Shown: piece by piece, positions 1 through 64,000 of the stretch
Layout of the letters: each line of letters starts with the position of its first letter
Position numbering within the stretch: the first letter of the stretch is position 1
NCBI GenBank assembly: GCA_013215055.1
Contig: JABSRQ010000007.1
Location: forward strand, 186,001-250,000
Length of the DNA: 64,000 bases
Source: Pseudomonadales bacterium
Lineage (GTDB): Bacteria > Pseudomonadota > Gammaproteobacteria > Pseudomonadales > DT-91
Direction of reading: 5' to 3'
Program-made: the position numbers and the translations under genes
The notes under the pieces: generated by a model
What the model was told of the DNA's origin: nothing
Database searches by the model: none
What the model saw: the letters and a program-made list of their open reading frames with translations, nothing else

Positions 1-1676
1 GGATAATCCGCCACTGTACGCAGCGACCAATGGTCGGGGGTGACTTGCAAATCCCGCAGATAAACAAAAGCCGATCGCCCGGGCTTAAAGGCAAGCTCTT
101 TGTTTACCGCATAAACATTGTTGGGTGTGGGTAAAAAGACCATCAGGTTTTGTTCAAATAAATAACGCAGGTATTCCGCCAGAAAAGGCACGTAGCGATC
201 CGAGTCGGCATTGATGCTGAACAACTGCTCGGTATAGGCCTTTAATGTTTTATTGGCAGGAATTGTTGACCAGTCGTTGGCCGGATTGTAGACAAAAAAC
301 GCCGACCACGGATGTTTAAACCAGTCGTAGTTACCCCATAATAATAGATCCCAGGGTTTTTCATTGCTCTGTTTCCAGGTGCCATGTAACTGATGAAACA
401 CCTGTTGTTCGGTAGCCAGAATCTCGACCTTTAAATCAATATTAACCTGGGCCAAGAAATATTGAATGTCTCTGATCAAAAACAGAAAACTCTTTTGCGC
501 CAGCAAGGTTAATTGTAAAGGCTGCTGCGGATCCAGCCCCTGTTGTTTTTGATACTGTTGTACCATGGCTTTTAACGCCTCGGTACTGGTATCGTTGCGG
601 CGATAAAATTCTGCAAAATAGTCGTCCAGCAGATCGATGGCCTCATCAACTTTATAGAAGTTTGGCGAGACCATGGTGGGCGATAAAACCCCCTCCCCCA
701 GCATGGCTAAATTTAATAGATATTCCTGATCGATGGCATGATTAATCACAAAGCGTATACGTGCATCTGTTAGCGCCTTGTGGCCATTGATTAGATTGAT
801 ATGCATCGCATAGTTATTCAACGATGGCGAGATGGCCAGCTTGGCATAAGGCGAAAGCACCGTCGCAGTCAGGTCGGCAAACTTGACCGGACTGATATCA
901 ATAATGCCCTCATGCTCTAACACCGAATCCCTGGCCTTATCCATACCAAACTCACTATAAATGGTGATGGTTTCAACTTTGGGTTTGTCCTCTCCCCAAT
1001 AGAGAGCATTGGCCTTGAGCACGGCCTTTTTACTGCGCCTATCCCCTTCTATATAACCTTCATGGAGGATATAGGGGCCTAATGCATAGAGGCCAGGCTC
1101 GGCCAGATTGGGGCAGGTTGGCTTGCCATTCCAGCCAAACTTGGCCAGATATTCAGCTGTGTAAAATTGCAGCCACATGGCATCGTTTATAAATGCGCCA
1201 TAGGCCTCTGTTAGATGGAATCTAACCGTATAGTCATCCACTTTTTCCACCCGATCGAGGATGGTGTGCAGCTTGGAGAAGGTGGAGGGTTGGCGTTGGA
1301 AGTGGCGCATATTGGACAACACCGAATTGGCATCAAAGGCAGAGCCATCCTGAAACCTTACGCCACGGCGTAATTCAAACTGCCAGGTTTTGTCATCGAT
1401 ACTGTGATGGCTCTTGGCCAGATCGTATTGCCAGCCTCGGGCATTGCCGGCCGGTCTCACGAGTGCGGCATTGATCGCATGAGAGATGGCAAGATAAGGC
1501 AGATTGGGCAGGAATAACTTAACATGAGAACCCGGCTGGAACTGGTTGCTGACTCGCAGCGCAGTGTCATCGGCATAAAGACCTATGTCCGGCGCATCGG
1601 AGGCCCGAGCCACCTGGAAATTCAATAACACAAGGGCCTGTAGCAGAATGGCCTTTAAGCAGTTTTTTAGGCTCAT
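1..1676 (-). CDS. ABC transporter substrate-binding protein, family 5 (partial, C-terminus outside window)
   Basis: Periplasmic binding protein of the oligopeptide/microcin type (SBP_bac_5). The reading frame is open from the ATG at 1674-1676 leftward to the window edge, giving 558 codons without a stop, so the C-terminus is missing. Residues 1-25 form a Sec signal peptide ending ARA before SDAPD. Family features visible are the segment LRRGVRFQDGSAFDANSV near residue 95, a conserved YGAFINDAM stretch, and RFVINHAIDQEYLL further on. These families bind peptides or related solutes and deliver them to an inner-membrane permease; none of the permease genes is in the window, so they may lie to the left. 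The upstream ribosome binding site is weak. The ligand cannot be told from sequence. Confidence 0.85.
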   Translation of the reverse strand, partial: MSLKNCLKAILLQALVLLNFQVARASDAPDIGLYADDTALRVSNQFQPGSHVKLFLPNLPYLAISHAINAALVRPAGNARGWQYDLAKSHHSIDDKTWQFELRRGVRFQDGSAFDANSVLSNMRHFQRQPSTFSKLHTILDRVEKVDDYTVRFHLTEAYGAFINDAMWLQFYTAEYLAKFGWNGKPTCPNLAEPGLYALGPYILHEGYIEGDRRSKKAVLKANALYWGEDKPKVETITIYSEFGMDKARDSVLEHEGIIDISPVKFADLTATVLSPYAKLAISPSLNNYAMHINLINGHKALTDARIRFVINHAIDQEYLLNLAMLGEGVLSPTMVSPNFYKVDEAIDLLDDYFAEFYRRNDTSTEALKAMVQQYQKQQGLDPQQPLQLTLLAQKSFLFLIRDIQYFLAQVNIDLKVEILATEQQVFHQLHGTWKQSNEKPWDLLLWGNYDWFKHPWSAFFVYNPANDWSTIPANKTLKAYTEQLFSINADSDRYVPFLAEYLRYLFEQNLMVFLPTPNNVYAVNKELAFKPGRSAFVYLRDLQVTPDHWSLRTVADY

Positions 1677-1992
1677 TTCTATCTACATCCATTTACACCG
1701 GCTTCAGCAGCAATTATTCATCTTCCCCCTAAAAAACGCAACTATTAGCATTCACCTCAAGCTAAGCAGCTGTTATATCGATGGTTTTACTAATTTATGG
1801 GGTAAAGCGAACAGATTCAATATCAACCGAATAGCGCACTACTGGCCATCAGCTGAGGCAGCTAAACACTTTTAGGCGCTGCTAACACACATTAACAACA
1901 CAGTAGTACACAGCGTTCTGACGCTGGCATTGCAATACTGCATACACGTTTGGTGATTAGCCAACAAAACTGCCAATACAAGGAGCACGGCA
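1677..1992. other. intergenic region with a short perfect hairpin
   Basis: A 316-base divergent gap between the binding-protein gene (leftward) and the small protein gene (rightward). It should hold promoters for both, but I see no convincing -35/-10 pair. At 1911-1926 there is a perfect inverted repeat, CAGCGT-tctg-ACGCTG, not followed by a T run, so it is more likely an operator or leader hairpin than a terminator. Confidence 0.35.
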
Positions 1993-2163
1993 ATGGAACA
2001 TGAAACCTACTATATGAGCGATGCCAGATTTGAAGCGACACTGCGTCACATCATGGAAACTAAAACAGAGATTAAAGATATCGAGATAGAAGTGATTGAT
2101 GACTCCCACTATTACCAGGAAATCGTCACTCCTGAACAAGACATACATTTTTATGTCCAATGA
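1993..2163 (+). CDS. small acidic protein, 56 residues, unknown function
   Basis: A short gene below common length cut-offs. It reads from ATG 1993 to TGA 2161-2163 and is preceded by a strong ribosome binding site, AGGAG at 1981-1985, with a 7-base spacer. The product is acidic and polar, starting MEHETYYMSDARFE, with no signal peptide, membrane helix or cysteine. The opposite strand is also open here but lacks a ribosome binding site. It runs convergently toward the response regulator gene, whose stop is about 20 bases away. I recognise no family. The ribosome binding site and the start position make translation likely; the function is unknown. Confidence 0.6.
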   Translation: MEHETYYMSDARFEATLRHIMETKTEIKDIEIEVIDDSHYYQEIVTPEQDIHFYVQ

Positions 2164-2182
2164 TCATCTCTTAGAAGACTAT

Positions 2183-2560
2183 TTATGCCTGTATATGCTG
2201 CGCCAATATGCTCTGCAACTCGGCAGCATTTACCGGCTTGCTTAGATAAGCGACTGCGCCGGCGGCTAAGGCTCTTTGCCTTTCTTGTGCATCATTATTT
2301 CCGGTCACAAACAGCACCGGAATATTTTGCATATTTTCATGTTTTTTCAGCTGTGCACAGACCTCAAAACCATCCATTTCCGGCATCATGATATCCAGCA
2401 AAATCGCCGCGGGCATAGGCTGCTTTTCCGCAATTTGTAGGGCTTTTGCTCCCGAGGTTGCGGCCTTAACTCTATACTTAACTTTAAGTATATGACTAAG
2501 AAGGTGAATATTATCGGCCTCGTCATCCACGACCAGAATGGTTTTTTTGATATCAGTCAT
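2183..2560 (-). CDS. stand-alone response regulator receiver protein (CheY-like)
   Basis: A single REC domain fills all 125 residues, with no output domain. The acidic pocket D12/D13, the phospho-acceptor D56 in LLDIMMP, the switch residue T86 and K108 of the KP motif are all present, so it should be phosphorylatable. Its start overlaps the end of the upstream hybrid kinase gene by 8 bases, so the two are cotranscribed and probably translationally coupled. The likely phosphodonor is the kinase's C-terminal Hpt domain, completing a phosphorelay. The downstream target is unknown; such single-domain regulators usually act by protein-protein contact. Confidence 0.93.
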   Translation of the reverse strand: MTDIKKTILVVDDEADNIHLLSHILKVKYRVKAATSGAKALQIAEKQPMPAAILLDIMMPEMDGFEVCAQLKKHENMQNIPVLFVTGNNDAQERQRALAAGAVAYLSKPVNAAELQSILAQHIQA

Positions 2561-5500
2561 TAGAGAGTCTCTGCAATTCTATTAAAAGCTGCGCGGCCAG
2601 ATCAAAATCAAAATCATCTAATGCCTGCTGCATTTTTACTATTTCAGTATTGCCATTCATTAACGGCAGTAGCTGTTGTAATACCTCGATGGCATCGGTA
2701 TCGCTATCCGCTATCAATGCCTGTAACTGCACCCAGAGTTCGCCTATATGACTGCTTTCAACAGGTACATCCACATGGCCAGTAACAACATTTTCTGTGA
2801 ACAATGGCTCAGCGGAATTAAACAGCTCGCTTAAGGCGTCCTGCACCTTATTCAGCATACTGATCAAGTGTGTTAAAGAGGCATCAACATGCCCTGCAGG
2901 TACGGGATTATTGCAGGCCAGTTCCAAAGCCGCAGCGGCTTGTTGTACTTCGCTGGCGCCAATATTACCCGCAGCCCCTTTTAGACTATGCGCCTCACGG
3001 CTGGCCGCCTGTTCATCCCCGCTTAATCGTGCGGCGTTAAAACGCTGTAGGAAAGCCGCCTCTCTTTGATGGAATTTTTTCAACAACTTCACATACAATT
3101 CGGCATTATCCTGGCAAGTGGCCAGCCCCGCCTGTCTATTCACACCATCGATAGCGGTGAAGAGTAACCGGCCCTTCGGTGCCTGTTCTGCATCTTGAGG
3201 CTTTGTATTTGAGGGTTCAGCAGGCTGAATCCACTTTGCCATCGTCGTAAACAGTTCGGTCACCGCAAAGGGTTTACCAATATGATCGTTCATGCCACTG
3301 GCCAGCGCCTTCTCTTTGTCGCCAACCATGGCATTAGCCGTCATCGCCAATATCGGCAGCTGGTTAAATTCAGCTTGTTGGCGAATGATTTTGGTCGCCT
3401 CGTAACCATCCATCACCGGCATCTGGCAATCCATCAAGATACCGTCGAAACGTTGATGCGCCAGGATATCCAGAGCTTGTCTGCCATTATTGGCAACGGT
3501 GGTGATCATGCCGTTATTTCGCAATAACGCCTGTGCCAGCTCCAGATTCACTTCGTTATCTTCAACTAAAAGAATTTGTGCGCCCTGTAACTTGGCAATC
3601 GCCTTATCGATTTTCACTTCCCTGCGGCTGACACTGCTATCGGACATTAACTCCCGCCCCTGAACACGCAAGATGGCATCCAGCAGGCTGGACGGCGTAA
3701 CCGGTTTGCTCAGAAAACTACTGATATCAACGGTGCTTGCAGCAGCGGCTGCATCTTCACGTGCATAGGCTGTCACCATAATCACCGCGGGCATATTTTC
3801 CCCCGGTATCAGCTCAGCGATTTTTTTACAGGTTTCAATGCCATCCATATCCGGCATTTTCCAATCCATGATAATCAATTCATAGCGCGCTTGGGGCTGA
3901 GTCTGAGCCATCATTTTTAAGGCCTCGGCACCACTGCCGACACTGTCTACCGATAAACCAAAACCTGTTAACTGACTGCTTAATATTTCTCTAGAGGTAC
4001 TGTTGTCGTCCACAACCAGTGTGCGCATGGCGGTGATATCGGGTTTAACGATCGCGCTTTTCTCCGCAGACAGCACCTGCCCCGCAAAACGTACGGTAAA
4101 ATGAAAACAGCTGCCCTCACCTTCTACGCTATCAAACCAGATCTGCCCACCCATTAATTCGGTGAGTTTTTTACTGATGGCCAGACCCAGGCCGGTACCA
4201 CCATATTCACGTGTGGTTGAACTATCGGCTTGGGAAAACGACTGGAACAGGGTTTTTTGTTGAGCCACAGGAATACCCAGGCCAGAATCCTGCACCGTAA
4301 ATTTCATTAACAGGCTTTCAGACTGTTGTTCCAGGATCTTGGCCTGCACAACAATCTGGCCCTTGTTGGTAAACTTCACCGCATTATTACTCAGATTCAC
4401 CAGCACCTGGCCCAAACGCAGAGGATCACCGATCAGAGCTGAAGGTAAATCCATAGGCAGATCAAACATCAGCTCCAGGCCTTTTTCTTCGGCCCTTAAA
4501 CCCACCAGATTGGCTAAATTATCAAACACATCTTCCAGACGAAACTCGATCTGCTCCACATTTAATTTGCCGGCTTCTATCTTGGAGAAGTCGAGAATAT
4601 CATTGATAATGCCCAATAAGGATTCAGCGGATCTATGCACCTTATCAATATAGTTACGCTGTTTAAGATCCAGCTCGGTTTGCAGTGCAAGATAGGACAT
4701 GCCGATAATGGCATTCATCGGTGTGCGAATCTCGTGTGACATATTCGCGAGGAAATCCCCCTTGGCCTGGGTGGCATGCTCGGCCGCCTCTTTGGCATCG
4801 GCTAATACTTTTTCATTACGTTTGCGTTCGGAGATATCTCTGACCACCGCCACCAACAGAGGCTCACCCACATTCTCGATAGGGTTGATATTTATCTCGG
4901 CCGGGAATATCTCCCCGTTCTCGCGTCTGCCGGAAAATTCCTTGCCTTGCAGATCCGGTTTGCCAGGCCCATCCATATATCCATTACGCAATGCCGCATG
5001 GCCTGAGCGAAATTGCTCTGGCAATAACATATCTACATTGCTCTCCAACAGCGTTTCTCGGCTATAACCAAATACCTCACTCATCTGCCGGTTCACCATC
5101 AACAACTCCCCCCTGCGATTGATCACAAGCATGGGGTCGGGCGTGGATTCCATTAATGCACGTAAATTCTCTTCACTTTTTTGGCGCTCTGATTCGCGCC
5201 TGGCTGTGTGCCTTAAAACAATCGCCAGACTTAATGCCACCACGATAATCGTCATAGGCGGCACCATGCTGGTCAGGGACCAGCCAGGATATAAACCGGC
5301 ATTGGCGGCGACGGCCTGCATACGCCAGTTTCTATTCGCAAACGGGATCTCCAAGGTGGTACTTAATTTTGCCACCGACGTATCACCGTCACCGTCTCTG
5401 GCCATATGTCTGTGAAGTTGCCTCTGCTCATGTTTGGCATCCAGGTCTATAAAACGCAGATCCAGGCCGGCAGGTTTGATATAACGCTGTAACGTAGCCT

Positions 5501-7106
5501 CAATCATCGGGCCTACATCTAAAATCACATAGGCAAAACCTTTTAACGCGGCCCGTCTCTGGGCATAGGTTTCTAATGAAAACCCACGTTGATATATCGG
5601 TAATTGCAATAACACATCGGAGTGAATGGCTTTTGTTTGCAACAGTTCAACATGAGCCGTGACTAAAACCGATTCCTGATTCAGGGATTGAGCGATGCTC
5701 TCAAGCCTGCGCTCGGTAGAGAGTATATTAAGGCCAAGCAGCTCTTGATTGTATGAAACCGGTTCACTATACAGAATCGGCATATACTGTGGCTGTGATG
5801 CATTCACCGCCTTAATACCCTGCTCATCCATAGCCCAGATCTCAAATGGCCTGGCCAATTCATCCGAGGCTGTGCGTTCCAGTGCCTGCCTATCGGATCC
5901 CGATATCATGGGAGCCCACTGTATGGCTAAGACACCCGGAAAACGTTGCAGGTCATAATCGGTTAATAAATTAAATTCTTCACGACTAACAAAATTGGAT
6001 GCAACATAACCTGAGCGAATGTGATGAAGTACTTCCACATATAATGACAGGCCCTGAGAAATGGATTTACCATGATGCTCTACCGCCGCGGCAAAACGCT
6101 GGTGTACACGTGCCTGGAAATTACTGTGCAGTAATTGAAACACCGAGATAGCTAAAACAACCCCAAGAACAACCACTGCCCACGGCGCCAGATGTGGTGA
6201 AAATTGTCCTACTACACGCCGCTTGGCCTGGTTATCCAGGATGCTGGTGCGTATCGCCAGCACCGCCAGCAATGTAGCAAAAACACCAAATACCAGGATG
6301 CTTTCTGCGGCAAAGCTGGTGAATTTCTCTGTTCCTACAGCCTCTACCATCTGTCGTTCATGAGTATGTATGGCATACCAGGCCGTGCCGGTTAATGTCG
6401 CGCCGGCAATAGCAACAGGCCATGATAACCACGAGGGGGGAAGATGGGTTCTATGCAGACGGCGATGTTCCAGGAAGGCATTGAGAAAAAGAGCCATACC
6501 CATAACGATAAAACCTAGCGCCGTATGCACGGCCATTTTGGTCAGGGCTCCCCAGCCATAGGCGGTCTCAATGCCAATCAGATATCCAACAAAGGCAACG
6601 ATGCCCAAGGCAAAAACAATAACCCCCAATATTCCGATCAAAGGAAGACGGCGCTCTTCATCAATAAAGAGACCTGCCAGTAATAACGTTAGGCCGGTTA
6701 ATGCAAAACACAGCGCGGAATTGGGGGCCATGCGGCCGGGGTGTGAGGTTTTAACGTCAATATAATGCTGCATAAACAACTGATCGATATGCAGATTTAA
6801 ACCCGACATATATTCCAACAATGTCAGTAAACCCATGGTAAAAACCGGCAGCGACAATAGCAATAAACAACGGCGCTTAGCCTGCATCAATGCCAGCAAA
6901 CCACCCCCGGCCAAGGCAAAACACAAGGCCGTGTTGAATTGCATGGGAACAAAGGCTGGATTGACCTGTATCAGAGCCGCATTATGGGTATACCAGCCCA
7001 GTAACACCATAAGGCCTAATAACATAACGGCGATGGCAAATGTGACTTGGCTATAACGTAAAAGCTTATTGGTCATCTGACTATGCATAGTCCACCCTGT
7101 TGTCAT
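2553..7106 (-). CDS. hybrid sensor histidine kinase: membrane region, CHASE, PAS, HisKA, HATPase, two REC, Hpt
   Basis: A 1517-residue membrane kinase. The N-terminal 300 residues hold about seven or eight hydrophobic segments. A further helix near 310-327, a CHASE-type extracytoplasmic sensor at about 345-600 and another helix near 615-632 follow. Then come PAS (about 645-760), HisKA with phospho-acceptor H791 in SHEIRTP, HATPase (about 890-1006, with N-box NLSNNAVKF and GTGLGL), REC1 (D1081), REC2 (D1226) and Hpt with H1373 in AHSLKG. All phosphotransfer residues are intact, so a His-Asp-His-Asp relay to the downstream single REC protein is likely. The signal is unknown; CHASE domains bind small molecules. 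M7 or M11 could also be the start. Confidence 0.93.
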   Translation of the reverse strand: MTTGWTMHSQMTNKLLRYSQVTFAIAVMLLGLMVLLGWYTHNAALIQVNPAFVPMQFNTALCFALAGGGLLALMQAKRRCLLLLSLPVFTMGLLTLLEYMSGLNLHIDQLFMQHYIDVKTSHPGRMAPNSALCFALTGLTLLLAGLFIDEERRLPLIGILGVIVFALGIVAFVGYLIGIETAYGWGALTKMAVHTALGFIVMGMALFLNAFLEHRRLHRTHLPPSWLSWPVAIAGATLTGTAWYAIHTHERQMVEAVGTEKFTSFAAESILVFGVFATLLAVLAIRTSILDNQAKRRVVGQFSPHLAPWAVVVLGVVLAISVFQLLHSNFQARVHQRFAAAVEHHGKSISQGLSLYVEVLHHIRSGYVASNFVSREEFNLLTDYDLQRFPGVLAIQWAPMISGSDRQALERTASDELARPFEIWAMDEQGIKAVNASQPQYMPILYSEPVSYNQELLGLNILSTERRLESIAQSLNQESVLVTAHVELLQTKAIHSDVLLQLPIYQRGFSLETYAQRRAALKGFAYVILDVGPMIEATLQRYIKPAGLDLRFIDLDAKHEQRQLHRHMARDGDGDTSVAKLSTTLEIPFANRNWRMQAVAANAGLYPGWSLTSMVPPMTIIVVALSLAIVLRHTARRESERQKSEENLRALMESTPDPMLVINRRGELLMVNRQMSEVFGYSRETLLESNVDMLLPEQFRSGHAALRNGYMDGPGKPDLQGKEFSGRRENGEIFPAEININPIENVGEPLLVAVVRDISERKRNEKVLADAKEAAEHATQAKGDFLANMSHEIRTPMNAIIGMSYLALQTELDLKQRNYIDKVHRSAESLLGIINDILDFSKIEAGKLNVEQIEFRLEDVFDNLANLVGLRAEEKGLELMFDLPMDLPSALIGDPLRLGQVLVNLSNNAVKFTNKGQIVVQAKILEQQSESLLMKFTVQDSGLGIPVAQQKTLFQSFSQADSSTTREYGGTGLGLAISKKLTELMGGQIWFDSVEGEGSCFHFTVRFAGQVLSAEKSAIVKPDITAMRTLVVDDNSTSREILSSQLTGFGLSVDSVGSGAEALKMMAQTQPQARYELIIMDWKMPDMDGIETCKKIAELIPGENMPAVIMVTAYAREDAAAAASTVDISSFLSKPVTPSSLLDAILRVQGRELMSDSSVSRREVKIDKAIAKLQGAQILLVEDNEVNLELAQALLRNNGMITTVANNGRQALDILAHQRFDGILMDCQMPVMDGYEATKIIRQQAEFNQLPILAMTANAMVGDKEKALASGMNDHIGKPFAVTELFTTMAKWIQPAEPSNTKPQDAEQAPKGRLLFTAIDGVNRQAGLATCQDNAELYVKLLKKFHQREAAFLQRFNAARLSGDEQAASREAHSLKGAAGNIGASEVQQAAAALELACNNPVPAGHVDASLTHLISMLNKVQDALSELFNSAEPLFTENVVTGHVDVPVESSHIGELWVQLQALIADSDTDAIEVLQQLLPLMNGNTEIVKMQQALDDFDFDLAAQLLIELQRLSND

Positions 7107-7785
7107 CCATAAGTAAAACGACCTTTATGCTCGGCGCAAAACGCCATGGTATCAAATAAACGTTATTCATTTCACTGACATTAATATTGCTCTATTAACC
7201 GTAGGCTAGAATGCGTTTTCAGAGGCAATTGAGTGATCAAAACAGAGAAGGTGATTACTAAAATTTCAATTTTACATCATTTTAGTATCAGAATTATTAC
7301 TCATTAAACTTCCTTGTGCACCGCTATAAAATCAACGTTTTATAATCACAATAAGCACTTACGTCGAATAAACTTACCTTTTGGGTATCTATATAGCCCC
7401 ACGAAATAAGCTCAGAAAGCACAGTTCACGCGTTCAAATTGCGCCTCAGAAGGCAAAAAACACGCTTTTTACACTATGGCTACATGTTTAAATTCAGGCT
7501 TTTCCCAACACTTTAACATTGAGCCTTACCCTCGGTGACACATAAAGGCTGTGTACCGATACGTAGAATCTAAAAACTAGCCCAACTAGATATAATTTAA
7601 CGTTACAAACAAGTGCAAATTATTAATGTCGATTTTTAAAAAAAATACGGACTATGCTACTCTCTCTATAGCCTTAGACTTGCCACAAGCTTTATGCAAA
7701 AACTAACATAAAAGCCCTACCCACTCTTTTTAAGCGGCATGACTAACACTTCTTTACCGGACTTATCTTTTAAAAGGACAAATTG
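7107..7785. other. long AT-rich divergent intergenic region
   Basis: About 680 bases between the leftward hybrid kinase and the rightward DUF3604 gene. No open frame with a ribosome binding site is evident on either strand. It is rich in A and T runs, and should carry promoters for both directions. The only boxes I would name are those given separately at 7680-7709. Confidence 0.5.
7680..7709 (+). promoter_or_regulatory. candidate sigma-70 promoter for the DUF3604 gene
   Basis: TTGCCA (7680-7685) and TAACAT (7704-7709) separated by 18 bases, about 75 bases upstream of the start codon. The match to consensus is fair, but the region is AT-rich and chance matches are expected. Confidence 0.3.
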
Positions 7786-9705
7786 ATGAGAAAAAAATTC
7801 AAACATCCCTTAGCCTTGGCCGTTTCTCTGCCCTTGCTTTGTGCCTCAAATAGCCTGTTAGCCAGTGATGCTAAAGTAAGCGCTGCGGCTAAAGCATATT
7901 CACCCTATGCAAATACAACTCAGGCCAACAATGTTTATTGGGGTGATTCCCACTTACACACAGGTTTGTCATTAGATGCGGGCTTGTTTGGTAACATCTT
8001 AGAACCGGATGATGCTTATCGTTTTGCGCGTGGCGAGCAGATTACCGCATCTTCCGGTGTGCCCGTTAAACTAGCACGCCCACTGGACTGGATGGTGGTA
8101 GCGGATCATTCCGATTTGATGGGTATTGCTACTGATATTAAAACCGGAACACCCAATATTCTGGCCGATAAAAAAGGTAAAGAGTGGCACGAAGGATTTA
8201 AAAAAGGCGGCAGTGCGGCAGCTGAAGCGGCTTTTGATCTGATTAGTAATTTTTCACAAATGACGCTACCAGAGCAGTTGGTTACTGATTATAGCCCGGG
8301 TTCTAAAGTGTTTGGTCGTGTTTGGAAGGATATTGTTGATTCTGCAGAAAAACATAATGAGCCAGGCTTGTTTACCGCTTTTATTGGTTACGAATGGACT
8401 TCCGTACCTAAGGGTTTCAACCTGCACCGTAATGTTATTTTCCGTGACAATGCTGATAAAGCCTTACAAGTGGAGCCTTTAACGACTCAGCCACCCTTGG
8501 GCTCTACCGATCCTCTAGTGCTTTATAAATGGTTGGCAGATTACGAAAAGAAAACTGGCGGCCGTGTTTTTGCTTTTGCGCATAACGGTAACCTCTCTAA
8601 TGGCTGGATGTTCCCAACGACTGATACTTATGCCGGCGGTGTAGTGGATGAAAACTACGTCAAGCTTCGTGCTAAGTGGGAGCCACATTATGAAATCACG
8701 CAGATAAAAGGCGATGGTGAAGCTCACCCTTATTTATCGCCGGATGATGAATTTGCCGACTATGAAACCTGGGCTGTGGGTAACCTCGATATCTCTGAGC
8801 TGAAAAAACCTGAAATGTTTAAAGGTGAATATGCACGTGAAGCCTTTAAGCAGGGTTTAATTCTTGAACAAAAATGGGGTTATAACCCTTATAAATTTGG
8901 TGTAGGTGGCGCAACCGATAGCCACACGGCATTAGCCACAGCAGATGAAGATAACTTTTTTGGTAAATCTACTAGCGTAGAACCTTCGGAAACTAGAATA
9001 AGCCACCCTTTCATAAAAGCTGAAAAAGGTGAATACCCAGGTTATTCGTTAGTTGCTTCTGGCTACACCGGTATTTGGGCGCATGAAAATACACGTGCGG
9101 CGTTGTTTGATGCGATGGAGCGTCGTGAGACTTACGGTACCACCGGGCCAAGAATGACGGTACGCTTTTTTGGTGGCTGGAACTTTGAAGAGAGAGACGT
9201 ATTTGCCAACAACTCTGCATCTATCGGTTACGCCAAAGGTGTGCCCATGGGTGGCGATTTAAAGAAAGCCGATGCTAAAAAAGCACCTACTTTTATGGTT
9301 CAGGCCATGCGTGACCCGCAAAGCGCCAACCTGGACCGTGTGCAAATCATTAAGGGCTGGATAGATAAAAAAGGCAAAGTACATGAAAAAGTGTATGACG
9401 TTGCCGTATCCGATGGCCGTAAAATTAAAAATGGCCGATGTAAAAAAGCAGTGGGTAATACCGTTGATCTTGAAACCGCCACCTGGAGCAATAGCATTGG
9501 TGATGCTCAGCTAGCCACGGTTTGGACTGACCCTGACTTTGATTCTAAAGAATCAGCGTTCTATTATGTACGTGTCTTAGAGATTCCAACACCACGCTGG
9601 GTTGTTTACGACAAAGTAAGAATGGGCGCCAAAATCCCTAAAGAAGCTCAGCTGATTGCTCAAGAGCGTGCATACACCTCACCCATTTGGTATTCAGCTA
9701 AATAA
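7786..9705 (+). CDS. DUF3604 domain-containing exported protein
   Basis: A 639-residue protein of the DUF3604 family, whose members have no established general reaction. A Sec signal peptide (residues 1-26, cleavage after SNSLLA) places it in the periplasm or outside. Motifs that look like a metal-dependent PHP-type hydrolase site are GDSHLHTG (53-60), VVADHSD (104-110), [12 protein letters not shown] in the middle and GGATDSHTA later; the histidines and aspartates suggest a metal centre, but this is inference. The ATG at 7786 is chosen because AAAAGGA lies 7 bases upstream; a TTG directly before it would extend the frame by one codon. It is the first gene of a cassette with a membrane parvulin and a HupE/UreJ protein, but a terminator hairpin lies between it and them. 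Confidence 0.88.
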
Positions 9706-9730
9706 GCAACGTTAAATAAAAAAGTTTAGA

Positions 9731-9759
9731 AAAAAACCCGCTTATTAGCGGGTTTTTTT
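9731..9759 (+). terminator. rho-independent terminator after the DUF3604 gene
   Basis: Stem AAACCCGCT (9734-9742), loop TATT, stem AGCGGGTTT (9747-9755), then an uninterrupted T run to 9759. A classic intrinsic terminator. It sits before the parvulin gene, so downstream genes are expressed either by partial read-through or from their own promoter. Confidence 0.9.
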
Positions 9760-9797
9760 ATCGTTTATCATTACCTGATTTATTTTAAGAGCAAGCC

Positions 9798-10649
9798 ATG
9801 TTTAAAAGACTTTTAACCGAACCCCTGGTGCATTTTCTGTTCATCGCCATACTGTTTTTTGTGGTTTACGATGTTTTAAATCCCAATGAGTTTACTGCTC
9901 AAACGGTTACGGTAAGTGAAGGAAGAACCGAGCTTATAAAAAATCAATTTGTTGATGCATGGAAAAGAGAACCACGTAAAAACGAAATGCATAATGCCAT
10001 TCAAAGTTATGCTTTAAATGAAATCTATTTACGTGAGGCAAAAGCCTTAGGTTTTGATTCTGGCGATAAAGTAATAAACAGACGTTTGCGCCAAAAAATG
10101 ACATATATGCTGGAGGATATGGCGTCGGGGAAAGAAGCAACAGAGCAGGAATTAAAAACCTACTATCAACACAACCCTGAAAAATATCGTTTAGAGGTGA
10201 AATATAGCTTTACTCAAGTGTATATCTCTATTGATAGGCCAACAAAAGAGCTGGAACAATTATTAACGTTACAGAGACAGAATATAGCGAAGGGTTTAGC
10301 CCCTGAAGGTGATGGTAGTTTATTAGCCGGTGAGATTTCATTACAAACAGAGCCGCAACTCGTAAGACGTTTTGGTAAAGGTTTTGTGTCGCAGCTTAAA
10401 AACCAGCCCTTGCAACAATGGTCTGGGCCGATTAAATCAGGCTTGGGTCGACATTTTGTTTTTTTAAAGCAACGTAGCCAGAGTGATTTAAAGCCGTTTG
10501 ACCAGCTAAGTAAAAAAGTAAAAGCAAAGATTCTTGAGGATTGGCAATACCAAAATATTAAAGATTATAAAAAACAATATGAAGAGCAGTTGTTAACGCT
10601 CTATCACGTTGAAGTATTCACACCATCGAAAGGTGGATATATAAAATGA
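9798..10649 (+). CDS. membrane-anchored peptidylprolyl isomerase of the PpiC/parvulin type
   Basis: A 283-residue protein with an N-terminal hydrophobic segment (about 9-27, rich in F, I and V) that should anchor it in the inner membrane with the rest in the periplasm. Residues 35-115 are charged and helical, like the SurA/PpiD-type N-domain, and about 115-225 fit a divergent parvulin domain, ending with a GRHFVFLKQR strand. It would help fold exported proteins. Its stop overlaps the start of the HupE/UreJ gene by four bases (ATGA), showing translational coupling. Context suggests it serves the neighbouring DUF3604 or HupE-like protein rather than being a general chaperone. The classical parvulin motifs are weak here, so isomerase activity is not certain. 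Confidence 0.8.
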   Translation: MFKRLLTEPLVHFLFIAILFFVVYDVLNPNEFTAQTVTVSEGRTELIKNQFVDAWKREPRKNEMHNAIQSYALNEIYLREAKALGFDSGDKVINRRLRQKMTYMLEDMASGKEATEQELKTYYQHNPEKYRLEVKYSFTQVYISIDRPTKELEQLLTLQRQNIAKGLAPEGDGSLLAGEISLQTEPQLVRRFGKGFVSQLKNQPLQQWSGPIKSGLGRHFVFLKQRSQSDLKPFDQLSKKVKAKILEDWQYQNIKDYKKQYEEQLLTLYHVEVFTPSKGGYIK

Positions 10650-11626
10650 AAAACATGCTTTTTATTGTTTTAGCTTTTTTTAGTCAAATGGCAAAAACTG
10701 ATGATATGCGCCCGGCATCCCTGACAATCACAGCGCAAACTTCATCGAGTTACAATGTTGTGTGGAAAGAGCCGGTGAAACCAGACAAGCGCCCAGCGAT
10801 GCGTGTGGTTTTTGATGACAGCGTAAAGGCAACTTCCCCCAAACGGTTTCAGAAATCCAATAATAGCTATATAGCCTATTGGAGCATAAAGCGTGAACAG
10901 GGACTTGAAGGTTTAAACATCCACATTGACGGATTACTGGGCGCATCAGGTGATGTGTTATTGCGCATTATTGAAGATGAAAATAAAACCATCACGGCGG
11001 TATTAAATACAGAACACACTCGCTATGTCGTGCCTTCTATTAAAAAAGTTATGCCTGAAGATACCGCTGTGGTTTATACCGTTTTAGGCATTGAACATAT
11101 TCTTGTGGGTTTTGACCATTTATTGTTTGTCGCTTGCCTGGTTTTTATTTCAGGCACACGCAAAAAGTTGTTGATGACAATAACGGGCTTTACCCTCGCT
11201 CATTCCATCACGCTTATGCTTTCTGCCAAGGGTTTAGTCAATATTCCTATTCAACCGGTAGAGGCGGTTATCGCGTTAAGCATTATATTTTTAGCCTGGG
11301 AAATTGCAAAAAATAATAAAAACAGTTTAAGTTTGAAATATCCGGTGTTGGTGTCGTCTAGTTTTGGATTGTTACACGGTTTTGGTTTCGCTGCGGTATT
11401 GGCTGAAATTGGTCTACCTGAAACAGAAAAGTTATTAGCTTTATTGTGTTTTAATATTGGTGTTGAAATAGGTCAGCTGGCATTTGTTGCTGCGTTGTTT
11501 ATATTGTTTGTATTAGCAGCTAAATTGTATACAGCGTTAACCCTAGAGAAACTACGATTTCCTGTTAGCTATTTTTGTGGCTCACTTGCAACTATCTGGA
11601 TGTTACAACGCCTGGCCACTTTTTAG
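10646..11626 (+). CDS. HupE/UreJ family membrane protein
   Basis: A 326-residue protein with a signal peptide-like start, a periplasmic beta-rich domain (about 20-130) and six or so membrane helices in the C-terminal 190 residues. The signature residues of the family are present: H151 and D157/H158 in GIEHILVGFDHLLF, H186 in FTLAHSIT, H244 in LLHGFGFA, and E274 in FNIGVEIGQ. HupE and UreJ proteins are nickel (or other metal) permeases, but this large N-domain subfamily is not tied to hydrogenase or urease and none is nearby. A link to metal supply for the DUF3604 protein is an inference from gene order. Translation is coupled to the parvulin by an ATGA overlap. Confidence 0.85.
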   Translation: MKNMLFIVLAFFSQMAKTDDMRPASLTITAQTSSSYNVVWKEPVKPDKRPAMRVVFDDSVKATSPKRFQKSNNSYIAYWSIKREQGLEGLNIHIDGLLGASGDVLLRIIEDENKTITAVLNTEHTRYVVPSIKKVMPEDTAVVYTVLGIEHILVGFDHLLFVACLVFISGTRKKLLMTITGFTLAHSITLMLSAKGLVNIPIQPVEAVIALSIIFLAWEIAKNNKNSLSLKYPVLVSSSFGLLHGFGFAAVLAEIGLPETEKLLALLCFNIGVEIGQLAFVAALFILFVLAAKLYTALTLEKLRFPVSYFCGSLATIWMLQRLATF

Positions 11627-11715
11627 ATTAGGCACAAGGAAGTCGTTTGAGGTGTTTAGCCTCATCGACAAATCTCAGCTAAGCTTACTACAAGCCGTTA
11701 GGATTTGAATAAAAC

Positions 11716-11943
11716 ATGCATGAGAACAATAAATCACCACAGAAAATGAAAAAATGGGCCGTATTAAAACAAGCCCTTGCTATGCTCTGCCAGATTCAAA
11801 GTATGAAGAAATTTTCTGAGGCGGCTGATCAAATGGAACACAGCATCGCGCCTATGGTTATAGCTGGCATCATCACTATGCTGATATTTTTCATCCTGTG
11901 TATGACCGCGGTTTATTTTGCCTTGAAATCAGCCGGGCTGTAG
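11716..11943 (+). CDS. small single-helix membrane protein, probably DUF2970
   Basis: A 75-residue protein: a basic N-terminus, an amphipathic segment LKQALAMLCQIQS (18-30), and one membrane helix at about 46-70 (MVIAGIITMLIFFILCM). This layout fits the DUF2970 family of short proteobacterial proteins, whose function is unknown. The ribosome binding site is weak and distant, and an in-frame ATG at 11746 is an alternative start. It lies 90 bases after the HupE-like gene in the same direction, so may be cotranscribed. Family assignment is from memory of the pattern and moderately sure. Confidence 0.6.
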   Translation: MHENNKSPQKMKKWAVLKQALAMLCQIQSMKKFSEAADQMEHSIAPMVIAGIITMLIFFILCMTAVYFALKSAGL

Positions 11944-12382
11944 TAATATTTCATACAACTTGATGTCGCGTTTCTGTCACCAAAAAGGGGCCAACAACCC
12001 CAATCTAAAAGTACTCATCGATGATCTCATTGATCATATTTCACCTGAACACTTGCAGTAATGGTGTTATTTTCAGCGTATGGATTATTTTTCACGATGT
12101 GCAAAAATGTTTTTTAATAAATCGCGATTATCAAAATTTCACCGTTAAAAACTTATTTGGAGAAAGTTATAAAAAGGGGCTTAGACTCAGCTGAGTATTA
12201 TTGCCATTACCGGTAGATCAAACCACGATTTCTACCATCTCTGCAGAAAAATGAACATCTCATAAACATTGAGTTAATTTAACACTTCCATCATGGCTGA
12301 TTGATTAAACATGCTTGCACATATTGTGAGAAGAATGAGTGCACCACAAAGAAGAATAAACACATGTTTTCTCTGCTTCGCT
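11944..12382. other. convergent intergenic region
   Basis: About 440 bases between the rightward small membrane protein and the end of the leftward TonB receptor. No gene is supported. It contains the possible LysR remnant and, at 12185-12196, a perfect 12-base palindrome ACTCAGCTGAGT. No T-rich terminator hairpin was found. Confidence 0.5.
11964..12061 (+). pseudogene. possible remnant of a LysR-type regulator C-terminus
   Basis: An open frame with no start codon, ending at TAA 12059-12061, reads NPNLKVLIDDLIDHIS near its end. This resembles the final helix of LysR-family regulators. No other part of such a gene is visible upstream. Weak evidence; it may be chance. Confidence 0.2.
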
Positions 12383-14419
12383 TTAGAAACTGAATTTTAA
12401 CGTCAACAACGCTTTCCGGCCGATCTGGGTATAAATGGGATATTCATAATGTTTTTCATCCAATAGATTAAGCACCGATAATTTCATAAAAAACTGACGA
12501 TTTATACGTTTTGAAATGGCGATATCCAGGCTGGTATAGCTGGCAACCTCAATGCCCGGAACTTCCAGGTAAGTGACTTCTGAGACATAACGTGCACGGA
12601 TATCAAAATCAAAATAGCGGTAATACTGTATGCCGGTGCTGACTTTATTTTTCGGCAGGTTTTTAAGGTCATGACCCTGGCCATCTTCTGCCCATTGATA
12701 GGTGTAATTTAAAAAGAACCGGGTGTTATCTGACCACTGGCTTTTACTTTCCAGCTCCAACCCTTGATAGACCACCTCCTCATCGATAGTAGTCGCCCCT
12801 AAATTGGGAATTGCAGTGGTTCCCACCGTCACGGTGTCATAAACAATCAGGCTAATAATATCGCTGACTTTATTATAATAATATTCTGTCGTTATCATGG
12901 TTTGTGGTGAATACTGCCAGCGTAGCCCAATCTCATGGGCCAACATTTTTTCAGATTCTCGCTGCCCGCCAGCAATAAACTCGCCGGTATTATTGGTTGT
13001 TGCCGTGATCGTGCTGCCTTTAAACCAGCCCGTATCCGGTGGACCAAATTCGGTATAATAAAAACTTTCATCAAAATTCTGACGTCGGAACGATGTCGTG
13101 CTTGCCAAACGTAAAACCAACTTATTGGGTATTAAAAAGACATTAGCAACCACTCTAGGTGTCCATTCCTGATCAATATCATTCCATTGATCATAACGCC
13201 CGCCCAGCGTCAGCTGTAGGCGATCATTGAAGGCTAAAAACTGATCCTGGATATACACGGCATAGAGTGTATCTTTTTCATCATAAACATAGGGGCCGGA
13301 TAAATTATTAATCTCTCTGCTGGCATGCAGAGCCACATAATTTAACCCCAGCATCCATTGATGGCCTTCAAGCCGGGCAATATTGTATTGCAGGTCTACA
13401 TCCAGGCCATCACCATTTCTCAGTTGGTATTTAAAAACATATTGATTATCTTCAAAACGTTCGTTGCGCTGGCGTAGTGTTCTATAACCTATACGCAAAT
13501 TGATATTATCTGTATTGCTTAAATCCTGATTAAACCAATGGCTAAAAAACAGACTCTCTTTCTCGGAACGGTCCAACGAATAATCACCTGGGCTGGCATT
13601 ATATCCTTCTCGGCCTGAGGTCATGCCGCCCGATAATTGATAGCTGAAATCCTGTCGGTTATAATCGCCCCTAAAGGTTAAACCTTTAATTTTTGCACTA
13701 TCTTTGATGTGCCAGTTGCCAACCTCTGCAGCCTCTTTATCACCTTCTTTTTCCGTTTGCACATAACTTAACGTGGCCGCCAAGACAAAGTTATTAGATA
13801 TCTGCTGAGAAAGGTGTAAGGCATTTTGGTGGGTGCCTGCCTCACCGTAGGTCGACGACAATTTTACGGCATCCCTTTGAGCGGCGGCCAGGGTATATAT
13901 TTGAATCACACCCACCTGTGATGTCGCGGTATAAACACCTGTGCCTACACCACGTAATATTTCTATGCGCTCAATATCATCCAGGCTTATCGGTAATGTG
14001 GGCCACTGCATGCCCATATAGGGCACAACATTCACCACTTGGCCATCAATCATCACCAACATTTTTGAGGTCTCATCTCGGGCTCGGCCTCGGGCTGCCA
14101 CATCCATATCGGAATAGGTTTTGGTAAACGCATCGATACCCACCACATATTGCAGCAATTCAGGAATCGTATGCGCCGGGGATCTGAGTATTTCACCTCT
14201 ATGAATAATGGAGATAGCTGACGGCGCATGGAAAATATTTTGCTCAAAACGTGACGCCGATCGAACCTGGATATTAAAAATATCATGTAAAGGTAAATCA
14301 AAATAATCGATGGCACGTTTATTTATCGGCTGATCGACCGGCATAGTCATCACATCTTCCGAGCTTAAACAGAGGCTGCAATATAGCGTTAAAAACAACA
14401 AGGGCATACGAAGGTTCAT
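12383..14419 (-). CDS. TonB-dependent outer membrane receptor
   Basis: A 678-residue receptor with a signal peptide (about 1-19), a plug domain (about 65-175, containing LVMIDGQVVN and IERIEILRGVGTGVY) and a 22-strand-type barrel ending with ALLTLKFSF, whose terminal phenylalanine is the usual barrel-assembly signal. It takes up a ligand at the outer membrane with energy from TonB; the ligand is not evident, and no siderophore genes are nearby. Its start overlaps the end of the upstream YfiR-like gene by four bases, so the two are coupled. This pairing recurs in marine gammaproteobacteria as far as I know, and suggests regulated or sensory uptake. Confidence 0.92.
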   Translation of the reverse strand: MNLRMPLLFLTLYCSLCLSSEDVMTMPVDQPINKRAIDYFDLPLHDIFNIQVRSASRFEQNIFHAPSAISIIHRGEILRSPAHTIPELLQYVVGIDAFTKTYSDMDVAARGRARDETSKMLVMIDGQVVNVVPYMGMQWPTLPISLDDIERIEILRGVGTGVYTATSQVGVIQIYTLAAAQRDAVKLSSTYGEAGTHQNALHLSQQISNNFVLAATLSYVQTEKEGDKEAAEVGNWHIKDSAKIKGLTFRGDYNRQDFSYQLSGGMTSGREGYNASPGDYSLDRSEKESLFFSHWFNQDLSNTDNINLRIGYRTLRQRNERFEDNQYVFKYQLRNGDGLDVDLQYNIARLEGHQWMLGLNYVALHASREINNLSGPYVYDEKDTLYAVYIQDQFLAFNDRLQLTLGGRYDQWNDIDQEWTPRVVANVFLIPNKLVLRLASTTSFRRQNFDESFYYTEFGPPDTGWFKGSTITATTNNTGEFIAGGQRESEKMLAHEIGLRWQYSPQTMITTEYYYNKVSDIISLIVYDTVTVGTTAIPNLGATTIDEEVVYQGLELESKSQWSDNTRFFLNYTYQWAEDGQGHDLKNLPKNKVSTGIQYYRYFDFDIRARYVSEVTYLEVPGIEVASYTSLDIAISKRINRQFFMKLSVLNLLDEKHYEYPIYTQIGRKALLTLKFSF

Positions 14420-15069
14420 TCAACAACCTCCATCTCATCAATAATGGTTGATAACCCGAGTATCTTGGCGCTGAGCCGGATATTTTCTTGTTTCAGTACG
14501 GCAATATTAATAATTAATTTAAGTCTTTGATTGTCATTGGCTAACTCCACCATGCCGCCGCTGCTGGAAAAGCCTTTATTTGCTGAAACCGTTAATATTT
14601 TTTTCCCGAATAAATGGGAAAGGTATTCACGTAACTTGTCGTGCTTATACTTGCCTATATATAAAACATGGCAGTCATCCGTTAGCCTGCCCTCTTTAAT
14701 CGCGATACTTCTAAGCCTAAAGCCATTCAGTTTTTTGTTTTCTAAAGTCTGCAGTGCATGCTTGAATTTAGCACTGGTATTAAGATGACAAATATTAATA
14801 TATTCATCGCTACCGGGCTCAAGAGGTAAATATGAAAAACGAATAATATTAATGAGATAAAGAACTTTCAGATTATGCTCATCCAGCTCGATATTAAGTG
14901 CATGGGTGGGTGTAGATAGCAGCGTCATGCAACTGAGCACGGCATAAAAAACCAGGCTGTAAACCGGCTTGTCATGCATGCCCTTTTTAATCGGTAGAAT
15001 GCACAAGGCAGATAGTGAAGCCCTTAATAAAGAAAATGCATAAATGACTGCAGACATGTCAACCTTCAA
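14416..15069 (-). CDS. YfiR family protein (DUF4154)
   Basis: A 217-residue periplasmic protein. The C-terminal signature of the family is clear: FSSSGGMVELANDNQRLKL followed by a helix with a conserved asparagine-to-isoleucine stretch and an ILGLSTII ending. In Pseudomonas YfiR is a periplasmic repressor of the diguanylate cyclase YfiN; here no cyclase is adjacent and the partner is a TonB receptor, so the role may be different. The N-terminus contains two hydrophobic stretches, and translation may in fact start at M31 (14979), which would give a normal signal peptide ending THA. The start is therefore uncertain. First gene of the two-gene unit. Confidence 0.85.
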   Translation of the reverse strand: MKVDMSAVIYAFSLLRASLSALCILPIKKGMHDKPVYSLVFYAVLSCMTLLSTPTHALNIELDEHNLKVLYLINIIRFSYLPLEPGSDEYINICHLNTSAKFKHALQTLENKKLNGFRLRSIAIKEGRLTDDCHVLYIGKYKHDKLREYLSHLFGKKILTVSANKGFSSSGGMVELANDNQRLKLIINIAVLKQENIRLSAKILGLSTIIDEMEVVE

Positions 15070-15302
15070 TAATTCACCTGCCTAGATTTAGAGCATAGTC
15101 AACTCTCATCAAATTCCCCACTGCAATTTTATTTTATAGAAGCTGATATTACAGGCATGGAACTTGCCGCTACCTGCCTCTATACAAAGCAAGACCTAGT
15201 AGTAATCATTTTTTATATCGAGGTATCCAGTGGCCTGCAATGGCAATTACAGCTTTTATAGACGTGTTGATCTAGGCACTTAATGTAACTACAAAATATA
15301 GT

Positions 15303-15491
15303 ATGAAAAGCACATGGCATGAAGAAAAACGCCAGAAAACCAAATCAAACACGGCTTGAATTTTGCGGATGCTTCATTATTTGTCTGTGTTGACGGTGGT
15401 TTATACCAATAATGGCGAGCGTATTATTAGTTTTCGCCGCGCCAGTAAATATAAGAGAGAGGTGTAGCACGAGTATTTTGTAGAAGAGTGA
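15303..15491 (+). pseudogene. brnT: decayed BrnT toxin gene
   Basis: Pieces of a BrnT-type ribonuclease toxin remain in two frames. From ATG 15303 the frame reads MKSTWHEEKRQ, then the match moves to another frame (IKHGLNFADASLF, from about 15332), then back to the first (VVYTNNGERIISFRRAS, about 15396-15450). A TAG at 15465 interrupts the tail before HEYFVEE and TGA 15489-15491. The segment between the second and third piece is also missing compared with the roughly 90-residue family. With two frameshifts, a deletion and a stop it cannot make an active toxin. Confidence 0.75.
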
Positions 15492-15494
15492 CGT

Positions 15495-15745
15495 ATGACA
15501 TGCGGCGGCAGCCCCGCCTGGTAATTTTATATGGGACGGCATTGATAAAAATGAGCGCCCATTAGACAAAAATGAAATGCGTGCAGGTATGCGTAAAATG
15601 GGCAGGCCAAAAGCGGCGGTCACCCAGGTGCAAAAAACCTTGCGCATATCGCCTGAAGCCTTGAAATATTTCCAATCAAACAGGCAAGGGTTGGTAAACC
15701 CGCATTGATGAAGTGCTTTGTGAATATGCACGTACACATAGATAA
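15495..15745 (+). pseudogene. brnA: decayed BrnA antitoxin gene
   Basis: Directly after the brnT relic, where the antitoxin gene normally lies. One frame reads KMGRPKAAVTQ and then TLRISPEALKYFQ, the ribbon-helix-helix region of BrnA. A frameshift near 15700 moves the last part, RIDEVLCEYARTH, into another frame that ends at TAA 15743-15745. The start at 15495 hits a stop after nine codons, so the N-terminal part is frameshifted as well. Not functional as read. Confidence 0.75.
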
Positions 15746-15771
15746 TTTCTAGCGCTGAAGCTTGGTCAGAT

Positions 15772-17103
15772 TCAAGACATCATCACGGCCTTAATCGACT
15801 CCTCGGCAATCGCTGCCATATCATCCAGTACCCGCTCCGGCGTATTTAACGGCGGGAAGAAATATAGGGTATTACCCAGGGGGCGTAATAAAGCACCACG
15901 TTTTACCGCCTCTTGATAAATTTGATAACCCATGCGCTCTACCGCTTCAGGTGTACTGCCATCGGGGTAGATAATATCTGCCGCGGCTACATAACCCAGG
16001 CCACGGTAATTGCTTAAACAGCCGGTATTATCACCCACGGTTTTTAAACGTTGCTGTAGAGAGGCCGCATTTTTACGTACATGGGCAAAGGTATCTTCCT
16101 TCTCATAAACTTCAAACGCACCTAGTGCAGCCGCTGCCGAGATCGCATTACCACAGTAAGTATTGGAATGCATAAAGGCCTTGCCGGTTGCATAATCATC
16201 ATAAAAAGCGTCATAGATACTATCGCGCGTCAGCACCACCGACATAGGTGTAAAACCTGCCGTTAACCCCTTAGACATCACCGCATAATCGGGTGTGATA
16301 CCGGCCCAGTCACAGGCTAAATATTGCCCGGTTCTGCCCATGCCGGTCATGATTTCATCGGCAATAAGATGTACATTATTAGCCGTGGCCCAAGTGCGTA
16401 ATTTTTGTAATAAGGCCGCGCTGTAAATCAGCATGCCGCCTGCACCTTGCACCAGCGGTTCAAATACAATCGCCGCCAATGTGGCTTTTTGTTGCTCCAA
16501 TTGCAGTTCCAAGGCCGGCCATTGATCATCAATATTATCCCAGGTCGGATCCTCTAAACCCGTGACATAAGGTAGTTTTTTTAGCTTTTCCACTTTCGGC
16601 ATCACCGCCGCATAAGGTTTGCTGTATAACTCACAATCACCAATAGCCAGGGTTAATGTGGTTTCGCCGTGATAGCCATTTTGCAACGACAATAATTGAT
16701 TCTTCTGTGCATTACCGGTTTGCGCGTGATATTGCAGAGCCATCTTGCAGGCCACTTCTACCGCATCGGAGCCGCTGTCGGCAAAAAAAACTTTTTGTAA
16801 TTCAGGGTTAATCGCGCTTAGTTTTTCTACTAACTGCACAATCGTGTCGTTGGTGGTATTAGCCAGAATCACATGTTCAAACTTCTGCATCTGATCGATA
16901 ACCCGTTTTTGAATATCAGGGTGGCAGTGACCCAGGCTTTTACACCACCAGGAACTGATAGCGTCGATAAGCTGCGAACCATCTTTGAGATGTATGATGG
17001 AACCTAGCGCCGACTCAATTTCCACCGGTTTAAAGGTTTCATAATCCTTCATCTGCGAACAGGGATGCCACAAATGTTTAAGATCTCTATCGATTAAATT
17101 CAT
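15772..17103 (-). CDS. bioA: adenosylmethionine-8-amino-7-oxononanoate aminotransferase
   Basis: The 443-residue product is a class III PLP aminotransferase of the BioA type. It transfers the amino group of S-adenosylmethionine to KAPA to form DAPA, the antepenultimate step of biotin synthesis, in the cytoplasm. Visible features are WWCKSLGHCHP (52-62), ADSGSDAVEVA (108-118), the PLP-binding D249-E250 in LIADEIMTG and the Schiff-base lysine K278 in VMSKGLTAG. The length is normal. It stands alone, divergent from glyA, with the other bio genes not in the window. The neighbour on its 3' side is the dead BrnTA pair. Confidence 0.96.
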   Translation of the reverse strand: MNLIDRDLKHLWHPCSQMKDYETFKPVEIESALGSIIHLKDGSQLIDAISSWWCKSLGHCHPDIQKRVIDQMQKFEHVILANTTNDTIVQLVEKLSAINPELQKVFFADSGSDAVEVACKMALQYHAQTGNAQKNQLLSLQNGYHGETTLTLAIGDCELYSKPYAAVMPKVEKLKKLPYVTGLEDPTWDNIDDQWPALELQLEQQKATLAAIVFEPLVQGAGGMLIYSAALLQKLRTWATANNVHLIADEIMTGMGRTGQYLACDWAGITPDYAVMSKGLTAGFTPMSVVLTRDSIYDAFYDDYATGKAFMHSNTYCGNAISAAAALGAFEVYEKEDTFAHVRKNAASLQQRLKTVGDNTGCLSNYRGLGYVAAADIIYPDGSTPEAVERMGYQIYQEAVKRGALLRPLGNTLYFFPPLNTPERVLDDMAAIAEESIKAVMMS

Positions 17104-17293
17104 GTTATTCGACCTGGTAAGTTATGCGTCTATTATTACATAAATGAAACTGCGCTGCGGCATACACGACTAGTGCCTTTTTTATGCAAAACGTGTAGAA
17201 TGCCGCCTTTCTTAGCCTGGTCGTGAAAAAGCTCTGGGACTTCCTAGACATTCACCATCAAACCACCCCATTGAGCCCCCATTGGAGTTGCCC

Positions 17294-18547
17294 ATGTTCC
17301 AGAAAAATATGACTATTGCCGGATTTGACGATGAAGTTCTTGTGGCGATGGAAGCTGAAGAGTGCCGTCAAGAAGAGCATATCGAATTAATCGCTTCTGA
17401 GAACTATACCAGCCCACGCGTGATGGAAGCGCAAGGCTCTGTATTAACCAATAAATATGCAGAAGGTTACCCGGGCAAACGTTATTACGGCGGTTGTGAA
17501 CATGTTGATGTGGTTGAACAACTAGCCATCGACCGTGCTAAAGCCTTATTTGGTGCCGATTACGCCAACGTACAGCCACATTCTGGTTCACAAGCCAACT
17601 CAGCTGTGTTTATGGCATTAGTTAGCCCTGGCGATACGATTTTAGGCATGGCCTTAGCCGATGGCGGTCACTTAACTCACGGTGCCAAGCCAAGCTTTTC
17701 AGGTAAAAACTATAATTCAATTCAATACGGTCTAAACAATGAAACCGGTGAAATTGATTACGCTCAAGTTGAAGCTTTAGCTAAAGAACACAAACCTAAG
17801 ATGATTATCGCCGGTTTCTCTGCCTACTCTCGTGTTGTTGATTGGGCTAAATTCCGTGAAATCGCCGATATGGTTGGCGCTTACCTTTTTGTGGACATGG
17901 CTCACGTTGCCGGCTTAATCGCTGCCGATCAATATCCAAACCCTATGCAATACGCCGATGTGGTAACTACCACTACCCACAAAACTTTACGTGGCCCACG
18001 TGGTGGATTGATCCTGTGTAAAGCCAATGCAGCCATAGAAAAGAAATTAAACTCAGCCGTATTCCCGGGTGGCCAAGGTGGCCCGTTGATGCACGTGATC
18101 GCAGCAAAAGCGATTTGCTTTAAAGAAGCGGCCTTACCTGAATTTAAAGATTACCAAATTCAAGTGGTTAAAAACGCACAACAAATGGCTAAAGTCTTTT
18201 TAGAGCGCGGTTTTGATGTAGTTTCTGGCGGCACTGACGATCACCTGTTCTTATTAAGCCTGATCAAACAGGGTTTAACCGGTAAAGCTGCAGACGCCGC
18301 TTTAGGTGAAGCCAATATCACCGTAAACATGAACGCCGTACCTAATGATCCACAGTCTCCGTTTGTGACTTCTGGTTTGCGTATCGGCACCCCAGCAGCA
18401 ACGACACGTGGTTTTAAAGAAGCTGAAGTTGAGAAACTGGCTACGTGGATCTGTGACATCCTGGATGATATCGAAAACAAAGAGACCATCGCCCGTGTTA
18501 AAGCGCAGGTGTTGTCTTTATGTGCTGATTTCCCGGTTTACGCTTAA
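17294..18547 (+). CDS. glyA: serine hydroxymethyltransferase
   Basis: Converts serine and tetrahydrofolate to glycine and 5,10-methylene-tetrahydrofolate, using PLP. From ATG 17294 the product has 417 residues, the same as the E. coli enzyme; GGAG at 17284-17287 sits 6 bases upstream, so an earlier TTG at 17282 is unlikely. The active-site lysine is K230 in [16 protein letters not shown], and HSGSQAN (96-102) and [11 protein letters not shown] (57-67) are family hallmarks. It heads the rightward run toward nrdR and the rib genes. The 180-base divergent gap to bioA should contain its promoter; TAGAAT at 17196-17201 is a possible -10 box but no good -35 is visible. Confidence 0.97.
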
Positions 18548-18556
18548 GTTTGCGTA

Positions 18557-18580
18557 ACAAGCGCCAGGGCTGGTGCTTGT
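18557..18580 (+). other. hairpin between glyA and nrdR
   Basis: ACAAGCGCC (18557-18565) pairs with GGTGCTTGT (18572-18580) with one G-T pair, loop of six. No T run follows, so it is not a standard terminator. It could stabilise the glyA transcript or limit read-through into nrdR. Confidence 0.5.
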
Positions 18581-18598
18581 ATTAATGGAGTATTAAAG

Positions 18599-19066
18599 AT
18601 GCACTGTCCTTTTTGTAACGCTCTGGAAACAAAGGTTATAGACTCTCGCTTAGTCGCCGAGGGTGGGCAAGTGCGCAGACGCCGTGAGTGCATCAGCTGT
18701 ACTGAGCGCTTCACGACGTTTGAGACGGCTGAATTAGTCATGCCACGCTTGATCAAACAAGATGGCAGGCGCGAGCCGTTTAATGAAGAAAAATTGCGCA
18801 GTGGTTTAACCCGCGCGTTAGAGAAACGCCCGGTCAGCGTTGAGCAGATTGAGGCGATGATCTTACAGGTTCAAGCCGAATTACGCGCTACCGGTGAACG
18901 TGAAATTCCGTCTCGCCAGGTTGGCGAAGCGGTGATGACGCAGTTAAAACAAGCAGATCATGTTGCTTTTGTGCGCTTTGCTTCTGTTTATAGAAGTTTT
19001 CAGGATATCGACGAATTCCGGGCAGAAATTGATAAACTTTCTGCCAACGACAAGCCACAGGAATAG
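18599..19066 (+). CDS. nrdR: transcriptional repressor NrdR
   Basis: A 155-residue regulator of ribonucleotide reductase genes. The N-terminal zinc ribbon has C3, C6, C31 and C34, followed by an ATP-cone domain (about 49-139). It binds NrdR boxes upstream of nrd operons according to its nucleotide load. Its position between glyA and ribD is the common gammaproteobacterial arrangement. GGAG about 10 bases upstream of the ATG supports the start. No NrdR box is apparent here. Confidence 0.97.
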
Positions 19067-19102
19067 GCTAAAAACACATCCATTAACCCTGCTTATACGT
19101 TT

Positions 19103-19117
19103 AAGGGGTAGATCATT
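19103..19117 (+). promoter_or_regulatory. ribosome binding site and AUU start of ribD
   Basis: AAGGGG at 19103-19108, six-base spacer, ATT at 19115-19117. No ATG, GTG or TTG lies in frame between the upstream stop and ATG 19139, which itself has no purine-rich stretch at the right distance. An AUU start is rare and usually keeps expression low or under IF3 control. Confidence 0.55.
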
Positions 19118-20254
19118 AACAGCTTTGACCGCCAAATCATGGCTCGCGCGCTGCAGTTAGCAGCTCGCGGGACCTATACAACCTCACCAAATCCGCGTGT
19201 GGGCTGTATATTGGTGGATGTTAATCAGCAGATTATTGCTGAAGGTTGGCATAAAAAAGCAGGTTTTGGTCATGGTGAAGTAAATGCTCTCGCCGACTGT
19301 CTGAATAGAAAACACTCCCCTAAAGGCGCTACTGCCTATGTCACGCTGGAACCTTGTTCACATCAAGGTCGCACAGGTGCCTGTGCCGACGCGTTGATTC
19401 AAGCCGGTATTGCCAGAGTGGTTTATGCCATGGTTGATCCCAATCCACTGGTTGCCGGTAATGGCCTTAAAAAGCTACAAGCCGCCGGCATCATTACCGA
19501 TGGACCTTTATTAGAAGATGAAGCCAAGGCCTTAAACCCCGGTTTTATCAAACGTATGCAAACCGGTTTGCCGCGTATTTTTGCTAAAACCGCCAGTTCT
19601 TTAGATGGCCGTACCGCCATGCAATCGGGCGAAAGCCAATGGATTACTGGCCCCGCAGCCCGTGCCGATGTGCAAAAATTACGCGCCAGAAGCTGTGCGA
19701 TCATCACAGGCGTAGGCACGGTATTACACGATGACCCATCTATGACTGTGCGTGAGCAAAGCTTATTGATAGCTGACGGTGAAAATACCCAGCTACGCCA
19801 ACCCTTACGTGTGATTGTCGATAGCCAGCTACAAACGCCGCTAAGCGCCAAAATTTTACAAGAACCCGGTCAAGCCCTGCTGGTTTATGCCCATAGCGAC
19901 ACCGCAAAAATAAACGCCTTTGCCGATGCGGGCTTAGAAACCCTGCATTTACCCAACGATGACGGCAAAGTTGATTTAAACGCATTAATACAAGAGCTGG
20001 GCCGTCGCCAGATCAATGAGGTGATGGTAGAAGCCGGCGCACATTTATTAGGTGCGTTTATTCAGGCTGAACTATTAGATGAACTATACCTCTATATGGC
20101 CACCACATTATTAGGCACAGATGCCCGCGGCTTAGCGACGCTGCAATGGACTAAAATGCATCAACAGCTGCGCTTCGACTTAAGCGATATACGCAAGGTG
20201 GGTGATGATATACGCCTGCAATTGACCCCAAAATACGATAGAAGCGAGAACTGA
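19115..20254 (+). CDS. ribD: bifunctional riboflavin deaminase/reductase RibD, probable AUU start
   Basis: Two domains: an N-terminal zinc deaminase with HGEVNA and PCSHQGRTGAC (H, C, C zinc ligands) and a C-terminal reductase; together they convert the pyrimidine product of GTP cyclohydrolase II in two steps. The first ATG (19139) begins at the conserved MARALQLA helix and has no ribosome binding site. AAGGGG (19103-19108) lies 6 bases before an in-frame ATT at 19115, which would add eight residues (INSFDRQI) that resemble the normal RibD N-terminus. I therefore place the start at ATT 19115; an in-frame stop lies just upstream. The last base of the stop is the first base of the ribE start codon (TGATG). 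Confidence 0.93.
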   Translation: MNSFDRQIMARALQLAARGTYTTSPNPRVGCILVDVNQQIIAEGWHKKAGFGHGEVNALADCLNRKHSPKGATAYVTLEPCSHQGRTGACADALIQAGIARVVYAMVDPNPLVAGNGLKKLQAAGIITDGPLLEDEAKALNPGFIKRMQTGLPRIFAKTASSLDGRTAMQSGESQWITGPAARADVQKLRARSCAIITGVGTVLHDDPSMTVREQSLLIADGENTQLRQPLRVIVDSQLQTPLSAKILQEPGQALLVYAHSDTAKINAFADAGLETLHLPNDDGKVDLNALIQELGRRQINEVMVEAGAHLLGAFIQAELLDELYLYMATTLLGTDARGLATLQWTKMHQQLRFDLSDIRKVGDDIRLQLTPKYDRSEN

Positions 20255-20907
20255 TGTTTACCGGCATTATTGAAGCCTTAGGCCAACTGGTAGAAAAGCG
20301 TCAACAAGGCGGTGATCTGCGTTTGCGTCTTGCCACCGGCAAGATGGATATGAGCGATGTTAAACTCGGTGATAGTATCGCTACCAACGGTGTGTGTTTA
20401 ACCGTTACCGGTTTACAAGATGGCAGCTTTTGGGCCGATGTCTCTAACGAGACCATCAAACATTCATCACTGAATGATTTATCCATTGGTTCCAACGTCA
20501 ATCTGGAAAAAGCCATGATCGCCAACGGCAGATTCGGCGGCCATATTGTGACCGGTCATGTTGATGCCGTTGCAAAAATTGGCAAGATCAGCAAAGATGC
20601 GCGTTCAATACGATTAGAAGTGGAAACACCCGCTGAATGCCAACGTTATATTGCCCATAAAGGCTCTATCACCATCGATGGCGTAAGCTTAACCGTAAAC
20701 GCATTAACACCCACCGGCTTTTTATTAAACATCGTACCGCATACCGCCGATGAAACCATTATCGCCAGCTATAAAGAAGGCTCGCGGGTCAATATTGAAG
20801 TGGATGTCATCGCCCGTTATTTAGAACAATTAATGCAACCAACAACCGCACCGTCTAGCAGCAAGATCGACACCTCGTTCTTGGCAGCTAACGGCTTTAT
20901 AAAGTAG
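20254..20907 (+). CDS. ribE: riboflavin synthase, alpha subunit type
   Basis: The 217-residue enzyme dismutates two 6,7-dimethyl-8-ribityllumazine molecules to riboflavin. It has the two tandem lumazine-binding repeats: MFTGIIEALGQL at the N-terminus with SIATNGVCLTV, and GHIVTGHVDAVAKI with SITIDGVSLTVN in the second half. The start overlaps the ribD stop by one base. The gene is followed after nine bases by ribBA, inside a compact rib operon. Confidence 0.96.
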   Translation: MFTGIIEALGQLVEKRQQGGDLRLRLATGKMDMSDVKLGDSIATNGVCLTVTGLQDGSFWADVSNETIKHSSLNDLSIGSNVNLEKAMIANGRFGGHIVTGHVDAVAKIGKISKDARSIRLEVETPAECQRYIAHKGSITIDGVSLTVNALTPTGFLLNIVPHTADETIIASYKEGSRVNIEVDVIARYLEQLMQPTTAPSSSKIDTSFLAANGFIK

Positions 20908-20916
20908 AGGCTAACC

Positions 20917-22032
20917 ATGGCTTTAAATACTCCAGAAGAATTAATTAACGATATCCGCCTTGGCAAGATGGTTATCCTGATGGATGACGAAGATCGCGAG
21001 AACGAAGGCGACTTGGTTATGGCGGCAGAATGTGTGCGCCCACAGGATATCAACTTTATGATCACCCACGCCCGTGGTCTGGTCTGTATGCCAATGTCAG
21101 CAGAACGCTGTGATCAATTGGATCTAGCCTTGATGGTTAACGATCCCGGTTGTCAACACGGCACCAACTTCACTTTATCCATTGAAGCGACGACAGGTGT
21201 AACCACCGGTATTTCAGCGGCCGATAGAGCTCATACGGTGCGTACAGCAGTCGCTAAAAATGCCAAGCCTGGTGATATCGTACAACCCGGGCATATCTTC
21301 CCGTTACGCGCACAAAAAGGCGGCGTATTAACCCGAGCAGGTCATACCGAAGCCGGTTGTGACTTAGCCCGCTTAGCCGGTTTTGAAGCCGCCTCGGTGA
21401 TTGTTGAAATCATGAATGAAGATGGCACGATGGCGCGCAAACCTGAGCTGGAAGAATTTGCCAAGAAGCACGATCTGAAAATTGGCACCATCGCCGATCT
21501 CATTCACTACCGTGTGTTAAATGAAAAAACCATCGATCTTATCGATGAAGGCAAAGTGGATACCGAATACGGTGAATTCACGCTGCAGCGTTACACCGAT
21601 AACCTTTACGGCAATGTGCACTTTGTTCTAATCAAAGGTGATATCGTTGCCGATGAACCGACGCTGGCCCGTGTGCATGTAACCAACACCGTTAGAGACG
21701 TAATGTTATCTGACCTGCCTAATAGCAAAGGTTGGAATATGCAACGCGCAATGAAAAAAGTTGCCGATGAAGGCAAAGGTGTCATCGTTTTATTGGCCCA
21801 CCAGGAAAGCAAAGAAGACTTGTTATTCAGCTCAGACCTTGTTTTAGGCAAGCAGACCTTACCTAATACCAGCCGTGGCGATAGCGAAATGAATTTATCC
21901 GTAGGTTTGGGTTCACAGCTTTTACGTCAAGCCGGTATCGGCAAGATGCGTCTGTTATCAAGCCCGGTCAAATACAATGCAATTTCTGGTTTCGATTTAG
22001 AAGTTGTTGAATACGTAACATTTGAAGATTAA
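20917..22032 (+). CDS. ribB: 3,4-dihydroxy-2-butanone-4-phosphate synthase with a degenerate GTP cyclohydrolase II-like domain (RibBX type)
   Basis: Residues 1-200 form the RibB domain, with acidic loop E28-N29-E30-G31-D32 and HTEAG (143-147); it makes the four-carbon unit of lumazine from ribulose 5-phosphate. Residues about 205-371 are homologous to GTP cyclohydrolase II, but at the place where that enzyme has its zinc cysteines this protein reads RVHVTNTVRDVML (252-264) with no cysteine. The second domain should thus lack cyclohydrolase activity, as in the RibBX proteins described from other proteobacteria. A separate ribA must exist elsewhere in the genome. A stop-to-start gap of 27 bases separates it from ribH. 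Confidence 0.93.
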   Translation: MALNTPEELINDIRLGKMVILMDDEDRENEGDLVMAAECVRPQDINFMITHARGLVCMPMSAERCDQLDLALMVNDPGCQHGTNFTLSIEATTGVTTGISAADRAHTVRTAVAKNAKPGDIVQPGHIFPLRAQKGGVLTRAGHTEAGCDLARLAGFEAASVIVEIMNEDGTMARKPELEEFAKKHDLKIGTIADLIHYRVLNEKTIDLIDEGKVDTEYGEFTLQRYTDNLYGNVHFVLIKGDIVADEPTLARVHVTNTVRDVMLSDLPNSKGWNMQRAMKKVADEGKGVIVLLAHQESKEDLLFSSDLVLGKQTLPNTSRGDSEMNLSVGLGSQLLRQAGIGKMRLLSSPVKYNAISGFDLEVVEYVTFED

Positions 22033-22059
22033 TTATCCCGATTTATTAGAGACAGACTT

Positions 22060-22527
22060 ATGAGCATTAATACTGTAGAAGGCAATTTGGTTGCCACCGA
22101 TGGCAATTTTGCCATCGTGGTAGGTCGTTGGAATTCTTTTGTTGTAGAAAGCCTGTTAGAAGGTGCAATTGACTGCTTAAAGCGCCACGGTTCTACCGAA
22201 GAACATATCACGATCATTCGTGCCCCAGGCGCTTTTGAAATTCCGTTAGTGACCAAAAAAGTGGCTGCCAGCGGTAAATACGATGCAATCATCACCTTGG
22301 GTGCCGTTATCCGTGGTGGTACACCGCATTTTGAATATGTGTCTGGCGAATGTGTCAAAGGCATGGCACAGGTTTGTTTAGATTCTGGGATCCCCGTAGC
22401 CTTTGGTGTATTAACCGTTGATACCATAGAGCAAGCCATCGAACGTTCTGGTTGTAAAGCCGGTAACAAAGGTGAAGAAGCTGCGCTTTCTGCGATTGAA
22501 ATGGTCAACTTACTTAAGCAACTATAA
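22060..22527 (+). CDS. ribH: 6,7-dimethyl-8-ribityllumazine synthase
   Basis: A 155-residue subunit of the shell-forming lumazine synthase, which condenses the RibB and RibD products. The substrate region is visible as [39 protein letters not shown] (catalytic histidine) and [11 protein letters not shown]. Length is typical. It lies between ribBA and nusB, the standard order. Confidence 0.97.
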
Positions 22528-22541
22528 GGGGATCAACTATC

Positions 22542-23003
22542 ATGGCCAAGCCTCTAAGTGATCAACAAATCATGATTGCTAAACGCCGCAAAGCGCGTCA
22601 TTACGCGATGCAGGCGCTTTACCAATGGAAAATGTCCCACTCTTCGTTAAACAAGATTGAAGCAGAGTTCCGCACCGATAACGATTTCACTAAAGTGGAT
22701 AGCGAATACTTTGCCGAGCTTGTACATCAAGTTCCAGCAGAGCTAGATGTGATAGATGCTGCAATTGCACCTGAACTCATCGACCGCGCCATAGAAGAAG
22801 TGAACCCGGTTGAACTGGCACTGTTGCGTATGTCAGTTTACGAACTTAAAGCCCGACTCGATGTACCGTATAAAGTGGTGATTAACGAAGCGGTAGCTTT
22901 GGCAAAGAAATTTGGTGCCGAAGACAGCCACAAATTTGTTAATGCAGTATTAGATAAAGTGGCCAATAATTTACGTGCCGCAGAAGTCGCTGCCGAAAAA
23001 TAA
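22542..23003 (+). CDS. nusB: transcription antitermination factor NusB
   Basis: The 153-residue protein binds boxA RNA with S10 and takes part in rRNA antitermination. The N-terminal arginine/lysine-rich [16 protein letters not shown]-like stretch and the C-terminal [16 protein letters not shown] helix are clear. TAAGGGG about 9 bases before the ATG supports the start. It is 14 bases after ribH and 12 bases before thiL, so cotranscribed. Confidence 0.97.
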
Positions 23004-23015
23004 GCGCCATTCACT

Positions 23016-24002
23016 ATGTTAAAACGCAGCCCTGAATTTCAAATCATTCATGAGTTTTTTGAAATTCAGGCTGCAACATTTAATAACGATTCCGTTATTG
23101 TTGGTATCGGCGATGATTGCGCCGTGCTCTGCCCCACACCTCAAACACAGCAAGTTATCTCGGTAGATACCTCGATTGCCGACAGACACTTCCCCGCCGA
23201 TGCTCCGGCTTTTGACATAGGTTATAGAGCCCTTAATGTAGCCGTTAGCGATTTAGCTGCCATGGGAGCGACACCCACCTGGTTTACGCTGGCCATCAGC
23301 CTCAATCATCATGATAGAGATTGGCTCAAGAACTTTTCTAAAGGTTTATTTACCGCCGCCGCCAATGCCGACATTACCTTAATTGGTGGTGACACCACTA
23401 AAGTACCTGTCTCTGCCCCGTTAAGCATTACCGTGCAAGTACATGGTGAAGTATGCTCTGGAACGGCCTTGTTACGTAGCCAGGCTCAAGTTGGCGATAC
23501 GATTTATGTGAGCAATACACTGGGTGATGCCGCCGCAGGTTTAGCTTGTTATAAGAACAAGCTTAGCCATGAGCCGTTATTAACAGCCTATTTACGCCCA
23601 GAACCGCAAATAGTCTTAGGCCAGAAACTGATGGGTAAAGCGCACAGCTGTGTGGATATCTCCGATGGTCTATTAGCCGATTTAGGCCATATCTTAGAGC
23701 GTTCACACGTTAGTGCCGAGATTGATCTTAGCAAAATTCCGTTATCCAAAGCCTTATTAAGCTATACCGATAAAACCCGGGCACTAAAACTCGCATTAAG
23801 CGGCGGCGATGATTATCAATTGCTATTCACTTCTGCGCTCGATAACGCTACATTAAGCTTAGACAACATCACCGCCATCGGTACAATTGTAGATTCAAGC
23901 ACCGCTGAGCACACAGCTATACATTTTATTAATGCCGCCGATGATTTTATCGAGACGTTAACCACAGCAGGATTTGATCACTTCCATGAGCCATCCGTTT
24001 AA
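23016..24002 (+). CDS. thiL: thiamine-monophosphate kinase
   Basis: The 328-residue enzyme phosphorylates thiamine monophosphate to thiamine diphosphate. The family metal and nucleotide motifs are present: VGIGDDCAVL (28-37), SVDTSIADRHF, AVSDLAAMGA, LIGGDTT and VDISDGLLADL. The C-terminus is overlapped by pgpA by 17 bases, so both are coupled. Normal length. Confidence 0.96.
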   Translation: MLKRSPEFQIIHEFFEIQAATFNNDSVIVGIGDDCAVLCPTPQTQQVISVDTSIADRHFPADAPAFDIGYRALNVAVSDLAAMGATPTWFTLAISLNHHDRDWLKNFSKGLFTAAANADITLIGGDTTKVPVSAPLSITVQVHGEVCSGTALLRSQAQVGDTIYVSNTLGDAAAGLACYKNKLSHEPLLTAYLRPEPQIVLGQKLMGKAHSCVDISDGLLADLGHILERSHVSAEIDLSKIPLSKALLSYTDKTRALKLALSGGDDYQLLFTSALDNATLSLDNITAIGTIVDSSTAEHTAIHFINAADDFIETLTTAGFDHFHEPSV

Positions 24003-24507
24003 TTTAAAAGACCCCATCCATTTAATGGCCGTAGGTTTTGGCAGCGGCCTGCCCAAGTTTGCACCCGGCACCTGGGGCACCGTAGGGGCTATTCCATTTT
24101 TCTATTTATTGGCCCAGTTACCGGCTCTGTATTTTTATATTACGGTGGCCATCGCTGCGGTTGCAGGTATTTATATCTGTGGAAAATGCGCCAAAGATTG
24201 TGGCATACACGATCACGGTTCCATCGTTTGGGATGAATTTGTTGGGCTTTGGATTACCCTGCTATTTTTACCAGCCATGGGTTTGATGCATCCGATCTGG
24301 ATTGCGGTAGGATTTTTATGGTTCCGCTTATTTGATATCTGGAAGCCCTTCCCGATTAGCATCCTGGATAAAAAAGTGCATGGCGGCTTCGGCATCATGA
24401 TCGATGATATTCTTGCTGGCTTCTTTGCGTTAGTGTGTTTACACCTTACGATTTATGCCTATGGCACTTATTATTTAAAAATAAACACGCCGTTTCTGCC
24501 GTTCTAA
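23986..24507 (+). CDS. pgpA: phosphatidylglycerophosphatase A
   Basis: A 173-residue inner-membrane phosphatase that makes phosphatidylglycerol. Three or four hydrophobic segments are visible, along with the PgpA motifs GSGLPKFAPGTWGT and DEFVGLWI and the helix WKPFPISILDKKVHGGFGIM. The ATG at 23986 (MSHPFNLKDP) is chosen over an upstream TTG. It overlaps the 3' end of thiL and ends the rightward run; hemW converges from the other side with only 12 bases between the stops. Confidence 0.95.
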   Translation: MSHPFNLKDPIHLMAVGFGSGLPKFAPGTWGTVGAIPFFYLLAQLPALYFYITVAIAAVAGIYICGKCAKDCGIHDHGSIVWDEFVGLWITLLFLPAMGLMHPIWIAVGFLWFRLFDIWKPFPISILDKKVHGGFGIMIDDILAGFFALVCLHLTIYAYGTYYLKINTPFLPF

Positions 24508-24519
24508 ACGACCTCTCAG

Positions 24520-25671
24520 TTAAACCAATAGTTCCAACAGTGTATTAAGGTATTGCCGCCCCAGAGGGCTTGCCTTAATAGACTCATCGATGATTAATAA
24601 CTTTTTATCTATCGCCGGCTGACACAGCTGCATCAACATCTCTTGCGTCGCACCACTAAAACATAAAAGCTCTTTAACCGGCATGCCTTTATGCAAACGC
24701 AGGCAATTCATCAGCGCTTCAAATAAAGCCTCCTGTGTATCTATCACATCGACTTTGGCGGTGAAATTATTATCCCGCTGTAAATAATCTTTGGGATTAC
24801 GGGTATTGTTATAACGCTGAATCGTTTGTCTATCACCCTTTTGCACAGTGACCTTGCCATGTGCCCCTGCACCTATCGCCAGATAATCACCAAACTGCCA
24901 ATAATTAATATTATGTTTAGCTTGCGCCGAGACCTTACTGAAGGCGGAGATTTCATATTGATAAAAACCATTAGCTGCCAACAAATCAAATCCAGCTTGT
25001 TGAATATCGGCCAGTAAATCATCTTCTGGCAGCTGCGGCGGAAACCTATAAAACTCGGTATTCTGCTCTATGGTTAGTTGATACCAGGAAATATGTTCTA
25101 CTCCCAGATCTATCGCCTGCTGTAAATCCTGCATTGCCATCACTTCATTCTGGGCTGGCAGGCCATGCATTAAATCAATATTGATACGGGTAAAACCTGC
25201 CGCTTGCGCCAGCTTCACCGCTCTAATCGCATTAGAGCTGTTATGGATGCGGCCTAAATTCTGTAAACATAAATCATCAAAACTTTGCACACCGATAGAT
25301 AACCTGTTCACTCCCGCTTTAAACAATCCGGAAAATTTATCCGCCTCGGCAGAACCGGGATTAGCCTCCATCGTGATTTCAATATCATCGGAAAAAGGAA
25401 TCACTGCGGCGATATTGTTCAAAATGGCACTAATGCCAGCCGCAGAAAATAACGAAGGTGTACCGCCACCGATAAAAATAGAACTGAGCTTACGCCCCTG
25501 CACATAATTTATTTGTGATTTTATATCTCGCTGCAGGCATTGAATATAATCGGATTCAGGCAATGTCGCTGCGGCTTTATCCGCCACATGTGAGTTAAAA
25601 TCGCAGTAGGGACATTTGCGCTCACACCACGGAATATGGATATAAAGCGCTAAAGGGGGAAGAGTTAACAT
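24520..25671 (-). CDS. hemW: radical SAM heme chaperone HemW
   Basis: The 383-residue protein has the radical-SAM cluster motif C16-x3-C20-x2-C23 in HIPWCERKCPYC, GGGTPS for SAM binding, and a C-terminal HemN-like domain. HemW proteins bind heme and pass it to target proteins; they were long annotated as oxygen-independent coproporphyrinogen oxidase, but lack that activity. It is the last gene of the metX-metW-DUF4426-rdgB-hemW unit, with 2 bases between it and rdgB. Confidence 0.94.
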   Translation of the reverse strand: MLTLPPLALYIHIPWCERKCPYCDFNSHVADKAAATLPESDYIQCLQRDIKSQINYVQGRKLSSIFIGGGTPSLFSAAGISAILNNIAAVIPFSDDIEITMEANPGSAEADKFSGLFKAGVNRLSIGVQSFDDLCLQNLGRIHNSSNAIRAVKLAQAAGFTRINIDLMHGLPAQNEVMAMQDLQQAIDLGVEHISWYQLTIEQNTEFYRFPPQLPEDDLLADIQQAGFDLLAANGFYQYEISAFSKVSAQAKHNINYWQFGDYLAIGAGAHGKVTVQKGDRQTIQRYNNTRNPKDYLQRDNNFTAKVDVIDTQEALFEALMNCLRLHKGMPVKELLCFSGATQEMLMQLCQPAIDKKLLIIDESIKASPLGRQYLNTLLELLV

Positions 25672-25673
25672 GC

Positions 25674-26267
25674 TTAAGGTTGTAGAGCTGCGATCAGTTT
25701 TTCTACCGCAAGGCCCCTATGTGAAACTTTATTTTTCAGCTCCGAAGGCAATTGCGCCGAACAACATTTTTGCTCCAACGCATAAAACAACGGATCATAA
25801 CCAAAACCGTTAGTGCCATAAGGCTGAGTTAAAATCATGCCTTCCCACTGGCCATGAAAAATCATCGGCGTAGGGTCTTCGGCATGGCGCATCAACACCA
25901 ACACGCAGTGGAATCGGGCTGTACGCTGCGCTTCTGGCACATGGGTCATAGCTTTTAATAATTTAGCATTATTGTCTGCATCCGTAGCATCAGGGCCTGC
26001 ATATCTAGCGCTGTAGATGCCGGGCTTTCCACGTAAGGCATCCACTTCCAAACCGGAATCATCGGCAAGTGCGGGTAAACCCGAGATCTTTGCCGCATTA
26101 CGCGCCTTAAGGATAGCGTTTTCAACAAAGGTCAGCCCGGTTTCTTCCACATCTTCGATACGAAAATGGGCCTGCGGTAATACATTGATATTTTGTTGGG
26201 CAAAAATCTGTTGGAACTCTTTTAACTTGCCTTTATTGCCACTGGCTAAAACAATTTTTTCCATCAT
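25674..26267 (-). CDS. rdgB: XTP/dITP diphosphatase (RdgB/HAM1)
   Basis: Removes non-canonical purine nucleotides (dITP, XTP). Motifs present are VLASGNKGKLKEF at the N-terminus, ADDSGLEVDAL (the catalytic loop), GKPGIYSARYAG and FGYDPLF, SHRGLA near the end. Several ATGs lie close together; 26267 gives 197 residues, as in E. coli, and starts just after the stop of the upstream gene. The extended frame from 26288 would overlap that gene. Confidence 0.95.
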   Translation of the reverse strand: MMEKIVLASGNKGKLKEFQQIFAQQNINVLPQAHFRIEDVEETGLTFVENAILKARNAAKISGLPALADDSGLEVDALRGKPGIYSARYAGPDATDADNNAKLLKAMTHVPEAQRTARFHCVLVLMRHAEDPTPMIFHGQWEGMILTQPYGTNGFGYDPLFYALEQKCCSAQLPSELKNKVSHRGLAVEKLIAALQP

Positions 26268-26271
26268 GATA

Positions 26272-26772
26272 TTAATCTCTGCCATCAACCCACATTATTT
26301 TTTTAAACTTCACTTTCATCGCAGCTTTGTTTTTATCTGGCTTTACATTGATCGTAAAATAAAAGGGTATCTTATGTTCGATATCAAATTGGGCTAAATA
26401 ATAAATGGCGTTCTGTTCTTTAACTTCAAAAAAGTCTAATTCTTTGGTTAAGATTAAATCATAGCTTTGGCCCGTTACTGCGGCGGTTACCGGTACTTTT
26501 TTACCCGTCTCATCGGTTTTTAACACTGATATATTGACCAGGCCCTTGGATTTAGAACGCACAATATTATAAGCCTTGGCCACCTCGGGTGAGACAAAGC
26601 TGGTATTGAAGGTACTAAAGTGCACTTCATAAGGCGCTTTAACAAACGTGGTTTCACCCTCGCCCAATACACCTTCAACTTCTCTTATTTTTTGCTCAGC
26701 AACCGCGATCATAGATGCTGGCAGGAAAACAATAATCAATGCACTAAAGCATAGTTTATACAGATAGTTCAT
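26272..26772 (-). CDS. DUF4426 domain-containing exported protein
   Basis: A 166-residue protein with a signal peptide (MNYLYKLCFSALIIVFL, cleavage after IAVA) and a mature beta-rich domain of the DUF4426 family. Function is unknown. The start at 26772 is supported by AAAGG seven bases upstream; the longer frame overlaps metW. It is consistently found between metW and rdgB in Pseudomonas-like genomes, but an exported protein has no evident link with methionine synthesis, so the pairing may be merely positional. Confidence 0.85.
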   Translation of the reverse strand: MNYLYKLCFSALIIVFLPASMIAVAEQKIREVEGVLGEGETTFVKAPYEVHFSTFNTSFVSPEVAKAYNIVRSKSKGLVNISVLKTDETGKKVPVTAAVTGQSYDLILTKELDFFEVKEQNAIYYLAQFDIEHKIPFYFTINVKPDKNKAAMKVKFKKIMWVDGRD

Positions 26773-26782
26773 GTTTCTACCT

Positions 26783-27373
26783 TTAATTACTGAGGTGATA
26801 AATAGCCATGGAGCCAAATAAGTTGGGCCATATTTTCACCAGCGAAGAAAAGCGCCCATCCTGGCTGGTGACTTCTTTATTAACGATTTTAATGCCGCGC
26901 TCATGACACAGCGCTTCAAAATCTTTAATTGTACAGAAATGAATATTAGGCGTGTTATACCAAGTATATGGCATAAATTTGGAAACCGGCATACGCCCCT
27001 TGCTGCTTAAATGTAAGCGACAAGACCAATGGGCAAAGTTAGGAAACGCAACAATGCTTTGTTTACCTACACGCAAGGTTTCTTCTAACACCTTATCCGG
27101 GTGTCTCACGGCCTGCAGCGTTAGCGTCATCACCACCATGTCGAAGCTGTTATCGGCAAAGTTGCTTAAACCTGAATCCAGATTTTGATCGATCACCGAT
27201 AAACCTTTACGGATACAGGCATTAAAATTATCGTGATCTATCTCTATACCTAAGCCGTCAACCGCCTTGCTGTTTTTTAATTCCAGCAATAAGGTGCCAT
27301 CACCACAGCCGCAATCCAATACACGGCTTTTTGGTTGTATCCACTGTTTGATAACATCAAATTCAACCCGCAT
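26783..27373 (-). CDS. metW: methionine biosynthesis protein MetW
   Basis: A 196-residue SAM-dependent methyltransferase-like protein with [12 protein letters not shown] (SAM loop I). It is required with MetX for methionine synthesis in several bacteria, although its exact reaction is not settled. ATG 27373 has AGGAG with a 7-base spacer and overlaps the metX 3' end by 11 bases, showing coupling. Confidence 0.94.
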
Positions 27374-28622
27374 GGCTGCTCTCCTGCTGCCCATTTTGAC
27401 AAGAGGCTTCTACGCGCTGCATATACGCATGAAAAATCGCTTCGAAGCGCGGGTGCTTTAATAAAAAGGCATCATGACCAAAGTTCGATTCAATATCGGC
27501 ATACACCACATCTTTACCGGCGGCGATTAACGCATTAGTAATTTCTTTGGAGCGCTCTGGTGCAAAACGCCAATCGGTAGAAAATGAAATCACCAAAAAA
27601 GACGACTGAGCATTGGCAAACGCCCTGCCCGCATCGTTATCATATTCCCTGGCCAGATCAAAATAATCCAGCGCTCGGGTCATCAGGATATAGGTATTGG
27701 CATCAAACTCTTCGGAGAATTTCTGGCCTTGATAACGTAAATAACTCTCTACCTGAAATTCCAGGTCGGAATCTTGCCCTAGTTGAAAACTGCCTGAACG
27801 TAATTCACGGCCAAATTTATGATCCATCGCATCATCGGAAAGATAGGTCAAATGCCCAACCATTCTGGCTAACGAGATGCCCTGGCGTGGCAAGGTATTG
27901 TGCTTTATATAATAACCGTCATGGAATTCGGTATCCGCCATAATCGCCTGTCTGGCGGTTTCATTAAACGCGATATTCTGGGCGGTAAGTTTCATGCTGG
28001 ATGCAATGACGATGCTATGGCGTAGTTTATCCGGATATTCTAACGCCCAACGCATCACTTGCATGCCTCCCAAGCTGCCACCAATCACTGCGGCCCATTG
28101 CTCTATGGCCAAAAAATCCATCAAACGTTTTTGGCTATGTACCCAATCACGTACTCTTAAGGGCGGAAAATCAGGCCCATAGATCTCGCCCGAATCTGGA
28201 TCAATCGAGATCGGCCCGGTTGAACCATCACAGCCGCCGATATTATTAATACAAACAATAAAAAACTTATCCGTATCTATCGGTTTTCCCGGACCTATAT
28301 AGTTTTCCCACCAGCCGGGTTTTTTATCATCAACGCTGTGGTAACCCGCAGCATGGGCATTACCACTTAAGGCATGGCAAACCAGAATGGCATTGGATTT
28401 ATCCTTATTCAGCTCGCCATAGGTTTCATAAACCAGCGTAAAACCAGGTAAATCCCGACCACAGGCCAGGCTCAGCGGTTGATCAAAATGCTGCTGCTGC
28501 GGTGTAACCAGGCCAACGGAATCGGCAGGTAAGCTGGAAGACGATGATGTGTTCTGCGGGTTGCTAGGCACAGTTGAGGGTCTACTTATTGATTTGCGCG
28601 CATTATAGCGTGTTTGCTGCAT
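27363..28622 (-). CDS. metX: homoserine O-acyltransferase (MetX)
   Basis: An alpha/beta hydrolase-fold enzyme that activates homoserine with an acyl group, first step of methionine synthesis. The catalytic triad is visible: S183 in GGSLGGMQ, D350 in STDWRFAP, H383 in GHDAFL. The acyl donor (acetyl- or succinyl-CoA) cannot be settled here; MetX paired with MetW in gammaproteobacteria is often the succinyl type. The first 38 residues are serine- and proline-rich and not part of the fold; no internal ATG offers a shorter start, although a non-ATG start is possible. First gene of the leftward unit. Confidence 0.95.
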
Positions 28623-28712
28623 TTGCGCAGTTTTTGTCCAAATATATTACTGCTGCAACTTGTCACTTCCAGGCTTTAGCTTTTAAGCTATGCTCAGCAA
28701 AGGAGATAAAAC

Positions 28713-30188
28713 ATGCTTGATAAGGCGGTATTGATTATTGATCAAGGAGGACAAAGCAGCCGTGTATTGGTTTTTAATCAACACGGCAGGGTTATTGCCA
28801 GCAGCCAAAAATCCATTAATACACACACACCAAAAGTCGCTTATATTGAACACAGCCCAGCCGAGGTGCTAGCCTCCATTCAGCAGTGTTTGGCAGAAAT
28901 AGTGCCACAGATACAAGCTATAGATATCATTGCTGCGGGTTTGATTGTGCAACGCTCCAGTTTTCTGGCAATTAATCGCCAAACGTCGACACCGCTAAGC
29001 CCGATTATCAGCTGGCAAGATAGCCGCAACAGTGAATGGTTACATCAACAACGATTAGATAAACAGGCCATTCATCACATCACCGGCCTCTATGCCAATG
29101 CGCATTATGGGGCCAGTAAGATGCGCTGGTTATTGGATCATAATCCTGCCGTGCAACAGGCGGCAAAAGAGCAGCTTTTATTATTCCTACCGTTAGCCAG
29201 TTATTTGGCCAAGCAGCTGTGTCACAATCAAACTGATTATCGGGTAGATAGCGATATTGCCAGCCGCACGCTGCTATTTAATATTTTCACCCAGCAATGG
29301 CATGATGCTTTATTGGCGCAGTTTAACATTGATAAAACATGGCTACCTGAACCCGGCCCTGATTTTATCGCGGATAAAAAAGCACCTTGTTTAAGCACAT
29401 TCCCCCAAACTTTGCCGCTAAGGCTGGTTGCAGGTGATCAATCGTTTTTATCCCAGACTTGGCAACCAAAACCCACAACTGACGGTTTATTTATCAACTG
29501 CGGCAGCGGCGCGTTTATACAGATGCCTTTGCCAGCCCATACAAAACCGGCAGTTGATAAATTATTGTTAAACCATGTTGGCAGCGGTAGCGACTGCGCA
29601 TTTACGCTGTTAGAGGGCACGGTTAATGCGGCAGCCTCGGCATTACAACGTTTATGGCAGATAGAAGGACAACAATTGAATCAAACACAGATTCAGCAGG
29701 CTATTAAGCAGAATAACGATATCCCTTTGTATTTGATGAATCATGCAGGAGTGGGTTCGCCCCATTGGCTGGCCGCCAGTGAAGATATATTTAAATCAAG
29801 CTCTGTCCAGCAGGGTGCTTTAACTGCCAAGGCCTGCGCGGTTTTAGAGGCGGTTATTTTTTTACTGATGGATAATATTGTCTTGCTGCAAAAGGTGAAT
29901 AGACAAATAAAGGAAATTCACATTGGCGGAGGTTTGTCGAACTTGGATGGGTTTTGTCAGAAGCTGGCGGATCTTAGCCAGTTAACGGTTATTCGAGAAG
30001 CACAAACTGAGGTCTCTGCCAAAGGTGCTGCGGCCTTTCTTTTTCGATCAACGGATGTAACGTTAGAGGCTGTAAAAATAGATAAAACTACGTTGTTTAC
30101 ACCTGTATTAAATCAGCCATTAAAGATGCGCCACCAAGGTTTTCAAAGCTTGATAACGCAGAAGAAAAAGCTTAGAAATGCGCTTTAA
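28713..30188 (+). CDS. FGGY-family carbohydrate kinase, glycerol-kinase-like
   Basis: A 491-residue kinase of the FGGY family. The N-terminus, IDQGGQSSRVLVF, matches the phosphate-binding loop of glycerol kinase (DQGTTSSR in the classical enzyme), and SWQDSRN matches the WQDRR region. The C-terminal half has HIGGGLSN. The glycerol-3-phosphate oxidase and glycerophosphodiesterase elsewhere in the window make glycerol a reasonable substrate, but the loop differs and another polyol is possible. AAAGGAG seven bases before ATG is a strong ribosome binding site. The last 17 bases overlap the convergent barrel gene. Confidence 0.82.
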   Translation: MLDKAVLIIDQGGQSSRVLVFNQHGRVIASSQKSINTHTPKVAYIEHSPAEVLASIQQCLAEIVPQIQAIDIIAAGLIVQRSSFLAINRQTSTPLSPIISWQDSRNSEWLHQQRLDKQAIHHITGLYANAHYGASKMRWLLDHNPAVQQAAKEQLLLFLPLASYLAKQLCHNQTDYRVDSDIASRTLLFNIFTQQWHDALLAQFNIDKTWLPEPGPDFIADKKAPCLSTFPQTLPLRLVAGDQSFLSQTWQPKPTTDGLFINCGSGAFIQMPLPAHTKPAVDKLLLNHVGSGSDCAFTLLEGTVNAAASALQRLWQIEGQQLNQTQIQQAIKQNNDIPLYLMNHAGVGSPHWLAASEDIFKSSSVQQGALTAKACAVLEAVIFLLMDNIVLLQKVNRQIKEIHIGGGLSNLDGFCQKLADLSQLTVIREAQTEVSAKGAAAFLFRSTDVTLEAVKIDKTTLFTPVLNQPLKMRHQGFQSLITQKKKLRNAL

Positions 30189-30678
30189 CACCTAAACCGT
30201 ATGCACCTATAGCAAGGTCATTACCAAAATCAAAATGCTGGTATTCGGCATAGATATCAATAACCGGCAACATGGTTAATGCAACACCAACTGCATAATA
30301 AGGATCGTTGCTGCTATCACTGCCCGAGTCGCTAGAAACATCATAATCTGTTTTGGCATAACCAAACTTGGCGTAGATATCCATAATAATAATCGGGAAA
30401 GCAAAAACACCTTGCGCCGAATAGGCAGTAACATCTAGAGACTGGTTATTGGAACTATAGCCACCCAAATCATGATAAGACGCTTCAATAGACAGAAACG
30501 GAATAATTGGTGGCTCCCAGCCGAAAGTGACACTCAAGGCTTTATCACTCTCATCTGAACTCAAGGCATCCAATGAGGTCGCATACGCACCGGCAGCAAT
30601 ATAAAAATCGGCTGCCGCAACGTGCGCCATCAGTGTTAAGCTTAGGGTCATCAAGCCCTTTAAAAACATTTTATTCAT
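30172..30678 (-). CDS. small outer-membrane beta-barrel protein
   Basis: A 168-residue exported protein: signal peptide 1-22 (cleavage after HVAA), then alternating hydrophobic strands with glycines and tyrosines, such as FYIAAGAYATS and YDVSSDSGSDSSNDPYYAVG, and an ending GLGVKAHF with a terminal phenylalanine. This is the shape of an eight-stranded OmpA/OmpW-like barrel. The function is unknown. AAGGA precedes the start. The 3' end overlaps the FGGY kinase gene on the other strand by 17 bases. Confidence 0.75.
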   Translation of the reverse strand: MNKMFLKGLMTLSLTLMAHVAAADFYIAAGAYATSLDALSSDESDKALSVTFGWEPPIIPFLSIEASYHDLGGYSSNNQSLDVTAYSAQGVFAFPIIIMDIYAKFGYAKTDYDVSSDSGSDSSNDPYYAVGVALTMLPVIDIYAEYQHFDFGNDLAIGAYGLGVKAHF

Positions 30679-30765
30679 GGTTTATTCCTTGTGGTTTATT
30701 GTCCGGCTAGTATATGGACTAAATACGCCAAATAAAAGCGCAGACATAAACCCCTAGGTATCGAC

Positions 30766-31101
30766 ATGTTAGATTTAAATGATGTTTTTATATTATTTGT
30801 AGTGATGCTGGTGATTTATGCTTTTTATCATATGGCGCTACTGCGTGAGCGCGCCTATAAAGCGGTAGCGAATCACTGCAAAATAAAAAATTTACAATTA
30901 TTGGATCAGAATGTGGCGGTAAAAGCGCTCTGGTTTAAACGGGACGACCATGGTTCACTGCGTTTCTGGCTAACATGTGAATTTGAATTTTCATCAACCG
31001 GTGATGAGCGTTATAGCGGAAAAATCGTTATTCTAGGTGGCAAGATTGTTAACATCATCTTACCCCCGTACCGTGTACCCGATACGCAGGGCGATGATTA
31101 A
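30766..31101 (+). CDS. DUF3301 domain-containing protein
   Basis: A 111-residue protein with an N-terminal membrane helix (about 5-24) and a cytoplasmic beta-rich domain. FEFSSTGDERYSGKIVILGGK matches the core of the DUF3301 family, a conserved gammaproteobacterial family with no known function. It is alone between divergent and convergent neighbours. Confidence 0.82.
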   Translation: MLDLNDVFILFVVMLVIYAFYHMALLRERAYKAVANHCKIKNLQLLDQNVAVKALWFKRDDHGSLRFWLTCEFEFSSTGDERYSGKIVILGGKIVNIILPPYRVPDTQGDD

Positions 31102-31107
31102 TCCGGA

Positions 31108-31311
31108 TTAGAGCGCAGGCGGCTCGTCTTCACCGTAATATTCAATATGCGGATATTCGGCTTTTAAATCGGCTTTATGGCTGCAGATCACACATTTATG
31201 CGGAAAACCGGCTTCGGTCTTTTCACCAATACAAGTCATCATGCCACCTTTACAACTATCACATAGGTAACTGTATTCATAAGGCACTACTTTTCGGGAA
31301 ATTGCGGGCAT
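31108..31311 (-). CDS. small zinc-ribbon protein, 67 residues
   Basis: Two CxxC knuckles, C17-x2-C20 (YLCDSC) and C40-x2-C43 (HKCVIC), mark a probable zinc ribbon, with a tyrosine- and acid-rich C-terminus. AAGGA with a 7-base spacer precedes the ATG. The family is not one I can name. It could bind nucleic acid or protein. The stop is 6 bases from the stop of the DUF3301 gene. Confidence 0.75.
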   Translation of the reverse strand: MPAISRKVVPYEYSYLCDSCKGGMMTCIGEKTEAGFPHKCVICSHKADLKAEYPHIEYYGEDEPPAL

Positions 31312-31522
31312 TATTGTTCCTTAAAACATGGCTTAAATTTAGGGAAACTCACCCTTTGATCTAAGCACTTTTTATTCGGCAGGGGAAGACATCTCAGCCT
31401 TTTTATAGCTTAATTTATATTGTGCTTCCTTGTTTTGTATCAAAAACAAAAAAAACGTCTATGCTGAAATAAGTCAAAAAAACACAAGTCACTTCCCCCG
31501 ACGTAATAAAATGGTGAAATTT

Positions 31523-31783
31523 ATGTTAACCGTAGAATTAATGCATGAAATTAATATCCTAAGCCAATTTGATCTGAACGCTATGCAGCAGGGCATTAAA
31601 ATTCATGGCGAGGCTGAAGACAAACTTCGTGCAGCCAGTGAAAGGCTTTATAACAAGGGGCTAATTGATCAAGTGGATGGAGGGTATTTAACCCATAGAG
31701 GTATTGAGGCAGCCAAACATGCGCAAGTGTTATTAGATGCGCTTCAACATGCTGAACCCGAACCTGCATCATCGGCGGCCTGA
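31523..31783 (+). CDS. TIGR02647 family protein (small DNA-binding-like)
   Basis: From ATG 31523 an 86-residue protein, MLTVELMHEINILSQFDL onward, matches the TIGR02647 family of about 77 residues, conserved in Pseudomonas-like bacteria. Helices at LRAASERLYNKGLI and the turn QVDGGYLTHRGIEAA look like a winged helix-turn-helix. The function is unproven. A longer frame begins at 31430 but the extra residues are not in the family; ATG 31511 is the other candidate. An alanine/proline tail ends the protein. Confidence 0.8.
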   Translation: MLTVELMHEINILSQFDLNAMQQGIKIHGEAEDKLRAASERLYNKGLIDQVDGGYLTHRGIEAAKHAQVLLDALQHAEPEPASSAA

Positions 31784-31798
31784 AGAAACTTATCATAT

Positions 31799-31827
31799 CG
31801 CACGCCGATATAACTTATCGGCGCGCG
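31799..31827. terminator. bidirectional hairpin between convergent genes
   Basis: CGCACGCCGATA (31799-31810) pairs with TATCGGCGCGCG (31816-31827) with a single mismatch and a five-base loop. It sits between the stops of the TIGR02647 gene and the porin gene. The T run is poor (GTTTGACATCTT), so termination may be partial. Confidence 0.55.
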
Positions 31828-31837
31828 GTTTGACATC

Positions 31838-33025
31838 TTAAAACTTCACTTCAGCCCATAACCAAACTTTTGTGGTATCGGTTTTAGATAATAAATCACC
31901 CTGGCTGTAGCCGGCGTATTTCAAGCCTACCTTGTATTTCTTGGCAATCGGCTTAACCACAAGAAAATCGATTTCTGAACCTAAATCATCTCCCGAATCA
32001 CTGCCGCTAAAATCATGTGCAATAAGCACAAATTTCATACCCGCAGCTTTAACAATGCCTTTGATATATAAATCTTCCAAACCATCGGTAGGTGTTGCTA
32101 GGAATTTATCCGCCCAACCATTAAACGCATGCTTGGTTGCCAGCGGTGTTTGAAAACCATATGCCCCATCATCGGAACCCAATATTTCAAGCCCAGCCAA
32201 AACACTCCAGTTATTCTGGCCATAACCCAACTCGGCTAATAGATAACTCGCTTCGGCATCTGCATGGGTTTCTTGCAAAGCAAACTCTGCTCTATAGAGT
32301 AAGCTGGCATCATCACTGAGCATCGACTTTCCAGAAAAACGTACACCAAAAGTATCTAACGTGGAACCGGCATCATTATCGAGGCCATAGAAATACGTGC
32401 TTATTTTTCCAATATCAGTCAACGTATAGGCCACATTTATAATAAGATCTTTGGCTTTAACATGGCCTGCGGTAACCGTATTAATACGTCCCGAATACAT
32501 CACCGTGGCATCCAAGGCCTCGGCTTTAAATTTTACGGTTAACGCATCATAAGTTTGCTCATGCTGACGCCAGCCCACATTGCCAACAAAACGTGCATTA
32601 TCCAGTATCAAGCGCTGTCTACCACCTATCACATCCAAACCTTCTAACGGTTTAAAAGATAAATACGCCTGATTTAATTCGGTTAAGGCAGGGTCTGCAA
32701 TAACGGGATAATCTGAAGGCATACCTGGCTGGCTATAATCATCGATGCCGCCTACCACTCGCACATCATCCATTTCAATAAAGGCGGTAGTGTTTGCCAG
32801 CTCTGCGGTTTTATACCCCAAGCGGGTACGCAGGGTTAAGCCAGATGCTTTTTCATTTTTACCGTCTTGATCAACACCTTCATAACGTAAACGCGCATCC
32901 AGAGTGGCTTTACCGCCACTTAAAGCATCATAAAAAACATCTTCTGCCTGCGTTTGTGTTGCTACTGTTGCAGCCAGAATGGCTACACTTAACGCTGAGA
33001 TCGTTGTTGAAAACTGCTTTTTCAT
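31838..33025 (-). CDS. alginate-export-type outer-membrane porin
   Basis: The 395-residue protein has a signal peptide (1-27, cleavage after TQTQA) and a barrel rich in alternating strands. GRQRLILDNARFVGNVGWRQ is a strong hallmark of the alginate-export (AlgE-like) porin family, and the chain ends VWLWAEVKF with terminal phenylalanine. Alginate itself is not implied, as no alginate genes are nearby. AGGAG seven bases before ATG marks the start. It faces the same way as, and lies downstream of, the binding-protein-like gene at 33255. Confidence 0.85.
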   Translation of the reverse strand: MKKQFSTTISALSVAILAATVATQTQAEDVFYDALSGGKATLDARLRYEGVDQDGKNEKASGLTLRTRLGYKTAELANTTAFIEMDDVRVVGGIDDYSQPGMPSDYPVIADPALTELNQAYLSFKPLEGLDVIGGRQRLILDNARFVGNVGWRQHEQTYDALTVKFKAEALDATVMYSGRINTVTAGHVKAKDLIINVAYTLTDIGKISTYFYGLDNDAGSTLDTFGVRFSGKSMLSDDASLLYRAEFALQETHADAEASYLLAELGYGQNNWSVLAGLEILGSDDGAYGFQTPLATKHAFNGWADKFLATPTDGLEDLYIKGIVKAAGMKFVLIAHDFSGSDSGDDLGSEIDFLVVKPIAKKYKVGLKYAGYSQGDLLSKTDTTKVWLWAEVKF

Positions 33026-33254
33026 TGGAACTCCTAATCGACTTTATGCTTAAATTGTTTAGTCAAACTTTTATACACCTCATCACATTTTTGATACAGC
33101 ACAGGACCTGCCAACTGTATAAAACCGTTATTTTTATAAAGGATTAGTAAATCCAATACATTACTTCACCCATATCACGCAGCAAAATGCAATCGTCACC
33201 CACCTAAATTAACGTGTTAGTGAAGGAGGAGACGTTTAAGCTGTACGCAAGTTT

Positions 33255-33677
33255 TTATTTTACCGCCATAACCACACGGACCTGAGCATCTACATCATCT
33301 TCATTGATATAGGCAATCGCGTTAGGATTTTGACTAATAATACGTTTGATCGCAGCCGCATCATCTAACTGCCTTGGCGGTTTAGCCCGGGATGAAAATA
33401 GCATACGCGCCCAATAGCTACTTAAACGTGTTTCAGATTTACGCAGTAATTTATTCCTGAAATCATCTCTGTTTTTATCACCCTGTGGCAAATCATACAT
33501 CTGCACTTTATCACCATTGGGAAAAGTCAGGGCTTTACCGAGAAAAATATGACGTATCTGAGTTTGAGTGAGCTGATTGTGATTATCGGGATTAACGACA
33601 ACAACAACCTCTGCAGATAATGATATTGAATAAAACAGTAACAATAAACAGCCTGCGATGACCGATAAAAATTTCAA
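33255..33677 (-). CDS. phosphate ABC transporter substrate-binding-like protein, TTG start
   Basis: A 140-residue protein with a signal peptide (1-22) and a short PstS-like (PBP-like) domain: VVVVVNPDNHNQLTQTQIRHIFLGK and later AIKRIISQNPNAIAYINEDD. It is about half the size of true PstS, so it is probably a solitary member of this family rather than a transport component. No pst genes lie nearby. The start codon is TTG at 33675-33677, six bases after GGAG; there is no ATG option. It is upstream of the porin, same strand, with 229 bases between. Confidence 0.8.
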   Translation of the reverse strand: MKFLSVIAGCLLLLFYSISLSAEVVVVVNPDNHNQLTQTQIRHIFLGKALTFPNGDKVQMYDLPQGDKNRDDFRNKLLRKSETRLSSYWARMLFSSRAKPPRQLDDAAAIKRIISQNPNAIAYINEDDVDAQVRVVMAVK

Positions 33678-33880
33678 ACGTCACTCCTCAACTGGAATAT
33701 AAGCATGCATGTTTAGACAGAAAAAACGACAGTCGATACCACCTGCTATAAGATTAGTTTGCAAAAAAATAAAATCAAATTCACGCCGATTAATTTATTT
33801 CATCACATTCCATGACGCATTGGCACAGTGGTCTATAGTGTTAAAAACCTCAATAAATGGAATGTGGTATACGGTTATGA

Positions 33881-35638
33881 ATGCCTGAAAAAAACTACAC
33901 AGATGTTATTCACGCCAATAACAATCATCTGCAGACCATACTCGATACGGTAGGCACGGCGATTCTTTCCTTTGACAGCAGCGGAAATCTGGTTTTAAAA
34001 AATGCCCAGGCAGATACCTTATTCAAAGATATTAAAGAGGTTGAAAATATTTCCAGTGCAGTGATGCGCTCAAAATATAATTTCTACGATAAAAATAATG
34101 AGTTTATCGCGTTTAACCACTCACCGGTTTATAAGGCGATTCATGGTCAAAAAACCATGAATACTCGTATCCGAATCGAAAACCAAAACTCCATGGAAAG
34201 CCATTGGTTTCTTCTTAATGCCTCACCACTCTTTGATAATAAAGACGAGGCTGATGGTTGCGTCATCTGTTTAAATGAAATCACCGAGCTGGTTGAAAGT
34301 AATCAACGCATTAAAAAATACGCCTTATATGACCCGCTAACCAACCTACCTAACCGACGTCTGTTGATGGATGAATTACGTAAATCCATCAGTTATACCC
34401 GCCGTTATAATCGCTTTGCGGCGGTGTTATTTATTGATTTGGATAATTTCAAAAACGTCAATGATTTATGGGGCCATGAACTGGGTGATCATTTATTACA
34501 AGCGGTAGCCAAACGCCTAAAAGACATTACCCGCGATACCGATATTCTAAGCCGCTTGGGCGGCGATGAATTTGTCTGTATTTTAAATGATCTATCTGCA
34601 GATTTAGCCGATGCCATGCATCAAGCCAAATTATTTTCTGAACGTATCATCACCATGTTGGAAAAAGAATTTACCCTGGGAGAAGTGACGGTTAACGCTC
34701 CCTGCAGCATTGGCATCATCATTTATCCCGATGTCGACTCCACCCCGGAACGACTCTTGCAATACGCCGATACGGCACTGTATCAAGCCAAAGATAAAGG
34801 CAAAAAGATATCGGTGATGTTTAACCCGGAGATGACCGAAGATATTGCCCACAAGGTGCAATTACAGAACCTGTTTCACCATGCCGCACAGAGAGATATT
34901 TTTCATATTGTCATGCAACCGCAGTATCGAGCCGATAATGGTGAACTAAGTGGTGCCGAGGTGTTATTACGCTGCCAGCTTAATAGCGGTAAATTTATCT
35001 CACCCGATGACTTCATTCCAATTCTTGAACAAAGCGCCGATATCGTTGAGGTGGGTTACTGGATTGTACGCCAAACCTGCCTCCAGTTTAGCCAATGGCT
35101 CACACCTTGGATATGGCAAGAAGGCGCACATATTTCTATCAATGTTAGCCCCAGACAGCTGCAAGATATTAACTTCTGCCCCCGTTTTATGGCCATCATC
35201 GAAGAATATGAAATCCCCGCCAAGATGTTGGTTATCGAAATCACCGAGAGTCTGTTTGCCGCCGAAAACGATGTGATGGTGGATAACCTGATGCGCATTC
35301 ATGAGCACGGCATTAAACTCTCTATGGATGATTTTGGCACCGGTTATTCATCACTCAGTTATTTAAAACGCTTTCCTCTGGATTATTTAAAAATTGATCG
35401 CTGCTTTGTTAATGAACTTGAAACCAATAATGAAGACCGCGCCGTGGTACAGGCTATTATGGCGGTTTGCCAGGAGTTTGGCATAGAGGTGGTGGCCGAA
35501 GGCGTGGAAACCTTGGAGCAGGCCAAGATATTACAAAATATCGGCTGCCATTATTTTCAGGGTTATTATTTTGCCCGCCCTATGAAGCTGGATGATTTTT
35601 CAGCCTTATTAAGCGACTTTAAAGCGCAAGCTATTTAA
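33881..35638 (+). CDS. PAS-GGDEF-EAL bifunctional c-di-GMP protein
   Basis: 585 residues with no membrane segment: PAS (about 15-135), GGDEF (about 145-310) and EAL (about 325-575). GGDEF at 227-231 is intact and an inhibitory-site RxxD (218-221) lies five residues before it. In the EAL domain the signature is EVL rather than EAL, but the metal-binding and catalytic residues (INVSPRQ, IEITES, DDFGTGYSS, LKID, EGVE) are all kept, so both cyclase and phosphodiesterase activity look possible. It is an ordinary c-di-GMP turnover protein; the signal is unknown. The ribosome binding site is weak. Confidence 0.93.
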   Translation: MPEKNYTDVIHANNNHLQTILDTVGTAILSFDSSGNLVLKNAQADTLFKDIKEVENISSAVMRSKYNFYDKNNEFIAFNHSPVYKAIHGQKTMNTRIRIENQNSMESHWFLLNASPLFDNKDEADGCVICLNEITELVESNQRIKKYALYDPLTNLPNRRLLMDELRKSISYTRRYNRFAAVLFIDLDNFKNVNDLWGHELGDHLLQAVAKRLKDITRDTDILSRLGGDEFVCILNDLSADLADAMHQAKLFSERIITMLEKEFTLGEVTVNAPCSIGIIIYPDVDSTPERLLQYADTALYQAKDKGKKISVMFNPEMTEDIAHKVQLQNLFHHAAQRDIFHIVMQPQYRADNGELSGAEVLLRCQLNSGKFISPDDFIPILEQSADIVEVGYWIVRQTCLQFSQWLTPWIWQEGAHISINVSPRQLQDINFCPRFMAIIEEYEIPAKMLVIEITESLFAAENDVMVDNLMRIHEHGIKLSMDDFGTGYSSLSYLKRFPLDYLKIDRCFVNELETNNEDRAVVQAIMAVCQEFGIEVVAEGVETLEQAKILQNIGCHYFQGYYFARPMKLDDFSALLSDFKAQAI

Positions 35639-35644
35639 TAAGCC

Positions 35645-36574
35645 TTATCTAAAGCTTAGCACTTGCTCAATATTATCTTTGCCCAGGCGTAACATCAGCA
35701 ATCTGTCCAGCCCCAGCGCAACACCGGCACAATCGGGTAACCCCACTTCCAGAGCCTGCAAAAACGCATAGTCAATAGGCATGGGCGCTAAACCCATTTT
35801 TACCCGTTGCAGATTATCCTGATGGAAACGTTGTTTTTGTTGAGCCACATCGGTTAATTCATGATAACCATTAGCCAATTCTAGGCCCTGGTAATACAGC
35901 TCAAATCTGGACGCCACCTCAAGGCCACTCTCATCTAAACCTAGCTTCGCCAAAGATGCTTGTGACGGTGGATAGTCATAAATAAATACCGGTGCATCTT
36001 GGCCCAGCTGCGGCTCAATCACATGTGACATCAAAAGATTTAACCAATCATCCCGGCTACCATCCGGCATCTCGATGTCGATCTGCTCTTTGGCTTCAAA
36101 AATTAATTGCGAAAGCGTAATCGTAAACGGGTTAAAACCCAAACACTCCTCAAAAACAGCGGTATAGGATTTGTGTTCAAAATGATGGACACCCAATAGA
36201 TATTCAATTAAATCGGCCATCTCATCCATTAAATCCCAAAGATCAAAATCCAGCCTATACCATTCCAGTAACGTGAACTCTTCATTATGGCGGCTGCCGA
36301 TCTCTTCTTTTCTAAACGCCTTGCAGATTTGATAAATATCTCCCGAGCCACTGGCTAATAGCCGTTTCATAAAATATTCGGGTGATGTTTGTAACCACTT
36401 ACCCTCACCTGCTGGCAAAGATTCTATGTAGGCATCGGTAACGGTCGCCACACCTAGCAACGGAGTGTCGACCTCCAATACATCTCTTTGCAGGAAGAAA
36501 TCGCGGATACGCTGATAGAGCTGCGCACGGTGCTGCAGGGCAGCATGATAGTCAGATGTATGAGAAGTGGACAT
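35645..36574 (-). CDS. epmA: EF-P lysine aminoacylase EpmA
   Basis: A 309-residue paralogue of the class II lysyl-tRNA synthetase catalytic core (PoxA/GenX) that puts (R)-beta-lysine onto EF-P Lys34. Class II motifs: FFLQRDVLEVDTPLL (motif 1), FRKEEIGSRHNEEFTLLEWYR (motif 2 region), GVALGLDRLLML (motif 3). ATG 36574 is preferred over TTG 36583. It is downstream of efp on the same strand, with a terminator hairpin between. Confidence 0.95.
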   Translation of the reverse strand: MSTSHTSDYHAALQHRAQLYQRIRDFFLQRDVLEVDTPLLGVATVTDAYIESLPAGEGKWLQTSPEYFMKRLLASGSGDIYQICKAFRKEEIGSRHNEEFTLLEWYRLDFDLWDLMDEMADLIEYLLGVHHFEHKSYTAVFEECLGFNPFTITLSQLIFEAKEQIDIEMPDGSRDDWLNLLMSHVIEPQLGQDAPVFIYDYPPSQASLAKLGLDESGLEVASRFELYYQGLELANGYHELTDVAQQKQRFHQDNLQRVKMGLAPMPIDYAFLQALEVGLPDCAGVALGLDRLLMLRLGKDNIEQVLSFR

Positions 36575-36598
36575 AAATAGCAATAAAAAACTAAGGAA

Positions 36599-36631
36599 GA
36601 AAAAGAAGCCCCGGCAGATTAACCAGGGCTA
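36599..36631 (-). terminator. rho-independent terminator after efp
   Basis: Read on the minus strand, AGCCC-t-GG pairs with CC-g-GGGCT around an 8-base loop, followed by TTCTTTTT. It should reduce transcription of epmA from the efp promoter. Confidence 0.8.
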
Positions 36632-36653
36632 TAAGATTTAAGCTTTTAAGCGC

Positions 36654-37223
36654 TTAACCTTTGGCACGAGAAACGTAATCACCGGTACGGGTATCGATAC
36701 GTAAGATCTCACCGATAACGATAAATAACGGCACCATCACAGTTGCACCGGTGATTAATGTCGCAGGTTTAGTGCCACCTTGGGCGGTATCACCTTTTAA
36801 ACCGGGATCGGTTTGTGCTACTTCTAACTCGATAAAGTTAGGCGGCGTGATAATAATCGGCGCACCGTTGTATAAGGTCACCTCATATTTTTCTTGCTCT
36901 TTCAGCCACTTCACGCAATCACCCACGGCTGTTTCATCGGCTTGAGATTGTTCGAAGTTATCGGGATCCATAAAATGCCAGAACTCACCATCGGTGTATA
37001 AATACTCCATGGTATGATCCATCACATCGGCACCTTCAAGCTTCTCACCCGATTTAAACGTTCTATCCCAGACCCTGCCGGTTTTTAAGTTGCGCATTTT
37101 AACGCGGTTAAAGGCCTGACCTTTACCGGGCTTAACAAATTCGTTCTCCAGGATGGAACATGGGTCGCCATCCAACAATACTTTCAGACCTGACTTAAAT
37201 TCGTTGGTAGAATAGTTGGCCAT
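36654..37223 (-). CDS. efp: translation elongation factor P
   Basis: The 189-residue factor relieves ribosome stalling at polyproline. The modified lysine is K34 in the loop KPGKGQ, exactly as in E. coli, and both EpmA and EpmB are encoded next to it, so beta-lysylation is expected. ATG 37223 has GAGG upstream; the longer frame from 37241 adds six residues not found in the family. Divergent from epmB. Confidence 0.97.
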
Positions 37224-37264
37224 GAGAATCCTCGTAAACATTTATTAATCAATTAAGGGGCGCA

Positions 37265-38287
37265 ATGATAACGCGAACTGAGTCAAGATGGCAGACCGAA
37301 GACTGGCAAAAAGCCATGAAAAACATGATTCGTGATGTGCGCAGCCTGTATCAAGCCGTAAATCTTAACCCGGAAGATTTACCTGCCGAGCTATCTTCTC
37401 GCCTGGATTTCCCGGTAAGAGTGCCTCAGAACTTTGTTCAGCGCATGCAAAAAGGCAATGCATTGGATCCTTTATTATTGCAAGTACTGCCACAAACAGC
37501 AGAAATGCAAGACATTGCAGGTTTCAGCACCGATCCTCTGGCAGAAGCCGAATTTAACATGGCTCCGGGTTTAATTCATAAATACCATGGCCGGGTTTTG
37601 TTAATCAGCAACCCCAGTTGTTCCGTGCATTGCCGCTATTGTTTTAGACGCCACTTCCCTTATCAGGAAAATACCCCAGGCAGCCAACATTGGCATAAAG
37701 CCATGGACTATATTGCCAACAATAAAGAGATTCATGAGGTTATTTTAAGTGGAGGCGACCCTCTGGCTGCCAATGATGATTATCTGCAGCAGCTGATCGA
37801 TAAAATAGCCCAGATAAAACATGTAAAAACCCTGCGTATTCATACCCGCCAGCCCGTGGTGATGCCGGAACGTATTACCAATGAATTATTGGCGGTATTA
37901 ACCTCCAGCCGCTTAAAAACCGTGATGGTGATTCACAGTAATCATGCGCAGGAATTACAAGGGGATACCGTTGAAGCTTTGCAGTTATTGCAGGCCCACG
38001 GTATTCGCCTTTTAAATCAGTCGGTTTTCTTAAAAGGCATCAACGATACCGTGCAGGCGCAAAAATCCCTGTTAGAAAGCTTGTATACCTTAAATATTCA
38101 GGCATATTACCTACATGTGCTAGATAAAGTGCAAGGTGCGGGCCATTTTTTCTGTAAAGATGAGGACACCAAAGAAATCTACGCTAAACTAGTAACATTA
38201 TTACCCGGTTATATGTTGCCAAGGCTGGTCAGGGAATATCCTCATGCCGCCTCAAAAACAGCCATCGATATAATAAAAGCCGTTTGA
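37265..38287 (+). CDS. epmB: EF-P beta-lysylation protein EpmB (lysine 2,3-aminomutase family)
   Basis: The 340-residue radical SAM enzyme turns (S)-alpha-lysine into (R)-beta-lysine for EF-P. Cluster cysteines C119, C123 and C126 are in NPSCSVHCRYCFRR. GGDPLAAND and YYLHVLDKVQGAGHF are also family features. It is divergent from efp, with 41 bases between the two start codons, so the promoters overlap and co-regulation is likely. Confidence 0.95.
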   Translation: MITRTESRWQTEDWQKAMKNMIRDVRSLYQAVNLNPEDLPAELSSRLDFPVRVPQNFVQRMQKGNALDPLLLQVLPQTAEMQDIAGFSTDPLAEAEFNMAPGLIHKYHGRVLLISNPSCSVHCRYCFRRHFPYQENTPGSQHWHKAMDYIANNKEIHEVILSGGDPLAANDDYLQQLIDKIAQIKHVKTLRIHTRQPVVMPERITNELLAVLTSSRLKTVMVIHSNHAQELQGDTVEALQLLQAHGIRLLNQSVFLKGINDTVQAQKSLLESLYTLNIQAYYLHVLDKVQGAGHFFCKDEDTKEIYAKLVTLLPGYMLPRLVREYPHAASKTAIDIIKAV

Positions 38288-38352
38288 TTCTTTAAGACAA
38301 TCAAATTAGCATCATTCATTTAGCAGAAAGGGGTTCTGCTGCGGCAGAAGCT

Positions 38353-40233
38353 ATGAGCATAACAGCAATGGAAGCTTTATTTGAACTTCCTCCAAAAGAC
38401 TTAAAAAAACTGTCATTTTGTAAGACAGATAAAGAATCCGTGCAGCTGTGGGTAGAAGGATTACCCATCGCCGATATGGCCGCATCCACTCGCCTGCTTT
38501 ATGCTGCGATACAGGAAGTTTGTCGCCTCAATGTGTCTGCAGCGGTGCGCATGGATTTTATCGAATCATTACGCCCAGCGATTCTTTTTGCCTGTGAAGG
38601 TTTGAAAAAAAGCTATCTTAATCAGCCGGTGATTTTGCCCGACCAACCACGAAAAATTGCCAACTTAAGTCAGGCATTACGTAAATACCTGGCACTGGCC
38701 TCGGTGTGTGTGGTTATTCAATGTGAAGCGAAGATGGGTTCCTTATTAATGAAACCCTCGGCGCTGTTTAATAAGGCGGTTTTTTATAGCCTTAACGATT
38801 TTAAGCTGATACTGATCTGCAATTATTTATTATACCGCACGGTTGAAGACAATTTTTGGCTTAAGGTACACGGCCTTTATCAACTCTCTAAAAGCCATAA
38901 ATTAGATAAAAAAACGATCAAACTGGCCGCCTCCGACGAAACCAATGGCCATAAAACACACAGTGTTGAAAACGGCTATCAGCAAATAATGTTATGGGGC
39001 TGTATTAAAGCGAATCAATTACGCCAGGATGATATCAAGGCATTAAGAAACACCATACCCGACTGGGCCAGCTTGATTGTGATGGAAGATGCACAGGGTG
39101 GCTTGGATAACAGCCTGTTGATTGATCCTGAAACCGATATGCCGCCTATTTATCGAAAATTTCATAAAGGGGATGTGTCGTACTACTGCACACAAATCAA
39201 TACCGCTGATTTAATCACACAATTAACCCCGCTGGCCGATCCTTTAACCCGTGGGCAGTGTGAGTTATCCCCCAATCTGGTCAGCCATTTAATTCTGGCC
39301 TGGAGTGTCTTTACCGATAGGACCTTTATGCGCCTGGAAGCCAACGCGCAATTAGGCATTTGCATAGGGCTTTCAACCACCCATTTTTTCCTCGGTGATC
39401 GCCTGCCTTTTGATAACCTGGTTTATGGTAAAGAAGGTTCCCCCGATCAAATCCATGTCAATACGAGTGCGGCTGCTATTAGGCCACCTTCTGGCGCACA
39501 AGTGGGGCAATCGCAATTTAAAAATGATAATAAGAAAAAACTGGATGTCTGGGATGAAAGCCTTTACGGCAATAAAGCCATCGATGCCACCACGGTTACA
39601 ATGGAATCCATAGGTTTTCATACACGCAGCGGTGGCAAGTCCAAGATGACCACCGCCGGTAAAGATAAAGAAAAATATCAAAATTTTCAGGTCGACATCA
39701 TCAATATGAGCCCCGGCGGTTATTGCATAGAATGGAATATGGAAACCCCGAACAGCATCAAAGCCGGAGAGATTATAGGTATTAAAGGTGAGCATCATAG
39801 CCATTGGCATATTGGCGTGATACGTTGGGTTAAGCAATGTGCGCAACGTGGCCTGCAAATTGGTGTTGAATTGATCAGCCCGTCTGCCCAGCCTTATGGC
39901 GCCAAATTTGTGGCTATGTCTGGTGTCGATAAAACCGATTTTTTACGCGTCCTGTTGTTACCCGAAATTAAATCCGCGAGCCAGCGCGCCAGTATTATCA
40001 CCCCTAGTTTGAGTTTTAAATCCGGCCAGCATATTCATTTAATGCGTAATGGCAAAGAAGAGACCATACTGCTAAGAGAGTTAAAAACCTCTACCGGCAG
40101 CTTTTCTCAGTTTACCTTTGATTATATCCAGCCCGTAAAGAATAATGAAACGCTGGATAAGACAAACCCCTTTGATAATTTTAATGCTTCAGCACCAGCC
40201 AATGATATTGATTCGGTGTGGGAGCTGTTATAG
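38353..40233 (+). CDS. large cytoplasmic protein with C-terminal PilZ-like domain, partner gene of FimX-like protein
   Basis: 626 residues, no signal peptide or membrane helix. Residues 1-330 are mostly helical and match no domain I can name. A stretch near 323-345 (TDRTFMRLEANAQLGICIGLS) resembles a conserved segment in Pseudomonas proteins near fimX. Residues about 440-540 look like a PilZ fold: NMSPGG (451-456) fits the NxSxxG part, but the preceding arginine pair of the c-di-GMP site is not seen. c-di-GMP binding is therefore uncertain. It sits 61 bases before the FimX-like gene, in the same direction, suggesting one operon and a role in pilus or surface signalling. Confidence 0.65.
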   Translation: MSITAMEALFELPPKDLKKLSFCKTDKESVQLWVEGLPIADMAASTRLLYAAIQEVCRLNVSAAVRMDFIESLRPAILFACEGLKKSYLNQPVILPDQPRKIANLSQALRKYLALASVCVVIQCEAKMGSLLMKPSALFNKAVFYSLNDFKLILICNYLLYRTVEDNFWLKVHGLYQLSKSHKLDKKTIKLAASDETNGHKTHSVENGYQQIMLWGCIKANQLRQDDIKALRNTIPDWASLIVMEDAQGGLDNSLLIDPETDMPPIYRKFHKGDVSYYCTQINTADLITQLTPLADPLTRGQCELSPNLVSHLILAWSVFTDRTFMRLEANAQLGICIGLSTTHFFLGDRLPFDNLVYGKEGSPDQIHVNTSAAAIRPPSGAQVGQSQFKNDNKKKLDVWDESLYGNKAIDATTVTMESIGFHTRSGGKSKMTTAGKDKEKYQNFQVDIINMSPGGYCIEWNMETPNSIKAGEIIGIKGEHHSHWHIGVIRWVKQCAQRGLQIGVELISPSAQPYGAKFVAMSGVDKTDFLRVLLLPEIKSASQRASIITPSLSFKSGQHIHLMRNGKEETILLRELKTSTGSFSQFTFDYIQPVKNNETLDKTNPFDNFNASAPANDIDSVWELL

Positions 40234-40294
40234 CAGTTTTGTGGTAAACTGTGATATAGATAACAATTTGTCCTCAAGCTAAGAAATATAAAAA

Positions 40295-42325
40295 ATGAGT
40301 GCAGCGAACAATTACAGCGTCTTAATTCAAGTTCAGTCTCAGAATGAGGCCGAACGTATCATAGGCATATTCCGTAGCGCGGGCATTCATATACGTGCGC
40401 ATAGAGTCACGTCAGAAATTGACCTTAATGAACACCTGCAAGAAAGTGACTGGGATCTACTGATTTTAGATAACAATCATCCCGAAGTGTCTTTAAGCTT
40501 CTCTATGGCAGCACTAAAAAGTCACAAAACCAATACCGCTATCATGTTAATTACCGAAGATGCCAGCGGTGCTACCCATAAGCAGGCCTTTAGCCTCGGC
40601 ATTCATGACGTCGTGCTTAAAAATGCCGACGAACATTTTGTCCATGCCTGTGTACGTGAAATGCAAGCATCACAGCTGCGTATCAACCATCACAATCTAC
40701 AAGAAAAATTCAATACCTTAGAACAGCGTGCAGATAAATTATTAGCTGAATCTGACGATGCCATCGCCTATGTCGCCGACGGTATTTTAATGAGCAGCAA
40801 TGAAAAATTCGCCGAGATATTTGCTTACGATGCCGACGACCTCGACTGTGCCTCCATCATAGACCTGGTTGATTCACAAGATCATGAACGTTTTAAGAAC
40901 TTCCTTAAGGCCTTCAGCAAAGGTGAATTAGAGCAAGGCTCTCTGACTTTTCAGGCGCTTAAACAAAGTGGTGAAGTCTTTGAGGCCTTTTTAGCGTTAG
41001 AGAATGCCACCGTCGATGACGAGCCCTGTATTCAAGTGATTATTGGCAGTGAATCCAGAAACTCAGGTAATGGCAGCGGTGACATGGATACCGCCACCGG
41101 CCTGTATAATCGTTATTATCTGGCCCAGCAGATGAACAATGTTGCCGCCCAGGTTTGTGCCGGTTCAATGCAAGCGTCATTACTGATTTACCATGTGGAT
41201 GATTACGAACGTTTATTGGCCGACTTACATATCTCCGGTATGGATGCGCTGATACGCGATCTTGCCAGTCATCTCGAAGCCCATATTAGCACCGGTGATA
41301 TCGTAGCCAGGCTCGATAGCGACACGGTTGCATTGATCTCGCAACAACCGCCGGAATCTGCGCTACAAACGGCCGAAAAAAGCTTAAAAACCATGGATGA
41401 ACATATTTTTGAGTTTAATGGCAGAACCCTGCAATACACCTGCACCTGCGCGGTATTAAACCTCAATGATAAAGATACCGATGTTTTATTGGATCAAACC
41501 GTTGATGCCATCAACACGGTACGCCTGAATAACAGGAAAAACTCGGCTGAGATTTATACGCCTAAAGTTGCAAAAAACAGCGGGAAATCAGAATCTGCCA
41601 GCAATCTTGATGATGCGCTGCAAAGTGAACAATTACGTTTATTATTCCAGCCGATTATGAGTTTACGTGGTGACGATAAAGAAAACTATGAAGCCAGAGT
41701 CTCACAGTTTGACGGTGAAAATGATAGCTACCCGCAAGCGATTATCGACGCCGATAAAGCCTGCAAGCTAGATCGCTGGATTATATTAGAAGCCAGCAAG
41801 GCACTTTCACTGCATAGAGCCGAAGGCCATAACACGCGCTTGATTATTAACCTTACCGTTAATGCATTAACCGATAAGACTCTCGCTCCGTGGTTATCGG
41901 TAGCGATTAAAGCGGCTAATTTGCCTAACGATTCGATTGTCTTCCAGTTTGATGAAACCGATATTCGCAATAATTTAAAATCAGCGATCAGCTGTTTTGA
42001 AGCCTTCAAAGGTAATAATTGCAAAGTCGCGATTGATAACTTTGCCGAAGACAGCGAGCCGTTAAAACTGCTGAAACACCTGAAGGTGGATATTATTCGC
42101 ATCGCCCCTCAATTTACCACTGCCGTTGCCGAAGGTAATGACAAAGGTGAACTTAAGCAGTTATTAACGGATTTGGCCGCATTTGACGTGCAAACCATCT
42201 TGCCTGACGTCGAAAATGCCGGTGTTTTAGCCTCTTTATGGCAGCTGGGCACACACTATATTCAGGGCAGTTATCTACAGCTTCCCAGCCCGCAAATGAG
42301 TTATGTCTTTACCGAACTCGCTTAA
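40295..42325 (+). CDS. FimX-like protein: REC-like, PAS, degenerate GGDEF, degenerate EAL
   Basis: 676 residues. A receiver-like domain (5-125), PAS (about 150-250), GGDEF-like (268-410) and EAL-like (435-670) follow the FimX order. The GGDEF site reads RLDSD (339-343), the EAL signature EAR (466-468), and the DDFG motif is changed to DNFAED; catalytic residues are lost, so it should be a c-di-GMP receptor, not an enzyme. FimX in Pseudomonas binds c-di-GMP through its EAL domain and controls type IV pilus assembly. No pilus genes are in the window. It is paired with the PilZ-like gene upstream. Confidence 0.8.
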   Translation: MSAANNYSVLIQVQSQNEAERIIGIFRSAGIHIRAHRVTSEIDLNEHLQESDWDLLILDNNHPEVSLSFSMAALKSHKTNTAIMLITEDASGATHKQAFSLGIHDVVLKNADEHFVHACVREMQASQLRINHHNLQEKFNTLEQRADKLLAESDDAIAYVADGILMSSNEKFAEIFAYDADDLDCASIIDLVDSQDHERFKNFLKAFSKGELEQGSLTFQALKQSGEVFEAFLALENATVDDEPCIQVIIGSESRNSGNGSGDMDTATGLYNRYYLAQQMNNVAAQVCAGSMQASLLIYHVDDYERLLADLHISGMDALIRDLASHLEAHISTGDIVARLDSDTVALISQQPPESALQTAEKSLKTMDEHIFEFNGRTLQYTCTCAVLNLNDKDTDVLLDQTVDAINTVRLNNRKNSAEIYTPKVAKNSGKSESASNLDDALQSEQLRLLFQPIMSLRGDDKENYEARVSQFDGENDSYPQAIIDADKACKLDRWIILEASKALSLHRAEGHNTRLIINLTVNALTDKTLAPWLSVAIKAANLPNDSIVFQFDETDIRNNLKSAISCFEAFKGNNCKVAIDNFAEDSEPLKLLKHLKVDIIRIAPQFTTAVAEGNDKGELKQLLTDLAAFDVQTILPDVENAGVLASLWQLGTHYIQGSYLQLPSPQMSYVFTELA

Positions 42326-42336
42326 AGAGCCCAGCC

Positions 42337-42367
42337 ATAAACAACGCAGACATGCTGCGTTGTTTAT
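42337..42367. terminator. 13-bp perfect hairpin between convergent genes
   Basis: ATAAACAACGCAG (42337-42349), loop ACATG, CTGCGTTGTTTAT (42355-42367). A perfect 13-base stem between the stops of the FimX-like gene and the EamA transporter gene, probably terminating both directions. The T run on either side is short. Confidence 0.7.
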
Positions 42368-42375
42368 ACATCCAC

Positions 42376-43305
42376 TTAAGACTTAACTAACATCTGGCGT
42401 TTGCCATAATCCCAGACAGATTTCAGCAAACTGGTATCATAGATAAACAACCCTGCGATAATCAAAGCGGTGCCTAGCTGCAAACTTCTACTCACCGGTT
42501 CCGATAAAATAGTTGCCCCCAACCACAGCGCTAACGCAGGCGTAATCAACGGAATTAACGAGACGATAGCCACAGAATAATTTTTTAACACGGCAAAATA
42601 GGCAGCAAAACCGATTAACGAGCCTATCACCGCTAAATACACAATACTCCACAAACTCTGTGTTGATACCTGCGTGGGAAACTGCCCGTCAAACAAGCAC
42701 CAGCTGATAAATAATCCCGGTACGGCAAACGTTAAAGCCCCAAAAGTTTGTTCAAAGACATCCACTGGCGGCTCACCTTTTTCCTCTCTGCACGCCTGTA
42801 AATATTTTGTTCCAACCTGAGAAGCTGAAAAAATCAGATTAGACAGCAGCATCATTAAAATTCCAGGCAATGCCTCTGACTGCAAACTTATCTGCGCCTG
42901 AAAAATAACTAATACACCCGCCAAGGCAATAAAAATTGCACTAACCTGATAGACACTGGAAAGGCGTTGTTTTAAAAATATCGCAGCTAACAAACCGGTG
43001 GTCAGTGGCGTTAATGCAAACAACACAGAGATCAAACCCGACGGTATCGTTTTCGCCGCCATATACACCAGTGGCATATTCGGAAATATCGCCAGCGCCG
43101 CAACAAGGTAGACCTTCCAATTCTGGCGTTTTAAAGTCGATTGGTTTCTCCACACCGCAATAAAAATAGCCGCCAATAAAAAGGCCAGCAACATACGTAG
43201 CAGTATCGCAGCATGGGCCGATAAACTTTGATTGCTGAAATGAATCGCCAGCGGTGTGGTTGACCAGATAAAAATCACAGCCAGGTAGTTAACAGGTACA
43301 GACAT
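42376..43305 (-). CDS. EamA/DMT family transporter
   Basis: A 309-residue inner-membrane exporter with ten predicted helices in two EamA repeats, first starting YLAVIFIWSTTPLAIHF and second with LPGILMMLLSNLIFSASQ. Members export amino acids, nucleosides or other metabolites; the substrate is not predictable. GGAGG six bases before ATG 43305 decides the start; a longer frame adds 12 residues without a ribosome binding site. Confidence 0.9.
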   Translation of the reverse strand: MSVPVNYLAVIFIWSTTPLAIHFSNQSLSAHAAILLRMLLAFLLAAIFIAVWRNQSTLKRQNWKVYLVAALAIFPNMPLVYMAAKTIPSGLISVLFALTPLTTGLLAAIFLKQRLSSVYQVSAIFIALAGVLVIFQAQISLQSEALPGILMMLLSNLIFSASQVGTKYLQACREEKGEPPVDVFEQTFGALTFAVPGLFISWCLFDGQFPTQVSTQSLWSIVYLAVIGSLIGFAAYFAVLKNYSVAIVSLIPLITPALALWLGATILSEPVSRSLQLGTALIIAGLFIYDTSLLKSVWDYGKRQMLVKS

Positions 43306-43355
43306 ATTTTCCTCCGCGTTTGTCTGTGTGCCTACGAACAACCGCGGCCAGAAAC

Positions 43356-43387
43356 AAAAAAGCCGCAGTCTTCGCTGCGGCTTTTTT
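43356..43387. terminator. strong bidirectional terminator
   Basis: A run of six A, stem GCCGCAG (43362-43368), loop TCTTCG, stem CTGCGGC (43375-43381), then six T. It works on both strands and sits immediately after the small open frame at 43411-43518 as read on the minus strand. Confidence 0.9.
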
Positions 43388-43410
43388 GAAATCTTTATCG
43401 GTTTAAAGTA

Positions 43411-43518
43411 TCAAGGGCTCGCAACAGTATCTTCTGCAAATTTTATCCATCGCACGGCGGCGACTACCGGTTTGACCGGCAGTAGAATAAGGGCTGCTTT
43501 AATAAAGATACTGTTCAT
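43411..43518 (-). CDS. possible 35-residue micro-protein or small RNA locus
   Basis: Minus-strand frame from ATG 43518 to TGA 43413-43411, beginning MNSIFIKAALILLPVKPVV, then a basic/aromatic stretch and an acidic end. It is hydrophobic at its N-terminus, so might be membrane-associated. No Shine-Dalgarno is apparent, which lowers confidence. It is followed 24 bases later by a strong terminator and separated from its neighbours on both sides, so a short independent transcript (coding or not) is likely. Confidence 0.35.
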   Translation of the reverse strand: MNSIFIKAALILLPVKPVVAAVRWIKFAEDTVASP

Positions 43519-43616
43519 GAGATTAAATACGTTTTACTTTTATAGATTCATTTGAACTGAGTGTAGCGTGTCAACTCACTATAAAACAAGTACTGTAAAC
43601 ACTTTTTTATTCGTGA

Positions 43617-44483
43617 TTATTTTTTCAGTTGCTCAATCGTGAAACCGGCTTTGCGTAATTGTGCGTGTAAACCATCGCGTCCCGCAATATGGGCTGCCCC
43701 CACTAACACATATTCTATTTCTTTAGTTTCAACCAGGGCTTTGATTTTAGGTAACCAATTATTATTACGTTGTACCAATAATTGTTGGTAAACATCCGGG
43801 TAATTTTTTTGCATATCCTGAATCATCAACGCATCCAGTTTTTGTATATCGCCCGCCCGCCAGGCATCACGTAGTTGCTGAATATCTTGTTCCAGACTCG
43901 CCAGTTCTTGTAAGTTTTGTAAGACAAAATGTGACTCATCACCGCGGCCCATAGCCAACAAGAAGTCCAGTTGCTGATCCGCAGTCTCCAGCCCGGTAAC
44001 CGTTTTTTTGTCGGCCACGGCACGGCCATTAAAATAGGCATCAACCCCCTGCTGACTGATACCCAGTTGCATTAATTCAGCCATCGCTATCGTGGTAACC
44101 ACAATGCCTATCGGCATAGACATAAAGACATTGATAGGCAGGCCGCGCTCTTTGCAATAAGTTTTTAAGACCTGCCAGGCCTCATCATTTAATACACTTT
44201 TAAGGTTTTCACCTTTTTGATAAAAATTATTTTGGCTCAGTTTCTGCTGAAATTCAGCCGCATGATCGGCCGATAAATCCACTTCAAGAATCAGTTGGGA
44301 AGCGTCTTTATAGGCAGTCTCAAACGCCGCAGGCAGCGGATAATCCTCAGCCTTAAGCACATGCATGGTGCCCGCCAAATAAAAATAGCCGCCATCTTTA
44401 CTCACTTTCCAAACCGACGTTTGCGCAGCGCTCAGGCCGCTGAATAGCAAAGTGAAACACAAAAAAAACAGTTTCCACGTCAT
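43617..44483 (-). CDS. TraB/GumN family protein
   Basis: A 288-residue exported protein of the TraB/GumN family. Signal peptide 1-20 (cleavage after LSAAQ or close by). The family's GTMHVLKAEDYPLP motif near residue 38 and VLVGAAHIAGRDGL near the C-terminus are clear; the paired histidines resemble a metal site and some relatives (TIKI) are proteases, but bacterial function is not established. AAGGA at a seven-base spacing supports the start. Confidence 0.9.
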   Translation of the reverse strand: MTWKLFFLCFTLLFSGLSAAQTSVWKVSKDGGYFYLAGTMHVLKAEDYPLPAAFETAYKDASQLILEVDLSADHAAEFQQKLSQNNFYQKGENLKSVLNDEAWQVLKTYCKERGLPINVFMSMPIGIVVTTIAMAELMQLGISQQGVDAYFNGRAVADKKTVTGLETADQQLDFLLAMGRGDESHFVLQNLQELASLEQDIQQLRDAWRAGDIQKLDALMIQDMQKNYPDVYQQLLVQRNNNWLPKIKALVETKEIEYVLVGAAHIAGRDGLHAQLRKAGFTIEQLKK

Positions 44484-44509
44484 AAGGTATCCTTTTTAAA
44501 TCAATAAAC

Positions 44510-44962
44510 TTAAGGCATAAAATTAGCCATCTTCATCATGCGCTGCGCATCATAAGGAATGACTTTTTCACTATGAAATTTTAATACTAAATTATCGGCC
44601 GTATTCATGGATTTAGCCATCATAGATGCGCCGACTCGGCTTTTATGTAAAACCCGGCGGGAAAATAGCGGGAAAAACCAATCTCGGGTTTTTGCATCCG
44701 CCAAAATCTCACAAGAGCCACGCATCGACACACAGCGTGTATCACCGGCCTTACTGCCTTTACCACTGATTGTCACGGCAACACGCCCATCACGCGATAT
44801 AGCCCTGATTCTGGCACTGCCGGCCAATGCAGTCATCCAGATGCAGTCTTCGGCATAAAGAAAACTAACAACAGTGGCTGCCGGAGAACCGTCTTGGGTA
44901 ATCCATGACAAGGTACACTCATTTTGGGCAGCCAATATTTTTTCGCTTATTTCATCAAACAC
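44510..44962 (-). CDS. pyridoxamine 5'-phosphate oxidase family protein, GTG start
   Basis: A 150-residue flavin-binding split-barrel protein of the PPOX class: ILAAQNECTLSWITQDGSPAA is the typical N-terminal strand region and SARIRAISRDGRVAVTI the second. It is not PdxH itself, and the reaction is unknown. The start is GTG at 44960-44962 with AAAGGA six bases upstream; the longer frame from 45034 starts in a region without homology. Divergent from yebG, with the probable LexA site in between. Confidence 0.82.
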   Translation of the reverse strand: MFDEISEKILAAQNECTLSWITQDGSPAATVVSFLYAEDCIWMTALAGSARIRAISRDGRVAVTISGKGSKAGDTRCVSMRGSCEILADAKTRDWFFPLFSRRVLHKSRVGASMMAKSMNTADNLVLKFHSEKVIPYDAQRMMKMANFMP

Positions 44963-45022
44963 GGAGCATCCTTTATCAAACCAACAATTATTTTGCACTG
45001 AATACAAATAGACTCTTGAAAA

Positions 45023-45038
45023 CTGTACAGGCATCCAG
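45023..45038 (+). promoter_or_regulatory. candidate LexA (SOS) box upstream of yebG
   Basis: CTGTacaggcatCCAG matches the gammaproteobacterial consensus CTGT-N8-ACAG at seven of eight fixed positions. It lies about 90 bases before yebG, which is an SOS gene in E. coli. It also lies close to the divergent PPOX gene. Confidence 0.6.
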
Positions 45039-45127
45039 TAAATTACATCAATGAGGTGCCCGCTACAAGCAGGCCTTTATTTCATCGCGCCATAACAACA
45101 TTAGACCCGTTAAAAAAGAGAGTGACC

Positions 45128-45412
45128 ATGGCCATTATCCCCATGTGGAAATGTGACAGAGACGAAAAATTGTTTGATAACAAAAAAGAAGCCGAAGAAC
45201 ACGATAAAATGCTGGAGCTGGCGGCGAATATCTCCAGCTGGGTAGAAAACGAAATCAGCGAAATACCTGAAGAGGCAATAGAAACGCTGGGGCTGCTGAT
45301 GGCTAAAAATAAAGACAAGCTGCTTATCGCCTTTAGAGGCAAACCCGAAGTTTTATTAGAAAAAGATGACGACACCGATGCCAGTGATAATGTCACTGCC
45401 ATCAAAAAATAA
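45128..45412 (+). CDS. yebG: YebG family protein (SOS-induced)
   Basis: A 94-residue protein matching E. coli YebG: DNKKEAEEHDKMLELAANIS resembles its KKEADAYDKMLD core, with an acidic C-terminal tail. E. coli YebG is induced by DNA damage through LexA; its molecular role is unknown. Start ATG 45128 follows AGAGAG; the longer frame from 45056 runs across the operator region. The candidate LexA box supports conserved regulation. Confidence 0.9.
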   Translation: MAIIPMWKCDRDEKLFDNKKEAEEHDKMLELAANISSWVENEISEIPEEAIETLGLLMAKNKDKLLIAFRGKPEVLLEKDDDTDASDNVTAIKK

Positions 45413-45428
45413 GCGTTTTAGTTAAAAT

Positions 45429-45455
45429 AAAGGCCGCGTACAATCAGCGGCCTTT
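45429..45455 (+). terminator. hairpin terminator after yebG
   Basis: AAAGGCCGC (45429-45437), nine-base loop, GCGGCCTTT (45447-45455). The stem itself contains the A and T runs and serves yebG; the converging HDOD gene ends a few bases further on. Confidence 0.75.
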
Positions 45456-45466
45456 ATCACTGACTT

Positions 45467-46279
45467 TTACAACATGATCTCAAATGGATTACCCAAATCG
45501 GTGATATCCATCTCGTCAAACAGCTTCTGACAGTCCAGATCCAGCGCTTCAGCCAAGCCCTCTGGAAAGCGTTCTAATAAATCATCTTTATGCAGACTAT
45601 GGTTTTGAATAAAATAATTCGCCAGATATAAAATTGCCGCATATTTGCTGTGGGCTTCATTTTGCATGGGCCGCGCCTGGCCTAAAATGGCCTGACAAAT
45701 CAGCTCAGGGAATTGCCAATGCTCGGCTAAAGCGGCACCTAACTCGGCATAAGTAATGCCAATAATTTCCAATTCAAGCTCAATGCGGTCTTCTCCCAAC
45801 TTTACCCCCTGCATCACTTCCATCGCCTGAATAGGCAGTTGCATATGAATTAATAATTCACCGACATTATGTAAGATACCGCAGGTAAAAGCCGTTTCAC
45901 CATCCAGTTTAGCCGTTTTAGCCAGCTGTTTGGCCACAGTGGCAGTACGAAAACTGGAACGCCAAAACGCCTTGATATTGAGTCCGTCAATATTCGGAAA
46001 CGTCTTGGACATACAGCTGGCCATCACCAAATTACGTATCGCATCAAATCCGATCGTCACTATCGCATCATTAACCGAGGATATATCTCTGGAGACACCG
46101 TAATAAACCGAATTTGCCATACCTAATAATTTGATAGACAGGCTTTGATCCAGCGCGATTTTATCGGCAAATTGACGTGTATCTATATCGTCATCATTGA
46201 TGCTTTGTATCAGCTCTTGAGCAAGCTTGGGAATGCTGGGGATATTTGAGCTGGCCGCAAAGAAACTTTCCACCTCCAT
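45467..46279 (-). CDS. HDOD domain-containing protein
   Basis: The 270 residues are one HDOD output domain, an HD-like fold without the catalytic histidine-aspartate pair. Visible features are LPKL-like SIPKLAQEL (15-23), SIKLLGMANS and CGILHNVGELLI. HDOD proteins act in signalling and protein contact; a precise role is unknown. AAGGAGG nine bases before the ATG is a strong ribosome binding site. A second HDOD protein is encoded at 58965. Confidence 0.92.
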   Translation of the reverse strand: MEVESFFAASSNIPSIPKLAQELIQSINDDDIDTRQFADKIALDQSLSIKLLGMANSVYYGVSRDISSVNDAIVTIGFDAIRNLVMASCMSKTFPNIDGLNIKAFWRSSFRTATVAKQLAKTAKLDGETAFTCGILHNVGELLIHMQLPIQAMEVMQGVKLGEDRIELELEIIGITYAELGAALAEHWQFPELICQAILGQARPMQNEAHSKYAAILYLANYFIQNHSLHKDDLLERFPEGLAEALDLDCQKLFDEMDITDLGNPFEIML

Positions 46280-46336
46280 GTTAAGCCTCCTTGAAAGGAC
46301 TTATCTTGTATATGCATTGAGCATAGTGGCTTTTGC

Positions 46337-47518
46337 TTAAACTACAGGAATTTTTTTGCTGTCTTTTATTTGCCTTTGCCCCAGCTGCGCTTCCACGATA
46401 GTGAGTACCGACTGTGCGGTTGCTCGCCAGGCTGTTAACTTACCGCCATACAAACTCACCAGTGCCTCAGACTCCGATAACATCACATCCCGGGCGCGAG
46501 AAAATGCTGCGCCGTCGTCCCTTGGCAAGACCCTTAAACCACTAAACACATCACAAACGCTGTAGTTTAATTCGGGAAAATAAAAGCTTAAGGTTTGTTT
46601 TAAATACGCTATTTCTTCATCTGTGGCCTTGGCATCGTGCGCCGCACCTTGGTATATATATTCGGTGGTGCCCACCAAGGTTTTGCCCTTCCACGGTAAA
46701 ATAAATACCGCACGTTGATCGCTAGGTGCCTCAACATAGAGGCAATGCTCTGAGATCTGTTGATCAATAATAAGATGTGTACCCTGTACCAGCTCCACAT
46801 TCACCTTAGCCACGGGTGGGCTGAAGCTTTGTAAACATTCATTCACCCAAGGGCCTGTCGCATTCACAACAAATTGGCTGATCACTTTTACAGGTTTATC
46901 TTCCTGCTGCAGCGTTAATGTATAAACTTTTTCGTTTTTTTCAGCGCTTATCAGCTCGGTAAAATTAAAACAGCTAGCACCCAATGCCGCAGCCGAACGC
47001 TGAACCGCCTGGGTTAACGCCAAATCATCGGTTTGGCCATCGGTATATTCAAACACGGCGATTAAATCCTGCTGTTTTAAACCGGCAATCGCCTGCCATT
47101 CACTACGCTTTAATCGCCGAAACTGGCTATAGTCGCCACCTAAACTTAATAAGCGATAAAAAAATAGCCCCAGATAAATAAACCACGGCTTATAACGGCT
47201 ATGTTTATAGACTGGCAGATAAAATAATCGCGCCTGAACCAGGTGAGGGATATGTTTAATCATCCAGTCGCGTTCGGCTAAGCACTCTCTAACCAAATGA
47301 AACTGCAAGGTTTGTAAATAACGTAAACCGCCATGAATTAACTTGCTGGAACTTGATGATGTGGCCCAGCCCCAGTTACGTTGTTCGATTAACAGGGTTT
47401 TAAATCCTGCGGCCGCACAGGCTTGTGCCACCGCACAGCCCTGTATGCCGCCACCTATAACCGTCACATCATAGGCCGCATTATTATTTAGCTGGGGTCT
47501 GAATCCTGTCTCAGGCAT
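46337..47518 (-). CDS. FAD-dependent glycerol-3-phosphate dehydrogenase/oxidase, short form
   Basis: 393 residues with the FAD loop VIGGGIQGCAVA (about 20-31) and the GlpD hallmark SSSSKLIHGGLRYL. It oxidises glycerol 3-phosphate to dihydroxyacetone phosphate at the membrane. It is about 100 residues or more shorter than usual GlpD because the C-terminal helical domain is absent; the frame ends normally, with no sign of a frameshift. Its start overlaps the upstream GDPD gene by 31 bases, so the two are coupled: GDPD releases glycerol 3-phosphate and this enzyme uses it. Confidence 0.85.
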   Translation of the reverse strand: MPETGFRPQLNNNAAYDVTVIGGGIQGCAVAQACAAAGFKTLLIEQRNWGWATSSSSSKLIHGGLRYLQTLQFHLVRECLAERDWMIKHIPHLVQARLFYLPVYKHSRYKPWFIYLGLFFYRLLSLGGDYSQFRRLKRSEWQAIAGLKQQDLIAVFEYTDGQTDDLALTQAVQRSAAALGASCFNFTELISAEKNEKVYTLTLQQEDKPVKVISQFVVNATGPWVNECLQSFSPPVAKVNVELVQGTHLIIDQQISEHCLYVEAPSDQRAVFILPWKGKTLVGTTEYIYQGAAHDAKATDEEIAYLKQTLSFYFPELNYSVCDVFSGLRVLPRDDGAAFSRARDVMLSESEALVSLYGGKLTAWRATAQSVLTIVEAQLGQRQIKDSKKIPVV

Positions 47519-48246
47519 AAGGCCTGCAATAGTTTATCGATGACAAACGTTTCAATTTTATCCGCTCCACGTTGTAAGGTTTTCAGCGCCAAATCCACAT
47601 CGGCTATTTCATAAACAACCAACGGACAAGATGCACTAATCACATCACTTTCAGGGATTTTCTTTAAATTAATATAGGCAATATCTGCACAAGTTTCCTC
47701 TATAACTTGTTCACGAGTTTGCCATTGCGATAACACAACACCGGTAGCTTGAAAGCCATAGTCTTGTTTCGCCAGTTTTACCGCTAAGGTATCGAAGCTG
47801 ATTAACGTAATTTGTCCCATCGCTGATTGGAAGATATCGGCTATCTGCTGCAAACAAAAATCACGGCTGTGATCTAACATCACCTGTCTTTTTAGCTCGA
47901 TATAAAAATGCACATCTGGATATTTCAGTACCAGTTCTAACAATGCCGATAAACGCTGTAGCAAAACATCAACATATTTATCCCCCAAACGCTCAGGCTC
48001 ATGCGCCTTAAAACGTTGCAGTTCAGACCAATTAAAATCTGCCACCGTACCTTGTTGAGCAGAAATGCGTTTTAAATCATGATCGTGATATAACAGTGCG
48101 ATGCCATCACGACTAAACTGTACATCCACTTCAACATTTGTTGCACCACTGATAATCGCCGCCTCAATACCCGGCAGCGAATTTTCAGGCCAGCGATGGC
48201 GTAAACCTCTATGCGCCACAAAACTGGAAATAGGGTATAAGCTCAT
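47488..48246 (-). CDS. glycerophosphodiester phosphodiesterase
   Basis: A 252-residue GDPD-family enzyme without signal peptide, so cytoplasmic (UgpQ-like). Catalytic and metal residues are present: H12-R13-G14, E21-N22, E39 and D41 in VEVDVQ, and H54. It hydrolyses glycerophosphodiesters from phospholipid breakdown to glycerol 3-phosphate and an alcohol. AAGGA before the ATG supports the start. Confidence 0.92.
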   Translation of the reverse strand: MSLYPISSFVAHRGLRHRWPENSLPGIEAAIISGATNVEVDVQFSRDGIALLYHDHDLKRISAQQGTVADFNWSELQRFKAHEPERLGDKYVDVLLQRLSALLELVLKYPDVHFYIELKRQVMLDHSRDFCLQQIADIFQSAMGQITLISFDTLAVKLAKQDYGFQATGVVLSQWQTREQVIEETCADIAYINLKKIPESDVISASCPLVVYEIADVDLALKTLQRGADKIETFVIDKLLQALCLRQDSDPS

Positions 48247-48333
48247 ATTGTTCCTTCAGTTCGTCACTGCCATACTGGCAGCTATAATTAATACAAGCTG
48301 GCTTAACGCCATAAGATTATGAAGTAAAAAAAC

Positions 48334-49392
48334 ATGCCCATCACTGTAACTGTATTTATCCTTGTCTGCAGCTTATTTGCCCTGCGCGGCGGGGTTTTAG
48401 GTTTTATCTCCTGGCTGACTAAAATTCTTGGCCTGATTGCCGGTTATCTGCTGGCTTATTCCTACCGCGATGATGCAGCCCATATCGTCTCCATCTATTT
48501 ACGTGAATTCTCACCGTTATTACTGCAAGTGGTCTGTGGCATCAGCCTGTTTTTTGCAGGCACGATTTTGGTGAATATGTTTATCTCCTCGATTATCGAT
48601 TTTCTGCGTAAAACCAATAAAAGTCTCAACCAAAAACTCAAATATAAATCCCGTCAGGGCCGCATCACAGGCGCCGTCTGTAACGGGGTTTTAGGCGCTT
48701 TTGTGGCACTGTTAGGCATCTGGGGCTACGGCGTAGCACACAGCTATCAATGGGTACCTGCCTTGGCACAAAACAATCACGCTATGCAAAACATCGCCAA
48801 TAAAGTGGGAGAAGCCAGCTTTGGGTTTTTATTAGAGACGATCACGGCAACCCCCTCTTCCACGATCAGCCTCAACAAGGCGATTCAACTAGCGCCCGAT
48901 TTAATCCTTCCCACAATGGAAAGTGGTCAACCAACCCTGCAAGCACCGGCAACCACACTCGAAGAATTACGCCAACGTGCCAACCAGAAAAAACAACAGG
49001 GTTTAGTACCTAGTCAAATTGAACATTCTGGCGCTGAAATCACATTGGTGATCGAAGATATACAGGGTATAGCCACCGAGGAAAATCCATTTTTAATTGA
49101 CGAAGCCTATGAAAACCGCCCTTTAGAGCAGTTAGAAAATAATGCCGTCAACTTCGATAAAAATGCGATTGCCACCACGATGCAGAACGTGCTGAAAAAT
49201 GAAAAACTGCTAACCAGCACACTCAAGCAATATATGTCGGAGGATCAAGCTAAAATGGCTAGCCAGCAATTACAGAACATGATGAAAGACCCCAAGATGC
49301 AAGCGGCCATGCAGGAGAATATTCAAAAACTGATGAATAACCCGGCGGCGATTCAGCAAATGCTGCAGAATCGTCATCAGGATATTAAATAA
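48334..49392 (+). CDS. CvpA family protein with a long cytoplasmic tail
   Basis: 352 residues. The first 165 hold the four CvpA-type membrane helices, with RQGRITGAVCNGVLGAFVALL typical. The C-terminal half is a hydrophilic tail; its end (about 305-345, MMKDPKMQAAMQ and LMNNPAAIQQML) repeats the methionine/glutamine-rich pattern of STI1-like segments, which bind unfolded or hydrophobic peptides in other proteins. CvpA proteins are linked with colicin V export, envelope stress and purF in E. coli, without a defined activity. No purF is near. Confidence 0.78.
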   Translation: MPITVTVFILVCSLFALRGGVLGFISWLTKILGLIAGYLLAYSYRDDAAHIVSIYLREFSPLLLQVVCGISLFFAGTILVNMFISSIIDFLRKTNKSLNQKLKYKSRQGRITGAVCNGVLGAFVALLGIWGYGVAHSYQWVPALAQNNHAMQNIANKVGEASFGFLLETITATPSSTISLNKAIQLAPDLILPTMESGQPTLQAPATTLEELRQRANQKKQQGLVPSQIEHSGAEITLVIEDIQGIATEENPFLIDEAYENRPLEQLENNAVNFDKNAIATTMQNVLKNEKLLTSTLKQYMSEDQAKMASQQLQNMMKDPKMQAAMQENIQKLMNNPAAIQQMLQNRHQDIK

Positions 49393-49419
49393 GTAAAACC
49401 GGTATTAATTCTAAAGCTT

Positions 49420-50391
49420 CTAGCCATTAATACGTTTAGCCATAATCATCAGAACCAGGCGAATAATCGGTGCCACTAAACGTGCGCCCAGGTATTTGGG
49501 TGTACCTAGGCCCTGGCGGAATTCCAGCAGAAAATCATCAAATGTGGTGCCTTGGTAATCGAGAATAGCATTACTGCTTTCAGAATCTACCCAACCTGCG
49601 TAAAAGCTGGGTTCCTGCGCATAGAAGCGCTCACTGATGGCACCTACACCTGCGGTGGTAAACAACTTGGAGGTAAACTCATAACCGGTGAATCGACAGC
49701 CATCACCACCACCGATCATAAAGGTTTTTCCTTTGGCCTGCGCTTCATCCAACACGGCGGCTGACGTTAACGCCTTAGCCACATCACGAGCATGGCAGAA
49801 CTCAACAAAGTCTTTTGGCCCTATCTTCAGGCTCAACGCCATATCTTTAATATTATGTGCTGAAGGATCCACATTCGGGATCGCAGCCAGACGTAAAATC
49901 GTCCAAACCAGGTCGCTCTGATGAATCAATTTTTCACAGGCAATCTTGGTGGCTGAATAGGTATCAGATTCTTTATAAGGCATATCAGCGGTATGAATGC
50001 GATTAGTGCCATTACCTATACCCAGCACCGCAAACGATGAGGTGAAGACCAGGCGTTTAGCGGTAGACGATGCTTCCATCGCCTCAACCAAGGTGCGAGT
50101 ACCTTCCACATTAACCTTATGTGCCAGCGCAGGGTTTGACTCTGACAACGGCGGGATAATGCCAATTAGGTGAATCACCGTATCTACACCCTGCAGGGCT
50201 TTAGCTACGCCCTCTTTATCATTGATATCGGCCCAGAAAAACTCAACGTCGGGATAAGCTTGCGCTACGGCCTTATTATTAGGCGTGCCCAGATCCAGCA
50301 CTTTAACGGCGCAGTCACTACTACTCAAAGATTTTAAAACGTTTTGACCGATATTACCGCAAGCACCGGTTACCAAAATAGTCGTAGTCAT
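49420..50391 (-). CDS. NAD-dependent epimerase/dehydratase family protein
   Basis: A 323-residue extended short-chain dehydrogenase. The nucleotide loop VTGACGNIGQNV (7-18), FTSSFAVLG, and the catalytic YSATK are all present. The substrate is unknown; no nucleotide-sugar genes are adjacent. The start lacks a clear ribosome binding site. It converges with the CvpA-like gene. Confidence 0.88.
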   Translation of the reverse strand: MTTTILVTGACGNIGQNVLKSLSSSDCAVKVLDLGTPNNKAVAQAYPDVEFFWADINDKEGVAKALQGVDTVIHLIGIIPPLSESNPALAHKVNVEGTRTLVEAMEASSTAKRLVFTSSFAVLGIGNGTNRIHTADMPYKESDTYSATKIACEKLIHQSDLVWTILRLAAIPNVDPSAHNIKDMALSLKIGPKDFVEFCHARDVAKALTSAAVLDEAQAKGKTFMIGGGDGCRFTGYEFTSKLFTTAGVGAISERFYAQEPSFYAGWVDSESSNAILDYQGTTFDDFLLEFRQGLGTPKYLGARLVAPIIRLVLMIMAKRING

Positions 50392-50615
50392 CGCTATTAT
50401 TCTTAATTATCAAAAGGGCTTTACTCTAACGTAAATAACCACATACAAACATTACAATGCAGACAATAATTCGCAGTGCCAGAAATAGGCCGCTAGAGCG
50501 GAAATATGACTAAACTGTCATCAAAATATGAAGTAGACAAGACAGACATTGAAATTAGTAGGCACTTCATAGAAAGTGAGTGTTAGAGACGTATAAAACC
50601 GAAGATGGAGATGAA

Positions 50616-52067
50616 ATGACCGAACTACAAAAGAAAACTCATAAACACGAAACCAAGATTGTTGCGACATTAGGCCCTAGCAGTGATAGCCCGGAAAAAA
50701 TTGCCGAACTGATGCAGGCGGGCACCAATGTTTTTCGCCTGAATTTCTCCCATGGCACGGCCGAGGGTCATATTCAAACGGCTCAAATCATCCGTGAATG
50801 TGCCAAGGTTCAGCAACGTTATGTGGCTATTCTGGCCGATTTACAAGGCCCTAAAATACGTATTGCCGATTTACCCGATGGTGCGGTTAATTTAACCGTA
50901 GGGGATGCCATCGCCATTGAGGTTAACAAAGATTTTATCAGCACCGATAATACGGTGATCGGTTGCGACTTTATCACCCTGCCACAGCAAGTAAAAATCG
51001 ATGATATTTTATTGTTAGACGACGGTTTTATTCAATTAAAAGTCGACACGATTGAAGGCACTAGAGTGCATTGCAGCATTTTAGTGGGCGGTAAATTAAA
51101 GAGTAAAAAAGGCATCAATAAACGCGGTGGTGGACTCTCTGCACCCTCTTTAACCAGCAAAGATTTAAACGATATTAAATCGGCCGCCAAGGCTGGAGTG
51201 GATTTTATGGCCGTATCTTTTGTCTCCTGTGCCGAGGATATTCACCAAGCCCGCAAACATGCCAATGATGCCGGTTTTAATCCCGCCATTATCGCCAAGA
51301 TAGAACGAGCCGAATTAGCCAATGATCTGGATTTACTGGATGATGTGATTAGAGCCTCCGATGGGGTTATGGTTGCCCGGGGTGACTTAGCGGTTGAGAT
51401 TGGTGATGCGGCGTTAGTGGGTATGCAAAAACATATCATCATTAGGGCCAGAGAGCTGGAACGTTTTGTCATTACCGCCACCCAGATGATGGAATCGATG
51501 ATCAATCAACCCTCGCCAACCCGAGCTGAGGTCATGGATGTGGCTAACGCGGTGCTGGATGGCACCGATGCGGTGATGTTATCGGCTGAAACTGCGGCTG
51601 GTTCCTACCCTGTTGAGGCGGTCTGCGCCGTTGCCAATATCTGTAATGGCACGGAAACCCAGAATTTTATTCCGCGCCGCCGTATTGTCGATATTCAACT
51701 TAATACCGTCGAAGAAGCTATTGCCACTTATGCCATCGCCACAGCCAATAATCTGCCAGGCGTGAAGTGTTTAGTGGCGTTAACCGAAAGTGGCAATACC
51801 CCGCTGCTGATGTCCCGATACAATACCAGCATTCCGATTTATGCCTTCAGTAAAAATCTCTCTACCTTGCAACGCACGGCGATGTACCGCTGGGTGCATC
51901 CGGTTGCCACCGGCTCCGATCATCTCAGCAATGATCCCGACGAGGCGATTCAGATTTTAAAACAAAAAGGCCTGGTGCATAAAGGCGATAAGATTGTTAT
52001 CACCAGCGGCGATATTGCCAATAAAACCGGCGGCACCAATAATATGCGTATCGCGGTGGTGAGCTAG
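50616..52067 (+). CDS. pyk: pyruvate kinase
   Basis: The 483-residue enzyme transfers phosphate from phosphoenolpyruvate to ADP, last step of glycolysis. TKIVATLGPSS at the N-terminus, FRLNFSHG, PKIRI, ISKIERAE-like IIAKIERAE, MVARGDLAVEIG, and ATQMMESMI are family motifs. ATG 50616 with GGAG upstream is preferred over GTG 50580. It looks more like PykA (type II) than PykF, judged from VEIGDAALVG. It stands alone. Confidence 0.96.
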   Translation: MTELQKKTHKHETKIVATLGPSSDSPEKIAELMQAGTNVFRLNFSHGTAEGHIQTAQIIRECAKVQQRYVAILADLQGPKIRIADLPDGAVNLTVGDAIAIEVNKDFISTDNTVIGCDFITLPQQVKIDDILLLDDGFIQLKVDTIEGTRVHCSILVGGKLKSKKGINKRGGGLSAPSLTSKDLNDIKSAAKAGVDFMAVSFVSCAEDIHQARKHANDAGFNPAIIAKIERAELANDLDLLDDVIRASDGVMVARGDLAVEIGDAALVGMQKHIIIRARELERFVITATQMMESMINQPSPTRAEVMDVANAVLDGTDAVMLSAETAAGSYPVEAVCAVANICNGTETQNFIPRRRIVDIQLNTVEEAIATYAIATANNLPGVKCLVALTESGNTPLLMSRYNTSIPIYAFSKNLSTLQRTAMYRWVHPVATGSDHLSNDPDEAIQILKQKGLVHKGDKIVITSGDIANKTGGTNNMRIAVVS

Positions 52068-52082
52068 CGGTTACCAGGCTCC

Positions 52083-53237
52083 CTACCAACCAATGCCGGT
52101 CTTGATGTAAATTGCGGATTCTTCCGGACCCCAGGCAACATCAATACCCGAATGCAGGCGCATGGCCTTGGCCATTAGATAACGAAAGCCCAGCCCCTTG
52201 GTGGTACGTGAAGGGGCTTCATTTAAGTCTTTAAATTCTCCCGCGGCTACGCCCACACCGGCAAAGCTGATTAAACTCCAGCGCGGGTGTGGCATCCAGC
52301 GTAAATTCACTTCGGCCACGGCAGTGTGTTCTCCCTGATAACGCATCACCGGTATGCCCATTAAATCAATATAGGGCTTTTGATAAAAAGGCACATCACC
52401 CGACACCGTGCGGTAATCGGCACGCACCCCGACAAACACAGTAGGCGCAATAATAAAATATTGATGACTATAAAATTTATAGGCCGTGAAATCATGATCA
52501 CCACCTAGAAGAGAACCGTATTCTACAGCTTCCAATAAGCTGTTATTGCCTTTTTCTGCACCCCATAAGGTCTCTCTGGAATCATGGCTTAACGTTAAGC
52601 CCAGACCGGTGCTGCGGGTATTTAAAGCATCTTGAATAAAGCCCGGCAACAAAGAGGAATCAATGCCTCTTGGATCTACTGTCGCATCAATTAAAATAAG
52701 CTTAACTCCGGCAAAAAAGCGGCTATCGGCCAAGCGTACTTTTAGATCCTGATAAATCATATCGGCTTCTATGCCAATATCCCAAGGCCTGCCAATAATG
52801 GGACCATAAAACGTCATATTAACGTCAAATTGCCCTGCCGCAGCGGTATACCGATAGCGATCATCACCATAGGCACCAAAATGCCCACCTAGCCAACCCT
52901 TGGTGCCGTTTTCAGTGCCCATCGCGCCGACAAAAGACAGCCGCGTAGGTACAGAAGGTTTAATCGAAGTATCACCGGCCTGACGCTTTAAGCGATTGGC
53001 ATTCTGCTCTTCGGTTTCATGAAAAAATACCGCCGCCACTCCGCCGCCATAACCTACCGCCGGTTCCGAGATAATAATAGGCACAGGGAGAAAGCCATAG
53101 GCGTTATTCAGCAACCAGCCACTGGCATCCAGATAACCATCATTGGGGTCAATAAACTGTTCAAAGAAATCTGCCACGGCAACATTGCCACAGGCCGTTA
53201 TCAGCAGTGAAAAACACAAACGTAAAAAGGTTTTCAT
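52083..53237 (-). CDS. BamA/TamA-like outer-membrane barrel protein without POTRA domains
   Basis: A 384-residue exported protein: signal peptide 1-22 (cleavage after NVAVA), then a short linker and a barrel. AVGYGGGVAAVFF and the repeated aromatic-glycine strands such as RWSLISFAGVGVAAGEF resemble the surface antigen (D15/BamA) barrel. No POTRA repeats precede it, so it is not a BamA or TamA, and its role is unknown. The stop is 15 bases from the end of pyk. Confidence 0.8.
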   Translation of the reverse strand: MKTFLRLCFSLLITACGNVAVADFFEQFIDPNDGYLDASGWLLNNAYGFLPVPIIISEPAVGYGGGVAAVFFHETEEQNANRLKRQAGDTSIKPSVPTRLSFVGAMGTENGTKGWLGGHFGAYGDDRYRYTAAAGQFDVNMTFYGPIIGRPWDIGIEADMIYQDLKVRLADSRFFAGVKLILIDATVDPRGIDSSLLPGFIQDALNTRSTGLGLTLSHDSRETLWGAEKGNNSLLEAVEYGSLLGGDHDFTAYKFYSHQYFIIAPTVFVGVRADYRTVSGDVPFYQKPYIDLMGIPVMRYQGEHTAVAEVNLRWMPHPRWSLISFAGVGVAAGEFKDLNEAPSRTTKGLGFRYLMAKAMRLHSGIDVAWGPEESAIYIKTGIGW

Positions 53238-53309
53238 GGCATTCCGAAATAAAGGGCAAAAAATATCGCCGCTATGGTATCGGATTATGCGGGGTAAAAC
53301 CTTAAGCCA

Positions 53310-53579
53310 TCAATGCCGCCCCATTACTTCGTTAGTATAAGCGCCCATATCGGCTTTAAAATCGCCTTTAAAGTGACTGATTTCATGGAATTCCGTATCC
53401 CCTTCGAGCTTAAAATAAACCGCGTCAGTCTCGGGTGGGCAGGCCATCAACTGTACCGATTCGGCATCCACATGTTCACCGCGTTGAAAATCAATAAACT
53501 GCATATAGGCTTCTTCATAAGATTCAGCCGCAAACGTCAGCTCACATTCGGTTACAAAGCGGAACGTTACCTGGTGCAT
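53310..53579 (-). CDS. conserved small acidic protein, unknown
   Basis: An 89-residue soluble protein, no signal or membrane segment, beginning MHQVTFRFVTECELTFAAES. Alternating strands and an acidic composition suggest a small alpha-beta fold. AAGGAGG before the ATG is a very strong ribosome binding site, so it is surely translated. I do not recognise the family. Confidence 0.75.
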   Translation of the reverse strand: MHQVTFRFVTECELTFAAESYEEAYMQFIDFQRGEHVDAESVQLMACPPETDAVYFKLEGDTEFHEISHFKGDFKADMGAYTNEVMGRH

Positions 53580-53675
53580 AAAACCTCCTTAAATTTCTAG
53601 AGAATATATCAACCATATACAGAAACGGCGGAGACTGAGAGAATCGTTATTCATAAAAAATGGCGTTGTTATAGC

Positions 53676-53703
53676 CAGAAAAATAAAGCCCTGTAGGTAG
53701 GGC
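53676..53703 (-). terminator. terminator after the rRNA methyltransferase gene
   Basis: Read on the minus strand, GCCCT-acctac-AGGGC followed by TTTATTTTT. It lies 12 bases after the stop of the methyltransferase gene. Confidence 0.8.
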
Positions 53704-53714
53704 CTAGATGACGT

Positions 53715-54866
53715 TTATTTTTTTGAAAAATCGACAAAAACCACGGTTTCGTAATGATAGGTCGCCGGGAATAAATCCATCAGCAAGACCTCCTCTAAGC
53801 GATAACGAATGCCCGCCTTATCTAAACTGTGTAAATCCCTGGCCAGAGTGGCTGCATTACAGCTGATATAAGCCATCTTTTTCGGTTTACATTTTTTCAC
53901 CCAATCGGCCAATAACGGAAAACCTTTACGCGGTGGATCAACAATCAATAGATCAATAGACTTTAAAGCGCTTTTACGCTGAAACGTCTTTAAGCTTTGC
54001 TCTGAAAATAAATCCAGATTGATAAAATGTGTTTTTGCACCCGAGTCTGAATAATCCACCATTTCACGTTGTTCCAATCTATCGGCCATCACCGCATTAC
54101 TGAGATTACCCTGGCCGGAAAACAGATCTAATAACGTAGAAAAATTTTGTCTCTGCAGCCATTGTTCAACCGTGTCACACAGCTGGGTATTCATGGCCTC
54201 ATTCACCTGGGTAAAACCGCCATGCGCATAGGGTTTATCCCACTGCACTGACACCTCACCATCACGCCAATACAATTCGACATGGCCACCACCGCTATGT
54301 TCCTTGCTCCAGTTTTTATCCCGGTACAACGCATCAAAGGCCGGTTTTAATTCTTGCTGAATAATCTGACAATCGGGAATTTCAATAACCTGATCGGTTA
54401 AACCATCCACCATGCCGATATATTTATGCCTATAATGTAACTGCAGACGATTACGATAATGCAGGCGTGAAGGTGCATCAACCACCGTGATGCCCTGCTG
54501 CGGCAAGCTTAAGTTACGGAATAAACCACTTAAGGCCTGCTCTTTATAATTCAGCTCGCTGGCATAATCGGTATGTAAATAATGACAGGCCGGGCAACTA
54601 TCGAAATGTGGGCAGGACGATTCAATGCGATTATCAGCCGGGGTTTTTAATTTATCCACTTGCGCAAAGCTGACGCCCTTACTGTGGCGAAATATACGTG
54701 CAGTGCCGGTCTCCCCGGGCAAAGTTTTGCCAATAAAGGTCACCTTGCCCGCTTCGCGGCTAACCCCCTGGCCTAAACCATCCATCTTTTCGATCGTAAA
54801 ATCGCACTTTTCCGCCTGCTGTTTCTGCTGGCGTTTGGGCGCATTGCTATAACGTTTTTTGGCCAT
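53715..54866 (-). CDS. TrmA/RlmD-family RNA (uracil-C5)-methyltransferase
   Basis: A 383-residue enzyme: N-terminal lysine-rich tail, TRAM domain (about 20-75), cysteine-rich iron-sulfur region CPHFDSCPACHYL, SAM-binding LLDLFSGQGNLS, and the catalytic cysteine in YISCNAATLARD. Most likely methylates uracil in 23S rRNA (RlmD-like), but it is some 50 residues shorter than E. coli RlmD and could be a related RNA uracil methyltransferase. Its start overlaps the yaeQ stop by one base (TAATG). Confidence 0.87.
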   Translation of the reverse strand: MAKKRYSNAPKRQQKQQAEKCDFTIEKMDGLGQGVSREAGKVTFIGKTLPGETGTARIFRHSKGVSFAQVDKLKTPADNRIESSCPHFDSCPACHYLHTDYASELNYKEQALSGLFRNLSLPQQGITVVDAPSRLHYRNRLQLHYRHKYIGMVDGLTDQVIEIPDCQIIQQELKPAFDALYRDKNWSKEHSGGGHVELYWRDGEVSVQWDKPYAHGGFTQVNEAMNTQLCDTVEQWLQRQNFSTLLDLFSGQGNLSNAVMADRLEQREMVDYSDSGAKTHFINLDLFSEQSLKTFQRKSALKSIDLLIVDPPRKGFPLLADWVKKCKPKKMAYISCNAATLARDLHSLDKAGIRYRLEEVLLMDLFPATYHYETVVFVDFSKK

Positions 54867-55426
54867 TACCAGCCCCTGTTATCGGCATCTTTTAAGCTGC
54901 TGATAGTAATATGTAAAGAGACATCACCGGCGTTGATATAAATATCATCACCATCGAGGGTAAATTGCAGCTGCATATTCACCTGGGCTAAATCCGCCAA
55001 AGCCGAACTGTCATCACCGCAGATTTTCAGAATCTGTAATTTCTTTAAGCGGGCAAAATCGGCTTCGGTTTTTTTCCACCACGGTTTAACATTTTTCTCG
55101 GCACCATAAACATATAGTTTTACCGACTGCGATTGACCCGAAGCCTTTCGGCAACGTTCATAAGAAGGCAGGCCTACATCCAGCCATAACTCTATTTCAC
55201 CACTGAGGCTTTTTAACCACACATCCGGCTCATCATCACTGCTCAGCCCCCGGCCAAACTCCAGGCGTTCGGCGGCGTTTAAAACAAAGGCCAATAAACG
55301 CATCATCATACGCTCATCGGTTTCTGAAGGGTGTCGGGCTAATGTCAGGTTAAAATCCTGATAAAGCTCTCGGTTAAGATCAGAGATATTCACCGCCGCT
55401 TTAAAAATACTGGCTTTTAATGCCAT
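54866..55426 (-). CDS. yaeQ: YaeQ family protein
   Basis: A 186-residue protein matching E. coli YaeQ: MALKASIFKAAVNISDLNR, TLARHPSETDERMMMRLLAF and DDEPDVWLKS. YaeQ has a PD-(D/E)xK-like fold; the function is unknown, although a link with RfaH-dependent expression was once reported. The stop overlaps the methyltransferase start, so they form a two-gene unit. Confidence 0.92.
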   Translation of the reverse strand: MALKASIFKAAVNISDLNRELYQDFNLTLARHPSETDERMMMRLLAFVLNAAERLEFGRGLSSDDEPDVWLKSLSGEIELWLDVGLPSYERCRKASGQSQSVKLYVYGAEKNVKPWWKKTEADFARLKKLQILKICGDDSSALADLAQVNMQLQFTLDGDDIYINAGDVSLHITISSLKDADNRGW

Positions 55427-55812
55427 GGCCTGGCCCTATAATTTCAAAAGCGCAGTTTACACCTATTTACACCGATTTAAATAGGCCATTAAAATACCCA
55501 TCGGCAGGCCCGCGGAGATAGAACCATCCGTTGATTCATTTACAATACATCGATTGGGCGCTAAGCTGAATAAATAGAGACGCTAGGTTTTCTCATTCAT
55601 AGTTGCAGTAAAAGCATAAGCCAACGTTTCACGAAACGGCAACATCGTAGCAATACGATTGCGCAAAACCAGTGCCCCGCTCTGTGTTTTTTCCACATCG
55701 GGGTCGAACGGTTATCGAATGATAATAACAGGATATAACGGCTTAAATCCTTATACGCTTTTAGAGCCTAAATAGAGAAAACTCGGCCACTAATCTGAGC
55801 GGAGTTGTATGC
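55427..55812. other. intergenic region before the large secreted protein gene
   Basis: 386 bases between yaeQ (leftward) and the 1041-residue gene (rightward). Apart from the possible gene remnant at 55583-55775, no feature stands out; promoters for both genes should be here. Confidence 0.45.
55583..55775 (-). pseudogene. possible remnant of a decayed gene
   Basis: On the minus strand one frame reads LSRYILLLSFDNR and another, after a shift near 55690, reads ALVLRNRIATMLPFRE and ends at TAG 55583-55585. The two pieces join to a coherent, protein-like sequence, but the start is missing. I do not recognise the parent family. Protein-like composition in two frames is suggestive, not proof. Confidence 0.3.
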
Positions 55813-58800
55813 ATGAAGCCCTCTATTTTTAATCATTTAAGCTCTTCGCGGTCTTTATTTTTTGTTTTATTCACCAGCTTTTTTATCCTTAATACGCAGG
55901 GTGATGCACAACTTAATCCCAATCAATTGGTCGGCCATTTCAGCTTTACCAACAGCAATGCACAAATTCAACAGGAACTGGCCGAACACGGTTTAAGTAG
56001 TGTATTTATACGTGCCGATAGCCAGGGCATATCTCCAGCGTTAAATAATAATATGACCTTGCAACTCAGCGTCGGACATCAGTTTGATTATCAGATGACG
56101 GTGGAATCCTCTGCGGATGACGGCATTCAATATGACCTATCAGTTATTTTACGTTTAGACGGTAATCTCGAGAGATATTGGTTACCCCCTAAGATAACCG
56201 AGCCTGTTTTTCCTGAACCGGCTGACGATGTAGAAACCAATTTCAGCCAGTGCGCAGCCATGGCCGATATCAATTTTGTAAATTCTGAGGAGAACCCTAC
56301 TCCCGTCACAGGCGGATTTATTCTGGCTTACAAACTCGGGGAAGGACAACGTCAATTACAGGCGCAGGATTTCAACCTTAAAAATGGTAGTGTGCAAGAT
56401 TATTTATTAATCGAAGGCGACGGCAGTAATTATGAAATGGAAATTGTTTACGATTTTGGTGATGATTTCTACGTCGATAAAGTCCGTAACATCTGTCAAG
56501 TTGAATTTAATGCCAGCTGTGACGAAGTTATACCACTGCAATGTATTATCGGTGGTGGACAATTTGAACTGGGGAATATCATCGGCAATGTCTCCGTAAA
56601 AGGTGAATCGCTGATCGGCCAAAATATTCTAACCCGCATGGTCGCCACCAACGGGCCATTTCACAATCAACGTTTTGATCATGTTTCCGGAGCAGGATCA
56701 TTCAACCTAAAAAATCTGGTGCCCAGTAATGTAGTAGATCCAATACAAGGTTATACCGTTTATGCAGAAATGGGCCTGCGCTCGGGTTATCAATATCAAT
56801 ACCTGCGTACACCTAATCTGAGAGGAGCCAACGGAACGGTTTTGGTTATGCCCTCACAAACCAGTGACTTATCGAACACCTTCACATTAGACCCTGGATA
56901 TATCTACGGCAATATCGAATTAGTCGCTCCGCACAATGCCAATAACACCTTTACCTTTATTCAACGTGATGCCGATCACGATGCCAACGCTGATGGCATT
57001 CCCGATAATAGCTTTATTTCTGAAAGCCATGTTAATGCTCATGGCACTCAGCAAAAAGCCATTGATAGCGAGTTTGATAGCAGCGGCGGAATAGCCCGTG
57101 TTGGTTTTCTCGGCAGCGTCGATGAAGACAGCAGTACTTTTAATGGCGAATATGAATTGGTACTGGCAGGTTTAAAAGAGCAATCTTCCATCTGGGCTTT
57201 AAATGATCTGGTTCTGTTTATTAATAGTTCACCGCAACAAAACCCCACAACCCCACTGCTAAATACGTATATGCGCCTGCATAATAATCAGGTTTTATTT
57301 CGTCAAATTAATGCAGGAGAAGCACATAGAATTGATCACGAATACTGTTTCAGTGATGTAAAAATAAACTATCAATCGCTGGCCGGTGTTTTTTATAATC
57401 CCCGCCTAACAGCAACCGGGAATTTTTCCGGACAAGATTATCGTGGCCAGTTTATTGATTACAGCAGCTTTATTAATTTTTCCACAGGTGTACCCACCGC
57501 CGTTCAAGATGCTTCGGCGCAAGGTCAGGTTGTTATGCCTTTACCTCAGGGCCTCTATACCATCACGCCAGAGGTGACCGCGATCAGTCCCGATGGCAGT
57601 CAAACCAATACCGAACTACCGGCATTAACCCTAGATGTCGGCTGTAAACAAATTATAGATGTCAGCACCGATATTCAGCTCAGTATTGATAATCAACCAC
57701 AAAACACCGACACTGAAACCCTGCTAGTCAGCGGATCTATAAAATCCAATATACTTGTCAGCAGCATTGCATTACAGCACAACCAATTACCCACCATTAT
57801 TATCTGCAACACCGGCGATTGTGCGGCCACCGGCACTTATCAAAAAGAAATCAGTTTACTTGAGGGTATTAACACCATCACCGTTATTGCTACTGCAGAA
57901 GACGGTACCCAGGCCAGCGTCAGTTTTAGTATCAACTATCAATTACCCGAACCCCTGCCCGCAATTGTTCTGACCCAGTGTAATGATATTCGCAGCGTCG
58001 CCGAAGACGGTGAATCTACCCAGGTGAGTTTTGCACCACTGGCCGCAGGTGGTTGTAGTTTGCCGATAGTAGAATGTGATGCCAGTAGCGATGATTTTTT
58101 CAGTGTTGGCAATCATACCGTACACTGTTCAGCCAGCGACGAATGTGGCCAGGTTGAACGATGTGAATTTGCCATCAATATTGAATTACCCGAACACTTT
58201 TTCTGCAAACAAGATATTCAGCAGGACATCGTTGATGCTAATAACACCATCAATGTTTTATGGTCACCCAATCACGAATTAGTGCCTACCGGTTATTCTT
58301 TGTCACTGGATAACTGTGATCAGGATATTATTGATTCCTTATCTACCCAGGTTTTCAGCGATGAAGATGAAGGGGAAACCGCAGGCACTGGCAGCCACGC
58401 ACCCGATGCGGTACAAACCGATTTAGGCCTGGCGCTTAGAGCCGAACGAAACAGCAAAGAAGATGGCCGGGTTTATCTTATTATCAGTGTTATCAACATC
58501 GATGAGAGCGAAAGCTTCACCCTTTGTTCGGCCGTTGTTGTGCCACAGAACAAATCTCAAAAAAGCCTACAGCAGGTATTACAGCAAGCCAAACAAGGTC
58601 TTAATGTCTGCCATGAGACACAGGCAGCCCCAAGCAACTTTTATGTACAGGGTCAACATGAAACGCTGGGGCCTAAACAGTTTGTTAAGCAACAACCTGT
58701 AAGGCATGACTTTCAGATCGATGATTTATGGAGCTTTAATGGCACGATTGATAGACAAACCCTAGAGACTAATAGCGAATTATTAAATCACCTAATCCAG

Positions 58801-58938
58801 ATGCAAAGAAGCTCACCGTCAGGTATATCGGTACAAACCCAGGCTAATGTGGAAAAAGATGTGGCACCATCGTCTTCGGGTTTACTGAGCTATAGCCTAT
58901 TACTGCTATTAATTATAACGGCAAGAATAAAACGATAA
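55813..58938 (+). CDS. large secreted protein with Ig-like and HYR-type modules and a CTERM-like sorting tail
   Basis: 1041 residues. A signal peptide (about 1-33) and a C-terminal tail (SSSGLLSYSLLLLL, then a basic end) that resembles a GlyGly-CTERM signal point to rhombosortase-type processing and surface display. The first 620 residues are beta-rich with no recognised domain. About 625-715 resembles a bacterial Ig-like/glucodextranase-type module. Then comes a HYR-like module with VGNHTVHCSASDECG. The domain beginning LWSPNHELVPTG (about 815-915) often follows HYR modules. The cysteines probably form disulfides. No enzymatic signature; an adhesin or surface structural role is the best guess. 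Confidence 0.8.
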   Translation: MKPSIFNHLSSSRSLFFVLFTSFFILNTQGDAQLNPNQLVGHFSFTNSNAQIQQELAEHGLSSVFIRADSQGISPALNNNMTLQLSVGHQFDYQMTVESSADDGIQYDLSVILRLDGNLERYWLPPKITEPVFPEPADDVETNFSQCAAMADINFVNSEENPTPVTGGFILAYKLGEGQRQLQAQDFNLKNGSVQDYLLIEGDGSNYEMEIVYDFGDDFYVDKVRNICQVEFNASCDEVIPLQCIIGGGQFELGNIIGNVSVKGESLIGQNILTRMVATNGPFHNQRFDHVSGAGSFNLKNLVPSNVVDPIQGYTVYAEMGLRSGYQYQYLRTPNLRGANGTVLVMPSQTSDLSNTFTLDPGYIYGNIELVAPHNANNTFTFIQRDADHDANADGIPDNSFISESHVNAHGTQQKAIDSEFDSSGGIARVGFLGSVDEDSSTFNGEYELVLAGLKEQSSIWALNDLVLFINSSPQQNPTTPLLNTYMRLHNNQVLFRQINAGEAHRIDHEYCFSDVKINYQSLAGVFYNPRLTATGNFSGQDYRGQFIDYSSFINFSTGVPTAVQDASAQGQVVMPLPQGLYTITPEVTAISPDGSQTNTELPALTLDVGCKQIIDVSTDIQLSIDNQPQNTDTETLLVSGSIKSNILVSSIALQHNQLPTIIICNTGDCAATGTYQKEISLLEGINTITVIATAEDGTQASVSFSINYQLPEPLPAIVLTQCNDIRSVAEDGESTQVSFAPLAAGGCSLPIVECDASSDDFFSVGNHTVHCSASDECGQVERCEFAINIELPEHFFCKQDIQQDIVDANNTINVLWSPNHELVPTGYSLSLDNCDQDIIDSLSTQVFSDEDEGETAGTGSHAPDAVQTDLGLALRAERNSKEDGRVYLIISVINIDESESFTLCSAVVVPQNKSQKSLQQVLQQAKQGLNVCHETQAAPSNFYVQGQHETLGPKQFVKQQPVRHDFQIDDLWSFNGTIDRQTLETNSELLNHLIQMQRSSPSGISVQTQANVEKDVAPSSSGLLSYSLLLLLIITARIKR

Positions 58939-58964
58939 ATATTTAATTTTTCACGGCAGTAACT

Positions 58965-60059
58965 ATGTTTAATATCGTTGAGAGGGTTACCTCGCTATTC
59001 AGATTCGAAAAATCTGATTCGCAATTATTTTTAACTAGGCAATCAGATAAACTGGGTGATTATTTACCCGGTGAAAAGAAACCCGCTGATGAACCTGTCG
59101 CGTCTGATAAACAGATATCAGCAGCAAAAAAACATGAGCAAGAAACAAAAGTCTTAACGGTTTTTTCGAGCCAAAAAATAAACCGGGATTTTTATCAAAA
59201 TATCTTTAAGAACCCACTTAATCAACAACTGGTTCCTGCGACACAACGTAAATCATTAGAGACCTTATTATTGCAGTTAATTAATAATACCGCCTTCAGA
59301 AACAAGGTGACCCCACGGCTGCCTGCGGTCATCCCACAACTTTTACAATGCATACGTGATGAAACTTCCAGCACCAAAAAACTGGTGACCTTTATTAATA
59401 AAGACCCCAATGTTGCCGCATCGGTATTAAGGGCTTCCAATAGTATTTTATATAACCCGGGTGGGCGAATCATCGACAGCTTTGAGCGAGCCGTCGTGAT
59501 CATAGGCAGAGACGGACTAAAATCTATAGCCTGCACATCCATGATGCGACCTATCAGCAAAGATAAATCCTGTAAAGACAAAGACTTTGGTGAACAAATT
59601 TGGGCCCATTCTTTACGCACAGCCATCGCCGCACAATTAATTGCCGCCTCGTATCCGGTGAATCCATTTAATGCATATTTAGCCGGTTTATTTCACAGCG
59701 TCGGTGATATCACCTTATTTAATCAGATTAATTTACGTAATGAAGATAACCGCCTGCGCAAAACCAATGGCTTTTATTATTTACAACAAAAAAACCTGGA
59801 TGCCCTAACCGCCGCTATCGTCAAAGAATGGCATTTAGCCGACGATATCGTTAATATATTTCTGGATCAGGGCAGTAAAGAGATGCATGAGATACAAGAT
59901 AAGGCGCTGTTATTATCGCAGATGATTCACCTGCTTAATCATGAAGCGATCAGCGAATTGGAGTTTTATCAGATGGCCGATTTTTTTGCTTTTAAACGCT
60001 TTATTTGCGAAAAAACCATAGAGCTTTCAGCAGATACGATTTCACCCACACAACACTGA
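58965..60059 (+). CDS. HDOD domain-containing protein
   Basis: 364 residues: an N-terminal charged segment (about 1-90) then the HDOD fold (about 110-310) with LPAVIPQLLQC, FINKDPNVAASVLRASNS and LAGLFHSVGDITLF. No catalytic HD pair. It may act as a signalling adaptor. It is 26 bases after the secreted protein gene, so perhaps cotranscribed; whether it regulates its export is unknown. Confidence 0.9.
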   Translation: MFNIVERVTSLFRFEKSDSQLFLTRQSDKLGDYLPGEKKPADEPVASDKQISAAKKHEQETKVLTVFSSQKINRDFYQNIFKNPLNQQLVPATQRKSLETLLLQLINNTAFRNKVTPRLPAVIPQLLQCIRDETSSTKKLVTFINKDPNVAASVLRASNSILYNPGGRIIDSFERAVVIIGRDGLKSIACTSMMRPISKDKSCKDKDFGEQIWAHSLRTAIAAQLIAASYPVNPFNAYLAGLFHSVGDITLFNQINLRNEDNRLRKTNGFYYLQQKNLDALTAAIVKEWHLADDIVNIFLDQGSKEMHEIQDKALLLSQMIHLLNHEAISELEFYQMADFFAFKRFICEKTIELSADTISPTQH

Positions 60060-60162
60060 TTATTCGATTTATTCATCTGCAAAACAACGCAAAAAAAAAT
60101 CTTTAATATACACTTTAAGGAAGAGAGACTAACCACTCAACATCTGTTGTAGAGCACTACAT

Positions 60163-61020
60163 ATGTCTATCCGTCAAGCTGCGGTAGCCGGGCTTTTTTA
60201 TCCTGCTCAGGCAACTGAATTACAGCACGATATCAGCGATTTATTTCTCCAGAGCGAATCCTTAAGCGCCACAGAGAAAGTGGGTAAAACACCGGCACCT
60301 CAGACCCCGCCCTGCGCATTAATTGTGCCTCATGCGGGTTATTGTTATTCAGGTATTATCGCCGCCTGTGCCTATAGTCAATTAAAACCCTGGGCCAAAA
60401 ATATCCACAAGGTTGCCATATTAGGTCCATCACATCGGGTAGCGCTGCAAGGTATGGCGTTATCTAAGGCGACATTTTTTCAAACCCCGTTGGGTGATAT
60501 TGCCATCGATGTGAAAACTCAAGACACATTAATGCAGCTCTGTTCATCTTTACAGTATCAAGATCAAGCCCATGCCTATGAACACAGCCTGGAAGTGCAT
60601 CTCCCATTTCTGCAACAACTTCTGGCTGATTTTAGCTTAATCCCTATCGTTGTAGGTGACTGCGAAGCCGAGGCGGTAAAGCTGGTGATTCAAACCCTGT
60701 GGAAAGAAAAAATATTGGTGATTATCAGCAGCGATTTAAGCCATTTTCTAGCGTATGAAAGCGCCAATAAAAAAGATAAAAACACCATTACTCATATATT
60801 ACAGATGCATCACACATTACACGGTGAACAAGCCTGCGGTTGCAGGCCTATTAATGGTTTGTTATTAGCCGCTGAAGAACAGCAGATAAAAATTAATTTA
60901 TTGGCCTATGCCAACTCCGGTGATAGCAAGCTGGATAATCAGATAAATAATGCCGATACCGCAATGGCAGAACGTAAAAAACAGGTGGTGGGTTATGGTG
61001 CATTCAGTCTCTATCAATAA
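60163..61020 (+). CDS. amrB: AmmeMemoRadiSam system protein B (MEMO1 family)
   Basis: The 285-residue protein belongs to the MEMO family, related in fold to class III extradiol dioxygenases. HAGYCYSG, LGPSHRVALQGMAL, AYEHSLEVHLPFLQQL and SSDLSHF carry the likely metal-binding histidines. The bacterial function is not known; in its gene neighbourhood it is usually found with an AMMECR1 domain protein and a radical SAM protein. The first is next to it; no radical SAM partner is in the window apart from unrelated HemW and EpmB. Confidence 0.92.
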   Translation: MSIRQAAVAGLFYPAQATELQHDISDLFLQSESLSATEKVGKTPAPQTPPCALIVPHAGYCYSGIIAACAYSQLKPWAKNIHKVAILGPSHRVALQGMALSKATFFQTPLGDIAIDVKTQDTLMQLCSSLQYQDQAHAYEHSLEVHLPFLQQLLADFSLIPIVVGDCEAEAVKLVIQTLWKEKILVIISSDLSHFLAYESANKKDKNTITHILQMHHTLHGEQACGCRPINGLLLAAEEQQIKINLLAYANSGDSKLDNQINNADTAMAERKKQVVGYGAFSLYQ

Positions 61021-61654
61021 CAGCGATAGCTTCTTACAACAGGAAAGACAACTACAGGCGCAGCAACTATTTAATGATCAACTGGCCATGACATTTTCAC
61101 CCCATGATAAAGAAACTCTGTTGCTGCAAGCAAGAAAAAGCATTCAGGAAATTTGTCAAAATCACAGTTATAGCGTCTGTGACTTAAGCCCTTTTTCATC
61201 GCAGCTGCAACAGCCTATGGCCTGCTTTGTGACCCTCACTAAAAATCAGCGTTTACGGGGTTGTATAGGCAGTTTATCCGCCCACCAGCCGCTGATACAA
61301 GACGTTATCTGCAATGCCAGAGCCGCAGCGAGTCGAGACTCACGATTCAACAGCGTCACCGAAGATGAGCTGGATAACATCCATATCGAAATATCCATAC
61401 TCAGCCCGATACAGGTCATCACATTTAATAACGAAGAAGAAATGTTAGAACAGATTCGCCCGGGCATTGATGGTATCGTGCTGGAATATGGCCAGAATCA
61501 TGCGACGTTTTTACCGTTGGTTTGGCAACAGATCAACAATAAGGAAGATTTTATCCGGGAATTAAAAATCAAGGCTGGTATAGAGAGCGATTTTTGGTCT
61601 GATAAAATGCATGTCTCCAGGTATCAGACCCTGATCATCGAAGAAGATGAATAA
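60995..61654 (+). CDS. amrA: AmmeMemoRadiSam system protein A (AMMECR1 domain)
   Basis: 219 residues. The AMMECR1 signature LRGCIGS is present, as are NARAAASRDSRF and HIEISILSP. The start at ATG 60995 gives a 26-base overlap with the MEMO gene and has GGTGGG upstream; the frame is open from 60950 but that adds residues unlike the family. The domain's biochemical role is unsolved. Coupled expression with MEMO implies joint action. Confidence 0.92.
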   Translation: MVHSVSINNSDSFLQQERQLQAQQLFNDQLAMTFSPHDKETLLLQARKSIQEICQNHSYSVCDLSPFSSQLQQPMACFVTLTKNQRLRGCIGSLSAHQPLIQDVICNARAAASRDSRFNSVTEDELDNIHIEISILSPIQVITFNNEEEMLEQIRPGIDGIVLEYGQNHATFLPLVWQQINNKEDFIRELKIKAGIESDFWSDKMHVSRYQTLIIEEDE

Positions 61655-61664
61655 GGCTATCTCG

Positions 61665-61949
61665 CTAATTGACATAAGCGGTTTTTCGCATGTCTCCAAA
61701 GGCATTAAAATCATCCACACCAAAATCATCAATACGGATATAGCTATTGATACCCACATCACGTAAGACATAACTGGGCATACTGCGCTTATCAAACAAC
61801 GCATCGATAGAAATATACGGCCGGTCATCTATCACTTTTATATGGGCTTGCTGAATATCCAGTGAATACGCCCCGTTTGGGGTTTTATACGTACATGTTT
61901 GTTTGTTACTGTTGGCTACAGCTGATATTTTCCTGTTTTTATTTTGCAT
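61665..61949 (-). CDS. small hypothetical protein, 94 residues
   Basis: Starts MQNKNRKISAVANSNKQTC with no signal peptide, followed by a beta-rich, acidic part with IRIDDFGVDDF. GAGGAA lies a little far from the ATG (about 11 bases). It converges with the AMMECR1 gene with 10 bases between stops. The family is not recognised, but the frame is long for a chance one in this GC range and has a plausible start. Confidence 0.6.
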   Translation of the reverse strand: MQNKNRKISAVANSNKQTCTYKTPNGAYSLDIQQAHIKVIDDRPYISIDALFDKRSMPSYVLRDVGINSYIRIDDFGVDDFNAFGDMRKTAYVN

Positions 61950-62132
61950 ATAATGCGCTTCCTCTTAATTTCAGACCTGTATTTACCACAAGTACCGTAG
62001 CTTGTTATTGCTACAGAATTTATATGAGTGCCTATAAGCGATTAAGTTCCGGCATTTTCCCATTGCGCATGATGGTAATGAATTCTATTCTAGCGAGATC
62101 TTTTTAATCCGTCCTTGAGCTAAAAAGCGCTT

Positions 62133-64000
62133 ATGCAACGATTTAACAGCCTCACTCTCAGTCAGCGTTTAATTATTTTCATCGGCAGTGCCGTTGTTTT
62201 AGTGACGTTTTTATCGACGCTCTATAACTACCAAACTTCACGCCAATATATCGAGAGCGAAGCCAAACTACGTTCAGCAAAAATTGTTAACGACACCGTT
62301 AATGAGTTAGTCAGAATGCTGGCCGGCGTGCAAAAATCTACCGATTTATTAGCCTCTGTGGTTATCGGTTTTGAAGGCGAAGAAGCAAGTTTACAAGCCC
62401 TGTTAAAAAATACGGTAACCACCAACCCTAATATCTATGGTGGCACCATTGCCCTGGCTCCCGCCTGGAGCAAAAATAAAAAAGGCTTTGCCCCCTACTA
62501 CCACAGCGAGGCCGGCGAGCTCAAATATGCCAATCTGGCAACACTCAAATATAACTATTCACAACAAGCCTGGTTTACCCAGGCCGATATCGCCGGTAAA
62601 CCGCAGTGGTCAGAACCTTATTTTGATGATGGCGGCGGCAATATATTAATGACCACGTATTCTGTGCCGATTTATCGCCAGGATAAAAACGGTGTAGCGG
62701 CCTTGTTTGCCGTTATAACAGGTGATGTTAGCCTTAATCGCATTCAGGAAAAAATTCAAGCAATCAAACTGGGGGATACAGGCCACGCCATGTTATTCAG
62801 CAACAAAGGTCTATTGCTTAGCTATCCAGATACTTCATTCATTATGCAACCGATAAGCCGTTTATTAGGTGATGCCAGCGAAGAGCCGCTATGGAAAGAT
62901 ACGCTGAGTTCGATGTTTAATGGGGAATCGAAGCTGCTAAAAATTCCCTGTATAGAAGGTGATAAAAGTAAAGACGATTGCATCTTTGCTTATGGTTCTT
63001 TGGATATCACCGGCTGGCCTATTGCCGTGTTATTCCCCGAAGATGAGATGTTTGCCGAATTACATCAATACACCTTACAATTTTCCATGATCAGTGCCGC
63101 GATTATTATTATTTTATTGGCCCTTATCGGTTTTATCACCGCCAAACTCACCCGTCCGCTAAACAGTTTATCCACCGCCAGCGATCAAATTGGCCATGGT
63201 AATTTTGATGTAGAATTGCCATCGATCAAACGTGATGATGAAGTGGGCAAACTGATTCAAGCATTTACGCGTATGCAGCAGGCGTTAAAACATTATATCG
63301 CCGAGCTGGAAGCCGAAACAGCGACAAAAAACCGCCTACAAGGTGAGCTTTCTGCCGCGCATCAAATTCAAATGTCTATGCTACCTGGCAATGGTGAAAT
63401 ATTATCCAGTCATGCCTTTTATCAACTATGGGCCAAGTTAATACCGGCTAAATCGGTAGGTGGTGATCTGTATCAATTCAGCCTGCAGCAAAACCATAAA
63501 CTGATTTTTATCGTGGGTGATGTTTCCGATAAAGGTGTACCTGCGGCGCTGTTTATGGCCAAAACCACCAGTTTGTTTAAACAGCAAATTAATAGCGGGC
63601 AAAGCCCCGAATTAATCATGTATCAGATTAATAATGCCCTGGTAGAAAATAACGATGCCTGTATGTTTGTCACCTTGTTTTATGCCGAGCTGAATCTGCT
63701 TAACGGTGAAATGGTCTATGTCAGTGCCGGTCATCATAGCCCGATATTAATACGTGACTCACAGGTAATAGAAATGGAACAACAAGGTGGAGCTGCACTG
63801 GGTTTGTTAGATGATATGGAATATGTATTAAATAAAACCACCTTGCAGGCAAAAGACAAACTCTTTATCTATACCGATGGCATCGATGAGGCCTTTAATC
63901 CCCAGCGAGAAATGTTTGGTCTGCCTAACTTACTCAATTTTTTGCAACTAAATCAAACATTAACAGTCGATAATATCGGCATTGAATGCCTTAACACAGT
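62133..64000 (+). CDS. SpoIIE-type PP2C phosphatase with dCache and HAMP domains (partial)
   Basis: Open from ATG 62133 to the right edge, 622 codons without a stop. Helix 1 (about 12-32), an extracytoplasmic Cache-type sensor (about 35-300), helix 2 (about 310-333), HAMP (about 335-388), then a PP2C/SpoIIE domain from about 415 with GGDLYQF, GDVSDKGVPAALFM and YTDGIDEAF, the aspartates of which bind the metal pair. Such proteins dephosphorylate STAS-domain anti-anti-sigma factors or similar partners, controlling sigma factors or c-di-GMP systems. A partner gene to the right is expected. The ribosome binding site is weak. Confidence 0.9.
   Translation, partial: MQRFNSLTLSQRLIIFIGSAVVLVTFLSTLYNYQTSRQYIESEAKLRSAKIVNDTVNELVRMLAGVQKSTDLLASVVIGFEGEEASLQALLKNTVTTNPNIYGGTIALAPAWSKNKKGFAPYYHSEAGELKYANLATLKYNYSQQAWFTQADIAGKPQWSEPYFDDGGGNILMTTYSVPIYRQDKNGVAALFAVITGDVSLNRIQEKIQAIKLGDTGHAMLFSNKGLLLSYPDTSFIMQPISRLLGDASEEPLWKDTLSSMFNGESKLLKIPCIEGDKSKDDCIFAYGSLDITGWPIAVLFPEDEMFAELHQYTLQFSMISAAIIIILLALIGFITAKLTRPLNSLSTASDQIGHGNFDVELPSIKRDDEVGKLIQAFTRMQQALKHYIAELEAETATKNRLQGELSAAHQIQMSMLPGNGEILSSHAFYQLWAKLIPAKSVGGDLYQFSLQQNHKLIFIVGDVSDKGVPAALFMAKTTSLFKQQINSGQSPELIMYQINNALVENNDACMFVTLFYAELNLLNGEMVYVSAGHHSPILIRDSQVIEMEQQGGAALGLLDDMEYVLNKTTLQAKDKLFIYTDGIDEAFNPQREMFGLPNLLNFLQLNQTLTVDNIGIECLNT

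Follow-up and report, generated by a model that had tools for sequence, protein, structure and literature searches.

A parvulin–HupE gene pair that accompanies DUF3604 genes and its possible role in the folding and metalation of exported, predicted PHP-fold enzymes

What joins an exported protein of a little-described family to a membrane-anchored parvulin-like protein and a HupE-type permease? The question is raised by three neighboring genes in a 64,000-nucleotide stretch of a Pseudomonadales genome (assembly GCA_013215055.1, contig JABSRQ010000007.1, positions 186,001 to 250,000), hereafter the window, which a preliminary description read as a periplasmic metalloenzyme with its own folding factor and metal supply. 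Metal acquisition and folding of exported metalloenzymes are poorly known in Gram-negative bacteria, and DUF3604 is scarcely mentioned in the open-access literature that we searched.

Three genes and their products

The genes lie on the plus strand and encode a DUF3604 protein of 639 aa (7,786 to 9,705, with its ATG at 7,786; PF12228 profile), a membrane-anchored parvulin-like protein of 283 aa (9,798 to 10,649; Rotamase_2 profile) and a HupE_UreJ_2 permease-like protein of 326 aa (10,646 to 11,626; PF13795 profile). The three families read here in the preliminary description were all recovered with matches above the profile cut-offs, as was the coupling of the last two genes: the HupE ATG overlaps the parvulin stop codon by 4 nt (ATGA), an overlap found identically in 23 of the 38 parvulin–HupE pairs measured among relatives and the window. 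A strong, intrinsic-terminator-like hairpin on the plus strand (9,730 to 9,759), with a 13-pair stem and a T tract, separates the DUF3604 gene from the parvulin gene, so the window genes do not form one simple operon; such signals occur in 7 of 28 gaps of the DUF3604–parvulin type versus 8 of 190 coding windows. A single-operon reading of the trio was rejected for the window on account of this hairpin, although elsewhere gene order and spacing vary. The same genome carries a second cluster (L008) on one strand, where a HupE gene and a parvulin gene are close-packed with a pair of DUF3604 genes in an order different from that of the window. A short contig of this assembly ends in a further HupE gene. 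The rest of the window from 2.5 to 17 kb holds a hybrid sensor kinase gene together with genes for a TonB receptor, a YfiR-like protein and, read by eye, a probable aminotransferase.

The DUF3604 protein matches PF12228 over its full length (816 bits, cut-off 20.4; profile positions 2 to 590 of 591) and comprises a Sec-type signal peptide (residues ~1 to 28), a PHP-fold core (~45 to 450) and a C-terminal beta-sandwich (~456 to 639). We found no sequence-level relatives among PDB entries. An AlphaFold2 model (pLDDT 85.9) nevertheless aligned with two PHP structures, 3e38 (Z 16.3, 233 residues aligned, 3.4 Å; Foldseek E 2e-6) and 2anu (Z 16.1, 214 residues aligned, 3.8 Å; Foldseek E 4e-4), followed by PsfC, RNase AM and the DNA polymerase III PHP domain. 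Nine candidate metal ligands (H56, H58, D64, H108, E203, H214, H266, D378 and H380), assigned by the PHP motif (HxH, D, H, E, H, H, DxH) rather than from a metal-bound structure, are invariant in all 112 main-clade sequences. The PHP-like metal motifs noticed earlier in this exported protein thus have a modeled PHP fold behind them, and we predict, as a strong inference from the model, that DUF3604 is a PHP-fold metallohydrolase, probably with a multinuclear metal site. Nearly all DUF3604 proteins carry Sec-type signal peptides; Tat export was rejected, as only 2 of 108 have Tat-like N-termini. A second, distant DUF3604 clade consists of proteins of ~750 to 780 aa, in which profile alignment did not place the PHP ligands and the motifs were read by eye.

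The parvulin-like protein begins with one transmembrane helix bearing a conserved EPLxHF motif, followed by a SurA/PrsA-like domain (Rotamase_2 match 41.2 bits against a cut-off of 27) whose PDB relatives are PEB4/CBF2, SurA, HP0175 and PrsA. The position of the first catalytic histidine is occupied by glutamine (Q140) in 26 of 26 sequences, which leaves the subfamily short of the full histidine pair; the last, H219, is retained in all 26. With this replacement the protein may be a holdase more than an isomerase, although it may still be active.

The HupE protein matches HupE_UreJ_2 at 147.4 bits (cut-off 24.5), and its Pfam matches fall in the HupE_UreJ families only, which places it outside the TerC family. 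Its model (pLDDT 85.7) shows a beta-sandwich outer domain (residues ~22 to 132) followed by a helical transmembrane domain. The preliminary description had called the outer domain large; at ~110 to 115 residues it is small. ZrgA, PA4063 and Ang-1 account for its seven best structural matches (8f1b, Z 10.4 with 105 residues aligned; 7aly, Z 9.9; 9gce, Z 8.3), a comparison that speaks to single-domain fold similarity only. ZrgA from V. cholerae and PA4063 from P. aeruginosa bind zinc and Ang-1 binds copper/nickel, each as a periplasmic protein or domain (PMC9820375, PMC12537917), and the outer domain, as modeled, is a predicted periplasmic metal-binding fold. The residue following the signal peptide, whose cleavage site was placed by eye, is His in 21 of the 44 HupE proteins of the parvulin-linked group, Asp in 16 and Glu in one; the window protein reads DDMRP where relatives show HxxxP and lacks the N-terminal His of Ang-1. 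An H-X5-D-H motif is a feature of the HupE/UreJ transmembrane domain, and it is present here as H151-X5-D157-H158. It is retained in 39 of the 44 proteins, and the five without it are exactly those of the Bacteroidota loci.

A pair that follows DUF3604 across genomes

Is this grouping of genes peculiar to the window? When the 80 closest DUF3604 loci from public genomes were taken together with the loci of the window's own genome, the commonest neighbors after DUF3604 itself were the parvulin (41 loci) and HupE (36 loci, plus five long Bacteroidota forms). The sampled loci are labeled Gammaproteobacteria, Alphaproteobacteria, Verrucomicrobia, Bacteroidota and others, although some of the labels of metagenome-assembled genomes (MAGs) may be wrong. 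Among 114 gammaproteobacterial genomes, sampled at roughly one per family, 5 of the 10 with DUF3604 encode the parvulin subfamily and none of the 104 others does (Fisher p = 2e-6), and every copy shares its neighborhood with a HupE gene; other parvulin matches in this set are mostly PpiD-sized proteins. The pattern is sharper among 144 alphaproteobacterial genomes, where the parvulin is found in 13 of the 14 with full-length DUF3604 and, at comparable score, in none of the 130 others (Fisher p = 1e-17), with HupE adjoining it in 13 of 13 and DUF3604 within ~2 kb in 12 of 13. The genomes are incompletely independent, so these p values serve as guides. In three genomes with DUF3604 no parvulin was detected: G009 and G080, which are MAGs with small contigs, and the alphaproteobacterium G183. 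The distant DUF3604 clade has parvulin and HupE neighbors of its own in similar arrangements (L113, where the parvulin was read by eye, L115, L130, L131, L133 and L134), which replicates the association on an independent branch. The association of the three genes is not due to chance, and its specific marker is the parvulin subfamily, not HupE. HupE was set aside as a marker because PF13795 is broad (34 of 114 Gammaproteobacteria and 40 of 144 Alphaproteobacteria) and is also found beside SoxB and beside TPR-like or His-rich proteins.

Where a DUF3604 gene stands alone, the other two genes are still in the genome. We picked 28 genomes because their sampled DUF3604 gene had no adjoining parvulin or HupE; all 28 encode both elsewhere, nearly every parvulin adjoins a HupE, and many of the pairs are free-standing two-gene units. 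DUF3604 genes usually without the other two, a pattern that the preliminary description had named as contrary to its idea, is therefore not what is seen at the genome level. The highest counts of DUF3604 per genome, which are profile matches and include some fragments, are 31, 25 and 16, from three Halieaceae-like genomes; the genome with 25 has a single parvulin–HupE pair, and 16 to 31 matches coexist with one or few pairs in some genomes. The helper unit is thus the pair rather than the triad, and, judged from gene content, the pair could act as a helper module in trans. The surroundings of DUF3604 genes that stand alone pointed to no substrate consistently. Some DUF3604 genes repeatedly have an arylsulfatase-like neighbor.

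Metal-transport genes lie in some of these clusters. Those of Bacteroidota, whose HupE lacks HX5DH, additionally encode an ABC ATPase, a MacB/FtsX-like permease and a binding protein of the ZnuA type; ZrgB, the V. cholerae zinc permease, has been called MacB-like too (PMC9820375). In one gammaproteobacterial locus (L110), genes for ZnuA and an ABC-3 permease lie immediately upstream of the three genes. ABC metal genes are present in a minority of clusters, and from these few loci it looks as though one metal-transport part has been replaced by another around the same enzyme. Other HupE_UreJ_2 genes, with no parvulin, adjoin genes for bona fide SoxB, a dimanganese enzyme (TIGR04486, 709 to 738 bits against a cut-off of 550), which here carries Tat-type signals. 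Folding of a Tat substrate takes place in the cytoplasm, without need of a periplasmic foldase, whereas a Sec substrate needs one; this difference fits the presence of the parvulin with the Sec-exported enzyme only and its absence at SoxB. The SoxB-linked HupE proteins lack HX5DH and so are not close copies of those linked to DUF3604. By analogy, the identity of the metal is hinted at in several directions: zinc by ZrgA and ZnuA, copper or nickel by Ang-1 and HupE, and manganese by SoxB.

A possible route to a folded, metal-loaded enzyme

What might the pair do for the enzyme? The reading we favor, with somewhat more confidence than doubt, is that the parvulin and HupE form a dedicated membrane-bound module that folds and metalates Sec-exported DUF3604 enzymes of the PHP type; we infer the holding or folding, the metal transfer, the direction of transport and the identity of the metal. 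DUF3604 would be exported via Sec, and would fold and take up metal outside the cytoplasm, on the outer side of the inner membrane. There the anchored parvulin-like protein would hold or fold the emerging apo-enzyme, and HupE, by means of its outer and transmembrane domains, would supply the metal or hand it over, either releasing it outward or only capturing it and passing it on. One pair would serve many DUF3604 paralogues in trans. Several observations count against such a module: nickel import by HupE would be of no obvious help to a Sec-exported enzyme, the parvulin has no first catalytic histidine, ABC metal genes are in the minority, and three genomes (those named above) have no detected parvulin. 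A bolder formulation, which we offer tentatively and would not expect to hold in full, is that the altered parvulin and the anglerase-like HupE form a metallochaperone complex that metalates a family of Sec-exported PHP hydrolases, sometimes with 30 members, during their folding in the periplasm, constituting an undescribed Gram-negative system for metalating exoenzymes. Searches of the open-access literature, with most subscription journals outside their coverage, returned no description of the triad or of such a system.

The same genes could be read as serving the cell rather than the enzyme. DUF3604 would then hydrolyze an extracellular compound while HupE imported a metal such as nickel or zinc for the pathway or the cell, the parvulin would only fold the HupE outer domain or the secreted enzyme, and the flow would run toward the cytoplasm. 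Known HupE proteins are nickel importers, and ZnuA-type uptake genes occur in some clusters, as this reading would expect; metal capture and uptake have also been proposed for Ang-1 (PMC12537917). We nonetheless think it unlikely, as the pair is confined to DUF3604 genomes and kept alongside up to 31 matches, which fits the need of an enzyme better than general uptake, and many genomes have HupE_UreJ_2 with no parvulin. Still less probable, in our estimate, is that the HupE transmembrane domain transports a small product, or an ion, that DUF3604 sets free rather than its metal, with the parvulin folding envelope proteins. In favor of this reading, the metal role of these HupE proteins is a prediction, and some DUF3604 genes have the recurrent arylsulfatase-like neighbor; against it stand the metal-binding fold of the outer domain, the retention of HX5DH in 39 of 44 proteins with its loss coinciding with ZnuA-type metal genes, and the dimanganese enzyme beside other HupE_UreJ_2 genes. 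The patchy distribution over several phyla might even suggest a horizontally moved cassette whose members work on no common protein, but the pair persists unlinked from DUF3604 in 28 of 28 genomes, gene orders differ inside one genome, and a separate form of the pair goes with the second DUF3604 clade, and we regard co-inheritance by itself as very improbable.

Judged from comparative evidence and structure prediction, the earlier idea is largely borne out, changed to a helper pair shared among enzymes. The functional link stands, given a parvulin confined to DUF3604 genomes, a predicted PHP fold with invariant candidate ligands and a HupE with a predicted metal-binding fold; what does not stand is that the enzyme has helpers of its own, as in some genomes one or a few pairs coexist with many DUF3604 matches. 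Near-perfect co-occurrence ties a simple two-gene module to one enzyme family, sometimes present in dozens of copies, and this makes the question testable by one clean deletion. For DUF3604 the result is a probable fold, active site and route of maturation; for the parvulin and HupE, it is a probable client.

Comparison with known systems

DUF3604 shares the PHP core fold and the HxH, DH and DxH motifs with PHP phosphoesterases (3e38 BVU_3505, 2anu TM0559, PsfC and RNase AM), and differs from them in being exported, in its length of ~640 aa with insertions, in its own C-terminal beta-sandwich and in its tens of copies. The HupE/UreJ proteins of hydrogenase and urease clusters have the same PF13795/PF04955 transmembrane domain with HX5DH, whereas here the partner is an exported PHP enzyme; the earlier remark that no hydrogenase lies nearby extends to the whole assembly (84.7% complete), in which no NiFe hydrogenase large subunit was found.

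The zinc ABC system Zrg, with ZrgA/PA4063 (PMC9820375), is alike in that the ZrgA fold recurs in the outer domain of HupE (Z 10.4) and in the ABC ATPase and MacB-like permease that the Bacteroidota clusters add, as in ZrgBC; in the present systems, by contrast, HupE carries the domain as a fusion, a parvulin and a PHP enzyme accompany it, and the binding protein is of the ZnuA type. The "anglerase" HupE/UreJ-2 proteins Ang-1 and Ang-2 (PMC12537917) likewise fuse a beta-sandwich metal-binding domain to a HupE_UreJ_2 permease (9GCE, fold Z 8.3), but the window domain is smaller and has Asp where they carry an N-terminal His. Membership of Ang-1 by sequence was rejected, as 9GCE matches an Ang-1-type HupE and not the profile of the parvulin-linked group; the main text of PMC12537917 names neither DUF3604 nor a peptidyl-prolyl isomerase.

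For the proposed function, the closest parallel comes from Bacillus, where TerC proteins metalate Sec-exported enzymes (PMC10550928). MeeF and MeeY of Bacillus subtilis belong to an unrelated family and are general to Mn enzymes, and the abstract of that paper reports no dedicated parvulin partner or fused outer metal-binding domain. They are nonetheless integral membrane metal proteins for the metalation of Sec-exported enzymes, and by this analogy TerC/MeeF is the nearest functional precedent for the pair described here, a likeness of function and not of family.

A possible fourth component

In Rhodobacteraceae and Verrucomicrobia, the parvulin-HupE pair, the proposed helper unit for Sec-exported DUF3604 enzymes, is repeatedly adjoined by an exported protein of ~330-380 aa that has no Pfam match and carries Cys motifs (CAVC, CQIC and CAFHG) immediately past its signal peptide. 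This protein, found at the loci L024:2538-3455, L025:11841-12995, L055:8712-9794, L140:8856-9842 and L150:3907-5031, and also at L154, L155 and L168, is a possible fourth component.

Neighbors and copies of DUF3604 genes

Adjoining the window cassette are a TonB-dependent receptor like the TOL_0244 type (12383-15069, minus strand) and a YfiR-like, TOL_0243-type partner that overlaps it by 4 nt, with both matches scoring below the NCBIfam cut-offs. The second cluster of the same genome (L008) is ordered DUF3604-HupE-DUF3604-parvulin, and two Omp85-superfamily outer membrane proteins are encoded directly upstream (L008:12224-14950). A sulfatase-like gene, of arylsulfatase type by eye, repeatedly adjoins DUF3604 genes (L010, L027, L064, L114, L117 and L134).

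DUF3604 is expanded in marine Halieaceae-type bacteria (G114, G115 and G116), with 16, 25 and 31 profile matches per genome, fragments included. In another surveyed genome, a single 333-aa frame (G010:C2:46141-46476) has a HupE match overlapping a DUF3604 fragment match, which may reflect a fusion, a remnant or chance.

Other HupE_UreJ_2 groups

HupE_UreJ_2 genes also adjoin genuine SoxB genes (L106, L122, L123, L127 and L128); at these five loci no parvulin lies nearby and the HupE proteins lack the transmembrane-domain motif HX5DH. A separate gammaproteobacterial group is partnered with an exported ~400-aa protein, repeat-like by eye (L101, L102, L107, L124 and L129).
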